DNA from: Pseudomonadota bacterium
GTDB lineage: Bacteria > Desulfobacterota > Syntrophorhabdia > Syntrophorhabdales > Syntrophorhabdaceae
Assembly: GCA_026388255.1 (NCBI GenBank)
Contig: JAPLKC010000036.1
Span: 66,716-113,354, forward strand
Direction of reading: 5' to 3'
DNA length: 46,639 nucleotides
Within the stretch, counting starts at the first letter, position 1. Each line of letters starts with the position of its first letter. The translations under genes and the position numbers were made by a program. Below are positions 1-46,639 of the stretch, one piece after another. Below the pieces are notes generated by a model. The model saw only the letters and a program-made list of their open reading frames with translations, ran no database searches and was not told the origin of the DNA.

Positions 1-1227
1 CTCGATCACTTCAAAATCACGTTCAGACCCGCCCGGCTGGACAACCCCGGTAGAACCCTGATTTATTGCAGCATCAACACCGTCCCTGAAGGGGAAAAAT
101 CCATCGGATACAACAACGGAACCGATAAGCCCTGCCTTAGCTTCTCTCGTATGCTTCTCTATCTCTATCAGGTCTTCCATTCTCCTCAGACCCTTTTCAG
201 CCTCAAGTTTAAAAACCGCATATGGAACCCCGTACTTCTTAAATACCTCCTTGTCCATAAACTTTGTGTATGCCTTGAAGACGGCAATTTCCACAACGCC
301 TACCCTGTCCTGCTCTCCTGTGCCTATTGCTGCCGTTGCCTCATCTTTTACAAAAAGCGCAGAGTTCGAACTAACCCCCGATTCTACATACCAACCGAAA
401 AGCATATCCTCATATTCCTTTTCAGTCGGCGCCCTTTTGATCTTATAGGTTTCGCCTTTATATACAGCCTCGGCCGGTTTAAGGTCGTTTTTGTCTTTGA
501 TTTTAAAAGGCTGTGATTCCTGGACGATAATCCCTCCATCCATCAATGACTTGATATCTATGTGCCTCTTGAACTTATATTCATGGAGTCTGTCAATATC
601 CTTAATCTGGAGTATCCGCAGATTTTTCCACTTCTTTAATATATCAATGGCGCTCCCTTCAAAATCAGGTGCGCAAATCACTTCGAAATAGTAGGGCACC
701 ATTGCCTTCGCTGTCTCAATATCAATTGTCTTTGTAGTTACCACGGCGCCGCCGAAAGCAGCAATCCTGTCGCACCAGAATGCCTTCTCGAATGCCTCTG
801 CCGCTGTTGATCCGTAGGCAGCCCCACAGGGGTTATTGTGCTTCATGATTGCGCAGGCGGGTTTTTTATCGAGGAATTTTAAAATATTCAAGCCGTTGTC
901 AACATCGGTAAGGTTGATTTTCCCTGGATGTTTGCCGACCTGAAGCATATCCTGTTCCATGACCTTGCTCGTAAGTCCGCCCAGATAATCAAAGAACCTC
1001 ACATCTCCGAGCATGATATTACCGTTTGCAAGTTCATACATGGCCGAGGGCTGGTCAGGGTTGTCGCCATATCTCAAACCACGTTCCACGTCGCATTTCT
1101 CATCAGCATCATAGATACTCCATATCTTTTTCTTATATGTAAGCACCTGGCCGCCCATATCAATCTTTATCGTATCAGGAAATGCATCCTTTACAACCTT
1201 TTTATACATCCCTTTAATGTCTTCCAT
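1..1227 (-). CDS. purH: AICAR transformylase (single-domain PurH), partial
   Basis: Formylates AICAR with 10-formyl-tetrahydrofolate to FAICAR, the penultimate step of purine synthesis. The 409 codons visible start at ATG 1225-1227, behind a strong GGGGAGGTG ribosome site, and run off the window edge, so probably only about 20 C-terminal residues are missing. Visible family marks are LRYGDNPDQ near residue 52, the catalytic Lys-His in MKHNNPCGAA, and GSVVVSDGFFPFRDGVD near the end. The N-terminal MGS-type IMP cyclohydrolase domain of ordinary PurH is absent: the protein begins directly with the transformylase fold. It therefore resembles the stand-alone transformylases, and IMP cyclohydrolase must be encoded elsewhere. 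It follows the transketolase gene on the same strand after 98 bp. Confidence 0.9.
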   Translation of the reverse strand, partial: MEDIKGMYKKVVKDAFPDTIKIDMGGQVLTYKKKIWSIYDADEKCDVERGLRYGDNPDQPSAMYELANGNIMLGDVRFFDYLGGLTSKVMEQDMLQVGKHPGKINLTDVDNGLNILKFLDKKPACAIMKHNNPCGAAYGSTAAEAFEKAFWCDRIAAFGGAVVTTKTIDIETAKAMVPYYFEVICAPDFEGSAIDILKKWKNLRILQIKDIDRLHEYKFKRHIDIKSLMDGGIIVQESQPFKIKDKNDLKPAEAVYKGETYKIKRAPTEKEYEDMLFGWYVESGVSSNSALFVKDEATAAIGTGEQDRVGVVEIAVFKAYTKFMDKEVFKKYGVPYAVFKLEAEKGLRRMEDLIEIEKHTREAKAGLIGSVVVSDGFFPFRDGVDAAINQGSTGVVQPGGSERDFEVIE

Positions 1228-1325
1228 GAAGCACCTCCCCTTTTTTAATTAAGCATAAAGCATAGAAAATGCAGAATTTTTAAATCATTAATGCTAAATG
1301 TTTCATTCTTCAGCAATAAAGTGCC

Positions 1326-3215
1326 TTATTGCATGATTTTTAACAGCGCCTTAGCCATAGACTCCACATCCAGCCCCTCTATGGCATATGCCTCTTCAGT
1401 ATCGCCGGATGCCCCATAATGCCTGACCCCAAAGGATTCAAACTTCCCTTTGTATCCGTTCCTTAAAAGATATCCTGTAATTACCGGTGCAATGCCGGTG
1501 AATACATTATGGTCTTCATAGGTAAAGATATAGGGCTGTGCAAGTGTTTCTCTCATGGCATTGCTGTCTATCTCATGCACACAGGACATGTTGATCACTT
1601 TCAGAACAATACCCTTTTTGGCAAACTCTTCCCTGATCTTTATTGCTTTGACAACCATACCGCCATATGTAATGATTGCACCGTCATGGCCATCCCGTAT
1701 CGTGTCCATGCTGCCGTAGTTAAAGGTATATTTGTCACCGAAACTTAACTTTCCGTCATCGCCGGAAATTACCGGCCACCTGTTTCTCCCTGTTGCAACA
1801 AGAAAGTTGCCCTTTGTTCCGGCAACATACCTGATTACCCTGTCCACCTGATTCGGATCACAGGGGACTATTGTTTTGAAATTGAAAAGGCTCCGTGAAA
1901 GGCCCACATAATCAACGCACTGATGCGTCTTGCCGTCTGGTCCCACATCAAGACCGACATGGGTCAGGATAAGCTTAAGGTTCGTATTATTTATATCGTT
2001 CAACCTCTCCTGGTTATATGTCTCGTCGATCCCGAAGACGCCGAAATCGGCAAAAAATGTGAGTATTCCTGTAGTCGATAATGCTCCGGCAATAGTTGCA
2101 GTATTATGCTCCTGTATACCCCCCTGGAAGAAATAATCGGGGTAGGCACTGTTAAAATCGCCTGTCTTTACCGAACCTGCAAGATCGCAGTCAAATGTGC
2201 ATATCGTACACCCCTTGCCGATATTCCTGTCGCCGAGGTCTTTTAATGTCTTTCCGAAGGCGGTTCTGTTGTCGATCTTATCCTCTTCGTTGTAGGTAAA
2301 GGGACTACCTGTATCAACATCGGGTATCTGAACATCAACGTAAGGCTTCCAGGTCCATTGACCTTTTCTTTTTTCCCGGTAAAATTCGAAATTATCCTCC
2401 ATTTGCAGTGCCTCAAGGGCGTCTTTATATTCTTTTTCATTCAGAGGATTCCCATGGTATTTTTCTTTATTTTCCATAAAGGGGATGCCGTTGCCCATCA
2501 CTGTATGTGCCAGTATACATATAGGATTTTCAGAGCTTCTTGCCTTCTTGAGCGCCGTGTATATTTCGTCATAGTCATGTCCGTTTATCTCAACAATATC
2601 CCATCCGTCGGACAGATAATTCTCAATGATGTTCTGCGGCATAACATGGTCAATGCTCCCACTTATCTGAAGACGGTTATAATCTATCAGGGCCGTAATA
2701 TTGGATAACCCGTATTTACTTGCAAATCTCCTTGCCTCACTCAATTGTCCCTTCTGCTGCTCTCCGTCACCCATAAAGACGTACACATGGGTATCTTCCT
2801 TTTTTATCTTTGAGGCAATGGCAAAGCCGCACCCGGCAGACAGACCCTGACCAAGATTACCCGTTGACCAGTCAATAAAGGGGATACCCCTCACCACATG
2901 TCCCTCAAAAGGGCTCCCGCCTTTCCTGAAAAATGCCGTTACTTCATCTGCAGGCATATGCCCGAGCCTTGCAAGTGCAGCATAAACCCCGGGGGATGTA
3001 TGGCCGTGGCTTATTACCACCCTGTCTCTGGGTTCCTCGCTCAGTTTTGCATATGAAAAAAGCACAAGGTATGCATCAAGGGAAGAGATGGATCCGCCGG
3101 GGTGCCCTGTGCCTGAGAGTCTTGTCATGGTCAGGATATCACCTTTTGCAAGGCGTGATAATGCTTTCAGCTTGATCAATTCTTCATTCGTCAATTTTTC
3201 TCTTTCAAACGGCAT
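1326..3215 (-). CDS. tkt: Transketolase
   Basis: Thiamine-diphosphate enzyme moving two-carbon units between sugar phosphates in the non-oxidative pentose phosphate pathway. It has full family length (about 629 aa) with both halves fused. The N-terminal ThDP domain shows GHPGG near residue 38 and the GDGEQQKG cofactor motif near residue 150. The pyrimidine-binding domain shows GIQEHN and the FADFGVFG stretch, followed by a C-terminal transketolase domain. Two adjacent ATGs exist (3216-3218 and 3213-3215). I prefer the second, because the AAAGGAG site at 3221-3227 is only 2 bases from the first ATG but 5 from the second. It probably supplies ribose phosphate to the purine gene downstream. Confidence 0.92.
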   Translation of the reverse strand: MPFEREKLTNEELIKLKALSRLAKGDILTMTRLSGTGHPGGSISSLDAYLVLFSYAKLSEEPRDRVVISHGHTSPGVYAALARLGHMPADEVTAFFRKGGSPFEGHVVRGIPFIDWSTGNLGQGLSAGCGFAIASKIKKEDTHVYVFMGDGEQQKGQLSEARRFASKYGLSNITALIDYNRLQISGSIDHVMPQNIIENYLSDGWDIVEINGHDYDEIYTALKKARSSENPICILAHTVMGNGIPFMENKEKYHGNPLNEKEYKDALEALQMEDNFEFYREKRKGQWTWKPYVDVQIPDVDTGSPFTYNEEDKIDNRTAFGKTLKDLGDRNIGKGCTICTFDCDLAGSVKTGDFNSAYPDYFFQGGIQEHNTATIAGALSTTGILTFFADFGVFGIDETYNQERLNDINNTNLKLILTHVGLDVGPDGKTHQCVDYVGLSRSLFNFKTIVPCDPNQVDRVIRYVAGTKGNFLVATGRNRWPVISGDDGKLSFGDKYTFNYGSMDTIRDGHDGAIITYGGMVVKAIKIREEFAKKGIVLKVINMSCVHEIDSNAMRETLAQPYIFTYEDHNVFTGIAPVITGYLLRNGYKGKFESFGVRHYGASGDTEEAYAIEGLDVESMAKALLKIMQ

Positions 3216-3343
3216 CATTACTCCTTTATATTGTATTATAATTAAATATCAGTTTTAAGCGGCCAGTCTTAAATCCGCAATGCCTGCCTTTCCCTGTTTT
3301 ACCTGCAGGCGGGAGGAAGACAGGTACAATCCGGAATCGAAAA

Positions 3344-3964
3344 TTACAGATTATAGTGATCACATTCCTTTTGCAAGAGGCACCTGTCACATTCAGGTTT
3401 CTGTGCCCGGCACAGGTATCTCCCGTGTAGTATCAAAAGAAGGGAAAGGTCTATCCATAAGCATTCCGGAGTTGCCTTCTTCAGGTCTTTTTCTATCTTC
3501 TCGGGATCGCTGCTGCCTGTAATTCCGATCCGCCCCGATACCCTGACAACATGAGTGTCTACAATAACTGCCGGTGTCTTGTAGGCAAGGCCTACAATCA
3601 TATTTGCAGATTTTCTGCCGATACCTTTTATTGTGGCAAAGGCATCAATATCCTCAGGTATGTGTCCCTTAAACCTCTCGGATATTTCACGGGCAATGTT
3701 TTTCAGGTTCTTTGCCTTGTTTTTATAAAAGCCTGTCGGTCTTATATCTTCTTCGAGTATCTCAAGGGGGGCGTCTATATAATCCTGGAGGGACCTGTAT
3801 TTTTTAAAAAGGGATACGGTAACCCTGTTAACCCTTTCATCGGTGCATTGTGCGGAAAGCACCGTAGCAACAGCAAGCTCCAGGGCGTTTCCGTATGTCA
3901 GTTCACATCTGGGCTCGCCATGCATATCCCTCAACTTACTTAATATTAATTCGATATTTTTCAT
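3344..3964 (-). CDS. nth: Endonuclease III (DNA glycosylase/AP lyase)
   Basis: Base-excision repair enzyme removing oxidised pyrimidines. From ATG 3964 the protein is 206 aa, the usual length. It has the helix-hairpin-helix GIGRKSAN with catalytic Lys118, the catalytic Asp136 in VDTHVVRV, and a C-terminal [4Fe-4S] motif C185-x6-C192-x2-C195-x5-C201. The frame stays open upstream to a TTG at 4016-4018, but that start has no ribosome site and would add 18 residues not found in the family, so the internal ATG is preferred. The Shine-Dalgarno in front of it is weak. Confidence 0.93.
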   Translation of the reverse strand: MKNIELILSKLRDMHGEPRCELTYGNALELAVATVLSAQCTDERVNRVTVSLFKKYRSLQDYIDAPLEILEEDIRPTGFYKNKAKNLKNIAREISERFKGHIPEDIDAFATIKGIGRKSANMIVGLAYKTPAVIVDTHVVRVSGRIGITGSSDPEKIEKDLKKATPECLWIDLSLLLILHGRYLCRAQKPECDRCLLQKECDHYNL

Positions 3965-4380
3965 TGTAAAACTGCTGAATGTATCATTTATATACCACTT
4001 ATACGATAGTGTATTCAACGGGAAAAAAGGGATAGGCAGGTATCCGGTTGCGTATTACATATCGATGTCATAATAAAAGCGATAAGGCAGGCAAGACAAT
4101 ATATGACTATATATCGAGCATTTCCCGTAATGTCTGAAGCAGTTTGCCTGGCGATAAAGGCTTGGAGATAAAGTGAAATTCTTTATCCCTGAGGCCTTTA
4201 TTTAGAACAATATCTCTGAGCACGGTGATGATAATTATTTAACCTCATTATAGCCCACTCTCTTTGTTGATAAATCGGACATGTATCACCTAATCGAATT
4301 CTTTTAAAAAATTTCCATCATTTTCATGTAACAGATTCTACTTATTTTGTGAGAAAAATGATAGTATCTCGGGGATTGAC
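3965..4380. other. Intergenic region with receiver relic
   Basis: 416 bases between the divergent nth and HD-domain genes. It holds the short receiver-domain relic listed separately at about 4107-4229 and otherwise AT-rich sequence. I see no RNA gene or clear terminator. Confidence 0.6.
4107..4229 (-). pseudogene. Relic of a response-regulator receiver C-terminus
   Basis: On the minus strand about 40 sense codons end at TAG 4107-4109 and read ...LRDKEFHFISKPLSPGKLLQ followed by TLREMLDI. This matches the last alpha4-beta5-alpha5 part of receiver domains of hybrid histidine kinases (…FIxKPFSPxxLLxxVRExLD), including the conserved Lys-Pro. The frame is closed by TAA immediately upstream and has no start codon, no phospho-acceptor Asp region and no kinase. 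I read it as the 3' scrap of a deleted hybrid kinase or receiver gene. Confidence 0.6.
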
Positions 4381-4977
4381 ATGATACGTAAAAATCCCGA
4401 AACACCTCGCCTGAACAGCACCGAATCATCTATCTTCCGGTTAGCCAAGCCCTATCTGCAGGCAAGAAACAACGAACTTCATGCGCGGAATGCGATAGAG
4501 TTCGCTTTCAGGTTGCTCACAATCTACAAAGCTGACAGGTATGTGATCATCCCGGCCATGATTCTGCACGATGTAGGGTGGAGTGTGGTACCCGAAGAGA
4601 TTATTAAGAAGACATGCCGCCCTCATCCGGACAAAAACCTACTCAGGATTCATGAAGGAGAAAGTTTGAAGATTGCTCGTGATATCCTGAAGAAGGTTGG
4701 CTATGATACGGCCAGAACGGCTGAGATACTTGAGATTATAGATGGCCATGACTCAAGGCGTGGAGCCCTCTCAATCAATGATCAGATCGTGCAGGATTCG
4801 GACAAGCTGACCCGTTATGCAGGGAACTTCCTGTTTTTGGTCCGGCAGTTACCTATGACAACTGTGGAATTTGCCATATCGCTTGAACAGCTTATCGACC
4901 AATGGTTCTTCCTCCCGGATTCCAAAGAAATGGCGAGAGCAGAACTTGTCCAGCGTCGTATAGAAATAGATAGTTAG
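4381..4977 (+). CDS. HD-domain phosphohydrolase-like protein
   Basis: 198 aa. The metal-binding HD signature is complete: His in LHARNA (about residue 34), HD in ILHDVGW (about 62-63), RIHEGESLKIA, then IIDGHDSRRG and QDSDKL. The fold suggests a metal-dependent phosphohydrolase (nucleotide or pyrophosphate), but the substrate cannot be told from sequence. A clear paralogue lies at 45438-46028 with the same order of motifs and the same QWF motif near the C-terminus. The start follows CGGGGATTGAC, a poor ribosome site. It is probably not co-transcribed with the two-component genes, since an inverted repeat separates them. Confidence 0.75.
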   Translation: MIRKNPETPRLNSTESSIFRLAKPYLQARNNELHARNAIEFAFRLLTIYKADRYVIIPAMILHDVGWSVVPEEIIKKTCRPHPDKNLLRIHEGESLKIARDILKKVGYDTARTAEILEIIDGHDSRRGALSINDQIVQDSDKLTRYAGNFLFLVRQLPMTTVEFAISLEQLIDQWFFLPDSKEMARAELVQRRIEIDS

Positions 4978-4994
4978 TATTGCTCAAAAAAACA

Positions 4995-5028
4995 TTTTAA
5001 AACAATCCATTACCAAATTGTTTTAAAA
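4995..5028. repeat. Perfect 12-bp inverted repeat upstream of response regulator
   Basis: TTTTAAAACAAT (4995-5006) and ATTGTTTTAAAA (5017-5028) are exact inverted repeats with a 10-base loop. They lie directly over the expected -35 region of the response-regulator promoter and also behind the HD gene stop. It could be an operator for autoregulation or a weak terminator for the HD gene. Confidence 0.6.
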
Positions 5029-5044
5029 AATGATTTTTTTACTA

Positions 5045-5050
5045 TATAAT
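5045..5050 (+). promoter_or_regulatory. -10 box, putative leaderless promoter
   Basis: A consensus TATAAT sits 7 bases before the ATG at 5058, placing the expected transcription start at or next to the start codon. The -35 is poor and no Shine-Dalgarno is present. Confidence 0.5.
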
Positions 5051-5057
5051 AAATAGT

Positions 5058-5738
5058 ATGAATATACTCTTGGTAGAGGACGAAGAAAAGGTAGCAAGCT
5101 TTATAAGCAAAGGCTTGGAGGAAGAGGGATACAACGTAGAAATTGCTTACAACGGCAGAACAGGACTGGAATTTTTAAGAGATTGCAGCTACGATATTGT
5201 TCTTCTTGACCTCATGATACCGGAAATAGACGGGCTTGAACTTCTAAGCAATATAAGGGCATGGGGTATCGATACCCCTGTACTGATAATTACAGCAAAA
5301 ACCTCAAAAGAAGACGTTATAAAAGGGCTTGATGCTGGCAGCGATGATTATCTCACAAAACCCTTTTCCTTTGAAGAACTCCTTGCAAGGATAAGGGCGT
5401 TATTGAGAAGAAGCAAAAAGGCAGATGCCCATATCCTTGAGTATAAAGACCTGGTTTTAAACCCCTATAACAGAAAAATGAATATAGCATCGAAAGAGGC
5501 AGAGTTGACTGAAAAAGAGTATTTGATATTGGAATTTATGTTGAAAAACAAGGAAAAACCCTTAAACAGAAAAGAAATTGCAGAATACGCATGGCAAAAT
5601 GCAAACGATTCAACTAATATCGTGGATGTTTATGTCAACTTTCTCAGAAAAAAAATGGAATCTTTATCTTCGAAGAAATATATTCACACCGTTAGAGGCA
5701 CTGGTTATATACTGAAAGAAGAAAATGAAAAAGATTAA
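5058..5738 (+). CDS. OmpR/PhoB-family response regulator
   Basis: 226 aa DNA-binding response regulator. The receiver domain (1-115) has the acidic pocket VEDEE at 6-10, phospho-acceptor Asp51 in VLLDLMIP, the switch Thr in IITAKT and Lys in LTKPFS. A C-terminal winged helix follows, ending in the typical HTVRGTGYIL. The start gives the canonical N-terminus (MNILLVEDEE) although no ribosome site precedes it. The stop overlaps the ATG of the sensor kinase by 14 bases, so the two are translationally coupled. With HtrA downstream, the likely role is control of an envelope-stress response; that role is inferred from context. Confidence 0.92.
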   Translation: MNILLVEDEEKVASFISKGLEEEGYNVEIAYNGRTGLEFLRDCSYDIVLLDLMIPEIDGLELLSNIRAWGIDTPVLIITAKTSKEDVIKGLDAGSDDYLTKPFSFEELLARIRALLRRSKKADAHILEYKDLVLNPYNRKMNIASKEAELTEKEYLILEFMLKNKEKPLNRKEIAEYAWQNANDSTNIVDVYVNFLRKKMESLSSKKYIHTVRGTGYILKEENEKD

Positions 5739-7134
5739 TTTACCTATAAAATGGAGGCTCACATTATGGTATGGGTTGATCCTTACCTTGATCCTTTTAG
5801 TTTTTTCAAGCGGAGTATATATATATTTCAGAAACAGCCTCCAAAAAAGTATAGACGCAAAGATTAAATCTATCGGCGAAATATTGTCGTCCTCCATGAC
5901 GGGAAGCCATAACACAAGCATATTCGGAAACTTTGAAAGATACCTTGAAAATGTCCTTGGTAAAAAGCCAAAAGGTAAATTTATTCAGATAATGGATACC
6001 TCAGGAAAAATCGGGGCAAAGATGAACGATATTGAAACCGAAATCCTGCCGTCGAACTTTAAAACACTTGAAAAGGTGCTCAACGGAGAAGTTGTCTATG
6101 AAACAATAGAACGGGTAAATCTGAGGTTGAGGATGGTTACAATCCCCATAATAGAGAATAAAGAAAACAAGAAGGTAACAAGTATCGTCCAGGTAGGCAC
6201 ATCCTTAGAAGATTTCGACGAAACCATGAAAAAACTTCTTATCATTATGATAATCAGTATCCCCACATCTATAGGCGTTAGCATAGTAGGCGGCTATTTT
6301 TTAGCAAAGAAGGCGTTTCGACCTGTCGATCAGATAAGAAAGGCTGCTGTGAAGATTACATTGAGTAACCTCGGCGAGAAAATTGATATTGGAGGCAGAA
6401 GGGATGAGCTTGGCAGGCTTGCACGTACCTTCAATGAAATGATCAGCAGGTTGCGGGACTCATTCCTGAGGATAAATCAGTTTAGTATTGATGTTTCGCA
6501 CGAACTTAAAACCCCTCTAACAATATTAAAGGGACAGACGGAGGTTGCATTAAGAAAAGACAGGGACAATGATGATTATATAAGCATACTAAAGAGTAAC
6601 CTTGAAGAGATTAACAGAATGGCAGAGATCATAGACGACCTGCTGCTGCTTTCTAAGGCTGACACAAAAGAGGTAAGGCTGAGCGTTGAAGATGTTTCGC
6701 TTAGAGACCTTATTGCCGATGTTTGTATGAATGTTAAAATTTTTGCGGACAACAAAGGAATAGGGTTAATGATTAAAGAGTTGGAAGATATTAAAATAAA
6801 GGGTGATGAGCTGAAACTCAGGAGGATGTTCCTGAATATTGTAGAAAATGGTATTAAATATACCCCACCGGGAGGAGAGGTGGAGATATCCTCCTTTATC
6901 AATAATGGCTATGTTCAGATTGATATAAAAGATAACGGCGTGGGCATAGCGGACGATGATATCAAGTTTGTCTTTGACAGATTCTACAGAGGAGACAAAT
7001 CAAGAAAACGCGAGAGCGGCAGCGGTCTTGGGCTGTCAATAAGCAAATGGATTGCCGAAGTGCATAAAGGTACAATAGAAGTAAAGAGCCGGTTGTCAGA
7101 AGGCAGCTTGTTCTCGATAAAATTACCTGTATAA
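5725..7134 (+). CDS. Membrane sensor histidine kinase
   Basis: 469 aa. Order: TM helix about 13-36, periplasmic sensor region about 37-168, TM helix about 171-195, HAMP linker about 196-245, dimerisation/H-box with phospho-acceptor His259 in DVSHELKTPL, then the ATPase domain with N-box (NIVENGIKYTPPGG), G1 (DNGVGI), F-box (FDRFYRGD) and G2 (GSGLGLSI). All catalytic boxes are intact. It partners the overlapping response regulator just upstream. The periplasmic domain has no motif I recognise, so the signal is unknown. Downstream htrA starts after a 13-base gap. Confidence 0.93.
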   Translation: MKKINLPIKWRLTLWYGLILTLILLVFSSGVYIYFRNSLQKSIDAKIKSIGEILSSSMTGSHNTSIFGNFERYLENVLGKKPKGKFIQIMDTSGKIGAKMNDIETEILPSNFKTLEKVLNGEVVYETIERVNLRLRMVTIPIIENKENKKVTSIVQVGTSLEDFDETMKKLLIIMIISIPTSIGVSIVGGYFLAKKAFRPVDQIRKAAVKITLSNLGEKIDIGGRRDELGRLARTFNEMISRLRDSFLRINQFSIDVSHELKTPLTILKGQTEVALRKDRDNDDYISILKSNLEEINRMAEIIDDLLLLSKADTKEVRLSVEDVSLRDLIADVCMNVKIFADNKGIGLMIKELEDIKIKGDELKLRRMFLNIVENGIKYTPPGGEVEISSFINNGYVQIDIKDNGVGIADDDIKFVFDRFYRGDKSRKRESGSGLGLSISKWIAEVHKGTIEVKSRLSEGSLFSIKLPV

Positions 7135-7147
7135 ATGAGGAGTTTAT

Positions 7148-8611
7148 ATGAGAAACAGAAGATGGTATTCGGTTATTATTTTACTGGTCATAGTGTTGTC
7201 AGGATTGGTGTATGTAAGGAGTAAGGTCTTTACCAGGGAATCCTGGTTTGATGCAACAAATGTGAATGTAAAGAAGGTAAACTTTGATAAAGGTCTGCCG
7301 AGTTTAAGCGAGCTTGTAAAGAATGTAAAGCCTTCTGTGGTGAATATCAGCACAACAACCGTTTTCAAAGGACCTGATGTGCAGGAGCGGTTTTTCGGCC
7401 AGCAAAATCCGTTCAAGGATTTTTTTGGAAACGATTTTTTTGAGAAATTTTTTGGTGATGCACCAAGAAGGGAATTTAAGCACAGAAGCCTTGGTTCAGG
7501 CTTTATAATCGACAGAGATGGGTATATTCTGACCAACAACCATGTTGTGGAAAAGGCTGTAAGCATAAAAGTAAAACTTTCCGATGAGAAGGAGTATGAT
7601 GCCAAAGTGATAGGGAAAGATGCCAAGACCGATATTGCTTTGATCAAGATAGATACAAAACACAATCTTCCTGTTGCTGCCTTCGGTGACTCCGAAAAGC
7701 TGGAGGTTGGCGATTGGGTTATTGCCATAGGCAACCCCTTTGGCCTTGAGCAGACCGTTACTGCAGGCATTGTCAGCGCAAAGGGCAGGGTTATCGGGGC
7801 CGGTCCATACGATGATTTTATCCAGACCGATGCATCAATTAATCCGGGTAACAGCGGCGGCCCTCTGTTTAATTTAAAAGGCGAGGTTGTTGGCATAAAT
7901 ACTGCGATTGTTTCGGGAGGACAGGGAATAGGCTTTGCAATCCCGATAAATGTTGCCAAAGAAATGCTTTCTCAATTGAAGTCAAAGGGAAAGGTGACAA
8001 GGGGGTGGCTTGGTGTAGTAATACAGAAGATAACCCCCGAGATCGCCAAGGGCTTTGGCTTGAAAGAATCTGAAGGAGCGCTTGTGTCGGATGTAATGGA
8101 GCAGAGTCCTGCTGAAAAGGCAGGGATTAAAAGAGGAGACATTATAATATCTTTTAACGGGAAAAAGATAAAGGACATGGACATGCTTCCAAGACTGGTG
8201 GGAGGGACAGAAATCGGTAAACAGGCCAAGGTCGGTATTATCAGGGATGGGAAGAATCTTGAAGTAAATGTTGTGATAGATGAATTGAAAGAGGAAAGCG
8301 CTCAGGCATCAAAGAAACCCGAAGTAGAAAAGGATTTTGGGCTTGTTGTGCAGAATATTACACCTGAGATTGCAAAGCATCTGAACATAAAAGATAAAAA
8401 AGGTGTGATCGTAACGGATGTTCAACCTGGTAGCCCTGCACAGAATGTAGATATACGCTCCGGAGATATCATAAAGGAGATTAACAGAAAGCCTGTACGG
8501 CATATCACTGATTTCAAGGATGCCATGAAGAGGGGCAATGTTAAGGAAGGCATAGTGTTGCTGGTAAAGAGAGAAAATATGACGTTCTATATTGTGTTAA
8601 GAGAGGAATAA
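7148..8611 (+). CDS. htrA: HtrA/DegP-type periplasmic serine protease
   Basis: 487 aa. An N-terminal hydrophobic segment (about 8-23) acts as signal peptide or anchor. The trypsin-like domain carries the full triad: His132 in TNNHVV, Asp162 in KTDIALIK and Ser236 in GNSGGPL. Two PDZ domains follow (about 275-370 and 385-485), with GWLGV and DVQPGSPA peptide-binding loops. An F-rich stretch before the protease core (RFFGQQNPF onward) is the LA-loop typical of Do-like proteases. The start follows AGGAGTTTAT. Its place behind the two-component pair suggests co-expression as a quality-control protease. Confidence 0.94.
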   Translation: MRNRRWYSVIILLVIVLSGLVYVRSKVFTRESWFDATNVNVKKVNFDKGLPSLSELVKNVKPSVVNISTTTVFKGPDVQERFFGQQNPFKDFFGNDFFEKFFGDAPRREFKHRSLGSGFIIDRDGYILTNNHVVEKAVSIKVKLSDEKEYDAKVIGKDAKTDIALIKIDTKHNLPVAAFGDSEKLEVGDWVIAIGNPFGLEQTVTAGIVSAKGRVIGAGPYDDFIQTDASINPGNSGGPLFNLKGEVVGINTAIVSGGQGIGFAIPINVAKEMLSQLKSKGKVTRGWLGVVIQKITPEIAKGFGLKESEGALVSDVMEQSPAEKAGIKRGDIIISFNGKKIKDMDMLPRLVGGTEIGKQAKVGIIRDGKNLEVNVVIDELKEESAQASKKPEVEKDFGLVVQNITPEIAKHLNIKDKKGVIVTDVQPGSPAQNVDIRSGDIIKEINRKPVRHITDFKDAMKRGNVKEGIVLLVKRENMTFYIVLREE

Positions 8612-8617
8612 TTACGT

Positions 8618-8723
8618 TTCACAGTTCACTGTTTGTATGAATTGGGGATTAGGCTAATAAAAAGGTTTTAGCTTTTTTCATCTTATATTTCTAATCTGCG
8701 GACCGATAACAGTGAACTGTGAA
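8618..8723. repeat. MITE-like element with 16-bp perfect terminal inverted repeats
   Basis: TTCACAGTTCACTGTT (8618-8633) and AACAGTGAACTGTGAA (8708-8723) are exact inverted complements enclosing 74 AT-rich bases. The element fills most of the 156-base gap between htrA and pilC. Its half-site resembles sequence at 46146-46176. No coding capacity. Confidence 0.6.
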
Positions 8724-8767
8724 CAATTTTCTTTTCATAATATTTTATTTGAGGTAATATAGGGATC

Positions 8768-9976
8768 ATGGCAGTTTACGAATGGCAGGGCAAAACATTA
8801 AAAGGGGAGAAAAAATCAGGGGTTACAAGGGCTGATTCCGAGGCTTCCCTCAGAGCTGTTCTGAGAAGAGACGGTATTATTGTCATAAAATCAACTGAAA
8901 AAAAAGATGTCGCAAAAAAGGAATCATTTAACCCGAAGAAAAAAATTGACCAGATAAGTGTTGTGATTTTTACAAGACAGCTTTCAACAATGATTTCATC
9001 GGGTCTTCCTCTTGTTCAATCCCTTGAAATACTATCCAGCCAGATTGAGGATAAGAACTTACGGGGCATTGTCCGGGAGATAAAAGAGAAGATAGAAGGT
9101 GGATCAAGGTTCGCTGATAGCCTTAAGGATTACCCCGGGTGCTTCGATCCTTTGTATGTAAACCTTGTTGTTGCAGGAGAAGAGGGCGGCCTGCTTGATA
9201 CGGTACTGTCAAGGCTTTCGGTTTATATGGAAAAATCCATGAAACTGAAAAAGAAGGTAAAATCTGCAATGATTTACCCTATCAGCATTATCATTGTTGC
9301 AATTGCCGTGGTAATGGTGCTCTTGATCTTTGTAATACCCGTTTTTGAAACTATGTTCAAGGACATGGGGGCTTCCCTTCCGGCCCCAACCCAGATAGTC
9401 GTCAATCTGAGTAGATTTGTAAAATCGAGCATACATTTGATGATAGGCGCGCTTGTATTATTTATTTTCCTTTTCAAGAAATACTACAAAACCGAAGGTG
9501 GAAAGCGTAAGATAGACGGCCTCGTCCTGAAGCTCCCGATCTTCGGCATCCTTACAATTAAGGCATCGGTTGCGAGGGTAACAAGGACGCTTGCTACACT
9601 GTTATCAAGTGGCGTCGCCATCCTTGAAGCCCTTACGATTGTGGCAAAGGTCGCCGGCAATAAGGTTGTTGAAGAGGCGTTGGTTGTTGCACGGGCACGC
9701 ATCAGTGAAGGCAGGAGTATGTCTGAGCCTCTTGAAGAGAGCGGGGTTTTTCCCCCAATGGTGGTTCAAATGATCCAGGTTGGCGAATCCACGGGCGCAT
9801 TGGACAGCATGCTGAATAAGATTGCAGATTTTTATGAAGAAGATGTTGATAACCTTGTAACAAACCTGACGGCAATGATGGAGCCCATGATCATGATGTT
9901 CCTTGGTGTTATATTGGGCGGCCTGGTTGTTGCCATGTACCTGCCCATATTCAAACTCGGAGAGACGGTAGGATAG
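8768..9976 (+). CDS. pilC: Type IV pilus / type II secretion inner-membrane protein (PilC/GspF family)
   Basis: 402 aa inner-membrane platform protein of pilus or secretion assembly. It has two T2SSF domains (about 68-190 and 270-392), each starting with the family's FTRQLSTMISSGLPL- and VTRTLATLLSSGVAI-like helix, and three membrane helices (about 168-195, 220-238 and 370-392). An N-terminal linker begins MAVYEWQG, as is usual for PilC. No pilB, pilT or pilin gene lies beside it; the gene stands alone between htrA and the convergent trmFO. The ribosome site is poor (GAGG 13 bases upstream, AGGG 3 bases upstream). Confidence 0.92.
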   Translation: MAVYEWQGKTLKGEKKSGVTRADSEASLRAVLRRDGIIVIKSTEKKDVAKKESFNPKKKIDQISVVIFTRQLSTMISSGLPLVQSLEILSSQIEDKNLRGIVREIKEKIEGGSRFADSLKDYPGCFDPLYVNLVVAGEEGGLLDTVLSRLSVYMEKSMKLKKKVKSAMIYPISIIIVAIAVVMVLLIFVIPVFETMFKDMGASLPAPTQIVVNLSRFVKSSIHLMIGALVLFIFLFKKYYKTEGGKRKIDGLVLKLPIFGILTIKASVARVTRTLATLLSSGVAILEALTIVAKVAGNKVVEEALVVARARISEGRSMSEPLEESGVFPPMVVQMIQVGESTGALDSMLNKIADFYEEDVDNLVTNLTAMMEPMIMMFLGVILGGLVVAMYLPIFKLGETVG

Positions 9977-10010
9977 CGGTTTCACTTGTAGTTTTTTCTT
10001 TCCCCGAAGC

Positions 10011-11402
10011 TTACGCTAATATTTCATCTATGCTTTTTTTCCACCCGGAAATTGACGACAGTGCCCTCTCGATTATCTTTTCTTTTTCTTTTTTATTGTA
10101 ACCCTTAACAAGCCCAAAATTAACGTTCATGGGCTGGAAGTATTTTGTGGGCGTAGTAATATAGTTTGCCAGGGCACCTGTACAGGTCTCTTCCGGTGGC
10201 AGAACGAATGCTTTGCTCTTAAGGAAAGCAAGCGCAGATATACCGGCAACAATACCCATGGCTGCCGATTCTACATATCCTTCCACCCCTGTTATCTGCC
10301 CTGCAAAGAAGACCTGTTCGTTATTTTTTAGGCTGAGATTTTTGTTAAGGACGGCCGGAGAGTTAATGTATGTGTTCCTGTGGATACTCCCATGTCTTAA
10401 TAATACGGCATGTCTTAGCGCAGGAATAAGCCTGAAGACCCTTTCCTGCTCCGGATATGTGAGTTTAGTCTGAAAACCCACCATATTGTACATGGCACCT
10501 GATACGTTTTCCTTCCTCAACTGTATGACTGCGAAAGGTCTCTTATTTGTCCGTTTATCGATAATGCCAACGGGTTTTGCCGGACCATAGAGGAGAGTCT
10601 GTTTACCCCTTCCGGCCATCACCTCAACAGGCAGACATCCTTCAAAATAGGGGGTTTTTTCAAATTCACGCAAATCCACCTTCTCTGCCTTAAGGAGTTC
10701 CTCATAAAATATATTATATTCTTCCTCGGTAAGGGGGCAATTCAGATAATCTCCTGAATCCTCCATATAGCGTGAACCGAAAAACGCATTTTCCATATCT
10801 ATTGTTTCTTTGTCTATGATAGGAGATATGGCATCGAAAAAGGACAGATTTTCAATCCCTGTGGTTTCACGGATTTTTTCTGCGAGGACGTTGCTGGTAA
10901 GGGGCCCTGTGGCAATAATTACCAGGCCGGGCGGTATGTCCCGTATTTCCTTGCGCACAACCTCTATGAGAGGATGAGTTTCAAGGCTATCTGTAATTAT
11001 CTTTGAAAACCTTTCCCGGTCAACAACAAGGGCTTTCCCCCCGGGTATCGATGTTTCATCGGCAGCTTGAATAATGAGTGAGTCGAGGCGCCTCAGTTCT
11101 TCCTTCAAAAGCCCGTGAGCGTTTGTCAACTCCTTTGATTTTAAAGAATTGCTACATACAAGTTCTGAAAGATTTGCTGTTTTGTGTGCTGGTGTGAAGA
11201 CGTGGGGCCTCATCTCGAAAAGTGTAACCTTCCGGCCCCTTCGGGCAATCTGGTAAGCTGCCTCCGCACCGGCAAGCCCGCCGCCGACTACTTTTATTGC
11301 CCCTCGGGCCTCATGCTCCGAAGCTTGCTTCGAAAAGTTAATCTGTTCAGAATTACTTGTTGATGATACCCCGAAGCTCGCCTCGGGGTGATTCACTTCC
11401 AT
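10011..11402 (-). CDS. trmFO: TrmFO: folate-dependent tRNA(uracil-54,C5)-methyltransferase
   Basis: FAD enzyme making ribothymidine at tRNA position 54 from methylenetetrahydrofolate. The FAD-binding core begins VVGGGLAGAEAAYQIARRG and continues with NLSELVCSNSLKS, TPYFEGCLPVE and GYVESAAMGIVAG. Normally GGGLAG lies a few residues from the N-terminus. Here about 36 extra residues precede it, and no ATG, GTG or TTG exists in frame between the topA overlap (11396-11408) and the core. Starts at 11408, 11402 and 11396 all overlap or abut the topA stop; I chose the middle ATG. The extension is encoded by two short palindromes (see repeats), so it looks like inserted DNA that stayed in frame. Confidence 0.93.
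   Translation of the reverse strand: MEVNHPEASFGVSSTSNSEQINFSKQASEHEARGAIKVVGGGLAGAEAAYQIARRGRKVTLFEMRPHVFTPAHKTANLSELVCSNSLKSKELTNAHGLLKEELRRLDSLIIQAADETSIPGGKALVVDRERFSKIITDSLETHPLIEVVRKEIRDIPPGLVIIATGPLTSNVLAEKIRETTGIENLSFFDAISPIIDKETIDMENAFFGSRYMEDSGDYLNCPLTEEEYNIFYEELLKAEKVDLREFEKTPYFEGCLPVEVMAGRGKQTLLYGPAKPVGIIDKRTNKRPFAVIQLRKENVSGAMYNMVGFQTKLTYPEQERVFRLIPALRHAVLLRHGSIHRNTYINSPAVLNKNLSLKNNEQVFFAGQITGVEGYVESAAMGIVAGISALAFLKSKAFVLPPEETCTGALANYITTPTKYFQPMNVNFGLVKGYNKKEKEKIIERALSSISGWKKSIDEILA
11317..11332. repeat. Short palindromic repeat (CGAAGC type), copy 1
   Basis: Contains the hairpin CGAAGC-TT-GCTTCG inside the extended 5' part of trmFO. A similar unit (CCCCGAAGCTCGCCTCGGGG) lies at about 11370-11389, and a half copy CCCCGAAGCTTACGC spans the trmFO stop near 10003-10017. 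These look like members of a small REP-like family. Confidence 0.5.
11370..11389. repeat. Short palindromic repeat (CGAAGC type), copy 2
   Basis: The hairpin CCCCGA-agctcgcc-TCGGGG is placed right behind the topA stop codon and translated as part of the trmFO N-terminal extension. It could also act as a 3' hairpin protecting the topA message. Confidence 0.5.
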
Positions 11403-13597
11403 CCGCAATACTTACGGAGGCAAAAAGGTTTTTTTCTATAACTGAATATAGTCGGTGCGGAACAGACCGGACATGTACCGTCTATCGGTTCTGCATTTGT
11501 GGCAAATGTGCATTCAGGGTAACGGGAGCAGCTAATGAATCTCTTTTTCATTTTGGAGACCTTCTCTACAAGCTTTCCTGTACACCCTTCCTGTGGGCAT
11601 AAAAATCCAAGGGTGTATGCCTCTGTATATTTACATTCAGGGTAGTTACTGCATGCCAGAAATCTTCCGAATTTTCCTCGCTTTTCAATAAGATTCCCGA
11701 CGCATTGCGGGCATTTCCCCTTTATTTCACTTTCAACAATCTTTATCGCACCTGTTTCATCAGCCTGTGCGTTTTTTTTGTTTTTACAAGCCGGCCTTCC
11801 GCTGCATACGAGGTATTCGCCGTTTTTACCCCACCGGAGGAGCATCTTTTCCCCGCATTTTTCACAGATAATCTCTGTAACGGTTTCTTCTTTTTTCAGG
11901 CTCTTCATGCCTTCCTTAGCTGTGGACAGTTCACCTTCAAAGGAACGGTAAAATATTTCAAGCGATTTAACCCAATTCTTTTTGCCGCCCTCTATAAGAT
12001 CAAGCCGCTCTTCCATATTTGCTGTAAAGCCGATATCAACAATAGACGGAAAAAACTCCTTTAATAACTTATTTACAGTCCTGCCGAGGGAAGTAGGAAG
12101 GAGCCTCCCCTTATCCTTTTTAACGTAGCTTCTATCTTCTATGGTGCTTACAATAGTTGCGTATGTAGACGGTCTGCCAATACCCTTTGCTTCGAGCATC
12201 TTTATGAGAGATGCCTCGGAATATCTTGGAGGCGGGCTTGTAAATCGCTGATCCAAAAAGATTTCTATAAGGGATGCACGCTCCCCTTCTTTCATTGCAG
12301 GCAGTTTAGAGCCTTTCTCTTCTGCTTCATCCTGCTCCTCGTATATTTTTGTAAATCCGTCAAATAAAACCTCAGAACCCCTTGCAACAAAAACATATTC
12401 ATCCGAGGAAACCTCTGCAATCTTTGCTTTAAACCTTTCCTGCGCCATCTGCGAGGCAATGAACCGTTTCCATATCAATTCGTACAACAGGAAGAGGTCT
12501 TTATCGAGATAGGGTTTTATCTTATCAGGTGTCAGGGAGGGATCGGCAGGCCTTATTGCCTCATGCGCATCCTGGGCAGTCTTTTTATTCTTGAAAAAGT
12601 TCGGTATTTTAGGGAGATAAGGCTTTCCATATGTCTCATCAATATATTGTCTTGCCGTAGCTATTGCCTCGGCGGATACCCTGACAGAGTCTGTTCTCAT
12701 GTAGGTAATAAGCCCTGTAGCCTCTTCTTCTCCGATATCTACACCCTCATAAAGTTTCTGGGCAAGGAGCATCGTTCTTTTCGGCGAAAACCGGAACCTC
12801 CGTGATGCCTCCTGCTGAAGCCTGCTCGTGATAAATGCGGGCTGGGGCGATATATGCCTGTCTTTTACCTCTATCTTCGATATATTGAATGCCTTGCCCT
12901 TTACCCCGGATTTGATTTTTTGAGCCTCTTCCTTTGAGGTGACCTTAATCTTTTCCTTTCCTTTTCGTTCAAATGTTGCCTTAAATCTTTCTCCCGATGG
13001 AAGCTCAAAATCGGCGTCAACAATCCAGTATTCCTCTTTTATAAAGCCATCGATTTCTTCTTCCCTGTCACAGACAATCCTCAAAGCGACCGATTGAACC
13101 CTGCCTGCGGAAAGCCCGTAGCTTACCTTTTCCCATAATATCGGGCTGATTTTATACCCTACGAGTCTGTCAAGGATTCTTCTGGCCTTTTGTGCATTGT
13201 ATTTTGATTCATCGAGTTTTACCGGGTTTTTCAATGCATCAAGCACGCCTTTTTTTGTAATTTCGTGGAATAATACCCTCTCGACCTCTTTTTTGCCGCC
13301 TATTACCTCGGCTACGTGAAAGGCGATGGCTTCTCCTTCTCTATCCGGGTCAGAGCCGATATATATCTTTTGGGCATCTTTCCCTGCCTTTCTCAGTTCC
13401 TCCACAACCTTAGCTTTACCTTTAAGTATCAGAAAGTGTGGTGCAAAACCCTTCTCAACATCAACACCTATTTTGCTTTTCGGGAGATCTTTAATATGAC
13501 CGAAAGTTGCCTTTATGGTAAAATCCTTGCCGAGGAATTTTGAAAGCGTTTTCATCTTAGTCGGTGATTCAACTACCAAAAGCGATTTATTACCCAT
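11393..13597 (-). CDS. topA: DNA topoisomerase I
   Basis: 734 aa type IA topoisomerase relaxing negative supercoils. The TOPRIM domain is at the N-terminus (LLVVESPTK, then SDPDREGEAIA at 82-92). The catalytic Tyr299 is in GLITYMRTDS. The C-terminus carries four Cys-rich zinc-ribbon-like modules from about residue 582 onward (CEKCG…C…C, CPQC…C…C, CPQEGC…C…C, CPVC…C…C). The start has a strong AAGGAG site. The stop overlaps the start region of trmFO, so the two are probably coupled. Confidence 0.96.
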   Translation of the reverse strand: MGNKSLLVVESPTKMKTLSKFLGKDFTIKATFGHIKDLPKSKIGVDVEKGFAPHFLILKGKAKVVEELRKAGKDAQKIYIGSDPDREGEAIAFHVAEVIGGKKEVERVLFHEITKKGVLDALKNPVKLDESKYNAQKARRILDRLVGYKISPILWEKVSYGLSAGRVQSVALRIVCDREEEIDGFIKEEYWIVDADFELPSGERFKATFERKGKEKIKVTSKEEAQKIKSGVKGKAFNISKIEVKDRHISPQPAFITSRLQQEASRRFRFSPKRTMLLAQKLYEGVDIGEEEATGLITYMRTDSVRVSAEAIATARQYIDETYGKPYLPKIPNFFKNKKTAQDAHEAIRPADPSLTPDKIKPYLDKDLFLLYELIWKRFIASQMAQERFKAKIAEVSSDEYVFVARGSEVLFDGFTKIYEEQDEAEEKGSKLPAMKEGERASLIEIFLDQRFTSPPPRYSEASLIKMLEAKGIGRPSTYATIVSTIEDRSYVKKDKGRLLPTSLGRTVNKLLKEFFPSIVDIGFTANMEERLDLIEGGKKNWVKSLEIFYRSFEGELSTAKEGMKSLKKEETVTEIICEKCGEKMLLRWGKNGEYLVCSGRPACKNKKNAQADETGAIKIVESEIKGKCPQCVGNLIEKRGKFGRFLACSNYPECKYTEAYTLGFLCPQEGCTGKLVEKVSKMKKRFISCSRYPECTFATNAEPIDGTCPVCSAPTIFSYRKKPFCLRKYCGWK

Positions 13598-13711
13598 TGT
13601 AACTCCTTAAGTTCAAGCTTTCAGATTACTGACTGCAAGAAGACAAAAAAACATACTTCAATCCGACCCCTGTAATTTCCGGAAAAGAAAGAGCGATCTG
13701 AAAGCTGCCTT

Positions 13712-14764
13712 CTATTTTCTGATATAATACCCTCCGGGAAATCCCCGGACTATTTCTTTCATCTCAAGCCTTGTAAGTATCGCCATTACATACTTTGCCT
13801 GCATTCCGGTTTTATCTATCAGCCCATCTACGTGTATCCTCTCGTGGCCTATATATGAATACACATAATCTTCGTCTTTGTCCATTTCAATCTTCTGCTG
13901 CTTTTTCAAAGTGAGATGAGGAAAGGAGGTTGCAAGGATGTCTTCGATACCGTCAACAAGTTTTGCCCCCTGTTTAATGAGTGCGTTTGCCCCTTTGTGC
14001 TCGTCACCGAAGATGCTTCCCGGAATTGCCATGACATCCCGGGCATATTCAAGACCAAGGCGGGCGGTAATCAAAGAGCCGCTCTTTCCGGACGCCTCTA
14101 TAACGAGTACGCCCTTTGACAGACCGGCTATGATACGATTTCTCTCGGGAAAGTGGTAATTAAGGGGCGGATCCCCGGGGCTGTATTCGGTGAGCAGCAA
14201 GCCTTCTTCTCCGATCTTTTCAAAGAGCCGGATGTTTTCCGCCGGATAACAGATATCGATACCGCACCCAAGGACTGCAACCGTTTTACCTGTTTCAGGT
14301 AAAGCCCCTTTATGGGCAGCGGCGTCAATACCCCTTGCAAGACCGCTTATAACAGTTATCCCCAGAGATGAGAGGGTATTTGCAATCTTTTCAGCAAGAG
14401 CGATGCCTTCGAATGTCGCCTTTCTTGAACCTACTATAGCAAGCGTATTGCTGCCGGTTTTCAAGGAACCTTTTTTATACAGCACAACAGGGGGGTCAGG
14501 GATATACCCCAAAAGCTCCGGATATTCTTTATCCCTGATAGTGATTATATCTGTACCTGATTTTGTCAGTTTTTCCGTTGCCTTCTCAATATCCTTCCAA
14601 TCCTTGAAAGCGCTTATCTGCGCTTTTAGGGATTCATCGTATATCTTTATTTTTCCTTCAAATAAAGCAGCAAGGCTGTCGTTTGTTTCGACAATCTCTT
14701 TCTTTTTTATGCGGTCTATGCCCTTTAGTTTCGATAAAGCAATGATTGCTGTCAGTTCATCCAT
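13712..14764 (-). CDS. dprA: DNA-processing protein DprA
   Basis: 350 aa. DprA loads RecA onto incoming single-stranded DNA. After an N-terminal helical/SAM-like region (1-75), the Rossmann domain shows LAIVGSRKATFEG, SGLARGIDAAAHKGAL, GCGIDICYP, FPERNRIIAGLS and ASGKSGSLITA. A C-terminal winged helix (about 290-350) follows. The ATG lies inside the end of aor (13-base overlap), so the gene is translated as part of the long minus-strand unit. topA follows after 114 bases. Confidence 0.95.
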   Translation of the reverse strand: MDELTAIIALSKLKGIDRIKKKEIVETNDSLAALFEGKIKIYDESLKAQISAFKDWKDIEKATEKLTKSGTDIITIRDKEYPELLGYIPDPPVVLYKKGSLKTGSNTLAIVGSRKATFEGIALAEKIANTLSSLGITVISGLARGIDAAAHKGALPETGKTVAVLGCGIDICYPAENIRLFEKIGEEGLLLTEYSPGDPPLNYHFPERNRIIAGLSKGVLVIEASGKSGSLITARLGLEYARDVMAIPGSIFGDEHKGANALIKQGAKLVDGIEDILATSFPHLTLKKQQKIEMDKDEDYVYSYIGHERIHVDGLIDKTGMQAKYVMAILTRLEMKEIVRGFPGGYYIRK

Positions 14765-16650
14765 AGCGCAATACCGAGCCTGTTTATGGTCTCTTCCTTT
14801 ACGTGCCCTGTCTCATCCCACCCCCGAAGCACAAAATATGTTTTCAGCATCTCTTCTATCTTGTTATGATCGAGAGGCAGGCGCTCTCCTTTAGCATAAT
14901 CTTCCGATTCTTTATAAAATCTCGCCGGATAAAGATATTCCTGGAATGTAAGTCCCCTGTCAAGGTTGAAGAGGTGAGCCATGTTGATAATCCGTTCTGC
15001 AGCAAAAAGGAGCTCATTCTCATCCATTTCATATCCGTAGACTGCACGAAAGGCTTCGCTCATAAGGGATGGGCCTATTGTCCGTAAAACAGGTGGCCTT
15101 ATGCACAAGCCGAAGGAATTAAGCAGTGTAATGTATTCTTCGGAGTATTTGGTCATCGCAGGGATAGCAACTTTTGAGGGGGGTATACCCAGAATACTGT
15201 CTTTCAATGCCTGTGGCATGTCAACAAGTTCAAGCTCAGCAGGCGTTAATGCAAGGGGCTCGTATTCGTAACTCCTCTCAAAGTCTTTCAGGTCATCAAC
15301 AGGAGTTCTGATACGGAGATGATCCCCTCCACGCGTGTTAATAAGTACACCCAGCATCCATGTGTCAAACCTCCCCCTTGGGTCGCGTACCGGCATTTCA
15401 AGACCTTTAATCTCGCAGGCAAAGGATTCGGAGCCCTTAAAATGTTCCGCTGCGTACTTTATGCCCTGTCCGAACAGTCTCCCTATGCCTTCTCTTCTGC
15501 CTATCATGGAAATCAATTTATAAATGCTTTTGAAATCCCCGAATGCGGGGCTGAATCCTATATCAATCTCTTTCAGGAAACCCTTTTCAAAAAGTTCCGT
15601 GATATAGGCAATTGTTGCGCTTGTGGATATGACATCCATACCGAGCCTGTTGCAAAGTTCTACGCATTGGAATATCTCAGGGATATTTTCAAGATCGAGT
15701 TTCGCTCCGAATTCAAGAGTAAAGGTTACCTCGAGCCCGCATGTCTCATATCCGGCATGCTCTCCGTCTTTTACTTTTGACCAGTGCAAACAGCCTATCG
15801 GGCATGATACGCAGGCAAGCGTCCGTTCCTTATACTTTTCTTCAAAGAATCTTCGGCCCCGTGTTGCTTCCCAGTTGTCAAAAGAACCTTGTCTGAAGTT
15901 TCGTCCGGGCAGTATACCCAGCTTGTTGTATACATCGGAGACTACCATTGAGCCATACCGTCTTGTATAGCCGAAGGAGTCCGAGGATAAGATGCGCTCC
16001 CTGAATTTCTTTGATACTGCACGGAGGAGCTTTTTATCCCTGATCTGTATTTCCCCCTTGCCGATAAAACAGAGCGCTTTAAGCTTTTTACTGCCCATGA
16101 TTGCACCAAGGCCTGTACGACCAAAAGAATGGTGGTAATCCCCCTGAATAGAGGCAAACTGTACACCTGCCTCGCCTGCCTGTCCGATGCTTAATACCTC
16201 TGCGTCCTTACCTTCCAATTTTTTTAATATATGTACCGTTTCAAAGGTATCGTGTCCCCATATGTTTGATGCATCCTTTAATGTTACGCCTTTTTCGTCA
16301 ATCAAGGCATAAACAGGGCTTTCCGATTTGCCCTTTATCCAGATGGAGTCGATATTACAGAGTTTTATTGCAAGACCTGCCTTGCCTCCTGAGTTTGAGG
16401 TCCCGAAATATCCTGTAGGCGAGAGTGCAGTTGCCTCGCACCGTGATGTGGTAGGTATATTCGTACCTACCAAGGCGCCACTTGTAAAAAACAGGCTGTT
16501 TTTTGCATCAAAAGGCGCAATAGTTCTGTCAGTATGTTTGTACAGGAGGGCTGTGTTAAGCCCCACCCCTCCGATATATAAGGGTCTTAAACTCTCGTCT
16601 TCCAGATATGCATGTTCCCTTTTCTCAAGGTCAATTACGAGAATTCTCAT
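14752..16650 (-). CDS. aor: Tungsten-dependent aldehyde:ferredoxin oxidoreductase
   Basis: 632 aa. Oxidises aldehydes to acids, or reduces acids, with ferredoxin as partner, using a tungstopterin and one [4Fe-4S] cluster. N-terminal AOR domain: YIGGVGLNTALL, TSNSGGKAG and HHSFGRTGLGAIMGSKKLKA. Cluster ligands are C280-x2-C283-x3-C287 in CVSCPIGCLHW plus C516 in NSFGLCIRPP. Pterin-binding marks include GLEMPVRDPRGR and NTRGGDH. It is directly preceded by an overlapping ferredoxin gene that is the likely electron partner. It belongs to the AOR superfamily; the physiological aldehyde cannot be told. Confidence 0.93.
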   Translation of the reverse strand: MRILVIDLEKREHAYLEDESLRPLYIGGVGLNTALLYKHTDRTIAPFDAKNSLFFTSGALVGTNIPTTSRCEATALSPTGYFGTSNSGGKAGLAIKLCNIDSIWIKGKSESPVYALIDEKGVTLKDASNIWGHDTFETVHILKKLEGKDAEVLSIGQAGEAGVQFASIQGDYHHSFGRTGLGAIMGSKKLKALCFIGKGEIQIRDKKLLRAVSKKFRERILSSDSFGYTRRYGSMVVSDVYNKLGILPGRNFRQGSFDNWEATRGRRFFEEKYKERTLACVSCPIGCLHWSKVKDGEHAGYETCGLEVTFTLEFGAKLDLENIPEIFQCVELCNRLGMDVISTSATIAYITELFEKGFLKEIDIGFSPAFGDFKSIYKLISMIGRREGIGRLFGQGIKYAAEHFKGSESFACEIKGLEMPVRDPRGRFDTWMLGVLINTRGGDHLRIRTPVDDLKDFERSYEYEPLALTPAELELVDMPQALKDSILGIPPSKVAIPAMTKYSEEYITLLNSFGLCIRPPVLRTIGPSLMSEAFRAVYGYEMDENELLFAAERIINMAHLFNLDRGLTFQEYLYPARFYKESEDYAKGERLPLDHNKIEEMLKTYFVLRGWDETGHVKEETINRLGIALWMN

Positions 16651-16876
16651 CTTCCCACCTCAGCGCTTTATAGGCACACACTGTTATGCATTCCCCGCAG
16701 GACTTACAATCCTCGCCGACAGATATGGTAAAACTTTGCTTTTCATCATTTTTATCCAGTTTTATGAATGACTTTTCAGGGTTAATAACATTGAAATTAA
16801 ACAACGAGCAGGCAAGCACACATGACATACAGCCCGAACATTGCTCATGGTTTTTCAATATCTTTTTTTTCGCCAT
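16631..16876 (-). CDS. Two-[4Fe-4S] ferredoxin, partner of AOR
   Basis: 81 aa from ATG 16876, which has AGAGG 7 bases upstream. An ATG five codons earlier (16891) lacks this. The two cluster motifs are CSGCMSCVLAC and CKSCGECITVC; the second is the classical C-x2-C-x2-C-x3-C. The gene overlaps aor by 20 bases and the YdcF-like gene by 32 bases. It resembles the small ferredoxin subunit often encoded with AOR-family enzymes. A cytoplasmic electron carrier is inferred. Confidence 0.88.
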   Translation of the reverse strand: MAKKKILKNHEQCSGCMSCVLACSLFNFNVINPEKSFIKLDKNDEKQSFTISVGEDCKSCGECITVCAYKALRWEDENSRN

Positions 16877-17495
16877 ATTTAAACCTCTCAAGGCAGTATG
16901 AAATCATATAGGAGAGTTCTTTCAAAAACATATCCCGTGACATCGGCTCTTTCCACCATTTATCTTTTTTAAAATATGACATATTCACAGGTTTAATAAG
17001 ATATACTACCTGCGCACTGTCTTTTGACAAGCCGTAAAACAGGTGAAATCTCCTTGAGGCATATTCAGGTACAAGAATGATAACCTTTTTTGCCCCGATT
17101 TTCGAAAAGGCTTCCTGTATTTTTTTTACTTTTACGCTGCCTTCACCTTCAATTTCAAGCTTTTTTAGTACGCCCTCCTTGATGCCCCGTGTATGCGCTG
17201 TTTTGGCAACAATATCCAGGAGGCTTATACCCAGTATTTTATCATCTTCAATCCATATGGTTTTGCCGTTTCCGGCCCAGTATTCTCTGAAGGCCTCTGT
17301 ATACAACTCTCCGTTTTTATCTTCGAAAAACCTGGGGACAAATATTGCATCCGAAGGAAAGACTTTATCTTCGTATCTAAGCTGACTGCCGATAGTTTTC
17401 AATGAGAAGGGATGGATAAGGATTCCCGTAATGATCATGCAAGCGACCAGGATAAATATGAGACAGCCACATCCCGCCTTTCCTTTGTTATTCAT
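16845..17495 (-). CDS. Membrane-anchored YdcF/SanA-like (DUF218) protein
   Basis: 216 aa. One N-terminal membrane helix (about 9-27, CGCLIFILVACMIITGIL) is followed by a periplasmic-type domain. The pattern DAIFVPRF…EAFREYWAGNGKTIWIEDD…YASRRFHLFYGLS resembles the SanA/YdcF fold, but the GE-rich core motifs are not clear, so the assignment is tentative. The role is unknown; the family is linked to envelope carbohydrate or polyprenyl metabolism. It sits 12 bases behind rsmE and overlaps the ferredoxin gene. Confidence 0.55.
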   Translation of the reverse strand: MNNKGKAGCGCLIFILVACMIITGILIHPFSLKTIGSQLRYEDKVFPSDAIFVPRFFEDKNGELYTEAFREYWAGNGKTIWIEDDKILGISLLDIVAKTAHTRGIKEGVLKKLEIEGEGSVKVKKIQEAFSKIGAKKVIILVPEYASRRFHLFYGLSKDSAQVVYLIKPVNMSYFKKDKWWKEPMSRDMFLKELSYMISYCLERFKYGEKKDIEKP

Positions 17496-17507
17496 TGTTC
17501 CCCCTTA

Positions 17508-18251
17508 TTATTTACATTTGTTAAAATATTCATAAAGGATGACTGATAGAATGACAAGAGGCGTTGTTTCAGTTCTGAATATATTTTCACCAAGCGTGCA
17601 CGATGTGAAGCCGTTTTCCCTCAGCCATTCAATTTCCAGATCGTCTATACCGCCTTCAGGGCCTATAACCACGCATATCTCCCCTTCTTTACGGTTTGAC
17701 ATAACATCATTGAATGAGATCTCCCTTTCTTGCTCGTAAAAGGCCCACCGGTTCGGAATGTCTTCCGTATAGGGGAGTATCCCTCTAAGGGGAGTAGGTT
17801 CAACCACCTCAGGTATAGTAAACCTGCCTGACTGACGGGATGCTTCTATGGCAATCCGTTTCCAACGGTCATATTTCCCCTTTTCCTTGTCCTCAAATTT
17901 AATTAAAGTCCTCTTGAAAATTGTAGGCAGTATCCTCTCCACACGGAGTTCCGTTGCCTTCTCGACGAGCCAGTCCATTCGCGGCCCTTTTATCGGGCTT
18001 ACACAAAGAGTTACCTTGGGCCTTTTTTCTTCAGGGTGATGCACGACATCCATTACCCGGAGATACAGCTCTTTACCTTTTATGCTGTTGATTGTACATC
18101 TGTAAAGGTAGCCCTTTCCGTCAATCAGGTCTATCCTGTCGCCGATTGTTTTTCTCAGAACATTGATAATGTATTTATACATAGGGCCTGTAAGTAGCGC
18201 CATCTCGTTCTTTATCTTCAGCTTGTCTACAAAAACTCTTCTTATTTCCAT
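17508..18251 (-). CDS. rsmE: 16S rRNA (uracil-1498-N3)-methyltransferase RsmE
   Basis: 247 aa SPOUT methyltransferase modifying the decoding region of the small subunit. It has an N-terminal PUA-like domain (1-70), then the trefoil-knot SAM site with CVVIGPEGGIDDLEIEWL and the C-terminal LGENIFRTETTPLVILSVI. The ATG follows AAAGGTAATAT. It lies 3 bases after the YhaM-like gene. Confidence 0.94.
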   Translation of the reverse strand: MEIRRVFVDKLKIKNEMALLTGPMYKYIINVLRKTIGDRIDLIDGKGYLYRCTINSIKGKELYLRVMDVVHHPEEKRPKVTLCVSPIKGPRMDWLVEKATELRVERILPTIFKRTLIKFEDKEKGKYDRWKRIAIEASRQSGRFTIPEVVEPTPLRGILPYTEDIPNRWAFYEQEREISFNDVMSNRKEGEICVVIGPEGGIDDLEIEWLRENGFTSCTLGENIFRTETTPLVILSVILYEYFNKCK

Positions 18252-18254
18252 ATA

Positions 18255-19214
18255 TTACCTTTCGGGAAGCTTATAGAATCTTGATCCGTACAGCTTGTGG
18301 TATTCTGTCCACTTTTCGTCTGCCATATTTTCTTTCATGTGCTCCTTTACGCCCATAACCTTGGCGTCGAGATCATCGAGATAGTGTATGATGAGGGCTT
18401 CTATGGACATAGGTTTTTTAGGAGAACCCCACTCTTCAACACCATGGTGGCTTATAATGATGTGGGCAAGCATATCCGATGTATGCTCCGGAAATCCCTT
18501 TACCTCTTTTGCCAGCTCTTCAAACATTAAGGTGCCGAGTGCTATGTGCCCCATGAGCCTTCCTCTGTCCGAATAATTAAAACCGCCTTTCACGCAATAC
18601 TCTTCAACTTTTCCAATATCGTGCAAAAGACTTCCTGCAATAATGATATCTTTATCCGCACCCGTTATATCGGCCACATACCTGCCCATATATGCCACCG
18701 TAAGGGAGTGCTCAAGGAGTCCACCCAGATAGACATGGTGTACCCCTATTGAAGCTGGAAATAAAAAGAATTTTTCCAGGATATCGTTCCTTTTAATAAG
18801 GGCAGAGAAGACAGAAGCTACATGGAGTTCCTCAATTTCGTTCAGGAGCTGAAAAAAATTCTTTTTTAAATTGTCAATCCCTGGTTCGGCTTCCGGGAAG
18901 AATGTTCTCATGTCTTCCAGACAGACCTCATCGTCGAACTTCCTTATGTCAGTTACAGTCAATTGTGGTTTTCCCTGGTAGAGCCGCATCTTTGCCTTAA
19001 CAAAAACAAGATCGTTCTTTTCAAAGAACTTATTTATATTATCCACATTTTCCCAGACTTTGCCTTCAATGCTGCCGGTGTTGTCTTTCAGCTCTATACT
19101 CATATATTTTGCATTGTTTTTACCTGTAAAAATGTTCTTTTTCGAAACAATAAAGAGGTCGTTTACTTCAATGCCTTCCCTGTTAATATCCTTAATGAAT
19201 ATGCCTTTTCTCAC
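18255..19214 (-). CDS. yhaM: YhaM-type 3'-5' exoribonuclease (OB fold + HD)
   Basis: 319 aa. The N-terminal OB-fold nucleic-acid-binding domain (about 15-95) includes MSIELKDNTGSIEGKVW. The HD domain (about 155-290) carries HHVYLGGLLEHS, LLHDIGK, GHIALG and HIIISHHG, the metal ligands of YhaM/CBF1-type nucleases. It starts with GTG 19212-19214 in a GTGA overlap with the thiL stop, so translation is coupled. Probable role: RNA turnover or DNA end processing. Confidence 0.88.
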   Translation of the reverse strand: MRKGIFIKDINREGIEVNDLFIVSKKNIFTGKNNAKYMSIELKDNTGSIEGKVWENVDNINKFFEKNDLVFVKAKMRLYQGKPQLTVTDIRKFDDEVCLEDMRTFFPEAEPGIDNLKKNFFQLLNEIEELHVASVFSALIKRNDILEKFFLFPASIGVHHVYLGGLLEHSLTVAYMGRYVADITGADKDIIIAGSLLHDIGKVEEYCVKGGFNYSDRGRLMGHIALGTLMFEELAKEVKGFPEHTSDMLAHIIISHHGVEEWGSPKKPMSIEALIIHYLDDLDAKVMGVKEHMKENMADEKWTEYHKLYGSRFYKLPER

Positions 19215-20176
19215 AGGTGGGCTCCAAAGTGCTCGTAGCCCTTGATGATAGGCTTTACGATTTTTCCATCTTTTAAGATTTCTACGCCTTTTCCCTTAGC
19301 TACCTCGCCTATTATGGAGACAAGGAATCCCTTCTTTGTGATATCCCCGATTGCCTGAAGCTTCTCCGGGGAGAAGGTAAAGAGCAGTTGGTAGTCTTCA
19401 CCGCCGCCTAATGCGAGGCGTTCAAGGCCTTTTCTTTTCAAAATAACCGGTACAGGCAGTTTCTCAAGATGTATTTTTGCAGACTTTCTGCTTTCCGTCA
19501 TCATCCTTTCAAGGTCTATAAACAATCCGTCGCTTATATCCATCATCGCATTAGTTATATCACTTTTTATCAATTCCTTCCACAGGGCATATGGAGGTTT
19601 AGGATTTATGTGCCTTTCTATAAACCTGTTTGAGGCTTTTGCTTTTTTACCTTTTTGCAGGAGGCTCAAGCCGTATGCGCTTTCACCAAGCCAGCCGGTT
19701 ACTCCTATCAGATCACCGTCTTTCGCATTATCTCTTCCAAGGTACCTGCTGGTTACCAATTTTCCTATCATAGAAACATCAATAAAAAAATCGCTCTTAG
19801 TCTCTATCGTATCGCCGCCGAGCAGGATTGTGTTGAATTCCTTTGCAGCCCTGCCCATACCAGTATACAGCCTGTTGATCTTTTTGTAAGTTATATGTTC
19901 CGGGATGCCGATTGTAACGAGAAAATAGAGGGGGTTAGCCCCCATGGAAAGGATATCGGAGACGTTTACATATATAGCCTTCTTGCCGACATAATAGCTG
20001 TCCATAAAGTCAAAATCAAAATGGATATGTTCTGCAAGTCCATCCTGGACAAAAACATAGGAACCCTGCGTCATTTCGACAACTGCCCCGTCATCGCCAA
20101 TGCCCCTCAATACCTCCCGGGAAGATCTTCCGAACCTTTTAAGCCGCTTTATAAGTTCATTTTCTCTTATTTCCAT
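19211..20176 (-). CDS. thiL: Thiamine-monophosphate kinase
   Basis: 321 aa; phosphorylates TMP to the active cofactor TPP. Family marks are GIGDDGAVV near the N-terminus, the NVSDILSMGA and LGGDT metal/ATP loops, MDISDGLFIDL and LGGGEDYQLLF. It is the first gene of the long minus-strand unit running to trmFO. No TPP riboswitch is seen upstream. Confidence 0.94.
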   Translation of the reverse strand: MEIRENELIKRLKRFGRSSREVLRGIGDDGAVVEMTQGSYVFVQDGLAEHIHFDFDFMDSYYVGKKAIYVNVSDILSMGANPLYFLVTIGIPEHITYKKINRLYTGMGRAAKEFNTILLGGDTIETKSDFFIDVSMIGKLVTSRYLGRDNAKDGDLIGVTGWLGESAYGLSLLQKGKKAKASNRFIERHINPKPPYALWKELIKSDITNAMMDISDGLFIDLERMMTESRKSAKIHLEKLPVPVILKRKGLERLALGGGEDYQLLFTFSPEKLQAIGDITKKGFLVSIIGEVAKGKGVEILKDGKIVKPIIKGYEHFGAHL

Positions 20177-20609
20177 ATTGTTAGCAGAGATGATAACAGG
20201 TAATAGTTGTGTTTTGCAAGCATTGCTGTGCGGAAAGAATCATATTGATCCGGGGAGTAGGCCTCTACGCCCTCTTTCTTCTGAGGACTGCCAGAGGAAA
20301 CCGGGCATTACAACAAAACTGATTTTATCAAGTTGAGTTTTTTGATTCCCGATAAAATATCGGAAAAATATTCGGTAAATTGAATTCACAATCCCCTTTG
20401 CTTTATGCCTGTGGACCGGAAGAGCTTTATTCAAATCTTAGCTTCAAGTATGGATTGGTGGCCATCCGTCCTTAAAATATCCCTGCATTTACACCTGCTG
20501 CAATACGCCGCAGGTATGCCCGGTGTTTTTATATTGACAGGAGTTTATTGTTATCATACACATAAAGTGTTTTTCGCACGGCATTGCCGCCAGCCAAAAG
20601 GAGGATTTT
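20177..20609. other. Intergenic region between divergent thiL and DUF1847 gene
   Basis: 433 bases. On the plus strand a TTGACA at about 20534-20539 may be the -35 of the DUF1847 gene, with a weak -10 about 17 bases on. A small hairpin ACCTGC/GCAGGT lies near 20490-20516. I see no gene and no riboswitch I can name. Confidence 0.4.
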
Positions 20610-21287
20610 ATGGACAAAGAACTTACATCGCAATGCTCAGCCTGTGAGCATCCGGTTCGTGAACGGGCTTGTATGAGCCCCAAGGGCAAGGGGGCAAAAG
20701 GGTGCCCGACAATGGGATCTCGCACTATATCGGAAAAAGCCCGTAAGGAATATGATAAAGAAGATATCCGCGAATTTGCCAGGCAAGCATCTATTCAGGA
20801 GGGCGAGTGCTACTCCGAAAAAGACAAAAAACCTTTTGTTATGCATCCTGTAAAACCGAGAATACTGGAAATCGTGGAATTTGCCGAAAAGATGGCATAT
20901 AAAAAGCTCGGTCTTATTTTCTGTATGGGCCTTGCGAAAGAAGCCTCTCTTGTAAACGAGATACTGGAATATCACGGATTTGAGGTTGTGTCAATCGTTT
21001 GCAAGGCCGGATGTGTTCCCAAGGAGGAGATCGGCATCAAAGAGCATGAGAAAATCCAGGCCGGCAAGCACGAGACCATGTGCAACCCCATCCTCCAGGC
21101 TATGGTGGCAAATGAGGCAAAAACGGACTTCAACATCCTCCTCGGCCTTTGTGTGGGTCATGATTCACTTTTTTTCAAATATGCCGATGCCCCCACAACT
21201 GTTTTGGCGGTAAAAGACAGGGTTACCGGTCATAACCCCCTGGCAGCAATCTACACGATGGGCAATTTTTACTCCTGGGTCAAATAA
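20610..21287 (+). CDS. DUF1847 Cys-rich metal-binding protein
   Basis: 225 aa with a strong AAAAGGAGG ribosome site. N-terminal Cys cluster QCSACEHPVRERAC…GCP, then a conserved fold with LIFCMGLAKEA, IVCKAGCVPKEEIG, CNPILQA, LLGLCVGHDSLFF and DRVTGHNPLAAIY. These are hallmarks of DUF1847, a family of anaerobes with predicted metal binding and no established function. Its own promoter and two following hairpins suggest a single-gene transcript. Confidence 0.9.
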   Translation: MDKELTSQCSACEHPVRERACMSPKGKGAKGCPTMGSRTISEKARKEYDKEDIREFARQASIQEGECYSEKDKKPFVMHPVKPRILEIVEFAEKMAYKKLGLIFCMGLAKEASLVNEILEYHGFEVVSIVCKAGCVPKEEIGIKEHEKIQAGKHETMCNPILQAMVANEAKTDFNILLGLCVGHDSLFFKYADAPTTVLAVKDRVTGHNPLAAIYTMGNFYSWVK

Positions 21288-21295
21288 AGCAAGCC

Positions 21296-21321
21296 ATAGC
21301 TCAATTCCAGAAATGAGCTAT
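21296..21321. terminator. Hairpin behind DUF1847 gene
   Basis: ATAGCTCA (21296-21303) pairs with TGAGCTAT (21314-21321) 8 bases past the stop. The following tract is A/T-rich but not a clean T run, so termination strength is uncertain. Confidence 0.45.
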
Positions 21322-21360
21322 AAAACTCTATTTTATTACATAAAAGCCCTGTAGAGTTTT
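21322..21360. repeat. 9-bp inverted repeat upstream of DUF134 promoter
   Basis: AAAACTCTA (21322-21330) and TAGAGTTTT (21352-21360) are exact inverted repeats ending 17 bases before the -35 box. It is either a terminator for the previous gene or an operator. Confidence 0.45.
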
Positions 21361-21377
21361 AAAATAGCAAATAGTCC

Positions 21378-21406
21378 TTGACAAGTTATTGGCATATGCT
21401 TATAAT
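21378..21406 (+). promoter_or_regulatory. Consensus sigma-70 promoter, leaderless
   Basis: TTGACA (21378-21383), a 17-base spacer and TATAAT (21401-21406) form a full consensus promoter. The ATG of the DUF134 gene is at 21413, where transcription should start, leaving no room for a ribosome-binding site. Confidence 0.85.
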
Positions 21407-21412
21407 AGTTAA

Positions 21413-21709
21413 ATGTCAAGGCCAAAAAAGAACAGATGTATCAATTATTTTCCCAATTCTTCCTATTTCAAACCCAAGGGTATTCCTCTTTATCAACTTA
21501 AGGAGGTTTTGTTAAACCTGGATGAGTTTGAGGCGATCCGTCTTGCCGATTATGAAGGACTCTATCATGAGAAGGCAGCAGAGCAGATGAACATTTCGCG
21601 CCCTACATTTGGTCGGATCCTTGACAACGCACGTAATAAAGTTGCCGATATCATCATCAACGGCAAAGCGCTCCAAATAGAAACAGTCAATAAAAAAACG
21701 GAGGTTTAG
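21413..21709 (+). CDS. DUF134 (UPF0251) helix-turn-helix regulator
   Basis: 98 aa. It starts with the family's MSRPKKNRCINYFPNSSYFKP and contains the sigma-r4-like helix-turn-helix (about 40-85): LDEFEAIRLADYEGLYHEKAAEQMN and ISRPTFGRILDNARNKVAD. The family is predicted to bind DNA and often sits beside FeMo-co-type proteins, as here. The canonical N-terminus fixes the start, and it lies exactly at the predicted transcription start. The next gene begins 2 bases after the stop. The fused homologue at 34913-35671 has the same two domains in one chain. Confidence 0.9.
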   Translation: MSRPKKNRCINYFPNSSYFKPKGIPLYQLKEVLLNLDEFEAIRLADYEGLYHEKAAEQMNISRPTFGRILDNARNKVADIIINGKALQIETVNKKTEV

Positions 21710-21711
21710 TA

Positions 21712-22086
21712 ATGAAAGTATGTTTCGCAGTTCAGGAAGATCAGGGTATTGAAAGCACGGTGTACAACCATTTTGGTTCTGCCCCGGCGTTTGTTGTTGT
21801 TGATACGGAAATTAAGCAGGCTGTTACAATTAACAACAAAGACTTAAACCATGTTCACGGGGCATGTAATCCTGTCATGGCTATCGGGGGACAGAATGTG
21901 GATGCAGTGGTTGTCGGCGGCATAGGCGCGGGCGCCATAAGAGGACTTAACGCGGCAGGGATAAAAGTTTATGGTTCTGTAAAAGAAACAGTCAAAGATA
22001 ATCTCGATTTATTTTTAGAAAATAAGCTTCCGGAACTGAGCGCGTTAAATGCCTGCGGAGGACATCAGGGCGGCTGCGGCCATTAA
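21712..22086 (+). CDS. NifX/NafY-type dinitrogenase cofactor-domain protein
   Basis: 124 aa with CGGAGG 7 bases before the ATG. It has the RNase-H-like Nitro_FeMo-Co fold: MKVCFAVQEDQGIESTVYNHFGSAP, then NQ…GGIGAGAIRGLNAAGIKVY. It ends in a metal-ligand-like tail NACGGHQGGCGH. Members bind or carry Fe-S or Mo-Fe-S clusters. There is no nitrogenase gene in the window, so a role in general Fe-S or Mo/W cofactor traffic is more likely than nitrogen fixation. Confidence 0.88.
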   Translation: MKVCFAVQEDQGIESTVYNHFGSAPAFVVVDTEIKQAVTINNKDLNHVHGACNPVMAIGGQNVDAVVVGGIGAGAIRGLNAAGIKVYGSVKETVKDNLDLFLENKLPELSALNACGGHQGGCGH

Positions 22087-22098
22087 CAGGAGGCAAAT

Positions 22099-22329
22099 AT
22101 GCCGATATATGAATATAAATGCGGGGATTGTGGTTCAATCAGTGAGTTCATAATATTGGGGAAGGCTGAAGGTCTGCATTGCAAACACTGCAACAGCGAG
22201 CATCTTGAGAAACTCTTATCGGCGCATAATACTGCAAATTCAAGCCACAACTCCATGCCGGGCATTCCGGGAGGATGTTGCGGCGCACCTAATTCCTGCG
22301 GGAATCCGGGAAGTTGTTGCGGAGGATAA
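22099..22329 (+). CDS. FmdB-type zinc-ribbon protein with Cys-rich tail
   Basis: 76 aa, AGGAGG ribosome site. The N-terminal FmdB zinc ribbon is MPIYEYKCGDCG…CKHCNS. A glycine/cysteine-rich tail (CCGAPNSCGNPGSCCGG) adds five more Cys and could hold a metal. It is the last gene of the DUF134 unit. FmdB-type proteins are putative regulators; function here is unknown. Confidence 0.85.
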   Translation: MPIYEYKCGDCGSISEFIILGKAEGLHCKHCNSEHLEKLLSAHNTANSSHNSMPGIPGGCCGAPNSCGNPGSCCGG

Positions 22330-22368
22330 AAGAGTATCCGGCCTAATTGTTCATATTCTTTAGTGGGT

Positions 22369-22415
22369 TCCGGGGTTTTCGTAAAAAAGTTTCTGAGAAA
22401 CCCCGGTTTTTCGGA
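22369..22415 (+). terminator. Rho-independent terminator
   Basis: CCGGGGTTT and AAACCCCGG form a 9-bp stem around an 18-base loop, followed by TTTTT, about 40 bases behind the zinc-ribbon gene. Confidence 0.65.
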
Positions 22416-22489
22416 GTAATGTGAATTTGTTTGCATACCTTGCGGCTTTGCTGTGGGGTAATTGACTCAAGTTGTTTATTTTCTAAAGA

Positions 22490-22521
22490 AGCACTTTCGA
22501 AAGCTTAATCGAAAGTGCTTT
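22490..22521. repeat. Strong hairpin upstream of cytochrome gene
   Basis: AAGCACTTTCGA and TCGAAAGTGCTT are perfect 12-bp arms around AAGCTTAA, ending about 18 bases before the cytochrome ATG. It could regulate translation or stability of the cytochrome message, or be a repeat element. Confidence 0.55.
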
Positions 22522-22538
22522 GAGGATCTGCAACATCG

Positions 22539-24206
22539 ATGAACTTCCTGATATTTATATTCCTTGTCATTTTTCCTATATCCTTGCAAGGTTCAATTTC
22601 GACGTTTTACTGCTTCGGCTGCCATGAAAAGCATAAAGAATTCAAGCATGGAAAAACAACCTGTCTCCAATGCCACGACGATATAAGTTCGGCACTCCAC
22701 GACGATAAGTTAAAAAAACCCTCATGCAGCACCTGCCACAGTCAGACAACCGAAGAATACTCAAAATCTGTTCACGGTAGAAAAAATCTCTCCTGCAAGG
22801 GTTGTCATAACGTTCATTTTTTAAAAGAAGGAAAGCGTAGCTGCCTTGAATGCCACAAGAATGTATCACACGCCTTGCTACCGTCAAAGGAAAAACACCT
22901 CAAGGCACTGGACTGTCTTGCCTGTCACGGTAAATCAACAAAAAATGAGGTGCTGGTAAACATAGACATCGGCAGGAAAGGTCTTATAAAGAAAGAATTC
23001 ATAGACGCTGACTTAAACGGATTTTTAAACCACAGCGAATGGGACAACCTCCAGGCCATACTCCAGAAAGAATATAAAGGCAAACACCATATAAATAAAC
23101 AGTATTTGATTATAGCGAACCCTCATACTGTCATGAAAAAACCGGTAGCCTGCAATGCCTGTCACGATGAGAAAGGACTTTTCCGGCAAGCAAGTGTGAC
23201 AATAACAGGAAAAAGATCCTTTGTTTTTTTCGCTGATCCGAAAATATTTATCCCAGAATTGCCCTCTATAAAAGAATACGGGCTTACTGTTCACGGCAAA
23301 AAAGGGGTCGAATGTTACAACTGCCACACCTCGCAGGAACACATCAGTGACAGTGTTTGTATGGCCTGTCATGAAAATATATATGGGATTTATAAAGATG
23401 CCGCTCATTCTGAAAAGGGTGCTGCCAGATGTACCGATTGCCATAACCCCCATCATGTAAAAGCATATAAGGAGTTGAGTGCCCCTGAAAGGCTTGCCGT
23501 ATGTTCCCGCTGTCATAAAAATTATATAGATAAGCACCGGTGGCTTCCTAATACTGTTTTGCATTTTAATTATCTCGAATGTTCCACATGTCATAGCCCC
23601 GATTCAACAAAAAGTATGGTCTTCAATTTTGCCTTCAGAGAGGGAAACACGGTCATCCCCTTAACATATGGCGATTTCGAAAAAATATACGGTAAGAATA
23701 TTGAATTGCAAAAAATTATAGACCGCAACAAAGATGATACTGTTTTCTGTAAAGAACTGGCAGATTTTTTTATTGAATTAAAGAAGAGATCTCAAAGAGA
23801 AGTTACCATCAACAGCTCGATTGTTATAACAAAGGTCTACCATAACTATTCAGAAAAAAATGTGAAAAGTAAAGTGTGCGCCTCATGTCATTCTGAAAAT
23901 GCCCCATTCTATGAGTCCATGTTCCTTTCCATCCCTGAGAAAGGAAAAACCGTCCATATCCCAGTCAAAGGGCCTGTGCTTTCAGCTTTCCCGACATCGG
24001 TGTTTATTGACATGTGCCTTCTGGGAGAAGGAAAGATACATGCCAACGATTTTTACAACGTCCTGAAATCAAACCGGAAAGACAGGGTTCAGATAATAAA
24101 GGAACTTGGCTTCAAACTAATTGATTTTATAGGAATAATTCTTTCTGTGATTATTTTGTCGGGAATTATCATTCATATAATATTAAGGAAAGTGAGAAAA
24201 AGATGA
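22539..24206 (+). CDS. 13-haem membrane-anchored cytochrome c with EF-hand loop
   Basis: 555 aa. Hydrophobic N-terminus (2-20) as export signal, then 13 CxxCH haem-c sites: CFGCH, CLQCH, CSTCH, CKGCH, CLECH, CLACH, CNACH, CYNCH, CMACH, CTDCH, CSRCH, CSTCH and CASCH. The C-terminus (about 527-550) is one membrane helix with a basic cytoplasmic tail. Residues 156-167 (DADLNGFLNHSE) match the canonical calcium-binding EF-hand loop, with Asp, Asp and Asn at 1, 3 and 5, Gly at 6 and Glu at 12. The stop overlaps the cytochrome b start as ATGA. Likely a periplasmic electron carrier taking electrons from quinol through the b subunit. Confidence 0.92.
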   Translation: MNFLIFIFLVIFPISLQGSISTFYCFGCHEKHKEFKHGKTTCLQCHDDISSALHDDKLKKPSCSTCHSQTTEEYSKSVHGRKNLSCKGCHNVHFLKEGKRSCLECHKNVSHALLPSKEKHLKALDCLACHGKSTKNEVLVNIDIGRKGLIKKEFIDADLNGFLNHSEWDNLQAILQKEYKGKHHINKQYLIIANPHTVMKKPVACNACHDEKGLFRQASVTITGKRSFVFFADPKIFIPELPSIKEYGLTVHGKKGVECYNCHTSQEHISDSVCMACHENIYGIYKDAAHSEKGAARCTDCHNPHHVKAYKELSAPERLAVCSRCHKNYIDKHRWLPNTVLHFNYLECSTCHSPDSTKSMVFNFAFREGNTVIPLTYGDFEKIYGKNIELQKIIDRNKDDTVFCKELADFFIELKKRSQREVTINSSIVITKVYHNYSEKNVKSKVCASCHSENAPFYESMFLSIPEKGKTVHIPVKGPVLSAFPTSVFIDMCLLGEGKIHANDFYNVLKSNRKDRVQIIKELGFKLIDFIGIILSVIILSGIIIHIILRKVRKR

Positions 24207-24811
24207 GCAAATTATACCTCCATACATTGTCTGTAAGGATATGGCACTGGGTAAACGCCTTTATAGTACTTATTCTTATTATAACAGGCATTCAACTGAG
24301 AGCACCTTCAATCCAAATTTTCCATGATTACAGAATTATTGTGCTACTCCATAAATATTTCGGCTTTGCCATGGCAGGGTCATTTCTTTTCTGGTTATTT
24401 TACAATCTTTTTACCGGTAATATTAAGAAGCATTACATCATGTCTTTTATGGACATGAAGAATATGCCCGGACAGGCGTTCTATTATCTATTTCATATCT
24501 TCAGAGGAAAGGCAAACCCCTTCGAACCATCACCCGAAAGCAAATTCAACCCTCTTCAAAAACTTGCCTATTCTTCGATAATGCTTGTTTTCGTACCGAT
24601 TATCACTTTCACAGGGATTATGTTCAGCGATATACTTTTCTTTTTCTCCTGGATCAAGGCCATAGGAGGATTGCGTGTTCTCGATGCAATCCATGTTGCC
24701 GCTGCTTATGTTTTTGTCCTTTACCTTTTTGTACACATCTACATGTCAACTCTGGGGTCAAAGTTTAATTCTCACATAAAATGCATGGTAACGGGATATG
24801 AGGAAAAGTAA
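24203..24811 (+). CDS. Membrane dihaem cytochrome b (b561/NapC-partner type)
   Basis: 202 aa with four membrane helices (about 15-33, 50-68, 120-142, 160-182). Likely haem-ligand histidines are in RIWHWVNAF, LLHKYFG, IHVAAAY and FVHIYMS, as in the Ni-hydrogenase/thiosulfate-reductase cytochrome b fold. It is translationally coupled (ATGA) to the 13-haem cytochrome. Together they resemble a quinol:cytochrome c oxidoreductase of the Cbc type, passing menaquinol electrons to the periplasm. The terminal acceptor is unknown. Confidence 0.85.
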   Translation: MSKLYLHTLSVRIWHWVNAFIVLILIITGIQLRAPSIQIFHDYRIIVLLHKYFGFAMAGSFLFWLFYNLFTGNIKKHYIMSFMDMKNMPGQAFYYLFHIFRGKANPFEPSPESKFNPLQKLAYSSIMLVFVPIITFTGIMFSDILFFFSWIKAIGGLRVLDAIHVAAAYVFVLYLFVHIYMSTLGSKFNSHIKCMVTGYEEK

Positions 24812-24884
24812 TTAATCGCATAAAGATGCACAAACGTATAACGCCTCTTCTTTCCCCGATATTCGGGATACCGGAATAGATGAT

Positions 24885-25655
24885 CTATAAAATGAAAAGC
24901 CAGAAAGATAATGCGAGGACGATCCGGTAGATACCGAAGCTGATAAAAGTATGATGTTTTATATAATTTAGGAGAAATTTCACGCTCAGCAGGGCAAATA
25001 CAAAAGAAAGAATAAAACCCACAGACAAAAAGTTGATCTGAGCTATTGAAAACTGACTTGCGTTCTTCAGCAGGTCCAGGGCTGTTGCTGCCAGCATGGT
25101 CGGTATTGCCAGGAGAAACGAAAATTCAACGATTGTTTTTCTTCTCAGGTTCATTATCAATCCTCCCACAATTGTAGCAGCCGACCGGGAAACGCCCGGG
25201 ATCATGGCAATAGACTGGAACAGGCCGATCATAAGAGCCGTACGATAAGGAATGTTACTAATGTCGTCCACAGCGTCATCTTTTTCTTTGTGGAGCATTT
25301 CAAAGACGATGAGGCATATCCCTCCGATAAACATTGACCAGAGGACTACCTGATTGCTTTTCATGAGAAACTGTTTGATGATCTTATAAAAGAGAAGGCC
25401 CAGCGCTGCCGTGGGAAGAAAAGCAAGTATTACCCTTTTGAGAGCCTCGAAGTTGAGAAGCAATGTCTTCCAGTAGATAACAACAACGGACAGAATGGCT
25501 CCAAACTGGATAACAATTTCAAAAGTCTTGAGAAATTCCGTCTGCGAAAGACCCAGCAACTGGGCCGTAAGCATGAGGTGACCTGTCGATGATATGGGCA
25601 GAAACTCTGTTATGCCTTCAACAATGCCGAATATAAGAGCTTGTAGTAGATTCAC
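24885..25655 (-). CDS. uppP: Undecaprenyl-diphosphatase UppP/BacA
   Basis: 256 aa integral membrane enzyme recycling undecaprenyl pyrophosphate for cell-wall synthesis. Both catalytic signatures are present: EGITEFLPISSTGH near the N-terminus and PGVSRSAATI in the centre, within about seven membrane helices. The start is GTG (25653-25655), giving the canonical MNLLQALIFGIVEG. The ribosome site is weak. Confidence 0.94.
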   Translation of the reverse strand: MNLLQALIFGIVEGITEFLPISSTGHLMLTAQLLGLSQTEFLKTFEIVIQFGAILSVVVIYWKTLLLNFEALKRVILAFLPTAALGLLFYKIIKQFLMKSNQVVLWSMFIGGICLIVFEMLHKEKDDAVDDISNIPYRTALMIGLFQSIAMIPGVSRSAATIVGGLIMNLRRKTIVEFSFLLAIPTMLAATALDLLKNASQFSIAQINFLSVGFILSFVFALLSVKFLLNYIKHHTFISFGIYRIVLALSFWLFIL

Positions 25656-25700
25656 CGGATTATTGAACTATATATATCTTCTCTTGTCAAAGATATTCTA

Positions 25701-25826
25701 ATAGCAATTCGCCTTTAGAGATATAGCTTCGTTAACTCGTCGTCGCTCTCCTCGACGTACTATAAAAGTACGCCTACGTCGGCTCCTCCTTGTTGCCTCG
25801 TTCTATCTCTAAATTCGAATTGCTAT
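25701..25826. mobile_element. MITE-like palindromic element
   Basis: 126 bases with 11-bp perfect terminal repeats (ATAGCAATTCG / CGAATTGCTAT), a second matching block (TAGAGATA / TATCTCTA) after a 4-base mismatch, and a central hairpin CGTACT/AGTACG at 25756-25772. It has no coding capacity. It sits between the catalase terminator and uppP. Confidence 0.65.
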
Positions 25827-25847
25827 GAAACATCATTTGAAAAAACA

Positions 25848-25892
25848 GCAATAAAAAGGCGCCGGAATCATAAACCGGCGCCTTTTTATTGC
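25848..25892 (-). terminator. Bidirectional terminator of catalase operon
   Basis: Perfect 18-bp arms (25848-25865 and 25875-25892) around a 9-base loop, GC-rich core GGCGCCGG with A and T runs outside, 28 bases behind the catalase stop. Confidence 0.9.
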
Positions 25893-25919
25893 TTTCATTT
25901 ATAGGATAATCTATATGCC

Positions 25920-27371
25920 TTAGGGTACTTCGCTTAGCGGAATGCCGAGGGCGTCCGCAACCCCCTTGCCATAGGCAGGATCAGCTTTCAGGCAGTTCCC
26001 TATGTGGCGGGTTTTAACCTCCATCGGAGCATCCCCGATAGCACGGGCTGTGTTTTCAAATAGCACCTTTTGCTGATCGGCGCTCATGAGGCGGAAGAGT
26101 TTGCCCGGCTGAGAGTAATAGTCTTCATCTGTACGATGGTTCCAATGATCGGCAGCACCTTCGAGACTGAGGGGCGGTTCGGCAAAATCAGGTTGCTGCT
26201 GCCATTCGCCGTAACTGTTGGGCTCATAGCCGAGCGTGCTGCCGTAATTGCCGTCAACCCGCATGGCGCCGTCGCGGTGGTAGCTGTGGAAAGGACAGCG
26301 TGAGGCATTGACCGGTATCAGGTGGTGGTTTACACCAAGGCGGTAGCGCTGGGCATCTCCATAGGAGAAGAGCCTTCCCTGGAGCATTTTGTCAGGTGAG
26401 AAACCGATGCCGGGCACAACATTGGTAGGGTTGAAAGCTGCCTGTTCGACCTCGGCAAAATAGTTTTCCGGATTGCGGTTCAGTTCGAGGATGCCAACCT
26501 CGATAAGAGGATAATCCTTGTGGAACCAGACTTTTGTGAGGTCAAAAGGATTGTACGGGCAGGTTGCAGCTTCTTTCTCAGGCATTATCTGGACGAAGAA
26601 TGTCCACTTCGGGGAATCGCCCTTTTCAATGCTCTCATAGAGATCACGCTGGTTACTTTCCCGGTCTTTGCCGACGATTGCTTCAGCCTCCTGGTCGGTG
26701 ATGTTTTTAATACCCTGCTGGGTTTTAAGATGGAATTTAACCCAGTACCGTTCTTTGTTGGCATTAATGAAGCTGAAGGTATGACTGCCAAAGCCGTGCA
26801 TATGGCGATAGGAGCATGGGATGCCGCGGTCGCTCATGACAATAGTAACCTGGTGCAATGCTTCGGGCAGCGATGTCCAGAAATCCCAGTTGTTCTTGGC
26901 ACTGCGCATATTGGTGCGGGGGTCCCGTTTGACGGCATGGTTGAGATCGGGGAACTTGAGAGGGTCGCGCAGAAAAAATACCGGCGTGTTGTTCCCCACC
27001 AGATCCCAGTTTCCTTCCTCAGTATAGAACTTCATCGCAAAACCACGGATGTCGCGCTCTGCGTCAGCAGCACCGCGCTCCCCGGCTACAGTTGAAAAAC
27101 GGAGGAAGCACTCGGTCTTTTTTCCTATTTCCGAAAATATTTTTGCTTTAGTATATTTTGTAATATCATGGGTGACGGTAAATGTGCCGTAAGCCCCGGA
27201 ACCCTTGGCATGCATACGCCGCTCAGGTATGACCTCCCGGTCAAAGCTTGCAAGTTTCTCCAGGAACCAGACATCCTGAAGTAATGCAGGGCCGCGTGGT
27301 CCGGCAGTCATAATGTTCTGGTTGTCGGCCACAGGAGCGCCGGCGTTATTGGTCAGTTTCTTCTTCTCCAT
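25920..27371 (-). CDS. katA: Haem catalase (small-subunit, clade 3 type)
   Basis: 483 aa from ATG 27371, which has AAGGAGG and correct spacing. An upstream in-frame ATG (27434) would add 21 residues overlapping the regulator gene. Catalytic His54 in [12 protein letters not shown], the distal Asn in VGNNTPVFF and the haem-ligand Tyr motif [12 protein letters not shown] are all present. Length and features match small-subunit catalases. It lies 22 bases behind the Fur-type regulator, so the pair forms an oxidative-stress operon ending in the strong terminator. Catalase in an anaerobe fits tolerance to air exposure. Confidence 0.95.
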
Positions 27372-27393
27372 ATTTACCTCCTTTTTTTTTGGA

Positions 27394-27831
27394 TTATTTA
27401 CCAGTTTTTCTGCTGCACTCTTTACAAAGTCCATAGTACTCGAAACGCATCTTATGCGCTTTAAAGCCCGTTGAAGTCTCTATCGATGACGGAGACATTA
27501 ATATATCCCCGTCAAAGTTTTCAATTTTTCCACACTCTATACAGATGAGATCGACATGGTCGGTCATGTTGCTTTCGTATCTGTTTTCCTGCTCGTAAAA
27601 CTCAAGCTCTTTGATCAGCCCTTCCTCTTTGAGCAACTTCAGCGTGTAATAGACTGTTGACATGCTGATATCAGGTATATTTTCTCTGGCTTTCAGAAAA
27701 ACTGTACGCGCCCCCGGATGACTCCGGTCACCGGAGAGAATATCAATTATTGCAAGACGTTGAGGAGTCAGTTTAACCCCTTTTTTTCTGAGGGCACTCA
27801 GGATTCTTGTTTTTATATCCTCTGAATTAAT
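27394..27831 (-). CDS. Fur/PerR-family metalloregulator with apparent ATT start
   Basis: 145 aa if translation starts at ATT 27829-27831. The frame runs from a TAG at 27847-27849 with no ATG, GTG or TTG before ATG 27661-27663, and that ATG lies inside the DNA-binding domain. The ATT has GGGAG 6 bases upstream. From it the full fold appears: [51 protein letters not shown] and the second CKEC of the structural zinc site. It is the first gene of the regulator-katA operon, so a peroxide-sensing PerR role is likely. Alternatives: a sequence error hiding a normal start, or CTG 27799-27801. Confidence 0.8.
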
Positions 27832-27851
27832 TAAAAACTCCCTTCTCTAAT

Positions 27852-27866
27852 CAGGAATGATTCCTA
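27852..27866 (-). promoter_or_regulatory. Fur/PerR-type operator
   Basis: The dyad AGGAAT-G-ATTCCT (27853-27865) has the xxAATnATTxx core of Fur-superfamily boxes and lies over the expected transcription start of the regulator-katA operon, consistent with autorepression. Confidence 0.65.
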
Positions 27867-27870
27867 ACTA

Positions 27871-27898
27871 AGTATACTACAGATAAAATATTTGTCAA
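27871..27898 (-). promoter_or_regulatory. Promoter of regulator-katA operon
   Basis: On the minus strand TTGACA (27893-27898) and TATACT (27871-27876) are 16 bases apart. Confidence 0.75.
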
Positions 27899-28115
27899 GT
27901 CTGAAATCAAACTTTAACCATTAAAATAGTAGCCACCTTATATGATTATAAATTTTCTTTACGATAACTTTTTAATCAACATTATCAATGAGGTATCATT
28001 AAATTAATTTTTTCAGGGATTAATTCCAATTTGTACATCAAATGTTTCCACGAACTATTTTTTATCCGATCCCCGGAAAGAGGGAACTCAATATTTCCGG
28101 AAATTACTTCCCTTT

Positions 28116-28250
28116 AAAAGGCTATGAACGTTTCCCGGACATGCTGAAAAGCCTTTACCTGTCTTATAAGCTCCGCAATATTTATGCCGACAGGCGGCGT
28201 AAGAACCTCCATAGCCTGGATGATACCATCAGGATTATAATGAAACCCCT
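28116..28250 (-). pseudogene. Broken peroxiredoxin C-terminal fragment
   Basis: On the minus strand the codons read GFII, then after a one-base shift PDGIIQAMEVLTPPVGINI and AELIRQVKAFQHVRET, closing at TAA near 28116. This follows the C-terminal part of AhpC/Prx-type peroxiredoxins (VFIIDPDGxIRAM…GRNIxEILRxVKALQ). The active-site Cys half is absent; the radical SAM gene abuts it instead. I read it as the frameshifted remnant of a peroxiredoxin once located next to the peroxide-stress operon. Assignment is by eye only. Confidence 0.55.
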
Positions 28251-29024
28251 TTATATTTTACCCCTCCTTCTTAACGTATCGTCATCGCTGATAGGCTGGA
28301 CAATTTTCTTCCGGCTTTCATAAACGGAAATAGCATTGAGACCGTCAAAAAGGTCTTTTATTTTAGACAACTCCTCCCTCTTGAGCGGTTCAACGCCACA
28401 TGGCCTCAATGGGGTATTGATTTGTATCTCATCGGGATGAATCTCTTTTGCTATTTTTGCGATACCCTCGGCATATTGAACACTATTCTCCATGAACATA
28501 ATCTGGAGAGCCAGTTTTCCACGGAATTGTTTTTTAAATTCCTTTATTCCCCCTATAATGGCTTCAAAACGAATCCCCTGAAAAGGCTGATTAACCTTAA
28601 TAAAGGACTCCTGAGAACAGGCATCAAGCTTGGCAAGGACGAGATCGGCATATAGTAGTTCATTCTGAATATCCTGCCGGTTCATCAGGGATGAGTTAGT
28701 GATTACCGCCACAGGCTCCTTGCGTACAGACTTTACGGCGCTGATCACGTTTCCTAAATTATTGGCAAGTGTAGGTTCGCCCCTGCCTGAGATTGTAATA
28801 TAATCTATGGGTGTCTCGGGAAGTACATCCAGTTCTTTTATTATCTCATCCTCCTGAACATATATTTTTCGATCAGTAGTAAAAATTCCGGTTCTCCCCA
28901 ATTGACAATAAATACAGTCGTAACTGCATATCTTTTCTTGTTGTGAAAGCAGGTCTACCCCCAGGGAACTTCCAACTCTCCATGAGGGGACAGGGCCATA
29001 GATATATTTAAATTTAGGGAGCAT
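28251..29024 (-). CDS. Radical SAM protein (COG0731-like)
   Basis: 257 aa. Begins with the family mark YGPVPSWRVGSSLGVDLL, then the cluster motif C-x3-C-x2-C in CSYDCIYCQLG, and the SAM-site pattern TISGRGEPTLAN. The family has no settled function. The C-terminus ends at DDTLRRRGKI directly against the peroxiredoxin relic. Many relatives continue with a winged-helix tail, so the gene may have lost its end in the same deletion. The ribosome site (AAAGGA) is somewhat far from the ATG. Confidence 0.85.
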   Translation of the reverse strand: MLPKFKYIYGPVPSWRVGSSLGVDLLSQQEKICSYDCIYCQLGRTGIFTTDRKIYVQEDEIIKELDVLPETPIDYITISGRGEPTLANNLGNVISAVKSVRKEPVAVITNSSLMNRQDIQNELLYADLVLAKLDACSQESFIKVNQPFQGIRFEAIIGGIKEFKKQFRGKLALQIMFMENSVQYAEGIAKIAKEIHPDEIQINTPLRPCGVEPLKREELSKIKDLFDGLNAISVYESRKKIVQPISDDDTLRRRGKI

Positions 29025-29046
29025 TGTAAATCCGTCCTTTGAGATT

Positions 29047-29223
29047 CTACTGAAAAAGTCCCAACTCGCAACTGGTAACTTTTATCTTCAGTTCGTTCAG
29101 CATTTCACCCAGTTCCTTTGTGGGGATATTCTCGTCTTCGGCAATCTTGCGGGCTTGCTTGCAGGCAATCTTGCCGTTTTTCGTATGCGCTTTAATCTTC
29201 TCTATAATTGTTTCTTTATTCAT
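29047..29223 (-). CDS. Small conserved-looking protein, unknown function
   Basis: 58 aa, too short to be listed by usual cut-offs. ATG 29221-29223 has AAGGAG 6 bases upstream; an adjacent ATG (29224-29226) is too close. Sequence features: a charged helical start (NKETIIEKIKAHTKNG), KIACKQARKIAEDENIPTKE, then ELGEMLNELKIKVTSCELGLF with a Cys-x-Leu-Gly-x-Phe end. The pattern looks like a small winged-helix or helical domain with two Cys. I do not recognise a named family. It lies 22 bases upstream of the radical SAM start on the same strand, so the two are probably co-transcribed. Confidence 0.7.
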   Translation of the reverse strand: MNKETIIEKIKAHTKNGKIACKQARKIAEDENIPTKELGEMLNELKIKVTSCELGLFQ

Positions 29224-29404
29224 CATCCACTCCTTTTATTATGTATTTTTTGTCTTCCTTTTTTATAAGGTTATTGTTTTGGAACTATCTGTTTTACTGC
29301 AAAGCAAAGATTCCGGTTCTTCCCAAAATTGTAATAACAATACATTACATCAAGATAAACTGTAACGAAATGATACCTGTCCTTCGAAGCATAGGGCAAA
29401 TCTC

Positions 29405-29977
29405 TCACATGCAGTTACTCTGTGCTGATTCTGATATTGTTATCCTGACAAAGATATAACTGTTTTCATCTCCTCCGAGTACTGCCTTGATTTGTGTTCC
29501 ATGACTTACCCCTCCTGGAATTCGAACTAGGTATCCCTGCCGTTTTCTGCCAACGGTAACCAGAACCCGCCTTTCAGTTCCATACCGGGCTTCCTGAGGA
29601 GTAAGAATGAACTCGTAGATCTGTCCAGGATTTACTTTCAAGATCGCACTTCGTGTAAAAAGATTCGATCTTTTACAGCCTCCGTTCCATTTCATGGTAT
29701 GTTGATATCTGCTGCTCATGTTCTGATCAAAGTGCTCATAAACGTCTGATGTTGTGGAGTAAGGGTTATGCATAAGATCATATTCTTTCCGCTTCTGCTC
29801 GTCTCCCAGGACAGAATAGGCTTCACTTATCTTTTTGAATTTTTCTTCGGCATCAGGATCTTCCTGGTGATGATCAGGATGAAATTCAAGTGCTAATTTC
29901 CTGTAAGCATTTTTTATTTCAGAGGCTGAAGCATTCCTTGTTAACTTAAGTATGTGGTAATAGTCTTTCCGGATCAT
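29405..29977 (-). CDS. DnaJ-domain co-chaperone-like protein without zinc finger
   Basis: 190 aa. J-domain at 1-70 ([23 protein letters not shown] motif in EFHPDHH, ending [10 protein letters not shown]). A short linker follows, then a C-terminal beta-rich part (about 115-180) with [20 protein letters not shown], resembling the substrate-binding CTD of DnaJ/CbpA but only one copy. There is no Cys-rich zinc domain, so it is a type II or III J-protein. It is the last gene before the Fe-S cluster region on this strand, but two dyads separate it from that cluster. A specialised HscB-like role is possible but not shown. Confidence 0.85.
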
Positions 29978-29994
29978 TGGATAAAATCCCTTCT

Positions 29995-30043
29995 AATCGT
30001 GATAATATACTCACACGAATAAGCCCGTTATTTTATCACGATT
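29995..30043. repeat. 11-bp inverted repeat upstream of J-protein gene
   Basis: AATCGTGATAA (29995-30005) and TTATCACGATT (30033-30043) are exact inverted repeats in the 5' region of the J-protein gene, with AT-rich promoter-like DNA beyond. Candidate operator or leader hairpin. Confidence 0.5.
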
Positions 30044-30078
30044 TCTATATATTATTTAACAAACACAGTATATTTATT

Positions 30079-30098
30079 TGTGATCAACTGATCACAAT
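30079..30098. repeat. 9-bp-arm palindrome behind MoaD-like gene
   Basis: TTGTGATCA-AC-TGATCACAA lies 10 bases behind the MoaD-like stop. It looks like a Crp/Fnr-type half-site pair, but the spacing is 8 rather than 6. It could equally be a terminator stem. Confidence 0.4.
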
Positions 30099-30108
30099 CG
30101 TATCAACC

Positions 30109-30393
30109 TCACCCGACCCCCATAATATAAATCGTGTCGCTTTCGTTCAGGGATGCGCTCATCCTTTCACCATACGATAGAAAACCTATTTGATTTACAG
30201 ATACCCGGATTTCCATATCAATTTCTTCTTTATCATCTAAAATGGCTTTTTTTACACCATTTCCGAATTTTTTTATCAACTCGTTTACAAGATCCTGCAA
30301 GGTGTTTCCTGGAAATGTAATATCAATATCATTTTTCTTACCCAAAAGCTTATACAGCGGCGCCACCCCTTTTACCGAAAGATGAATTTTCAT
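30109..30393 (-). CDS. MoaD/ThiS-like ubiquitin-fold protein with GVG terminus
   Basis: 94 aa from ATG 30393, with AGAGG 7 bases upstream; the longer frame from 30471 would overlap the carbonic-anhydrase-like gene. The beta-grasp pattern of MoaD/ThiS sulfur carriers is clear: MKIHLSVKG…LLGKKNDIDI…TLQDLVNELIKKFG…IRVSVNQIGF…LNESDTIYIMGVG. Active carriers end in Gly-Gly, whose last Gly is adenylated and thiocarboxylated; here the end is Gly-Val-Gly. It may be a diverged carrier, a maturation precursor or a protein that lost sulfur transfer. Last gene of the Fe-S cluster unit. Confidence 0.8.
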   Translation of the reverse strand: MKIHLSVKGVAPLYKLLGKKNDIDITFPGNTLQDLVNELIKKFGNGVKKAILDDKEEIDMEIRVSVNQIGFLSYGERMSASLNESDTIYIMGVG

Positions 30394-30457
30394 GTCTCTA
30401 CCTCTGCAATATATTATTTTATCAGCCATTTTTTCCAATTTGAAAATCCCGCGCATT

Positions 30458-30988
30458 TTACATGAGATCAATTCTTTCCATACCTATTTTACAGTACTTA
30501 TGTGCCAGATCCACATAAAGACCTCTTGACCAAGTCCAGAAATCCTTTTCTTTCTGTGACATATCGCGGATTTTCTTTGCCGGGTTGCCTGCTACTATTA
30601 CCCCTGCGGGGATCTTTTGCTCCCGTTTCACTATAGTGCCTTCTGCTACCGTGGAGCCGTCGGATACTTCGGAACGGATACTTAAAATAGCGCCCATGCC
30701 TATCCCGCAATAATCACCGATTCGCTTTGCGTGTATAATCGCCCCGTGCCCGAGAATCACACCCCTGCCTATAGAGCAGACATCATCAGGCGGCGCATGG
30801 ACGACAACGCCTTCCTCGACCGCTGTCTCGTCGCCTATCTCAATAGTGCCGTAGTCTCCTCTCAGGATAACACCATGCCCTATATAACAATCATTCCCGA
30901 TTCTGACATCTCCTATAATCAGGGCGGTTTCACTTATATACGTACCGTTCCCGAAAACCGGCTGTTTTCCATCAAATCTGTAGAACAT
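30458..30988 (-). CDS. Gamma-carbonic anhydrase-like hexapeptide-repeat protein
   Basis: 176 aa left-handed beta-helix protein. Hexapeptide repeats run from about 12 to 135 (IGDVRIGNDCYIGHGVILRG, IGRGVILGHGAIIHAKRIGD). The three zinc-ligand histidines of the gamma-CA family are represented by VVHAPP, LGHGAI and IIHAKR. The ATG follows AAGGAGG placed in the end of the NifU-like gene (1-base gap), so it belongs to the same unit. It may hydrate CO2 or act as a metal-site scaffold. Confidence 0.9.
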   Translation of the reverse strand: MFYRFDGKQPVFGNGTYISETALIIGDVRIGNDCYIGHGVILRGDYGTIEIGDETAVEEGVVVHAPPDDVCSIGRGVILGHGAIIHAKRIGDYCGIGMGAILSIRSEVSDGSTVAEGTIVKREQKIPAGVIVAGNPAKKIRDMSQKEKDFWTWSRGLYVDLAHKYCKIGMERIDLM

Positions 30989-30989
30989 T

Positions 30990-31370
30990 TTACCTCCTTA
31001 CATATTTATTAAAATAGTCCATTATCGCCCTTCTAAGCCCTGAAGCACCCAATGCCGAGCAATGAATCTTATGTTCCGGCAATCCGTCCAGGGCATTTAC
31101 TATGTCGTCTTCGCTTATCATCATTGCATCGTCGAGGTTTTTGCTTGTAGCAATCTCAGTCATCGCACTTGCACAAGCTATTGCAGCAGGGCAACCCCTT
31201 ATCTGATATTTTACGTCAGTCAACTCATCGTTTGTTACTTTAATAAAAACCCTCAAAAAATCGCCGCACGAAGGGTCTCCGATTTCGCCGACACCGCTTG
31301 CATCCTCAATAATACCGACATTTCTTGGATTATGGAAGTGTTCAAGCACCTTTTCGCTGTATTCACTCAT
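30990..31370 (-). CDS. NifU/IscU-type Fe-S scaffold protein
   Basis: 126 aa. The three cluster-assembly cysteines of the NifU_N/IscU fold are present: C35 in GDPSCGDF, C60 in RGCPAAIACAS and C104 in HCSALG. The start MSEYSEKVLEHFHNPRNVG is canonical. The chain stops after the scaffold domain. The start overlaps the preceding small gene by 4 bases (ATGA). No cysteine desulfurase is encoded beside it. Confidence 0.93.
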   Translation of the reverse strand: MSEYSEKVLEHFHNPRNVGIIEDASGVGEIGDPSCGDFLRVFIKVTNDELTDVKYQIRGCPAAIACASAMTEIATSKNLDDAMMISEDDIVNALDGLPEHKIHCSALGASGLRRAIMDYFNKYVRR

Positions 31371-31597
31371 ATTCCTGCAACCTCCGTAAATACATGGGCG
31401 CGTGCTCCCTGAAAATCAGCTTCAATAACCATTTCTTTTCCCATGGCTATCGGGAAATCCCTTCTTCCCGTGTTTCCGATTGCTTCTTCAGAAGATAATA
31501 TTTTTACAAAAACAGGAACATCTGCCTCAAGCAGGCTATTTTCTTGCACTATTTTGTCAAACCTTTCTCTTGATTGAGACAGCATTGAACCGCCCAT
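31367..31597 (-). CDS. Small protein of unknown function in Fe-S operon
   Basis: 76 aa. An N-terminal helical part (SQSRERFDKIVQENSLLEA) is followed by a beta-rich part with GRRDFPIAMGKEMVIEADF and GARAHVFTEVAGI. It has no Cys and no motif I can name. Two starts are possible: ATG 31595-31597, or the ATG 12 bases later. Neither has a good ribosome site, although ACGGAG lies about 18 bases upstream. It lies 30 bases behind the Mrp-NifX gene and overlaps the NifU-like start, so co-expression with cluster assembly is very likely. Confidence 0.7.
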   Translation of the reverse strand: MGGSMLSQSRERFDKIVQENSLLEADVPVFVKILSSEEAIGNTGRRDFPIAMGKEMVIEADFQGARAHVFTEVAGI

Positions 31598-31627
31598 CGT
31601 ATTTTTTATGTCTGCTCCGTCAACCTT

Positions 31628-32896
31628 CTAATGGTCGCAGGTATTTGCCCCGGTCTGCAACACGCCCTTGAGATATTGCTCCACCGCTTCCCTTGGGTCT
31701 TCAGCCTGTGCACCGGTAACCACCTTAACGCCTTGCTGGGCAAAAAGCTGCTGAGCATGGCCTCCCATTCCTCCGGCTATGATACAATTGACGCCCTGCT
31801 GCGAAAGCCATGGGGGCAACAGTCCCGGTTCATGAGGGGGCGGGGTAATATAGGTTTCGTTTACGATCTTGCCGTCTCCATCGGTATCGATAATGGCAAA
31901 GGCTTCACAGTGGCCGAAATGGGCGCACAGCTTGCCTTGATTTGTAGGAACTGCAAATTTCATAAAAGTCTCCTTATTCTCTTGGGCAATTGCTTCTCCG
32001 TTTCCCTTGTTGTCAGAGCAAGTGGAGCAACAAGACTGATTATTTTCAACTTTTTTAGAGAGAAGAATCTTTTCATTATTGCCGAAGGTAACTATCCGCT
32101 CAACAATCTCATCGAATTTTTGAGCCGTCTTTGTGTTGGCGTAAAAATGCATATAAGGCTTTTCCTCATCGCCGCTCTTTACGATCTCGGGGTCCAGGGG
32201 TATCTTTCCAAGGAAGGGGACTTTGAACCTTTCAGAAAGTCTTTCTCCTCCGCCGGAAGAAAATATGTCCACTTCTTTTTCACAGTGGGGACAGACAAAG
32301 CCGCTCATGTTCTCGATAATCCCTGCTATGGGAAGGTTAAGTTGTCTGCAAAAAACAATGCACTTTTCCACGTCAACCGTGGCAACCTGCTGAGGCGTGG
32401 TAACAATAATGGCGCTACTTTTTCCTGCCAGCAACTGGGCAATGGACAGAGGCTCGTCGCCGGTACCGGGAGGACAGTCCACAACAAGGCAATCCAGGTC
32501 TCCCCAGATCACATGCTGTAGAAATTCCCGTATCATTTTGGCTTTCATAGGTCCTCTCCAGATTACCGGTGTCTCGGTCCCGTCAACCAAAAGCCCCATA
32601 GAAACAACCTTCAGTTGATTGTAGGTCTCAATGGGAACAATCTCTTCATTTTTTATGCCCACGCGTTGTCCTGACAAGCCAAGCATTTTCGGTACGCTCG
32701 GTCCGTGGATATCCACATCAATTATGCCTGTCCTCAATCCCCTTAAAGATAGGCTTAAGGCAAGATTTACCGCTACAGTACTTTTCCCGACGCCGCCCTT
32801 CCCGGAAAGAACCACAAATATCTGTTTAATTCTTTCGAGTTTTTCTTCCAATGCCTTGTCATCTAATTGTTCTTCTGTTCCATGTCCGCAATCCAT
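31628..32896 (-). CDS. Mrp/NBP35-type ATPase fused to NifX-type domain
   Basis: 422 aa. The N-terminal P-loop ATPase (about 25-285) has the deviant Walker A GKGGVGKST, the switch DVDIHGPSVPKMLG, VVDCPPGTGDEPLS and the C-x2-C cluster-binding pair in FVCPHCEKE. A Cys-rich linker (SCCSTCSD) leads to a C-terminal dinitrogenase-cofactor domain (about 312-412: MKFAVPTNQGKLCAHFGHCE, IIAGGMGGHAQQLFAQQGV). Mrp proteins carry [4Fe-4S] clusters to target enzymes. The start has TGGAGG; the gene overlaps the preceding ATPase by 34 bases. A complete ribosome site and ATG lie at the domain junction (listed separately). Confidence 0.92.
   Translation of the reverse strand: MDCGHGTEEQLDDKALEEKLERIKQIFVVLSGKGGVGKSTVAVNLALSLSLRGLRTGIIDVDIHGPSVPKMLGLSGQRVGIKNEEIVPIETYNQLKVVSMGLLVDGTETPVIWRGPMKAKMIREFLQHVIWGDLDCLVVDCPPGTGDEPLSIAQLLAGKSSAIIVTTPQQVATVDVEKCIVFCRQLNLPIAGIIENMSGFVCPHCEKEVDIFSSGGGERLSERFKVPFLGKIPLDPEIVKSGDEEKPYMHFYANTKTAQKFDEIVERIVTFGNNEKILLSKKVENNQSCCSTCSDNKGNGEAIAQENKETFMKFAVPTNQGKLCAHFGHCEAFAIIDTDGDGKIVNETYITPPPHEPGLLPPWLSQQGVNCIIAGGMGGHAQQLFAQQGVKVVTGAQAEDPREAVEQYLKGVLQTGANTCDH
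31961..31975 (-). promoter_or_regulatory. Internal ribosome site and ATG at Mrp-NifX junction
   Basis: AAGGAGA (31969-31975) stands 5 bases before the in-frame ATG 31961-31963 that begins MKFAVPTNQG. Initiation here would yield a free 111-aa NifX-type protein besides the full fusion. Confidence 0.55.
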
Positions 32897-33777
32897 GTTT
32901 CCTCCAAAATAGATTTTAGTTTTGTATATATTTTTCTTATTGACTTGCTTGCCTCACATTCCGGGGCAAAATCAAGTATTGTTTTTGCTTCTTTTTGCGC
33001 TTCCGTAATCTTTGTCTCATATGGAATTTCGCCAAGATATATAAGATTATTTTCTTTACAATACAATTCCATTTTTTCCACATATTTGGCGTTAATATCG
33101 CCCTTATTTATCACAACGGCTGTTTTAATCTGAAAATGCCTTGTTAATTCAACAATCCGCTTCAGATCATGAATACCCGTTGGGGTAGGTTCTGTCACCA
33201 CAATTGCCAGATGGGTTCCTGTGATGGAAGAGATAACGGGGCAGCCTATACCCGGCGGTCCGTCAATAAGGATAAGTTCTCTACCAGTCTTTTCCGCCTC
33301 TGCATGGGCTTCATTTCTTACCATAGCTACGAGCTTTCCTGAATTATCCTCTCCGGGGAGCAGTTCGGCGAAGATAAATCTGCCGTCATTTGCAGTGCTG
33401 CAAATATAACAATATCCCGCAAGCCCTGTAGAAAAATCCACTGCATTAGCCGGACAAAGAAAATAACATGCCCCGCATCCTTCACAGGAAAAGTGTTTTA
33501 TGATAAAATCATCGGATATTGCATCATAACGACAAACCTCTTTGCATATTCCGCACTTTGTACAAAGGTCGGGGTTAATAGAACCCTTTTTCCCGCCTGT
33601 AAAATCCTTTGTCTGCAATACCTCTTCAGGATTGAGGATCATGTGAAGGTTTGCGGCATCCACATCGCAATCTGCCATTACCTTGTTATGGAATATAGAC
33701 GCAATCGCTCCTGTAAAAGAGGTTTTGCCTGTTCCTCCTTTTCCGCTTACAACCACCACTTCTTTTATATTTGCCAT
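32863..33777 (-). CDS. MinD-like ATPase with inserted 2x[4Fe-4S] ferredoxin domain (second)
   Basis: 304 aa from ATG 33777 (AGGTG 7 bases upstream); an ATG six codons earlier lies inside the previous gene. It begins NIKEVVVVSGKGGTGKT with a MinD-type deviant Walker A. A ferredoxin module follows (CTKCGICKEVC and CEGCGACYFLC), then the rest of the ATPase with LIDGPPGIGCPVISSITG and TEPTPTGIHDLKR. Tandem genes of this type (COG1149-like) are typical of anaerobes and are thought to couple ATP hydrolysis to Fe-S cluster transfer or electron delivery. It probably works with the adjacent paralogue. Confidence 0.9.
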   Translation of the reverse strand: MANIKEVVVVSGKGGTGKTSFTGAIASIFHNKVMADCDVDAANLHMILNPEEVLQTKDFTGGKKGSINPDLCTKCGICKEVCRYDAISDDFIIKHFSCEGCGACYFLCPANAVDFSTGLAGYCYICSTANDGRFIFAELLPGEDNSGKLVAMVRNEAHAEAEKTGRELILIDGPPGIGCPVISSITGTHLAIVVTEPTPTGIHDLKRIVELTRHFQIKTAVVINKGDINAKYVEKMELYCKENNLIYLGEIPYETKITEAQKEAKTILDFAPECEASKSIRKIYTKLKSILEETWIADMEQKNN

Positions 33778-33781
33778 GTTA

Positions 33782-34645
33782 TCACCTGTGCCCATTTTTT
33801 CCCAATAGCCTTCCTATATTAACGGCAAGCTCCGTAAATTGATCAATATAAACAGGCAATGTCTTTACGATGAGATAGCTAAGGGAATAATGTCTTGCAA
33901 TGTCCCTGTCTTCCGGTAAACTCATCAGTACAGGCAATTTATTTCTTGTCAGATAATTGTCTAGAGGGGCGAATTCACCTTTTTCCCTATTTATCACAAC
34001 TCCTATCGGTTTGCCAAGGTTTTGAGCCATAGATACGGCAACCTTCAGATCATGAAGACCGAAGGGCGTGGGTTCTGTTACCATCACCACGGCATCCGCG
34101 TCTGAGATTGTTTTTACTACCGGGCATGAAGTCCCCGGCGGTGCGTCAATGATCTGGACACAGTCCTTTTTGTACTTATGTTTTACTGCCTGTATCAGAG
34201 GAACTGCCATAGGTTCGCCTACGTTCAGAACCCCGTGGATGAACTCGATATTATGTTCGGATTTTCCTGTTTCAGTGTATCCTATTTCACGATTACCTTC
34301 CGTTATTGCACTTTCAGGGCATATTTTTACACACAAGCCACAGCCATGACATAATTCAGGAAAAACCAGGATGTTGTTCGGAAGCGTTACAAGGGCATTG
34401 AACTGGCATTTACTGCTGCATTCACCACAGGATGTGCATTTACTCTGATCAATTACGGGCACCATTACTTTTGTCGGCACTTTTTCCTGGATGTCCGGTT
34501 TTAGAAAAATATGTCCGTTTGGTTCTTCCACATCACAATCAAGATATTGTACCTTCTGTAGGGAACGGGCAAGAAAGTAAGCCAGATTTACCGCTATTGT
34601 GGTTTTGCCTGTACCCCCTTTCCCGCTTGCGAATGCTATTCTCAT
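33782..34645 (-). CDS. MinD-like ATPase with inserted 2x[4Fe-4S] ferredoxin domain (first)
   Basis: 287 aa from ATG 34645, which has GGAAGGAAATCTA in front; the frame opens five codons earlier. Same plan as the next gene: GKGGTGKTTIAVN, CDVEEPNGHIFLKP, ferredoxin motifs CTSCGECSSKC and CHGCGLCVKIC, then IIDAPPGTSCPVVKTI and TEPTPFGLHDLKVA. The paralogues probably form a heterodimer. It is followed after 4 bases by the second ATPase. Confidence 0.9.
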   Translation of the reverse strand: MRIAFASGKGGTGKTTIAVNLAYFLARSLQKVQYLDCDVEEPNGHIFLKPDIQEKVPTKVMVPVIDQSKCTSCGECSSKCQFNALVTLPNNILVFPELCHGCGLCVKICPESAITEGNREIGYTETGKSEHNIEFIHGVLNVGEPMAVPLIQAVKHKYKKDCVQIIDAPPGTSCPVVKTISDADAVVMVTEPTPFGLHDLKVAVSMAQNLGKPIGVVINREKGEFAPLDNYLTRNKLPVLMSLPEDRDIARHYSLSYLIVKTLPVYIDQFTELAVNIGRLLGKNGHR

Positions 34646-34663
34646 TAGATTTCCTTCCAAATT

Positions 34664-34894
34664 CTACCCTCTCACCATTGCGGTTCCACACTTCGGGCAT
34701 TTCTGATCGGAACAGGGTATACCCTGTTCATGGGGCGTCCTCTCTCCGCACTGAGGGCAAAGACATTCTCCAGCCGCTCCCAAAGCTCTGCCACCCATTC
34801 TGCCCTGGCCTGCCGCACCTGTTCCTCTGCCTATGCCTTTGCAGCCGGGCATAGGCCCTGTCCCTGTCGGTCCTGTTCCATCACCTCTTGGCAT
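34664..34894 (-). CDS. Small Gly-rich zinc-ribbon protein (DUF5320-like N-terminus)
   Basis: 76 aa. The N-terminus MPRGDGTGPTGTGPMPGC is the typical start of DUF5320-type proteins that accompany FeMo-co-domain and MinD genes. The C-terminus is a zinc ribbon (CLCPQCGER…CSDQKCPKCG). Function unknown; a metal-binding accessory protein is inferred from context. Gaps of 18 bases on both sides place it in the operon. Confidence 0.8.
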   Translation of the reverse strand: MPRGDGTGPTGTGPMPGCKGIGRGTGAAGQGRMGGRALGAAGECLCPQCGERTPHEQGIPCSDQKCPKCGTAMVRG

Positions 34895-34912
34895 AATACA
34901 TACCTCCTTATC

Positions 34913-35671
34913 TTACCAGTGCCCTTGTACATCAGGCCCGGTTAGTTTAGTAAGACTGTTTTCCTCGAATCCCTTAATCGCCTGTGCAACGGTCTTTTTT
35001 GATACCGTATATACCGGGATGCCTGCTGCCCCAAGTACCTTGAACGCATTAGGGCCCAAATGGCCGCTGATTACTATCCTTGCACCGCCATTTATGGCGT
35101 TTTGAGCACTCTGAATGCCTGCTCCCTGAGCTGCATTGAGGTTCTGCGTATTATCAATTACGTCAAAGCCTTTGCTTTCAGGGTCATACATGATCAGCTT
35201 TCTGCTTCTGCCGAAGCGCTCATCAACCATGCCTTCCATAGTTCCATCAACACTTGTTATTGCTATTTTCATTTTTCCTCCTTTTTCAACTGACAATACA
35301 TTTTCTTTCTGGGAAAAAACCTTTCCTTTTCTCCCGCGTCCGCATATTTGACGCCAGCCACATGGCGGGATAAACTTTTCGTCAACCGAGACATTTCCTC
35401 CTTCTATCCTCAATGCCTTGCCATTAATAACAGCATGGGCCATCTTTTCATGGGCCGACAAGAGAAGGCGGTGAAATGTGGGCTGTGATACATTCATTTG
35501 CGCAGCCGCTTCTTCCTGCGGTATGCCAAGGAGATCTTTCAACCTCATAGCCTCCAGTTCATCATGATGGAGAACAACCTCCTCGATATCTCCCATCCTT
35601 ACACCGGCAGGTTTGAAATATGTTATCTGGGGAAGAAAACCGATGTTACTTGTGCACCGTGGGCGGGGCAT
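34913..35671 (-). CDS. DUF134 regulator fused to NifX-type cofactor domain
   Basis: 252 aa from ATG 35671 (AAGGAGA, 7-base spacing). Residues 1-95 are DUF134: MPRPRCTSNIGFLPQITYFK, DELEAMRLKDLLGIPQEEAA and the helix-turn-helix NVSQPTFHRLLLSAHEKM. A linker with CGWRQICGRGRKG follows. Residues about 134-245 form the dinitrogenase-cofactor domain (MKIAITSVDGTMEGMVDERFG, GARIVISGHLGPNAFKVLGAAGIPVY). The two domains are separate genes at 21413-22086. As first gene of the operon it may be a cofactor-sensing autoregulator. A complete ribosome site and ATG lie at the domain junction. Confidence 0.9.
   Translation of the reverse strand: MPRPRCTSNIGFLPQITYFKPAGVRMGDIEEVVLHHDELEAMRLKDLLGIPQEEAAAQMNVSQPTFHRLLLSAHEKMAHAVINGKALRIEGGNVSVDEKFIPPCGWRQICGRGRKGKVFSQKENVLSVEKGGKMKIAITSVDGTMEGMVDERFGRSRKLIMYDPESKGFDVIDNTQNLNAAQGAGIQSAQNAINGGARIVISGHLGPNAFKVLGAAGIPVYTVSKKTVAQAIKGFEENSLTKLTGPDVQGHW
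35270..35281 (-). promoter_or_regulatory. Internal ribosome site and ATG at DUF134-NifX junction
   Basis: AAAGGAGG (GGAGG at 35277-35281) is 4 bases before the in-frame ATG 35270-35272 that begins MKIAITSVDG. Initiation here would give a free 119-aa cofactor-domain protein. Confidence 0.55.
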
Positions 35672-35728
35672 ATGTTTATCTCCTTTTCTGATATGTTGTA
35701 ATATCAATGTTGTAAATCATTTGTAATG

Positions 35729-35757
35729 AATATATATTCAATTGAATAGATTGTCAA
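35729..35757 (-). promoter_or_regulatory. Promoter of Fe-S cluster operon with palindrome in spacer
   Basis: Minus strand: TTGACA (35752-35757), a 17-base spacer and TATATT (35729-35734). The spacer contains the perfect 14-bp palindrome TATTCAATTGAATA (35735-35748), a candidate operator. Expected transcription start is about 35722, leaving a leader of about 50 bases with a good ribosome site. Confidence 0.75.
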
Positions 35758-35956
35758 TAGAAAATATTAAAACCTTCGGCCAGCCGCAGGGGGACTTTTA
35801 CCCCACTCTGGCGGCGCTCTCAGCAAATGTTGCTGAGAAATTGCAAATCAAGAACAGGCTTGGGTTTACGAAGAATTTTAAAGTGGTGGAAAATGTTTCC
35901 ACCGGGATTGCAGAAAGTTCATCTTTAAACTAAGCCGCCACATTTTTTACAAAGAG
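35758..35956. other. Intergenic region with multi-hairpin structure
   Basis: Between the divergent Fe-S operon and the YeeE/YedE promoter. Hairpin 1 is TCTCAGCAA-atg-TTGCTGAGA (35818-35838). Hairpin 2 is GGTGGAAA-atg-TTTCCACC (35885-35903). Both are enclosed by TGGCGGC (35809-35815) and GCCGCCA (35934-35940), followed by ACATTTTTT. It looks like a three-stem RNA with a terminator-like end, on the plus strand. A 63-codon frame without ATG through it is not convincing as a gene. Confidence 0.45.
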
Positions 35957-35985
35957 TTGACAGTTTTTATTTTGCTTGCTATAGA
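35957..35985 (+). promoter_or_regulatory. Promoter of YeeE/YedE operon
   Basis: TTGACA (35957-35962), a 17-base spacer and TATAGA (35980-35985). The gene start at 36047 has AAAAGGAGG 8 bases upstream. Confidence 0.8.
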
Positions 35986-36046
35986 ATAAATTGTATTAAA
36001 GTCGGGCATTTTGGATATTCAAATATTAGGCAAAAGGAGGTAACAC

Positions 36047-36577
36047 ATGGAAGGAAGCCAGGAGCCGAAGGGGTGGAACCCTTACATTGCAGGTATTTTA
36101 ACCGGATTGCTGCTCGTATTCTCTGTTTGGTTTACCGGAAAATATGTGGGCGCTTCAACAACCTTTGTACGTTCGGCAGGATTTATTGAAAAGGCGTTCA
36201 ATGCAGAACGTGTATCAAAGATGGAATATTTCATAAAGGAGATGCCGAAGATTGACTGGCAGTGGATGTTTGTGGTGGGGATATTCTTTGGCTCCCTCGT
36301 TGCCTCAACAACTTCAAAGAGCTTCAAGTGGCAGGCTATACCGGCCACATGGGAGGGCAGGTTCGGACCTGGCAGGACAAAAAGGGCGATTACCGCGTTT
36401 ATCGGCGGCGGTATCGCCATGTTCGGTGCGCGCCTTGCAGACGGGTGACCGAGCGGTCATGGACTGAGCGGTTCGCTCCAGTTAGCTATAAGCGGGTACA
36501 TTTCGTTAATATGTTTCTTTGTAGGTGGTGTTATTGTGGCCGGAATATTATACGGGGGAGGTGGCAAACATGAATGA
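36047..36577 (+). CDS. YeeE/YedE-type transporter, first half, predicted selenoprotein (Sec134)
   Basis: 176 aa if the in-frame TGA at 36446-36448 is read as selenocysteine. Up to it the chain is a YeeE/YedE (DUF395) half: a helix about 11-30 (YIAGILTGLLLVFSVWFTGK), then about 73-87, then the GGGIAMFGARLADG helix. Beyond the TGA the same frame gives PSGHGLSGSLQLAISGYISL and a last helix ending GGGGKHE. The family motif is G-Cys-x-SGHGLSG, so TGA replaces the conserved Cys thought to handle thiosulfate, sulfide or selenium species. A SECIS-like hairpin follows. The true stop (36575-36577) overlaps the ATG of the second half by 8 bases. Alternative: a nonsense-mutated gene. Confidence 0.8.
36463..36482 (+). 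promoter_or_regulatory. Candidate bacterial SECIS element
   Basis: ACTG-AGCG pairs with CGCT-(C)-CAGT: 8 base pairs with one bulged C (36478) and a GTT loop (36471-36473). The loop begins with G, as bacterial SECIS loops do, and lies 22 bases after the TGA, within the usual window. Found by eye, not by a folding program. Confidence 0.65.
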
Positions 36578-37097
36578 ACTCGTATATGGTCTTATAACAG
36601 GTATTATCTTCGGTTTTCTCCTGCAGAAAGCACGGGTAATCAGATATGACAAACAACTTGGCGCCTTGCGTCTTATTGATATGACGATTGTAAAATTTAT
36701 GCTTTCCACGGTTCTTGTAGCAATGGTAGGCGTCTATCTCCTGAAAGACCTCGGCTTGGCAAAGCTCTCCGTAAAGCCGACAATTCTTGGGGGAAACATT
36801 GTCGGCGGACTTATCTTCGGTATCGGTTGGGGGTTGTTTGGTTATTGTCCGGCTACGTCGCTCGGGGCGCTCGGCGAAGGCAGATGGGATGCAATATGGG
36901 GTATACTTGGCATGATTGCCGGCGCAGCGTTGTTTGCCGAATTCTTCCCTGTGCTTAAAAATACTGTTCTGAAATGGGGCGTCTACGGGAAGATTACCAT
37001 ACCGGAAGCGCTGGGCATAAACCACTGGATTGTCATTGTAATATTTGTCATAGGCGGCATGGCGCTTTTCCGGTTGTTTGAGAAGAAGAAGCTATAA
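36570..37097 (+). CDS. YeeE/YedE-type transporter, second half
   Basis: 175 aa with GGGGGAGG upstream of ATG 36570, which overlaps the stop of the first half. Membrane helices lie at about 4-18, 39-60, 72-92, 112-132 and 148-168. The family motif is GWGLFGYCPATSLGALGEGR, here with an ordinary Cys. The YeeE/YedE family (DUF395) transports thiosulfate or related sulfur species; one branch is tied to selenium metabolism. Split halves like this assemble as a two-subunit transporter. The pair would combine one Sec and one Cys at equivalent pore positions. Confidence 0.88.
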   Translation: MNELVYGLITGIIFGFLLQKARVIRYDKQLGALRLIDMTIVKFMLSTVLVAMVGVYLLKDLGLAKLSVKPTILGGNIVGGLIFGIGWGLFGYCPATSLGALGEGRWDAIWGILGMIAGAALFAEFFPVLKNTVLKWGVYGKITIPEALGINHWIVIVIFVIGGMALFRLFEKKKL

Positions 37098-37171
37098 CAG
37101 AACTGTCGGGTCACGAAATTTAATTGCATATTATACTTAAGCATAAGAAAATGATATGATAATTAATTGAT

Positions 37172-38695
37172 ATGGCAATTGAACCCTTGCATGCACTTGA
37201 CCACGTTCGTAAATCATTCAACAATACAATAAGCAGAACTGACCGCTCTCAAATCGGTCAGTTCCTTACCCCGACCTCGATAGCCCGGTTTATGTCGTCT
37301 ATGTTTGAAACAGCAGTACAGGAAGTGAAGATTTTGGACCCTGGTGCGGGGGCCGGGGTGCTTTTTGCGGCCTGCGTGGAAACTTTGATTTCGAGAAAGA
37401 ATCGACCTTTTTCCATCGATGTAGTCGCCTACGAAGCAGATAGTACGATCCTGCCTTATCTGGAAGAGACCATGGAGTTGTGCAAATCGCTATGCGCATC
37501 GGATGGTATCAAGTTTCGAGGAATTATAAAGAATGAGGATTTTATCCCGGCTGCCATTGGAGAAATTAGAGAGCCTCTTTTTGGTTTTCCTGATAAGAGA
37601 TTTACTCATGTCATTCTCAATCCGCCCTATAAGAAAATTAATAGTCAGACTGCTATAAGCAGAGCTCTCTATTCTTCTGATATAGAGGTGGCAAACCTTT
37701 ATGCTGTTTTCGTTTGGCTGTCAATGCATTTACTGGAACCTGGCGGGCAAATGGTGGCAATAACGCCTCGGAGTTTTTGCAATGGCCCATATTTCAAGAA
37801 ATTTCGTGTTGCGTTTTTACATATGATGAATCTCAAGCAAATTCACATCTTCGAATCACGCAAGAAAGCGTTTGGCGATGACAATGTGCTGCAAGAAAAT
37901 ATTATCTACCATGCTGCCCGGGGGCTTCAGAAACCTAAGTCTGTTATAATCTCTTCGTCTGAGGGTCTTGATTTTGACAAAACGCGTATTTTGTCAATCC
38001 CTTATGACCAGATTGTTCATCCTGGTGATCGGGACATGTTTATTCATTTTGGCGTTGATGATGTCAATGCTGGACTGATAGAGCAAATAAAACGTTTTAC
38101 TTCGTCGCTTAACAAGCTGGGTTTGAGCGTTTCAACCGGACGTGTCGTCGATTTCAGAGCAAGAGATTACCTAAGACAGTTCCCTCAGCAAGAGACAACT
38201 CCACTTATCTATCCCTGCCATTTCCTGAACGGTTTTGTCAACTGGCCCGTTGAATCAGGAAAAAAACCTAATGCCATCGTGTCATCGTCCGAGACGTCCG
38301 ATCTTTTTGTCGAAGCTGGATTTTATGTTCTCACAAAAAGGTTTTCGTCCAAGGAACAGCCAAGACGAGTCATGGCGGCAATATATGATCCATCAAGAAT
38401 CAATGCAGGGTTTGTGGGTTTCGAAAACCATTTGAACTACTTCCATAGACAAGGCAAAGGGTTACTACCTGACCTGGCGAAAGGGCTTGCTCTGTACCTG
38501 AATTCCACAATTGCTGACCAGTATTTCCGCCGATTCAGCGGACACACCCAGGTTAACGCTGCCGATCTCCGAAAGATGCCTTATCCCACTCATGAAAAGC
38601 TTCTGCAACTTGGCGGTTATGTAAAGGAAACAATGCCCGATCAGGAAGCCATTGATACCATCATAGAAAAGGAGTGTTTGAATTGTGAACAATAA
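37172..38695 (+). CDS. Type II DNA adenine-N6 methyltransferase (BsuBI/PstI system)
   Basis: 507 aa. The N-terminal SAM motif DPGAGAGVL starts at residue 56 and the catalytic NPPY is at residues 150-153, the order of gamma-class adenine methylases. The opening RSQIGQFLTPTSIARFM is the common Eco57I/N6-MTase start. The C-terminal half (about 300-490) is a target-recognition region with FSGHTQVNAADLRKMP at its end. It protects host DNA from the endonuclease, whose gene overlaps its last 11 bases. Codon use and base content do not look strikingly different from the neighbours. Confidence 0.9.
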   Translation: MAIEPLHALDHVRKSFNNTISRTDRSQIGQFLTPTSIARFMSSMFETAVQEVKILDPGAGAGVLFAACVETLISRKNRPFSIDVVAYEADSTILPYLEETMELCKSLCASDGIKFRGIIKNEDFIPAAIGEIREPLFGFPDKRFTHVILNPPYKKINSQTAISRALYSSDIEVANLYAVFVWLSMHLLEPGGQMVAITPRSFCNGPYFKKFRVAFLHMMNLKQIHIFESRKKAFGDDNVLQENIIYHAARGLQKPKSVIISSSEGLDFDKTRILSIPYDQIVHPGDRDMFIHFGVDDVNAGLIEQIKRFTSSLNKLGLSVSTGRVVDFRARDYLRQFPQQETTPLIYPCHFLNGFVNWPVESGKKPNAIVSSSETSDLFVEAGFYVLTKRFSSKEQPRRVMAAIYDPSRINAGFVGFENHLNYFHRQGKGLLPDLAKGLALYLNSTIADQYFRRFSGHTQVNAADLRKMPYPTHEKLLQLGGYVKETMPDQEAIDTIIEKECLNCEQ

Positions 38696-39653
38696 AGCAA
38701 TTGGAGAAAAAGCAGAAGAAAAGATCAAGGAAGCCCTCGCAATCTTGAACGATTTGGGTTTACCAAGACAGCAACAGAACGAAAGATCTGCCCTGACCCT
38801 TCTATCATTGCTGTACCTCAAGCCCGGCGACAACTGGGTAAATGCAACCAATCCGCTGATGGGTATTACTCCAATGATGGATTTCTTTCAAGAATATTAC
38901 GGGAAAAAATACGCACCTAATACCCGCGAAACGGTACGGCGCCAAACAGTTCACCAGTTTATGCAAGCAACATTGATTGTCGCTAATCCTGATAAACCCT
39001 CAAGGCCGACCAACAGCCCGAAAGCGGTCTATCAGATAGAACCATCCGTGCTAAAACTGCTCCGGGGTTTTGGGAAGTCTGGATGGAAAGGGCATTTACA
39101 AAAATATCTCAGGACAGTAAATACACTGAAAAAGCTGTATGCACGCGAAAGAGATATGAGACGACTACCCGTTAAACTGGCGAATGGGCAGGAAATCAGG
39201 CTTTCACCTGGCGGCCAGAATATTCTGGTTAAGAAGATCATGGATGATTTTTGCCCTTTGTTCACACCGGGAAGTTACATTATTTATATTGGGGATACTC
39301 AGGCAAAATGGGCCTATTTCGATTCAGATGTTTTGACGTCACTGGGTGTTAAGATAGAAGAACACGGGAAGATGCCCGATGTTGTAGTGCATCATGTAGA
39401 AAAGAACTGGCTCGTTCTGATTGAAGCTGTAACCAGTCACGGGCCGGTAGACCCAAAGCGCAGGCAGGAACTTAAAGAATTGTTTGCCGGATCATCTGCC
39501 GGATTGGTTTTTGTAACTGCATTTCTTGATCGAAGGGCTATGCTCAAATATTTAAATGATATTTCATGGGAAACGGAAGTTTGGATTGCCGATTCCCCAA
39601 CACATCTAATTCATTTTAACGGTGAACGTTTTCTTGGACCTTATGAAGAGTAA
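38685..39653 (+). CDS. Type II restriction endonuclease, BsuBI/PstI family
   Basis: 322 aa, GTG start at 38685-38687 inside the methylase gene. The N-terminal winged-helix-like part (1-110: ALTLLSLLYLKPGDNW) is followed by the BsuBI/PstI nuclease domain with YIGDTQAKWAYFD, KMPDVVVHHVEKNWLVLIEA, VTSHGPVDPKRRQEL and TAFLDRRAMLKYL. The named relatives cut CTGCAG, but the target here cannot be read from sequence; that six-mer does occur several times in this window. It forms a complete R-M system with the methylase. Confidence 0.92.
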   Translation: MNNKAIGEKAEEKIKEALAILNDLGLPRQQQNERSALTLLSLLYLKPGDNWVNATNPLMGITPMMDFFQEYYGKKYAPNTRETVRRQTVHQFMQATLIVANPDKPSRPTNSPKAVYQIEPSVLKLLRGFGKSGWKGHLQKYLRTVNTLKKLYARERDMRRLPVKLANGQEIRLSPGGQNILVKKIMDDFCPLFTPGSYIIYIGDTQAKWAYFDSDVLTSLGVKIEEHGKMPDVVVHHVEKNWLVLIEAVTSHGPVDPKRRQELKELFAGSSAGLVFVTAFLDRRAMLKYLNDISWETEVWIADSPTHLIHFNGERFLGPYEE

Positions 39654-39770
39654 TTGGGAAGCCGATAATAGATTATTCTGGGGACATCAGTAAGTCTTTT
39701 GTGTTAATTAATAGGCAAAATTTGTATTGTTAAAAAAAATATCAGCTTGTAACAATAGCCCGGATAAACC

Positions 39771-41120
39771 ATGATTGATATAAAATCGTTACTCAATCGT
39801 CAAGATATACGCAAGTTCATCTCCGAAAGCTGGTCGGTTGGCTGGCCTATGATGATTATCATGCTTTTTGAGTTTTTAACCGGTCTCACAGATATCTATG
39901 TGGCCGGTAAAATCAGTAAGGAAATTCAGGCGGCATACGGTTTTGTAATCCAGCTTTACTTTGTGTTCATTATTGTCGGCAATGCAATGAGTATAGGCGC
40001 TGTTGCCGTGATTTCACGGATATTTACATCCAAAAACAGTGATCGATTGGCTGAATCTGTATACTCTACGGTTATAGCTACCATTGCCTTAGGTGCTACA
40101 TTGGGCATATCCGGTATATTTTTAACGCCTGTGATTATCGGTCTATTGCATATCCCTACTGAATTGAAACCTATCGTGATACCGCTCGGGAGGATTTATG
40201 CTGCAGGCGTATTGTTTCATTGTCTGCTTATCAACACGAATGCTATACTGCGGGCATGTAAGGAGGTAAGGGCATCACTCAGGACAATGGCAATGGTCTG
40301 TTTCTCCAATATTGTACTGATTTTCTTTACTGTATTTCACACTGGTATGGGCTTTAAGGGGATTGCCCTTTCAACGGCAATCAGTGTTTGTCTGGGGAGT
40401 ATACTCAATATGCGGTATATCTGGCCGTTAATGACAGGTACGAAAAGGTTCTCTGTGAGAATTATAAGAACCATTATCAACATAAGCTGGCCTTCGGGGC
40501 TCCTGCAGGGGCTCTGGCAAATAAACTCCATGGTGATTTTCCTGATAATAAGTAAACTGCCCGAACACAGCGTTGAAACCCTTGCAGCACTTTCAGCAGG
40601 TGTACGCATTGAGTCAGCAATTTTTCTTCCAGCAATGGCATTCAACATGGCCAACGCGGTAGTTGTGGGCAATCTGCTCGGCGAGGACAGAAAAGACGAT
40701 GCCTTTAGGGGCGGACTTGTTACAACTTTGATAAGCGTTGTTGTCGTGTCTTTTATAACAGTTCTTGTTCTTTTTAATGCGAAGTGGATAGCGCCTCATT
40801 TATCGAATAACAGCATCGTTATTGCCGAATGTATTACTTATATTTATATCAGCATGATAAGCGAGCCCTTTATGGCCATTTGGGTGACGCTCGGCGGCGC
40901 ATTGAACGGCGCCGGCGATACGAAGGGCATGATGTTTATTGTAGGGCTTGTCGTCTGGCTTGTACGGGTACCTTTGACATATATTTTGGTAATATTGCTC
41001 GGTTTTGGCGCTGCCTCAGTCTGGTGGACGATGAACCTCTCGCAGTTCCTGATGGCATTGTTCATCTTCAGGCGATACTGGCAAAAAAAATGGTTAGTAC
41101 ATCAATATGGGTATAAATAA
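39771..41120 (+). CDS. MATE-family multidrug/Na+ antiporter
   Basis: 449 aa with 12 predicted membrane helices in two homologous bundles. It starts ESWSVGWPMMIIMLFEFLTGLTDIYVAGKIS and has GNAMSIGAVAVISRIFTSK, the internal repeat AMAFNMANAVVVGNLLGED and the GALNGAGDTKGMMFI loop typical of MATE transporters. Substrate unknown. It stands behind the R-M pair after a 117-base gap and leads into the endonuclease Q-like gene 9 bases on. Confidence 0.92.
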   Translation: MIDIKSLLNRQDIRKFISESWSVGWPMMIIMLFEFLTGLTDIYVAGKISKEIQAAYGFVIQLYFVFIIVGNAMSIGAVAVISRIFTSKNSDRLAESVYSTVIATIALGATLGISGIFLTPVIIGLLHIPTELKPIVIPLGRIYAAGVLFHCLLINTNAILRACKEVRASLRTMAMVCFSNIVLIFFTVFHTGMGFKGIALSTAISVCLGSILNMRYIWPLMTGTKRFSVRIIRTIINISWPSGLLQGLWQINSMVIFLIISKLPEHSVETLAALSAGVRIESAIFLPAMAFNMANAVVVGNLLGEDRKDDAFRGGLVTTLISVVVVSFITVLVLFNAKWIAPHLSNNSIVIAECITYIYISMISEPFMAIWVTLGGALNGAGDTKGMMFIVGLVVWLVRVPLTYILVILLGFGAASVWWTMNLSQFLMALFIFRRYWQKKWLVHQYGYK

Positions 41121-41129
41121 AGGATAAAC

Positions 41130-42378
41130 ATGCGAATTATTGCCGACCTACATATTCACTCAAAATATTCACGGGCAACCAGCAGGGATATGTGCCCTGA
41201 GGCGCTCTGGAAATGGGCGCAAATAAAAGGCATTACAGTCATAGGCACCGGCGACTTCACCCACCCGGCATGGCTTGCCGAACTTAAGGAGAAGATTGAA
41301 CCCACAGGCAATGGGTTGTTCACGCTTAAAAAGGAATTTCAAGTCAAAAGACGTTCCGGATTCATGCAGGGGGGATGTTTTTTTCATGCTCTCCTCCGAG
41401 ATCAGCTCTATTTATAAAAAAAACGGCCGGACGCGAAAAGTCCACTCCATTTTATATGTGCCTGATTTTATTGATGCAGAAAAAATTCGCATAGCATTGT
41501 CAAGAATAGGGAATCTCAATTCAGACGGAAGACCCATATTGGGACTCGATGCAAAGGAACTTCTGAAAATTGTTATGGATATATGTCCTGATAGCCTGTT
41601 TGTACCTGCCCACGCCTGGACACCACACTTTTCAGTATTCGGGGCAGTTTCGGGATTCGATTCGCTTGAAGAATGCTTTGATGAACTCACCCCGCATATC
41701 TATGCCATTGAAACAGGACTTTCTTCTGACCCGTCCATGAACTGGCGGCTTTCGGCATTAGACAGGATCACACTGATTTCCAACTCTGATGCCCATTCAC
41801 CTGCCAAAATAGGGAGGGAGGCAAACATCCTTGATACAGAGTGTTCTTATGGTGCTGTAACTGACGCTATAAGAACAAAAAAAGGTTTTCTTGGAACAAT
41901 AGAATTCTTCCCCGAAGAAGGCAAATACCATAATGACGGACACAGGGAGTGTAACATTAACATCTCGCCAAGAGAGACTGTTGCGCATAATTACCTCTGT
42001 CCTGTGTGCAAAAGGAAGGTAACCATAGGAGTCCTGCACAGGGTCAATAAGCTTGCCGACAGGGATAATGGGTTCAAACCAGAGAGCGCATTGCCTTTTT
42101 ATTCGATAATCCCTCTGCCGGAGGTCCTTGCAGAAACATTTGAAGTGGGCGCAGCCAGCAAGAAAGTAAATACCATATATCAAAAGCTTATACAGGAACT
42201 CGGAAATGAATTCAAAATTCTTCTGGATTCTCCGCTCGATGATATTGGAAAGGCAGGTTCGCCCCTTATCAGAGAAGCAATATCCCGTATGCGTGCAGGA
42301 AATGTCCGAATCACCCCCGGTTTTGACGGCGCATTCGGAAAAATTAAAATCTTTGACAGCACAGAACGGAAGGGGTAA
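41130..42378 (+). pseudogene. Endonuclease Q-like PHP-domain protein, frameshifted
   Basis: Two overlapping frames make up one protein of about 415 aa. The first frame gives the PHP start MRIIADLHIHSKYSRATS and GTGDFTHPAW, then runs into a stop at 41415-41417. The second frame continues VPDSCRGDVFFMLSSEISSI, LVPAHAWTPHFSVFG, SNSDAHSP, ETGLSSDPSMNW and the zinc-finger part CPVCKRKVTIGVLHRVNKLA. Removing one A from the AAAA run at 41346-41349 restores a single frame. EndoQ-type proteins nick DNA 5' to deaminated bases. The shift may be a true mutation, a sequencing error or phase variation at a short A run. Confidence 0.85.
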
Positions 42379-42515
42379 TTCACGGATTTCCTTACCCCTG
42401 GGAAACAGGGAGATTTCCTGCCTGAATTTCAGGGGAACCTGTTTTTTACTATTTCGTCACTCTTTTGATGCCCCGTGGCTTGCCGAGTGGCAGTTCATTC
42501 CCGGCAGATTTATAA
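42379..42515. terminator. Hairpins between convergent genes
   Basis: CCCTG-ggaaa-CAGGG near 42398-42412 and CCTGAA-TTTCAGG-type pairing near 42420-42433, followed by GTTTTTT, lie between the endonuclease Q-like gene and the convergent chemoreceptor gene. Plausible two-way terminator, modest stems. Confidence 0.4.
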
Positions 42516-44378
42516 TTAAAAAAGCTCTATATTTGTTCCGAGATCGCTTCCTGTCTCTGCGCTGCCGTCTGAAGTCAGTATGTTTTTTGGTATGTTTTCC
42601 AATTTGTGTTTATCCAATGCCATATATGCTTTATGGTTGTTTCGCTCGCTGTGCATTGTGTAATTATTCTCCAGGTTTTTTAGCATCTCAATTTTCTCAT
42701 GATTATCTATTTCAGGTAGTAGTTCCTGCGTCTGTGAGATTATGAGGTCAAATACGGTCATGGCCTGCTCGATTTTTTTTGAGAATGCCTCCTGGACGGT
42801 TATACCTGAAGCTACTTTTTCAATATCCCGGGCAAGCGCCTTTCCCTCTTTTTGTATTCTGCCAAGATATGATTTGACCATATCGTTTGTGCGCCCGAGC
42901 CTCTCAAGCAGTCCGTTCAGGTTTTTTAAGAGGATATCTGTTTCAGTTTCCTGTTCCTTTTTGTTTAAGCTGATATTTTGATGCAAGGTTTCCACCGTTG
43001 CTACAATCCTTTTCAATATATCTGCCACTTCAATCTTCTGGATGCCGGAATCTCCGGAAAGATTTTGTATAGCCTCTGCAATAACGCCTAAAGGGGCGCC
43101 TTCCTCTCCTGTATGCGCTGCCTTTATACGAGCATTCACGGCGATAAGCTGAATCTCCGAGCCTATTTCTTCAATATCATTAATAAACTTCGACATATTG
43201 TCAACTGTTTCAGTCAGACTTTCCATTGTTATTGATAATTCGAGGACAGTGTTTTTGATCTCTCTGATAGATGATATGGCCGACAATACGCCACCCTCGA
43301 TCTTTGTAAAGAACGAAGATGACGATTCGTCTTCACTCCCTGCTATATTTTGTACATCCTCATGTATTCCGATAATGTTTCTTGCTGTACCCTCAAGGTT
43401 GTTAATAATACGATGTACGGCATTTATAAAATTTTCCTCTGAGTCAAGAAGCTGTATTTTTTGAAGTTCACAGACTGTATTTGTATCCCGAATAGCTTTT
43501 TTTAAATTATTGTTTTCTGATATCTCAAGCGAGTTCGTATCATTAGTGCCGGCATCAAGTCTTGAGCATAAGACATCAAGGGCTTCCTTTATATGTTCCA
43601 GTTGTTGGCGTGTAATATCATGAAACTGCATGGAAGATACAACTTCTCCTATATTGCCCGTGATTGTCTCCAGTCCTCCTGAAATATGAGCGGCTGTCAT
43701 GACCGAAGATGTATTTTTCTCGGCAAGCGAGGCGATGGTTGCATGCGTATTATCAAGGACAGACTGCGCCTTGCCCTTTTGTTGTGTTTCAAGACTAACA
43801 ACCCTGGAAAGTGTCTGTTTTACAGTATTTTCTAATAAACCTGCACTGGCAAATATCTCAGTAAACCTTGAATTAATAAGTATTGACAGTTTTTCAACAT
43901 CTTCTGCTATGGTAACAAAACCATTGTTATCCTGACGAAGCTGTGAGCTTTCAATCTTGGTAGAAATACCGAGTATTTTCAAAGTTTTCACAATTTTTTT
44001 AAAACCGCTAATAGGCTTATAAATATTGTCAACGATATTGATAATATCCTGTAATGCTGTTATGCCCTGACTGAATTCTGCTTCAGCCTGAACAATATAA
44101 CCCTGCATGTTGTTAAGAAGTTCACGTAAACCATTAATGATGTTTACTATTTCGTTGCCGGACATGGAGCTTGCCAGAGAAGAGGACAATTCCGAAATCG
44201 CTGTTGCGCGATTGTAGAAATCCTGTAAGTTGTTTCCTACAGATAAAAACTCTTTTTCCGTTGAAGCGGCTAACGTATAAAGATCATCCCCAACCATCTT
44301 CAAATGGTTTTTCCAGTCAAAAAGCTGCCCTGAATTTTTGTCAAGAGGCTGATCAATTAATGGGTTAACTTTTGACAT
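42516..44378 (-). CDS. Soluble methyl-accepting chemotaxis-like coiled-coil protein
   Basis: 620 aa with no membrane helix. Almost entirely helical with heptad patterns. Residues about 230-260 (GNIGEVVSSMQFHDITRQQL) resemble the HDITRQ segment found in cytoplasmic chemotaxis-like proteins. About 420-450 (GSEIQLIAVNARIKAAHTGE and GAPLGVIAEAIQNLS) is a diverged MCP tip. The C-terminus ends GTNIELF, close to the xNVELF end seen in chemotaxis-linked proteins of this bacterial group. No CheA, CheW or CheB gene is near. Likely a cytoplasmic receptor or a scaffold that feeds a distant chemosensory array. The ribosome site is weak. Confidence 0.75.
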   Translation of the reverse strand: MSKVNPLIDQPLDKNSGQLFDWKNHLKMVGDDLYTLAASTEKEFLSVGNNLQDFYNRATAISELSSSLASSMSGNEIVNIINGLRELLNNMQGYIVQAEAEFSQGITALQDIINIVDNIYKPISGFKKIVKTLKILGISTKIESSQLRQDNNGFVTIAEDVEKLSILINSRFTEIFASAGLLENTVKQTLSRVVSLETQQKGKAQSVLDNTHATIASLAEKNTSSVMTAAHISGGLETITGNIGEVVSSMQFHDITRQQLEHIKEALDVLCSRLDAGTNDTNSLEISENNNLKKAIRDTNTVCELQKIQLLDSEENFINAVHRIINNLEGTARNIIGIHEDVQNIAGSEDESSSSFFTKIEGGVLSAISSIREIKNTVLELSITMESLTETVDNMSKFINDIEEIGSEIQLIAVNARIKAAHTGEEGAPLGVIAEAIQNLSGDSGIQKIEVADILKRIVATVETLHQNISLNKKEQETETDILLKNLNGLLERLGRTNDMVKSYLGRIQKEGKALARDIEKVASGITVQEAFSKKIEQAMTVFDLIISQTQELLPEIDNHEKIEMLKNLENNYTMHSERNNHKAYMALDKHKLENIPKNILTSDGSAETGSDLGTNIELF

Positions 44379-44665
44379 AGCCTAATCTTGGAATTTACCT
44401 GAAGTTTTTTTAGTATTATTATAAAACTTAAGATTGAACCCGGGCATCATACAATGATTGTCGCCGTTTATTTGATTTAGTTTAGTTTTATTGTGATAAA
44501 TTTTAACATCATGAAATTACTATGGATAATTTAATACGTTATTATTTGAAAAAGTGGACACACAACCCCATTAAAATATCCTACTATCTTTTATCGCAGA
44601 ATGTGAAATATCCATCCTTTTCAAATCAAGGTGCATAAAAATGAAAGGACTAAAAAAATCCTTAA
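44379..44665. other. Intergenic region, nothing recognised
   Basis: 287 AT-rich bases between two minus-strand genes. No gene, RNA or clear repeat seen; it probably holds the promoter of the chemoreceptor-like gene. Confidence 0.5.
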
Positions 44666-45316
44666 TTAAAACCCCAACGGTTCACCAACAAGAATAATTG
44701 TTACATTTGTTCGTACCGGTTTCTTGGCAAGGATTGTATAGATGTTGCATATTCTTTGCGGGGACGAACAGTCAGCACATTCACCTGTTTCTGCGCAGGG
44801 TGTTTTCAAGCCGAGCCTCTTTGCATTTATCGGTGCAACAATCTCCTGAACCCTTACTTTCGCTTCATTGATATCCCTTACAATCTTGTTGACCCCGCAG
44901 ACAAGAATTACATTCTTTGGTCCGAACATCATTCCTGCCACTCGATTTCCAATAGAGTCAATATTGTAGATCTCCCCATTTTCCGTGACGGCATTACTGC
45001 TGCTGAGAAAAAAGTCGGCAAGCAATGCCTCCCGCCTTATCTTTACTATCTCTTCAGGCGACATGCCCTGTATAACAGGATTTAAAAACCTGACAGGACG
45101 ATTTTTTACCTCGTCAAAGAAGCCGATCTGTCCCAGGGTTTGAGACCCACCAACCCCAACAGTTGCACCCTCGGGGATCATTTTAAAAATTTCTTCCAAT
45201 GCATCTGAAGCCTTTGGTACAAATTTAGCAGCAAAATTGTTCTTTTTCAGCGCATTGAGTGTTCTTTGTACCTGCAGATCCTCATACCACTTTTCAAATT
45301 CCGTCATTTCTTTCAT
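44666..45316 (-). CDS. LUD-domain protein (LutC/YkgG-like)
   Basis: 216 aa, GGGAGA 7 bases before the ATG. The LUD (DUF162) fold is seen in RTLNALKKNNFAAKFVPKAS, VGVGGSQTLGQIGFFDEV, SSSNAVTENGEIYNIDSIGNRVAG and GVNKIVRDINEA. A Cys-rich segment near the C-terminus (CAETGECADCSSPQRIC) could bind a cluster or metal. LutC proteins belong to lactate-oxidising complexes, but lutA and lutB are absent here; stand-alone versions with this Cys segment are common in anaerobes and have no known role. Confidence 0.88.
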   Translation of the reverse strand: MKEMTEFEKWYEDLQVQRTLNALKKNNFAAKFVPKASDALEEIFKMIPEGATVGVGGSQTLGQIGFFDEVKNRPVRFLNPVIQGMSPEEIVKIRREALLADFFLSSSNAVTENGEIYNIDSIGNRVAGMMFGPKNVILVCGVNKIVRDINEAKVRVQEIVAPINAKRLGLKTPCAETGECADCSSPQRICNIYTILAKKPVRTNVTIILVGEPLGF

Positions 45317-45437
45317 TATTGAATCTCCCTTACTTAAAAATTATTTTGAAGCAGGTCAGTGTTGTTGAATTCCATGATCTTTATCGAGGATTACCCCTAT
45401 TATGCATGCATATGCTTTGCCAAAATAAATGAAAAAT

Positions 45438-46028
45438 TCACCAACATTGATTTTCTATAATCTGCAACGCCCTTGTCTCATTCAAGGCTTCACGTGCCAT
45501 ATCTGCGGCCACAGACGTCATAAACCACTGTTCTATAATGCTGCCAAGATATGCCAGGTAGCTGTCACGGTCAATGCCGAAGCGAGCATGATCTATATCA
45601 ACCCCAATCCGGGTGAATCGCCATAATTTATCAGCATCTTTTACTAACGAATCGTTAAGCGAGAGGGCCTCCTTCCTGGAGTCGTGGCCATCAATAATTG
45701 CCGTGATTTCATCTATCTTTATTTCATTATAATCAAGTGAACGTAGAATCTCCCCTGCAATCCTTGCCCCTTCGATCTCATGAATACGCCGGGTTTCCGT
45801 ATCTTTGGTGTTAGGACCGAAGGCGCCAGATTGCTTGTCCTCCGGTACAATTTTCCAACCCACATCATGCAGAATTACAGCCGGCAAGACGATGTCTTCA
45901 TCGGCCTCAGGGTAATGCTCCAACAATTGGCGGGCAAACATTAAAGATAAAAAGATGTGGATGTCGTTTTTGCGAGTATCCAAGAAAGGTTTTGCCATAT
46001 CATAAATTTTGTCGTGGATAGTATCCAT
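45438..46028 (-). CDS. HD-domain phosphohydrolase-like protein (paralogue)
   Basis: 196 aa. Same plan as the gene at 4381-4977: AKPFLDTRKNDIHIF, AVILHDVGWKIVPED, RRIHEIEGARIAGEIL, IIDGHDSRKEALSLND, KDADKLWRF and a late IEQWF. All HD metal ligands are kept. The substrate is unknown. GGAAGG is only 2-3 bases from the ATG, so start efficiency is uncertain. Confidence 0.78.
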   Translation of the reverse strand: MDTIHDKIYDMAKPFLDTRKNDIHIFLSLMFARQLLEHYPEADEDIVLPAVILHDVGWKIVPEDKQSGAFGPNTKDTETRRIHEIEGARIAGEILRSLDYNEIKIDEITAIIDGHDSRKEALSLNDSLVKDADKLWRFTRIGVDIDHARFGIDRDSYLAYLGSIIEQWFMTSVAADMAREALNETRALQIIENQCW

Positions 46029-46215
46029 ACCCTTCCTTGTTGAAGCATGTTTTTATACAGAAAGACTATTTTTACCATTAGGCAAGGGACTAAATCAATT
46101 TAATTTATGACTGAAATTGCCTGACTTTTTCGGTTCTTAACTACAGTGAATAGTCGTTAGTGAATTGTGAATAGTCAAACGTATCTTATTAAACCAGTAT
46201 TATTGGTTTCGTTAA

Positions 46216-46241
46216 TGTTGGCATGGATATCCATGCCAACA
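46216..46241. repeat. 26-bp perfect palindrome
   Basis: Each half reads TGTTGGCATGGAT. The dyad is exact with no spacer, centred between 46228 and 46229. It is either an operator, a cruciform or terminator stem, or the core of a repeat. Confidence 0.7.
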
Positions 46242-46309
46242 GCTTTATTCAGAGGGGTAAATCCTTGGAATTCTTTATCTTATCTTCCGTAACCATTTAC
46301 TATTGATGA

Positions 46310-46448
46310 ACTCGTAAAAAGTCGTATTTCTGTCGTTTTGTTATTCCCACGAATACCCTGAAGGGCACAAGCACGGGAATCCAGTGATTTCAATGTGTTC
46401 TGGACTCCAGTTTTCACGGGAGTGACGGTTTTTTGACTTTTTACGAGT
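46310..46448. mobile_element. MITE-like element with 14-bp terminal inverted repeats
   Basis: ACTCGTAAAAAGTC (46310-46323) and GACTTTTTACGAGT (46435-46448) are exact inverted ends, and similarity continues a few bases outward. The inside contains ATTCCCACGAA- and CACGGGAATCC-type segments. This resembles the widespread non-coding elements with GACTTTTTACGAG ends in Desulfobacterota-type genomes. No transposase. Confidence 0.75.
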
Positions 46449-46470
46449 GCATTATTATTCACTGTCTTTC

Positions 46471-46638
46471 TTACACTTGTGGCGGTCTTTTCTTACCATA
46501 TGGAATTTTGGGCATCTGTTGCTGGACATAATCACAGAAAACCTGAAGTTCATAAAGGAATTTTTCAACGTCTTCCCGTATATACGTTCCAAGACCCTTT
46601 TCAAAACCTGTTTTTATGGATATCAGGCCTTTAACATG
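46471..46638 (-). CDS. 3' end of an unknown gene, cut by window edge
   Basis: 55 codons run in from the window edge to TAA 46471-46473. The end reads GLISIKTGFEKGLGTYIRED, then FLYELQVFCDYVQQQMPKIP and a basic tail GKKRPPQV. It looks like real coding sequence but belongs to no family I recognise from this part. Confidence 0.55.
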   Translation of the reverse strand, partial: HVKGLISIKTGFEKGLGTYIREDVEKFLYELQVFCDYVQQQMPKIPYGKKRPPQV

Positions 46639-46639
46639 T

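Follow-up and report, generated by a model that had tools for sequence, protein, structure and literature searches.

A conserved non-canonical start codon in a Fur/PerR-type regulator gene beside a catalase gene

A regulator gene in the window, the whole stretch of 46,639 nucleotides analysed here, raises the question of where its translation begins and what its start codon might do. An earlier note, made from the letters alone, had claimed that the frame of this Fur/PerR-type protein offers no ordinary start ahead of the middle of the DNA-binding domain, that an ATT 6 bases behind GGGAG gives the right N-terminus, and that standard gene calling would truncate the product to about 89 aa. We examined the frame, its relatives and its initiation signals (Table 1).

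The reading frame and its protein

The frame runs on the minus strand from 27846 to 27394 (150 codons), directly after TAG 27849-27847, and ends with TAA 27396-27394. As the note had stated, it is empty of ATG, GTG and TTG from the upstream stop to ATG 27663; none of the three codons occurs in any of the frames from the -10 box to the ATT either. The spacing was also described correctly, as GGGAG (27842-27838) ends 6 nt before ATT 27831-27829. The first ordinary in-frame start, ATG 27663 (MSTVYYTL..., 89 aa), lies within the recognition-helix region of the DNA-binding domain, and ordinary start rules would indeed cut the protein to this length, with the loss of most of the winged helix.

Read from the ATT, an intact Fur-family protein results. 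The Pfam FUR profile (PF01475) is matched completely, from position 1 to 121 of 121, over residues 21-138 of the 150-aa frame, and its score of 99.9 bits, compared with a curated cut-off of 23.1, places the protein in the Fur superfamily. Among solved structures, the closest was Bacillus subtilis PerR. An AlphaFold model from codon 2 on places the first helix at residues 2-15, and its winged helix is intact.

Table 1. Features of the regulator locus in the window
Feature	Positions	Strand	Evidence or remark
-35 box TTGACA of the regulator promoter	27893..27898	-	sequence; TTGAC(A) precedes the operator in most relatives too
-10 box TATACT	27871..27876	-	sequence; spacer 16 nt
Palindromic operator AGGAATCATTCCT, presumed PerR-type autoregulatory site	27853..27865	.	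sole exact copy in the genome, at the regulator gene itself; D. vulgaris PerR core; conserved before relatives' starts
In-frame stop TAG	27847..27849	-	sequence; upstream of start
Shine-Dalgarno AAGGGAG	27838..27844	-	6 nt before ATT; anti-SD duplex -7.9 kcal/mol
ATT start codon (codon -21 relative to TPQR)	27829..27831	-	homologous codon AUH in 19 loci, ATG/GTG in three
Fur/PerR-type regulator, 145 aa from ATT to stop	27394..27831	-	PF01475 E 1.4e-28; phmmer 2fe3 PerR 2e-26; model mean pLDDT 87.8
Catalase, AAGGAGG (27383-27377) and ATG start	25920..27371	-	PF00199 E 1.1e-191; 22 nt after regulator stop

The four structural zinc cysteines that mark PerR (equivalents of C96, C99, C136 and C139) were conserved in all rows of the alignment. 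At the regulatory metal site (H37, D85, H91, H93 and D104 in B. subtilis PerR numbering), the window's regulator has H37, E85, H91, D93 and N104, and most relatives with the same type of start have H37, D85, H91, N93 and D104. D93 and N104 are common to only a few close relatives; given E85, D93 and N104, the metal or peroxide chemistry of the window's regulator may differ from that of PerR. We file the protein as Fur family, PerR-like, rather than as a named PerR equivalog, because the best NCBIfam match, NF052545, reached 112 bits against a cut-off of 180. The predicted roles, sensing of peroxide and repression of peroxide genes, are suggested by the gene neighbourhood and the operator.

Start codons among relatives

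Genome searches and an alignment query yielded 84 rows long enough for a tree; a single-sequence search of the genome contigs returned no relatives, whereas the alignment query did find them. Codons were numbered from the T of the conserved TPQR motif, which makes the window's ATT codon -21. One genome of the window's species is in the sample, as an assembly of 147 contigs.

Codon -21 was ATC, ATA or ATT (AUH), with a Shine-Dalgarno sequence (SD) ahead, in 19 distinct loci. Twelve of them form one clade of rows from the Geobacterales, to which Oryzomonas japonica belongs (ATC in ten, ATA and ATT in one each). L114 (ATC) also came from the search of that order but lies outside the clade. The other six are four rows from Nitrospirota, all with ATA, and two ATT loci, the window and L090, which is more distant. 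Group membership required an anti-SD duplex of -5 kcal/mol or better, which excluded only L071 (-4.3); its ATT at -21 was set aside as chance, since an ATG follows at -18 and its SD is only the operator. In 14 of the 19 loci, no ATG, GTG or TTG was present from the in-frame stop (or codon -45) to codon -13. The earlier note would have yielded to relatives with a longer N-terminus, and no such conserved extension was found: in four Oryzomonas-type loci (L104, L105, L106 and L044, the isolate O. japonica Red96), a stop lies just three codons 5' of the ATC. Another in-frame canonical codon occurs near the AUH in four loci, as ATG at -19 in L107, TTG at -25 in L037, and ATG at -29 inside the operator in L108 and L109. 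All 14 rows without a canonical start had AUH at -21, compared with 6 of the 70 rows with one (Fisher p = 1.2e-11, a value that overstates independence among these related rows).

The homologous codon is canonical in L007 (ATG), L050 (ATG) and L125 (GTG), and the remaining canonical relatives start mainly at codons -17 to -26. The AUH trait is not universal, because L007, from the same family of genomes as the window, has ATG at -21, and L003, a same-genus homologue of another subfamily (41% identical), has a TTG start. All 13 Fur-family paralogue loci from the same family of genomes (L002, L004, L022-L032) have an ordinary start ahead of TPQR. In the Oryzomonas set, variation in codons -20 to -2 falls mainly on third positions, and that in the three codons 5' of the start on all positions (small numbers in both cases). 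The only other recurrent AUH, an Ile codon at -16, stands at too great a distance from the SD, and relatives whose ATG start lies further upstream have it as well. A frameshift start from an out-of-frame ATG between SD and AUH was rejected, as such an ATG is present in L038 and L043 and absent from the other AUH members. The leaders of these two loci read GGAGGATATGCCATA and GGGAGAATGCCATC, respectively, at this place, and the ORF formed in L038 has 2 codons.

The tree was built from 46 rows with sequences from codon -13 on, so that the start codon itself was not used. The AUH state needs four changes on it. The 12 Geobacterales rows form a clade (support 100/98), and the window groups with four canonical relatives (100/98). 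The simplest reading, with several weak forks, is one gain near the base of a 40-row clade followed by about three returns to canonical starts; L090, on a long branch, may be a second origin. The arrangement of operator, SD and AUH is thus probably an inherited property of the subfamily. A further consequence of the AUH starts is that the annotation of these regulators is probably wrong in many genomes, with the protein either truncated or given a false extension, and their DNA-binding half would be hidden from regulon studies.

Initiation signals and their possible role

The best anti-SD duplexes at AUH starts ranged from -5.6 to -11.6 kcal/mol (median -7.3), while those at the relatives' canonical starts were mostly -4 to 0, and the SDs of the AUH group were stronger (Mann-Whitney p 6e-10, a value likewise overstated by relatedness of the rows). 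The duplex is weak at canonical starts because there the start codon follows the operator at a short distance. Two designs occur in the family, an operator followed by SD and AUH, or an operator followed by AUG/UUG with hardly any SD or none, and both look like weak initiation signals. In L040, L041, L046-L048, L053, L054 and other canonical relatives, the ATG directly follows the operator and an SD cannot be recognised; it looks as though equally weak initiation were reached by either route, an AUG that lacks an SD or an AUH that has one.

In the AUH loci, an operator of the AGGAATNATTCCT type sits about 22 nt 5' of the start. Measured from the operator's centre, the distance to the AUH is 20-24 nt in 16 of the 17 loci in which a site was found, and 28 nt in the window; the core of the operator is that of the Desulfovibrio vulgaris PerR sites in Table 7 of Rodionov et al. 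(PMC545781). A regulon search with the operator in the window's genome gave 12 sites at one mismatch or fewer versus 15 for the reversed control, and hence no signal apart from the exact copy at the regulator gene. A search for structure in the leader RNA found nothing beyond chance (z 0.31).

Comparison with relatives locates the start and shows that it is conserved: the window's regulator starts at ATT 27831-27829, because AUH is conserved at the homologous codon, the SDs are stronger than those of canonical relatives, and a AGGAATNATTCCT-type operator stands upstream. The note's proposal that this is the correct N-terminus therefore holds, relatives having either AUH or ATG/GTG at this codon in the comparison that it had suggested.

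Wherever a neighbouring gene could be read with confidence, AUH loci always adjoined peroxide-defence genes, namely catalase, KatG, rubrerythrin, cytochrome-c-peroxidase-like or ferritin-like genes; neighbours were identified by eye from translations, with a profile scan for the window's catalase only. This catalase is probably the operon partner of the regulator on the same mRNA. Its frame holds an earlier ATG, 27434 (minus strand), which overlaps the end of the regulator, and the SD points to 27371; automatic annotation that chose 27434 may lengthen the catalase by 21 aa. In L117, a 65-aa ORF 56 nt 3' of the regulator looks like the C-terminal metal-binding half of a Fur protein encoded on its own.

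We consider it probable, from the sequences compared, that the gene encodes a peroxide repressor translated from AUU, and that the inherited operator-SD-AUH arrangement is a weak start that keeps the repressor low relative to catalase. The operator overlaps the regulator's own promoter and is followed by a short leader, a good SD and the AUH codon. The regulator would repress its own promoter, and the downstream gene along with it, and the AUH codon would hold translation of the repressor low. A low repressor-to-catalase ratio would follow, with catalase translated from AUG behind AAGGAGG, probably on the same mRNA. Most likely, then, the conserved weak start serves to keep an autoregulated peroxide repressor scarce.

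A rival account accepts the same start and denies it a regulatory purpose: drift removed the AUG, a stronger SD makes up for the loss, and total expression stays at about the level of the canonical relatives. Indeed, a strong SD at AUH could restore normal output and so speak against low expression. The stronger SDs of the AUH members agree with this, stronger SDs that offset weaker starts are a general prokaryotic trend (PMC5622118), and the tree shows several returns to AUG or GUG. However, AUH persists in all 12 Geobacterales rows amid changes between ATC, ATA and ATT, though a single base would restore ATG, and canonical members keep initiation weak by lacking an SD. We regard drift as possible, and the less likely explanation of the start.

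More tentatively, the start might act like that of infC, with the concentration or state of initiation factor IF3 actively setting the amount of repressor beyond the effect of a weak start. The gene of another oxidative-stress regulator, sigR, starts with GTC, and IF3 represses initiation there (PMC5472188). The window genome's own infC (L036, G000:C83, about 1741-1739, minus strand) has no ATG, GTG or TTG at its N-terminus, and AGGAGGTGAGCTTTT-ATA, behind AGGAGG, looks like its ATA start; the window's cell is therefore expected to initiate at AUH, which also favours the AUU start proposed above. Against control by IF3, work in Streptomyces failed to show that oxidative stress raises translation from GTC (PMC5472188). 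Should IF3 or ribosome status set repressor synthesis at AUH, an idea that we hold doubtful, translational stress or altered IF3 would lower the repressor and derepress catalase, rubrerythrin or KatG. A similarly speculative extension is that such a control layer would span the peroxide-repressor family of Geobacterales, Nitrospirota and relatives.

It is very improbable that the ATT arose in the window's assembly as a base error or stands for a strain variant of ATG. ATT is one base from ATG, the genome is in 147 contigs, and L007 has ATG there, but an error would have to strike the one codon that is also altered in relatives, and independent assemblies show ATC, ATA or ATT at this codon. Since the isolate genome shares AUH with several of them, an error is not needed to explain the ATT and was rejected as sole cause. 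That AUH recurs at the same codon, behind a strong SD, across at least two phyla speaks for conservation of a weak start rather than for a slip in sequencing. Decay of the gene, or production of only the 89-aa C-terminal part from 27663, the first ordinary in-frame start, is more improbable still, as the model shows that most of the winged helix would go, the N-terminal 20 codons vary like coding sequence in relatives, and all four structural cysteines, H37 and H91 are intact.

Comparison with known systems

Few bacterial genes with a conserved AUH start appear in the literature examined: infC, pcnB, ccpN and cvfC1, together with sigR and its GTC. The infC gene (IF3, AUU/AUA) resembles the regulator in its conserved AUH behind a strong SD, also in the window's genome (ATA), but it encodes the discriminating factor itself, whereas the regulator is a DNA-binding repressor. 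The ccpN (AUA) and cvfC1 (AUU) genes of Staphylococcus aureus and B. subtilis likewise combine a conserved AUH with an extended SD and a start that limits output, and ccpN encodes a transcriptional repressor; they belong to another protein family and phylum, and their starts were demonstrated by ribosome profiling and reporters (PMC13009471). In S. aureus reporters, output from AUA and AUU starts with extended SDs was about 10% of that from AUG, with ccpN reaching at most 30% in rich medium (PMC13009471).

Streptomyces sigR shares with the regulator a role in oxidative stress, a conserved non-canonical start and a strong SD; it differs in having GTC rather than AUH, in encoding a sigma factor rather than a repressor, and in its demonstrated repression by IF3, and replacement of its start deregulates the oxidative response (PMC5472188). 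The AUU start of Escherichia coli pcnB also limits expression (Binns and Masters 2002, as cited in PMC13009471), but pcnB is an enzyme gene and has no operator-coupled design. The delta-proteobacterial PerR regulators resemble the window in that a Fur/PerR gene lies beside peroxide genes and the operator is like the D. vulgaris ahpC site; the passages on PerR and start codons there mention no non-canonical starts (PMC545781). A Fur/PerR gene with a non-canonical start was not found in the literature searched, whose coverage leaves out most subscription journals.

Conserved non-canonical starts are thus an already known phenomenon, to which the Fur/PerR example is a new addition. It adds a regulator family in which the AUH trait appears ancient and reaches across at least two phyla. 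Members of the subfamily that naturally carry AUG or GUG at codon -21 offer a ready comparison for the purpose of such starts.
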